Shown here one piece after another: positions 1 through 9,490 of a stretch of 9,490 bases of DNA (positions are counted from its first letter, which is position 1; the number at the start of each line of letters is the position of its first letter). The position numbers and the translations under genes are program-made. The notes beneath the pieces are model-generated. The model did no database searches, was not told where the DNA came from, and saw nothing but the letters and a program-made list of their open reading frames with translations. This DNA comes from an uncultured Lysobacteraceae bacterium (GTDB lineage: Bacteria; Pseudomonadota; Gammaproteobacteria; Xanthomonadales; Rhodanobacteraceae): NCBI GenBank assembly GCA_946480705.1, contig CAMLLF010000098.1:1-9490 (forward strand), given 5' to 3'.

Positions 1-1
1 T

Positions 2-1960
2 GCCGACGAGATCCGCCAAGGCCGGCCGCAGGTCAATCTGTCGGAGAGCCTCGGGCGCGTGCCGGGCATCGTGGTGCAGAACCGCCAGAACTACGCGCAG
101 GACCTGCAGATCTCCTCGCGCGGCTTCGGCGCGCGCTCCACCTTCGGCGTGCGCGGCCTGCGCCTCTACGCCGACAGCGTGCCGGCGACGATGCCCGACG
201 GCCAGGGCCAGATCTCGCATTTCATGGCGTTCGCCGGCGAGCGCATCGAAGTGCTGCGCGGGCCGTTCTCGGCGCTCTACGGCAATTCCTCGGGCGGTGT
301 CGTGCAGCTCTTCAGCGCCGACGGCGACGGCGCGCCGCAGGCGCGGCTGCAGAGCGTCGCGGGGGGCTACGGCAGCCGCAGCCATGCCGCGAGCGTGCGC
401 GGCGGCGACGAGGCGTTGCGCTATCACGCGGCGGCGATGCGCAGCGAGAGCGACGGCTTCCGCCGGCACAGCGCCGCGCGCCGCGACGCGCTCAATCTGA
501 AACTGCGCGTCGCCGTCGGCGATTCGGGCCGCCTCGATTTCATCGCGAATCGCTTCGATGCGCCGGATGCGCAGGATCCGCTGGGCCTCACGCGCGCCGA
601 AATGCTCGCCGATCCGCGCGCGGCGACGCCGGTTGCCTTGCTCTACGACACGCGCAAGTCGGCGCTGCAGGAACAGCTCGGCGCGGTCTACGAGCAGGCG
701 TTCGGCGAAGCGCATGCGCTGCGTGCCATGGCCTATGCCGGCCGTCGCGACGTCGAGCAGTTTCTCTCGGTGCCGCGCGCGGCGCAGGCGAGTCCGACCA
801 GCGCCGGCGGCGTCGTCGATCTGACGAGCGACTACGGCGGCGGCGATCTGCGCTGGATCTGGCGTGGCGAGATCGCGCAGCGCGCGCTGACGCTCTCGAC
901 GGGCGTCGGCGTGGACACGCAGACGCAGCGGCGCCGCGGCTTCGAGAATTTCCTCGGCGACACGCTCGGCGTGCGCGGCGCGCTGCGGCGCGACGAGCGC
1001 AACACGGCACGCGCCGTCGATCGCTATCTGCAGGCGTCGTGGGCGCTCAAGGAACGCTGGTCGCTGCTGGCCGGCGCGCGGCGCAGCGCGATCCGCTACG
1101 AATCCGCCGACCGCTATGTGACTCCGGCGAATCCCGACGACGGCGGCCGGGCCGACTATGCGCAGACGACGCCGGTCGCCGGACTGAGTTTCGCGCCGCG
1201 CGCGAACGCGCGCGTCTACCTGTCGTTCGGCCGCGGTTTCGAGACGCCGACGTTCAACGAGCTGAGCTATCGCGCCGACGGCGCGGCCGGTCTCGCGTTC
1301 GACCTGAAGCCGGCGACGAGCCGCAACGGCGAACTCGGATTCAAGTGGCGCAGCGACGCCGGCGCCCGGATCGAGGCCGCGCTGTTTCGCGCCGATACCG
1401 ACGACGAACTCGCGGTCGCACGCAACGTCGGCGGCCGCAGCAGCTTTCGCAATGTCGGCCGCGCGCGGCGCGAAGGCGCGGAATTCACGGCGGTCGTGCC
1501 GCTGCGCGAGCATGGGCAGTGGCAGCTCGCCTACACGCGGCTGTCGGCGACGTTCCGCGACACGTTCCCGATCTGCACGGCCGCCGGCTGCACCTCGCCC
1601 GATATGCTCGTGCCCGCGGGCACGCGCATTCCGGGCACGGTGCGCGATCAGTTGGCGAGCCGGCTCGACTGGCGCCGCGGCGACTGGAACGCCGCGGCGC
1701 AGGTCGTCGCAGTCGGCGACACGAGCGTCAACGACCGCGGCAGCCAGCGCGCGCCGGGCTACGGCCTCGTCAATCTCGAACTCGGCCGGCGCTGGACGTC
1801 GCGCGCCGGCGTGCTGAGCGCGTTCGCGCGCATCGACAACGCATTCGACCGCCGCTACGTCGGTTCGGTCATCGTCAACGAAGGCAATGCGCGCTACTAC
1901 GAGCCCGGCCCCGACCGCACGCTGTCGGTCGGAGTGCGCTGGGATTCTTTTGCTCCGTAA
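2..1960 (+). CDS. pqqU: TonB-dependent receptor, YncD/PqqU type (5' truncated by window edge)
   Basis: Outer-membrane TonB-dependent receptor; 652 residues are visible and the frame is open from base 2, so the signal peptide, TonB box and start of the plug (about 60 residues by comparison with E. coli) lie off the window. The GTG at 59 is an internal valine, not the start. The match to E. coli YncD, now called PqqU, a receptor for pyrroloquinoline quinone, is recognised from memory along the whole length: NLSESLGRVPGIVVQNRQNY and IPATMPDGQGQ-like plug motifs, EVLRGPFSALYGNSSGGV, YVTPANPDDGG, RGFETPTFNELSYRADG, DTDDELAV, and GSVIVNEGNARYYEPGP near the C-terminus. A cysteine pair four residues apart (codons at 1574 and 1589) matches the pair in the corresponding loop of YncD and probably forms a disulfide in an extracellular loop. 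The protein ends shortly after the last beta strand (VGVRWDSFAP). Substrate is by homology only. It converges on the next gene with a 5-base gap, and no hairpin terminator is visible there. Confidence 0.93.
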   Translation, partial: ADEIRQGRPQVNLSESLGRVPGIVVQNRQNYAQDLQISSRGFGARSTFGVRGLRLYADSVPATMPDGQGQISHFMAFAGERIEVLRGPFSALYGNSSGGVVQLFSADGDGAPQARLQSVAGGYGSRSHAASVRGGDEALRYHAAAMRSESDGFRRHSAARRDALNLKLRVAVGDSGRLDFIANRFDAPDAQDPLGLTRAEMLADPRAATPVALLYDTRKSALQEQLGAVYEQAFGEAHALRAMAYAGRRDVEQFLSVPRAAQASPTSAGGVVDLTSDYGGGDLRWIWRGEIAQRALTLSTGVGVDTQTQRRRGFENFLGDTLGVRGALRRDERNTARAVDRYLQASWALKERWSLLAGARRSAIRYESADRYVTPANPDDGGRADYAQTTPVAGLSFAPRANARVYLSFGRGFETPTFNELSYRADGAAGLAFDLKPATSRNGELGFKWRSDAGARIEAALFRADTDDELAVARNVGGRSSFRNVGRARREGAEFTAVVPLREHGQWQLAYTRLSATFRDTFPICTAAGCTSPDMLVPAGTRIPGTVRDQLASRLDWRRGDWNAAAQVVAVGDTSVNDRGSQRAPGYGLVNLELGRRWTSRAGVLSAFARIDNAFDRRYVGSVIVNEGNARYYEPGPDRTLSVGVRWDSFAP

Positions 1961-1965
1961 AGAAT

Positions 1966-2388
1966 TCAGATTTCAAAGTTGCTCGCGAAGATCGCGTCGG
2001 GATCGATGATCGTGATGCTGCCGTTCATCGCGGCGTGATTGCCGCAGTTGTAATGCAGCGAATCCGGCGCGCTGGCCGGCACGACGAAGGTGATGTCCGT
2101 GTCGCCGGTCGCGCCGTTGTTCGTGACGCCCTTGTTGTAGCGCGAGCCGCTGCCGGTCGTGTTGATCGTGTTGATGTTGAACGGGTGCACGCCGGCGACG
2201 CCGGTCAGGTCGAACACGTAGGTGCGGCCGCGCTCGAGCGTCAGCGGCCGGTTCTGCATACCGTCGATGGTCCAGGCCGAGAAACTGCCGGCGCTGACCG
2301 CGAACGTGGTCGTGCCGCCCTTGGGGGCGGCGACGGCGGACAGCGGCAAGGCGAGCAGGGCGAAGGCGAGCAGGCGAAAGCGAGTCAT
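1966..2388 (-). CDS. Exported cupredoxin (type 1 copper) protein
   Basis: A 140-residue protein with a clear Sec signal peptide: basic MTRFR start, hydrophobic core to about residue 17, and AVA-type cleavage near residues 20-21. The mature part is a small cupredoxin-like beta sandwich. Probable type 1 copper ligands are His68 (GVHPFN), then Cys115, His118 and Met121 in HYNCGNHAAMNG, which is the usual order one His early and Cys-His-Met clustered near the end. The Cys-x2-His-x2-Met spacing is tighter than in plastocyanin. It is probably a periplasmic or secreted electron carrier or copper-binding protein; the redox partner is unknown. The C-terminus, DPDAIFASNFEI, extends beyond the cupredoxin fold and resembles a recurrent tail of secreted proteins in Xanthomonadales (recollection, not checked). 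The start is supported by GAGGAA seven bases upstream. Transcribed divergently from the helix-turn-helix/ATPase operon and convergently with the PqqU-type receptor. Confidence 0.88.
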   Translation of the reverse strand: MTRFRLLAFALLALPLSAVAAPKGGTTTFAVSAGSFSAWTIDGMQNRPLTLERGRTYVFDLTGVAGVHPFNINTINTTGSGSRYNKGVTNNGATGDTDITFVVPASAPDSLHYNCGNHAAMNGSITIIDPDAIFASNFEI

Positions 2389-2394
2389 CGGAAA

Positions 2395-2400
2395 TTCCTC
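2395..2400 (-). promoter_or_regulatory. Ribosome binding site of the cupredoxin gene
   Basis: On the minus strand the sequence reads GAGGAA-TTTCCG-ATG. This is a strong Shine-Dalgarno match at good spacing and fixes the start at 2388. Confidence 0.8.
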
Positions 2401-2478
2401 GTGGACGTGGTGAACGTGAGGGGTTCAGGGGAGTTCGAGCGTATTACGGCGTTTCGGCCCGAAAACGGGCACGCTGCA

Positions 2479-2497
2479 GCTTGACGGCGTGTCAAGC
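2479..2497. repeat. Perfect 7-5-7 inverted repeat, candidate operator
   Basis: GCTTGAC-GGCGT-GTCAAGC is a perfect inverted repeat with 7-base arms and a 5-base centre; half-site centres are 12 bases apart. It sits about 90 bases upstream of the cupredoxin start and about 135 upstream of the favoured helix-turn-helix gene start. Size and symmetry suit a dimeric regulator. The adjacent helix-turn-helix protein is an obvious candidate for autoregulation, which is inference. The arms also contain TTGACA (minus strand) and TTGACG (plus strand), resembling -35 elements, but no -10 stands at the right distance. Confidence 0.5.
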
Positions 2498-2505
2498 GCC
2501 GGCCG

Positions 2506-2526
2506 CGGACGCCGGACAAGCGTCCG
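2506..2526. repeat. Inverted repeat with competing fold
   Basis: CGGACGC-N7-GCGTCCG forms a 7-bp stem. An alternative overlapping stem, CCGGAC-AAGC-GTCCGG (2512-2527), is mutually exclusive with it. It lies in the divergent region just downstream of the 7-5-7 palindrome. It may be a second operator or a leader RNA structure, or simply a product of very high GC content. Confidence 0.3.
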
Positions 2527-2590
2527 GTTCCGGCGGCCGGCGCGAGTGCCGACAATGCGCGCCGCCGGCAGATCGGCGCGGAGGCAGACG

Positions 2591-2641
2591 GTGACGACAG
2601 GCGGCAGTGCGACGGCGGACAGCGGAGCCGGCCGTGTTTGA
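2591..2641 (+). other. Possible 16-codon leader ORF or frameshifted gene start
   Basis: GTG at 2591 follows a perfect GGAGG (2580-2584) by six bases, the best plus-strand Shine-Dalgarno in the region. The frame encodes MTTGGSATADSGAGRV and stops at TGA 2639-2641, overlapping the favoured GTG start of the next gene in another frame. It could be a translationally coupled leader peptide. It could also be the true N-terminus of the helix-turn-helix protein if a +1 shift, or an extra base in the sequence, occurs near 2636. It could be chance. No protein-level support is available. Confidence 0.25.
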
Positions 2642-3905
2642 CTTTCCTCCGGCGTTGCGTAGCGTGCGCGATCCCGAAGAACGCGCGGATGCGCCCATGT
2701 CCGAGGATTTCGCCGGCCTGCTGACCGTTTTCATGCGCCGCATCCGGGCGAGCGCCTCGGGCGTCGCGACCGAGATCGGCATGAGCCGCGAGGCGGTCAA
2801 CAACTGGCGCCACGGCCTGTCGCTGCCGAACCGCAAGCATCGCCACAGGCTCGTGGACTGCGCGCGCTACCTGCGGCTCAGCGAAGCGGAGACCGACCGG
2901 CTGCTCGCGAGCGCGGGTTTCGAACCGGAATATCCGGTCGGCGGTCACGCGCCGGGCCAGCCCTATGCCGACTACATCGCCACGCTGTTCGAGCGCCTGC
3001 AGCGGCTCGCGCCGTATCCGATCCTGATGCTCTTGAGCCAGGCGCATTGGGGCCAGCCGCCGTTTCGCGAAACGCTGCTCGCGACCGCGCGCCAGCGCTA
3101 CGGCGACGGCGCGGTGCTGCATGTGCGCCCGCCGCACAGCGCCGTGGCCGATTCGCGCGACTACTTCGCCGCGATCGGCGCGCAGTGCGGTTTCGCCGGC
3201 GTCGATTCGGATTTCGCGTTCGAGGCGGCGCTGGAGCGGCGTCTTGCGGCCGGCGAGCGCGTGTTCTGTCTCGTCAGCCGCTTCGAGCAGGGCGAGGCGC
3301 ACCTGCGCGAGGCGCTGGCCGGCATCCTGCGCGGCCTCAGCGAGATGTACAGCGGGAAACTGCATCTGCTGCTCTGCGGCGGCGAGGCGCTCGCCGAGCT
3401 CAAGTATCAGAGTGGAGACCTGTCTTTGTTGAATATCGCGAGCGTGGAGCATTGGCCCGATCCCGGCCCGGCCGAGCTGCGCGCGCTTGCCTGCCGCGAG
3501 CTGCCGCCGGCGCAGGTCGACGCCGCGCTGCTGGGCCGGCTCGAGATCGACTGCGGCGGCCATCCGGCCCTGATCGACGAAGCCCTGCGCTGGCATGCGG
3601 CGAATACTCCCTGGAGCGGTCCCCAACTCGCTGAGTGCCTCGCGGGCAGCGCGCGGTTGTGGGAAGGCTTCGTGCCGCTGCTCGGCGAGGCCGAGGCGCG
3701 CACGCGCATCGAGGGCTGGCTTGCACAGGCCGCGCTCGGGCGGGCTCAGCCCTATCTGATCGACCGGCTCCTGCGGCGCCTGTTCTGGGCCAACCTCGTG
3801 ACTGCGCGGCCCGGTGCCGACGGTCCGCAGCTGGAATGGCGCTGCGAGGCGGTGCGCCGCGCCGGCCGCCAGATCATCGCCGCGTGGAGCGACGCCGGCG
3901 CATGA
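2634..3905 (+). CDS. XRE-type helix-turn-helix protein with degenerate ATPase-like domain
   Basis: Probable DNA-binding signalling protein, 423 residues from GTG 2634 (GGAG six bases upstream) or 402 from ATG 2697, which lacks a good ribosome site but stands right before the conserved part; GTG 2607 is also open. Residues about 26-85 form an XRE/lambda-repressor-like helix-turn-helix (GVATEIGMSREAVNNWRHG, then LRLSEAETDRLLASAGFEP). Residues about 115-320 follow the layout of a STAND/AAA-type ATPase, but the P-loop position reads SQAHWGQP (residues 135-142) where the downstream partner has GGRQLGKT, and the Walker B position reads VSRFE (214-218) for IDEAD. ATP hydrolysis is therefore unlikely. 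A strand matching the partner's sensor region (KLHLLLCGGEAL) and a CGGHPALIDEAL motif follow. The C-terminus (about 363-415) resembles a winged helix. No transmembrane segment is seen. The stop overlaps the next start (ATGA), so the two proteins are probably made together and interact. No experimentally characterised homologue is recognised. Confidence 0.85.
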   Translation: MFDFPPALRSVRDPEERADAPMSEDFAGLLTVFMRRIRASASGVATEIGMSREAVNNWRHGLSLPNRKHRHRLVDCARYLRLSEAETDRLLASAGFEPEYPVGGHAPGQPYADYIATLFERLQRLAPYPILMLLSQAHWGQPPFRETLLATARQRYGDGAVLHVRPPHSAVADSRDYFAAIGAQCGFAGVDSDFAFEAALERRLAAGERVFCLVSRFEQGEAHLREALAGILRGLSEMYSGKLHLLLCGGEALAELKYQSGDLSLLNIASVEHWPDPGPAELRALACRELPPAQVDAALLGRLEIDCGGHPALIDEALRWHAANTPWSGPQLAECLAGSARLWEGFVPLLGEAEARTRIEGWLAQAALGRAQPYLIDRLLRRLFWANLVTARPGADGPQLEWRCEAVRRAGRQIIAAWSDAGA

Positions 3906-6043
3906 GTCCGGCGACGAAGACCTGGCTGCGGCGCGGCGCGATCGCCGCGGCGGCGCTGTTTCTCGGCACGGCACTGCTGCTGCCGCAATGGAATCCGCTG
4001 GCCGGCCGCTTCGTTGCGAGCCCCGAGAACATGGCCTGGATTGCGAACGGCTGGAGCGAGCTGCAGAACGCGCGGCTGCGCATCAACGAACAGGTGATGG
4101 ACACCGGCGAGTGGCCGACACGGCTCGACCGGCTCGACATCGAGCCGGCCGGCGAGATCTTCGAGCTGTCGCTGCGGCGCAACGAACTGGTCGGCACGCT
4201 GCGCGCGACGCCGCGCATCGACCGCAGCCTGCACGGTCTGAGCGTGGCCTATCGCTGGGATCCCCGCCAGCAGCTCTGGAGCTGCGCCGCCGGCGATCCG
4301 CCGATACCGGCGCGCTACCTGCCGCTGAACTGCCGCGCGGAAGAAGCTTCGGTGTTCGAGACCGCGCGCTGGCTCGTTGTCGTGCTCGTGCTCAGCGTGA
4401 TCGCGCTGATCGGCCTCGGCGCGCTACTGCTCTGGCGGCATCCGCTGATCGCGCCGATCCAGCGCGATCCGGCGCGCCTGCGGCGCACGCCGCTCGTGCA
4501 GCTGCCGCGCATCGATGCGACGCTGGGCTGGCTGCGCCGGCGCGACGCGACGCTGGCCGCGGCCGGCGTCGATGCGGCCGACTGGAGTGACGCGCTGCGC
4601 TATCCGCGGATGGGCGGCGCGGCGCAGTCCGCGGCGCTCGCGCTGCGCGTCGGTGCACGCAGCGCGCCGGCGACCGGCTGGGAACTGCCCGGCGAAGTCT
4701 ATGAGTGGACGTTTTCCAGCGAGATGCCGGTGTCGCTGGAGCGCTGCCTGATCTGGCTGCCGGGTGCGGGGCTCGACGGCGCCCAGCTCGTACGCCTGCT
4801 GCGGCCCCTGCAGAGCGGCGTGGACGTGCTGCTGGTGTTGCCGCCGTCGGCAGCGGCGGAAACGGCGCTGCGCGGACTCTGTGCCGACCGCACGAACCTG
4901 TTCGTCTGCATCGCGCAGGAGGCGCAGACCGCCTGGCTGCTCTCGCGCGACGCGCTGCCGGTGTTGCTGCGCACGATGGCGCGGCAGCTGCGGCTTTCGC
5001 GCATCTCGCCGTATCAGACGCGCGGCGGCATCGCGCGCGCGTCGTCGTTCTTCGGCCGCGAGAGCCTGCTTTCGCGCGTGGTGCAGCGCGAACCGTCGAA
5101 CTACCTGCTGATCGGCGGACGCCAGCTCGGCAAGACCAGCCTCATGAAGGCGATCGAGCGGCGCCTGCGCGAGCACCCGAATATCGCCTGCGTCTACGTC
5201 GTGCTGCGCGATCAGCGCCTGCTGCCGCGGCTCGCGGCGCAGTGCGGGCTGCCGCTCGATGCGGATCTCGAAACGATCGTCGCGTCGCTGCAGCGCCAGC
5301 ACGGCGGCAAGCGCCTGCTGCTGCTGATCGACGAGGCCGATCCGTTCTTTCGCGCCGACGCGGCGCGCGACTATGCCGAACTGTCGGCGATGCGCGCGCT
5401 CTCGGAAGAAGGGCGCTGCCATTTCCTGCTCGCCGGGTTCTGGGATCTCTATGCCGCGGCCGCGCTGGACTACCAGTCGCCGCTGCGCAATTTCGGCGAC
5501 GTCATCAGTGTCGGCGGGCTCGAAGTCGAGGCCTGCCGCGAACTCGCGACCGTGCCGCTCGCGGTGCTGAATCTGCGCTTCGCCGACGCCGCGCTGGTCG
5601 AGCGCATCGTCGAGCAAAGCGGGCGCCGCGCGAACCTCGTGGCGATCCTCTGCCAGGAATGCCTCGAGGCGCTGGACCGCGGCGGCAGCGTGGTCGAAGC
5701 GGCCGACGTCGAGCGCGCACTGGCCTCGCAGGCCGTGCTCGACGCGCTCGCGGGCTGGGGAAGGCTCAGTCACGACGAGCTGGCGTCGCGGCTCGATCGC
5801 ATCGTCGTCTACCGCGTGGCGGGGCAGGGCGGGACGCGTCTGGCCGACATGGTCGAGCTGCTGCGGCCGCATGCCGACATCGACGTCGAAACGCTGCGCC
5901 GTTCGTTCTCGCGGCTGCAGCTGGCCTATGTGCTGGAACGCGACGGCGAGCATTTCCGCTTCGCCGTGCCGCTGTTCGCACGCCAGTTCGAAGCGACCGA
6001 AATCCCCGTGCTGCTGGCCGAGGAACTGCGCCGCCTGCGCTGA
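3902..6043 (+). CDS. Membrane-anchored pilin-like/AAA-STAND ATPase
   Basis: A 713-residue predicted inner-membrane ATPase. The start ATG overlaps the upstream stop (ATGA); GGAG lies 12 bases upstream, so translational coupling is likely. Layout: short basic N-terminus; transmembrane helix about 12-28; a periplasmic domain about 40-146; transmembrane helix about 157-178 followed by basic residues, fitting the positive-inside rule; an alpha/beta region about 200-365; then a P-loop ATPase beginning at FFGRE (383-387). Walker A is GGRQLGKT (405-412), Walker B LLLLIDEAD (472-480), and a sensor-like strand is FLLAGFWDLY (508-517). The C-terminus (about 620-713) looks like a winged helix. The periplasmic domain resembles the globular part of type IV pilins: RINEQVMDTGEWP, GTLRATPRID, and especially LWSC-x15-CR with IPARYLPLNCR, including the cysteine pair (Cys128, Cys144) that forms the pilin disulfide loop. 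There is no prepilin peptidase site, so it should not be assembled into a pilus. The function is unknown; a sensor ATPase acting with the upstream helix-turn-helix protein is inference. Confidence 0.87.
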   Translation: MSPATKTWLRRGAIAAAALFLGTALLLPQWNPLAGRFVASPENMAWIANGWSELQNARLRINEQVMDTGEWPTRLDRLDIEPAGEIFELSLRRNELVGTLRATPRIDRSLHGLSVAYRWDPRQQLWSCAAGDPPIPARYLPLNCRAEEASVFETARWLVVVLVLSVIALIGLGALLLWRHPLIAPIQRDPARLRRTPLVQLPRIDATLGWLRRRDATLAAAGVDAADWSDALRYPRMGGAAQSAALALRVGARSAPATGWELPGEVYEWTFSSEMPVSLERCLIWLPGAGLDGAQLVRLLRPLQSGVDVLLVLPPSAAAETALRGLCADRTNLFVCIAQEAQTAWLLSRDALPVLLRTMARQLRLSRISPYQTRGGIARASSFFGRESLLSRVVQREPSNYLLIGGRQLGKTSLMKAIERRLREHPNIACVYVVLRDQRLLPRLAAQCGLPLDADLETIVASLQRQHGGKRLLLLIDEADPFFRADAARDYAELSAMRALSEEGRCHFLLAGFWDLYAAAALDYQSPLRNFGDVISVGGLEVEACRELATVPLAVLNLRFADAALVERIVEQSGRRANLVAILCQECLEALDRGGSVVEAADVERALASQAVLDALAGWGRLSHDELASRLDRIVVYRVAGQGGTRLADMVELLRPHADIDVETLRRSFSRLQLAYVLERDGEHFRFAVPLFARQFEATEIPVLLAEELRRLR

Positions 6044-6056
6044 GCGGCCGGATACC

Positions 6057-6070
6057 CGCGGAAAACCGCG
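6057..6070 (+). repeat. Small hairpin after the ATPase gene
   Basis: CGCGG-AAAA-CCGCG forms a perfect 5-bp stem with a tetraloop, 13 bases after the ATPase stop. No T-run follows, so it is not a standard intrinsic terminator. It could still stabilise the 3' end or assist termination. Some read-through from the ATPase operon into gyrA is possible. Confidence 0.35.
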
Positions 6071-6103
6071 CGCGGAACGTAAAAAACCGCCAGAAACAAG
6101 GGG

Positions 6104-6139
6104 TTCCGGCGCATTTCCGGCGCCGTTCCGTGGTATGCT
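6104..6139 (+). promoter_or_regulatory. gyrA promoter with extended -10 and phased TTCCG repeats
   Basis: TGG-TATGCT gives an extended -10 (TG at 6131-6132, hexamer 6134-6139), placing the transcription start near 6146 and leaving a 5' leader of about 66 bases before gyrA. No good -35 exists at 17-base spacing, consistent with an extended -10 promoter. Immediately upstream, TTCCGGCGC occurs at 6104-6112 and 6115-6123, and TTCCG again at 6126-6130. The three copies are exactly 11 bases apart, on one face of the helix. Confidence 0.6.
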
Positions 6140-6211
6140 CGCGCGTTATTTCGGCGCCCGTCCGCACCGGCCGGGCCGCATGGCAGCAAGCGTCAGAACC
6201 CTGGAATCCCG

Positions 6212-8869
6212 ATGGCGGAACTAGCCAAAGAAGTCATACGCGTCAATATCGAAGACGAGATGCGGCAGAGCTACCTCGATTACGCCATGAGCGTGATCGT
6301 CGGCCGCGCCCTGCCGGACGTTCGCGACGGTCTGAAACCGGTGCATCGCCGCGTGCTGTTCGGCATGTACGAAGTCAACAACTTCTGGAATCGCCCGTAC
6401 GTCAAATGCGCCCGCATCGTCGGCGACGTCATGGGTAAATACCATCCGCACGGCGACTCCTCGATCTACGACACGCTCGTGCGCATGGCGCAGGACTTCT
6501 CGCTGCGCTATCCGCTGGTCGACGGCCAGGGCAACTTCGGTTCGATCGACGGCGACGCCGCCGCGGCGATGCGCTACACCGAATGCCGCCTCGACCGCAT
6601 CGCTTCCGAACTCACCGCGGACATCGACAAGGAAACCGTCGATTTCCAGCCGAACTACGACGAAAAGGAATTCGAGCCGACGGTCCTGCCGACGCGCGTT
6701 CCGAACCTGCTCGTCAACGGCTCCGCCGGCATCGCCGTCGGCATGGCGACGAACATTCCGCCGCACAATCTCACCGAAGTCATCGATGCGACGGTCGCGC
6801 TGATCGACGATCCGTCGCTCGGCATCGAAGACCTGATGCGCTTCGTCGTCGGTCCGGACTTCCCGACCGCCGGCATCATCAACGGCGCTTCCGGCATTGT
6901 GGAAGCGTATAGAACCGGGCGCGGCCGCATCCTGATCCGCGCCAAGACCGAGATCGAGACCGAAGCCAACGGCCGCGAGACGATCGTGGTCACCGAGCTG
7001 CCGTACCAGGTCAACAAGGCCCGCCTGATCGAGAAGATCGCCGAGCTGCACAAGGAAAAGAAGATCGAAGGCATCGCTCCCGACGGCCTGCGCGACGAGT
7101 CCGACAAGGACGGCATGCGCATCGTCATCGAAGTGCGCAAGGACACGATGGCCGACGTGCTGCTGAACAATCTGTTCCAGCAGACCCAGCTGCAGGTCAC
7201 CTTCGGCATCAACATGGTCGCGCTGGTCGACGGCCAGCCCCGTCTGCTGAGCCTCAAGGAAATCCTCGAGGCGTTCATCCGTCATCGCCGCGAAGTCGTC
7301 ACGCGGCGCACGATCTTCGAACTGCGCAAGGCGCGCGCCCGCGCGCACATCCTCGAAGGCCTGACCGTCGCGCTCGCGAACATCGACGAGATGATCGAGC
7401 TCATCAAGACGTCGGAATCGCCGCAGGTCGCGCGCGAGCGCATGCTGGCCAAGCGCTGGGAGCCGGGCCTCGTGCGCGCGCTGCTCGACGCCGCGGGCGC
7501 CGACGCGTCGCGTCCGGAAGATCTCGATCCGAACGCAGGACTGCGCGCGGACGGCTACCAGCTGTCCGAGGTGCAGGCGAAGGAAATCCTCGAGATGCGC
7601 CTGAACCGCCTGACCGGGCTGGAACAGGACAAGCTCACCGATGAATACAGGCAGCTGCTCACGGCGATCCAGGGTCTCATCGAGATCCTGTCCGATCCGG
7701 CCGTGCTGCTCGCGCTGATCCGCGGCGAACTCGTCGAGATCCGGGACGCCTACGGCGATGCGCGCCGCACGGTGATCCAGCACAGCCAGGAAGACCTCGA
7801 CGTGCTGGACCTGATCGAGCCCGAAGACGTCGTCGTCACGCTGTCGCACACCGGCTACGTGAAGCGCCAGCCGATCAGCACGTATCGCGCGCAGCGCCGC
7901 GGCGGCAAGGGCCGCTCGGCGACGGCGGTCAAGGAAGAAGACTTCGTCGCGCAGGTCTGGATCGTCAACACGCACGACACGCTGCTGACGTTCACGAGCG
8001 CGGGCCGCGTGTTCTGGCAGAAGGTCTACCAGATTCCCGACGCGGGCCCGAACTCGCGCGGCAAGCCGATCGTGAACCTGCTGCCGCTCGAACCGGACGA
8101 AAAGATCCAGGCCGTGCAGTCGGTGCGCGAATTCCCGGTGGACCGCTACGTGTTCTTCGCGACGCGCCAGGGCACGGTCAAGAAGACCTCGCTCGCCGAC
8201 TACTCGCGCCCGCGCACGAACGGCATCCGCGCGATCGATCTCGACGAAGGCGACGGCCTCGTCGGCGTCGCGCTGACCGACGGCACGCGCGATGTGCTGA
8301 TGTTCGCGTCCAACGGCAAGGCCGTGCGCTTCGCCGAGGACGAGGTGCGCCCGATGGGCCGCGTCGCTCACGGCGTGCGCGGCATGCGGCTGACCGACGG
8401 TGCCGAGGTCGTCTCGCTGATCGCCGTCGACGGCGAAGGCGACATCCTCACGGCGACCGAGCGCGGCTACGGCAAGCGCACGCCGCTGGAGGAATACCCG
8501 CGCAAGGGCCGCGGTACGCAGGGCGTCATCGCGATCCAGTGTTCGGGCCGCAACGGCGCGCTCGTGGCGGCGGTGCAGCTCGACGACGCGCACGAGCTCA
8601 TGCTCGTGTCGAACCAGGGCACGCTCGTGCGCACGCGCGCGGCCGAGATCGCGCGCGTCGGCCGCAACACGCAGGGCGTCACGCTGATCCGCCTGCCGGA
8701 CAGCGAGGCGCTGACGAGCGTGGTCGGTCTTGCCGCGATCGTCGGCGACGACGACGTCGACGCGGACGACGCGAGCGGCAGCGATGCGTCCGTCAGCCCG
8801 GCCGACGCACCGCCGGAAACACCGGCCGCGGACAGCGACGCATCGTCCGATGGTTCGCCGGTCGACTGA
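6212..8869 (+). CDS. gyrA: DNA gyrase subunit A
   Basis: The 885-residue GyrA subunit of DNA gyrase (A2B2 with GyrB), which breaks and rejoins DNA to introduce negative supercoils using ATP bound by GyrB. Length and sequence fit gammaproteobacterial GyrA throughout. The N-terminal breakage-reunion domain has [20 protein letters not shown], the catalytic tyrosine Tyr122 in AMRYTE, and the quinolone-resistance region [12 protein letters not shown]. Ser83 and Asp87, in E. coli numbering that coincides here, are the susceptible-type residues. The C-terminal beta-pinwheel starts near residue 540 and carries an intact GyrA box QRRGGKG at 561-567, needed for DNA wrapping. The last 40 residues (846-885) hold 13 acidic and no basic residues and look disordered, like the acidic tail that tunes supercoiling in E. 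coli. The ATG at 6212 starts the conserved [17 protein letters not shown] and has only a weak ribosome site. It has its own promoter and a strong terminator, so it is probably monocistronic. Confidence 0.98.
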
Positions 8870-8889
8870 CCTTCACGACGTCCGGAATG

Positions 8890-8921
8890 AAAAACCCGCG
8901 GCTTTCGCCGCGGGTTTTTTT
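8890..8921. terminator. Bidirectional intrinsic terminator between gyrA and the peroxiredoxin gene
   Basis: The stem CCCGCGGC-TTTC-GCCGCGGG (8895-8914) is perfect. It is flanked by five A residues on the left (8890-8894) and seven T residues on the right (8915-8921). It lies 20 bases after the gyrA stop and 18 bases past the end of the converging peroxiredoxin gene, so it can end transcription from both sides. Confidence 0.95.
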
Positions 8922-8939
8922 GTCTGAGGGACCGGTGGC

Positions 8940-9422
8940 TCAGGCACCGAGCGTGTCGAGCATGGCCTGCGCGCTGGAAACCTTGAATTCGCCGGGCGAT
9001 TCGACGTTCAGCGCCTTGACGACGCCGTCCTCGGCATACAGCGCGAAGCGCTTGGAGCGCACGCCCATGCCGAACGCGCTCGCGTCCATTTCGAGGCCGA
9101 GCGCGCGGGCGAGGTTCGCATTGCCGTCGGCCAGCATGATGAGCTGCTCGGGCACGTTCTGGTCCTGAGCCCAGGCCTTCATGACGTAGGCGTCGTTGAC
9201 CGCCATGCAGGCGACGTCGATGCCGCGACTGTGGAACTTTTCGAAGTTCTCCACATAGCCGGGAAGGTGCTTGGCCGAGCAGGTCGGGGTGAACGCACCC
9301 GGCACCGAGAACAGCACGACCTTGCGGCCGGCGAAGATCTCGTCCGTGCTGATGGCCTGGACGCCGTCCTTGAGCACGTTGAGCGTGGCCGACGGAATGC
9401 GGGTGCCGACGGAAATGGTCAT
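8940..9422 (-). CDS. Peroxiredoxin, Prx5/type II (glutaredoxin- or thioredoxin-dependent)
   Basis: A 160-residue cytoplasmic thiol peroxidase that reduces hydrogen peroxide and organic hydroperoxides. It has the Prx5 active-site signature PGAFTPTCSAKHLP with the peroxidatic Cys48, and a second cysteine, Cys72 (IDVACMAVND), matching the second cysteine of plant type II peroxiredoxins. The VNDAYVMKAWA motif, and SKRFALYAEDGVVKALNVE with the conserved arginine region, complete the family pattern. Length is normal and no glutaredoxin domain is fused. The start at 9422 (MTISVGTRIP) is chosen because GAGG lies six bases upstream and family members begin here. An in-frame ATG at 9461 overlaps the likely -10 element and would add 13 unconserved residues. 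The electron donor (glutaredoxin/glutathione or thioredoxin) is not shown by the sequence. Convergent with gyrA across a shared terminator. Confidence 0.94.
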   Translation of the reverse strand: MTISVGTRIPSATLNVLKDGVQAISTDEIFAGRKVVLFSVPGAFTPTCSAKHLPGYVENFEKFHSRGIDVACMAVNDAYVMKAWAQDQNVPEQLIMLADGNANLARALGLEMDASAFGMGVRSKRFALYAEDGVVKALNVESPGEFKVSSAQAMLDTLGA

Positions 9423-9428
9423 GCGAAA

Positions 9429-9432
9429 CCTC
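9429..9432 (-). promoter_or_regulatory. Ribosome binding site that fixes the peroxiredoxin start
   Basis: The minus strand reads GAGG-TTTCGC-ATG, supporting initiation at 9422 rather than at the in-frame ATG at 9461. Confidence 0.7.
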
Positions 9433-9456
9433 GTTGCGGGGTGGGCGGAGACAGCG

Positions 9457-9462
9457 ATCATA
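9457..9462 (-). promoter_or_regulatory. Candidate -10 element of the peroxiredoxin gene
   Basis: TATGAT on the minus strand differs from the consensus at one base and would start transcription near 9450, about 28 bases before the ATG. The -35 position (about 9480-9486) shows no good match, and the window ends soon after, so an upstream activator site cannot be judged. Confidence 0.45.
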
Positions 9463-9490
9463 GCCCGGCCGAGTGCGGTTCGGCGTGTCG

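Follow-up and report, generated by a model that had tools for sequence, protein, structure and literature searches.

STAND NTPases rest closed in an ADP state and form oligomers once ATP is bound, and members such as Avs3 are defence receptors. Type IVa pilins (PilA/PilE, PF00114) combine a long helix and a four-stranded sheet with a cysteine-bounded end that runs from W-x-C to C. Membrane proteins able to read pilins in the inner membrane are described, in the available part of PMC5979040, for the PilS-PilR and FimS-AlgR systems. The locus analysed here, a 9,490-nucleotide stretch of DNA from an uncultured Lysobacteraceae bacterium (the window), encodes a protein with likenesses to all three (Table 1). 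It resembles STAND NTPases, their archaeal relatives (2qen, 2fna) and the NLR and CED-4 cores in its NTPase core and motifs, but it is membrane-anchored, and its presumed sensor lies N-terminal to the NTPase and outside the cytoplasm. It shares the predicted fold and the cysteine-bounded end with type IVa pilins, but it lacks their N-terminal prepilin motif and continues into a second transmembrane (TM) helix and an ATPase. Finally, PilS-PilR and FimS-AlgR are two-component systems, whereas here a STAND NTPase is paired with a helix-turn-helix (HTH) partner. In literature drawn largely from outside subscription journals, including the available parts of PMC5979040, PMC7159879 and PMC8195603, we found no pilin-STAND fusion.

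Table 1 Features of the window and of two distant relatives (window positions unless a locus is named).
Feature	Position	Strand	Basis or remark
TonB-dependent receptor	59-1960	+	ORF open at the window's left edge
Small protein	1966-2388	-	No Pfam match
HTH partner, ATPase-like core without P-loop, 402 aa	2697-3905	+	Stop overlaps STAND start (ATGA)
STAND-type NTPase, predicted pilin-fold domain between two TM helices, 713 aa	3902-6043	+	
TM1, residues about 10-28	3929-3985	+	Hydropathy, model, alignment to pilin membrane helix
Predicted pilin-fold domain, residues about 37-146; helix 41-68, strands 87-92, 95-100, 114-120, 125-130	4010-4339	+	Predicted model, profiles
W71-P72, C-terminal to long helix	4112-4117	+	Both 119/119; 25-member set W 24/25, P 25/25
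Cys128 to Cys144, D-region-like loop	4283-4333	+	Both Cys 119/119 and 25/25; presumed disulfide
TM2, model helix 147-178	4340-4435	+	Hydropathy, model
Middle region, residues 181-368, helices and strands	4442-5005	+	No Pfam family matched
STAND/AAA NTPase core, residues 369-698	5006-5995	+	
Walker A GGRQLGKT, residues 405-412	5114-5137	+	Identical string in 24/24 loci
Walker B LLLLIDEAD, residues 472-480	5315-5341	+	
GyrA	6212-8869	+	
Redoxin-family protein	8940-9461	-	
WD40-TM-NTPase relative, L099	5106-7910	-	
WD40-TM-NTPase relative, L100	6450-9284	+	

The preliminary description had claimed a pilin fold for residues 41-145 (window 4022-4336), which contain the motifs GEWP (69-72), W-x-C (126-128) and IPARYLPLNCR (135-145). 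This claim is supported, at the level of a predicted structure, by the agreement of a fold comparison of the model with profile comparison, conservation and Pfam. Compared with PF00114 on its own, the domain aligned to profile positions 6-108 of 108 with E 6.3e-4 and 21.1 bits (cutoff 22); the full-length protein gave only E 0.043 and 15.2 bits, and the homologue at locus L007 scored 23.8 bits against the same cutoff of 22. In hhalign, the domain matched a set of pilins taken from related genomes (15 rows, of which 9 are distinct; one runs into a wrong frame) with a probability of 93.6 and a score of 42.4, and the controls scored at most 13.6 (100 column shuffles), 10.5 (reversal) and at most 11.6 (18 other segments of the ATPase). 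The score fell to 24.7 (probability 39.4) without the D-region, and the D-region end alone scored 30.4 (probability 87.8), indicating that the cysteine/YLP end bears much of the sequence signal. A viral fold library gave no row at E ≤ 0.001, and among 5.8 billion proteins a search for the domain standing on its own yielded 262 candidates, none at E ≤ 1.

Conservation was followed in 119 rows, made up of the window protein and 118 of the best 120 of 214 matches (P0005, at 99% identity, and P0048, which is partial, were left out), and in a 25-member set of the window domain and the domains from 24 loci. W71, P72, C128 and C144 were invariant in the 119 rows and stood at 85/85 each in the subset less than 90% mutually identical; G112 was kept in 118/119, W126 in 114/119 and P141 in 112/119. 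The 25-member set retained P72, W126, C128 and C144 throughout and W71 in all members except one. The conserved cysteine pair proposed earlier is thus borne out. For the proposed W-x-C/YLP-x-CR ending, the cysteines are strict but YLP is looser: position 139 is Y in 8/25 and W in 8/25, and position 141 is P in 21/25.

Two flanking TM helices had also been proposed, and both lines of evidence agree with them. A hydropathy scan found exactly two TM stretches in 114/119 aligned sequences, and in the full-length model residues 3-26 and 147-178 are helical; the window's own TM1 falls under the hydropathy threshold. An N-in/C-in charge count was passed by 114 of the 119, and we infer that the pilin domain faces the periplasm. 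The membrane helix of pilins can be aligned with TM1, which places P28 opposite pilin P22, with eight extra residues after it. In this alignment R10, kept in 114/119, adjoins the place of pilin E5. That R10 could meet the E5 of a pilin within the membrane is only an idea, and the positive-inside rule would also explain its conservation. The N-terminal prepilin cleavage site with E5 is absent, as previously noted; a loose version of the pattern occurs within the first 60 residues in 11/119 sequences, always at 46-51, after TM1. Because this motif is missing and TM2 and the ATPase come after the pilin domain, the window protein cannot be an ordinary filament subunit.

The ATPase was found to have a STAND-type core. 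D477, E478 and D480 are invariant in a 53-row alignment (A1), and the strict Walker B pattern occurs at 14/24 loci. Mean identity to the window protein is 0.681 in the NTPase, 0.316 in the pilin domain and 0.252 in TM2. No Pfam family lies above cutoff C-terminal to the core, and searches of NCBIfam and PHROGs returned no match for the window's ATPase or HTH protein.

Searches with a profile of the HTH protein placed the partner directly upstream on the same strand at 24/24 loci, its last codon 87-141 bases ahead of the pilin domain. It is present at two of three further loci, the third of which (L098) begins inside the ATPase gene; L005 and L008 (gene split over two contigs) were left out of this count, and L008 has the partner. 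The window's copy matches no Pfam family at E ≤ 10, and its HTH label derives from relatives, 9/10 of which carry sub-cutoff HTH_3 matches (best 20.0 bits versus 23) and 3/10 AAA_35; some sources name family members XRE-family. The P-loop pattern is absent in 24/25 partners and present in L060, and all 25 have RFE at the Walker B place. Sequence databases hold 270 relatives (E ≤ 0.001), the 120 listed including proteins from Tahibacter, Pseudomonas, Acidovorax, Delftia and Massilia. A palindrome, TTGAC-N5-GTCAA (TTGACGGCGTGTCAA, window 2481-2495), lies in the gap that separates the HTH gene from the divergent small gene and recurs exactly at 5/24 loci, all five among the closer ones; it is a candidate operator. 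A promoter scan of this stretch found none. The STAND protein and its partner are probably a sensor-regulator pair. This conserved partner, like the relatives with WD40 repeats described below, adds to the preliminary description.

The TonB-dependent receptor, HTH protein, ATPase and GyrA are all encoded on the + strand of the window, and Rfam and tRNA scans of it were empty. Neighbouring genes vary among the 24 loci: a DUF3592-like family occurs at 8/24 (two scanned, one above the Pfam cutoff) and an unnamed membrane family at 5/24 (two scanned, none with a Pfam match). At L053, a GspH/FimT-type minor pilin gene (9700-10254, - strand; PF12019, 9.4e-13) lies one small gene away from the receptor gene.

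Among the 120 listed of 214 matches, the ATPase is closest to a protein labelled Tahibacter sp., at 99% identity. The receptor was found in 23/398 genomes of the order, in 1/274 genomes of a class sample, this being the source genome itself, and in 8/398 genomes of a phylum sample, source genome included. Three of these eight are distant: L101 matches over a short stretch and has no Pfam family, and L099 and L100 encode, in order, a hydrophobic leader, WD40 repeats, one TM stretch and an NTPase, which in L100 has no Walker A pattern. The latter two resemble the window protein in having an N-terminal external domain, a TM segment and a related NTPase (30-32% identity), but differ in their WD40 repeats and in the single TM stretch after the leader. 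In the DNA covered around them, the HTH profile detected no partner gene (E ≤ 1e-3). A protein encoded beside the L099 relative looks CHAT-like, which is a guess. The relatives with WD40 repeats suggest that this NTPase branch can exchange one external sensor for another.

Co-occurrence with type IV pili was considered as evidence and rejected. PilM is present in 22/23 carriers (G428 is without it) and does not discriminate, because 382/398 genomes of the order have it. A Pfam Pilin match above cutoff was found in 28/28 carrier genomes, a count that covers carriers alone; one of the four matches in G428 is the receptor itself. In five of the 28, the Pilin model gives no match at the receptor gene at a limit as loose as E 10. 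Carriers also encode proteins of about 600 residues with a C-terminal pilin domain, at L012 (13-1869, + strand; PF00114 4.6e-18) and L016 (1498-3318, - strand) and, by open frame, at L013 and L020; they have no evident filament role. Two more proteins, hydrophobic at the N-terminus and with a pilin domain at the C-terminus (E 1e-12 and 1.3e-11), are encoded at L063 (4673-5449, + strand) and L064 (5271-6017, - strand); each gene lies within a few genes of the receptor gene and on the other strand.

The architecture (in part from a model), the conservation and the gene pair are computed results; from them we infer STAND-type switching and a transcriptional output. The pilin domain would bind a ligand in the periplasm, and binding would be relayed through TM2 to the NTPase, which would leave its closed ADP state and oligomerise with ATP bound. 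The oligomer would then engage the HTH partner, with its similar core lacking a P-loop, and alter transcription. The likeliest ligand would be a pilin, read either as free subunits in the inner membrane or through the state of the pilus, because a domain that resembles pilins and is carried on a membrane helix like theirs is in a good position to contact them and because PilS offers a precedent (PMC5979040, available part). Accepting a pilin or pilus as the input remains tentative, somewhat short of an even chance. Taken as a whole, we lean slightly towards a STAND-type membrane receptor for pilin or pilus with the HTH partner as its transcriptional output.

Several other explanations were weighed. 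That the pilin resemblance is convergence or a prediction artefact could find encouragement in the near-threshold scores (21.1 bits versus 22) and in the separate domains, of which only 10/25 match Pilin at E ≤ 0.1. A PDB profile search returned pilins in 8 of 15 rows, only at E 0.085-0.23 and ranked below five Kelch rows, themselves without any single significant stretch. Foldseek gave no row at E ≤ 0.001. The search for a different fold, proposed earlier as a refutation, did not turn one up; the comparison of the predicted model favours pilin, and we consider convergence or an artefact very improbable. A more serious contender, which we rather doubt and yet regard as a realistic possibility, keeps the same receptor architecture and has the pilin fold reused for another periplasmic input, such as a peptide, glycan, DNA or envelope stress. 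The WD40 repeats at the pilin-domain position in relatives fit this explanation, as do the other anchored pilin domains in carriers (the proteins of about 600 residues, L063 and L064), but the retained pilin end motif and the alignment of TM1 with the pilin membrane helix exceed what a neutral scaffold would need.

An anti-phage receptor, whose pilin domain would act as a decoy towards proteins of pilus-using phages and whose STAND core would start defence, would accord with STAND defence receptors such as Avs3, which stands at row 35 of a Foldseek list. It would also accord with inovirus-like genes adjoining the receptor gene in three viral contigs (L105, L106 and L107), in which replication and Zot-like proteins (L105) and a Zot-like protein (L107) were matched. 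However, a dif-like 28-base sequence, with 7-9 mismatches to what we take to be E. coli dif, adjoins the receptor gene in each of these contigs as well as in L097, so integration at this site can explain the neighbourhood. For L106 and L107 the match to L097 ends inside the dif-like sequence; for L105 it ends 65 bases short of that sequence. The receptor gene of L104/L107 lacks the pilin-domain stretch and is in two pieces in different frames; the copies in the other two viral contigs are intact. Further against a defence role, PADLOC gave no full-length match, only partial ones (HEC-01A, 1.8e-4 over 52 residues at the P-loop; PDC-S01, 0.089), no receptor match was found in plasmid records (E 1e-20) or phage records (E 1e-5), and the partner resembles a regulator and not a killing effector. 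We regard this explanation as improbable.

The predicted architecture has the pilin fold serve as a fixed part of a signalling ATPase instead of as a filament subunit, and it gives a STAND protein a presumed sensor on the periplasmic side. In its most specific form, which we find conceivable and on balance doubtful, a pilin mimic in the inner membrane would sample the pilin pool or pilus-borne ligands and switch transcription through the STAND NTPase and its HTH partner, whose ATPase-like core would be dead; pili would then be sensed by a route that is distinct from those of histidine kinases and chemoreceptors. If the ligand is a pilin, the locus would offer a compact genetic system, from environmental bacteria, for how cells read pilus state.
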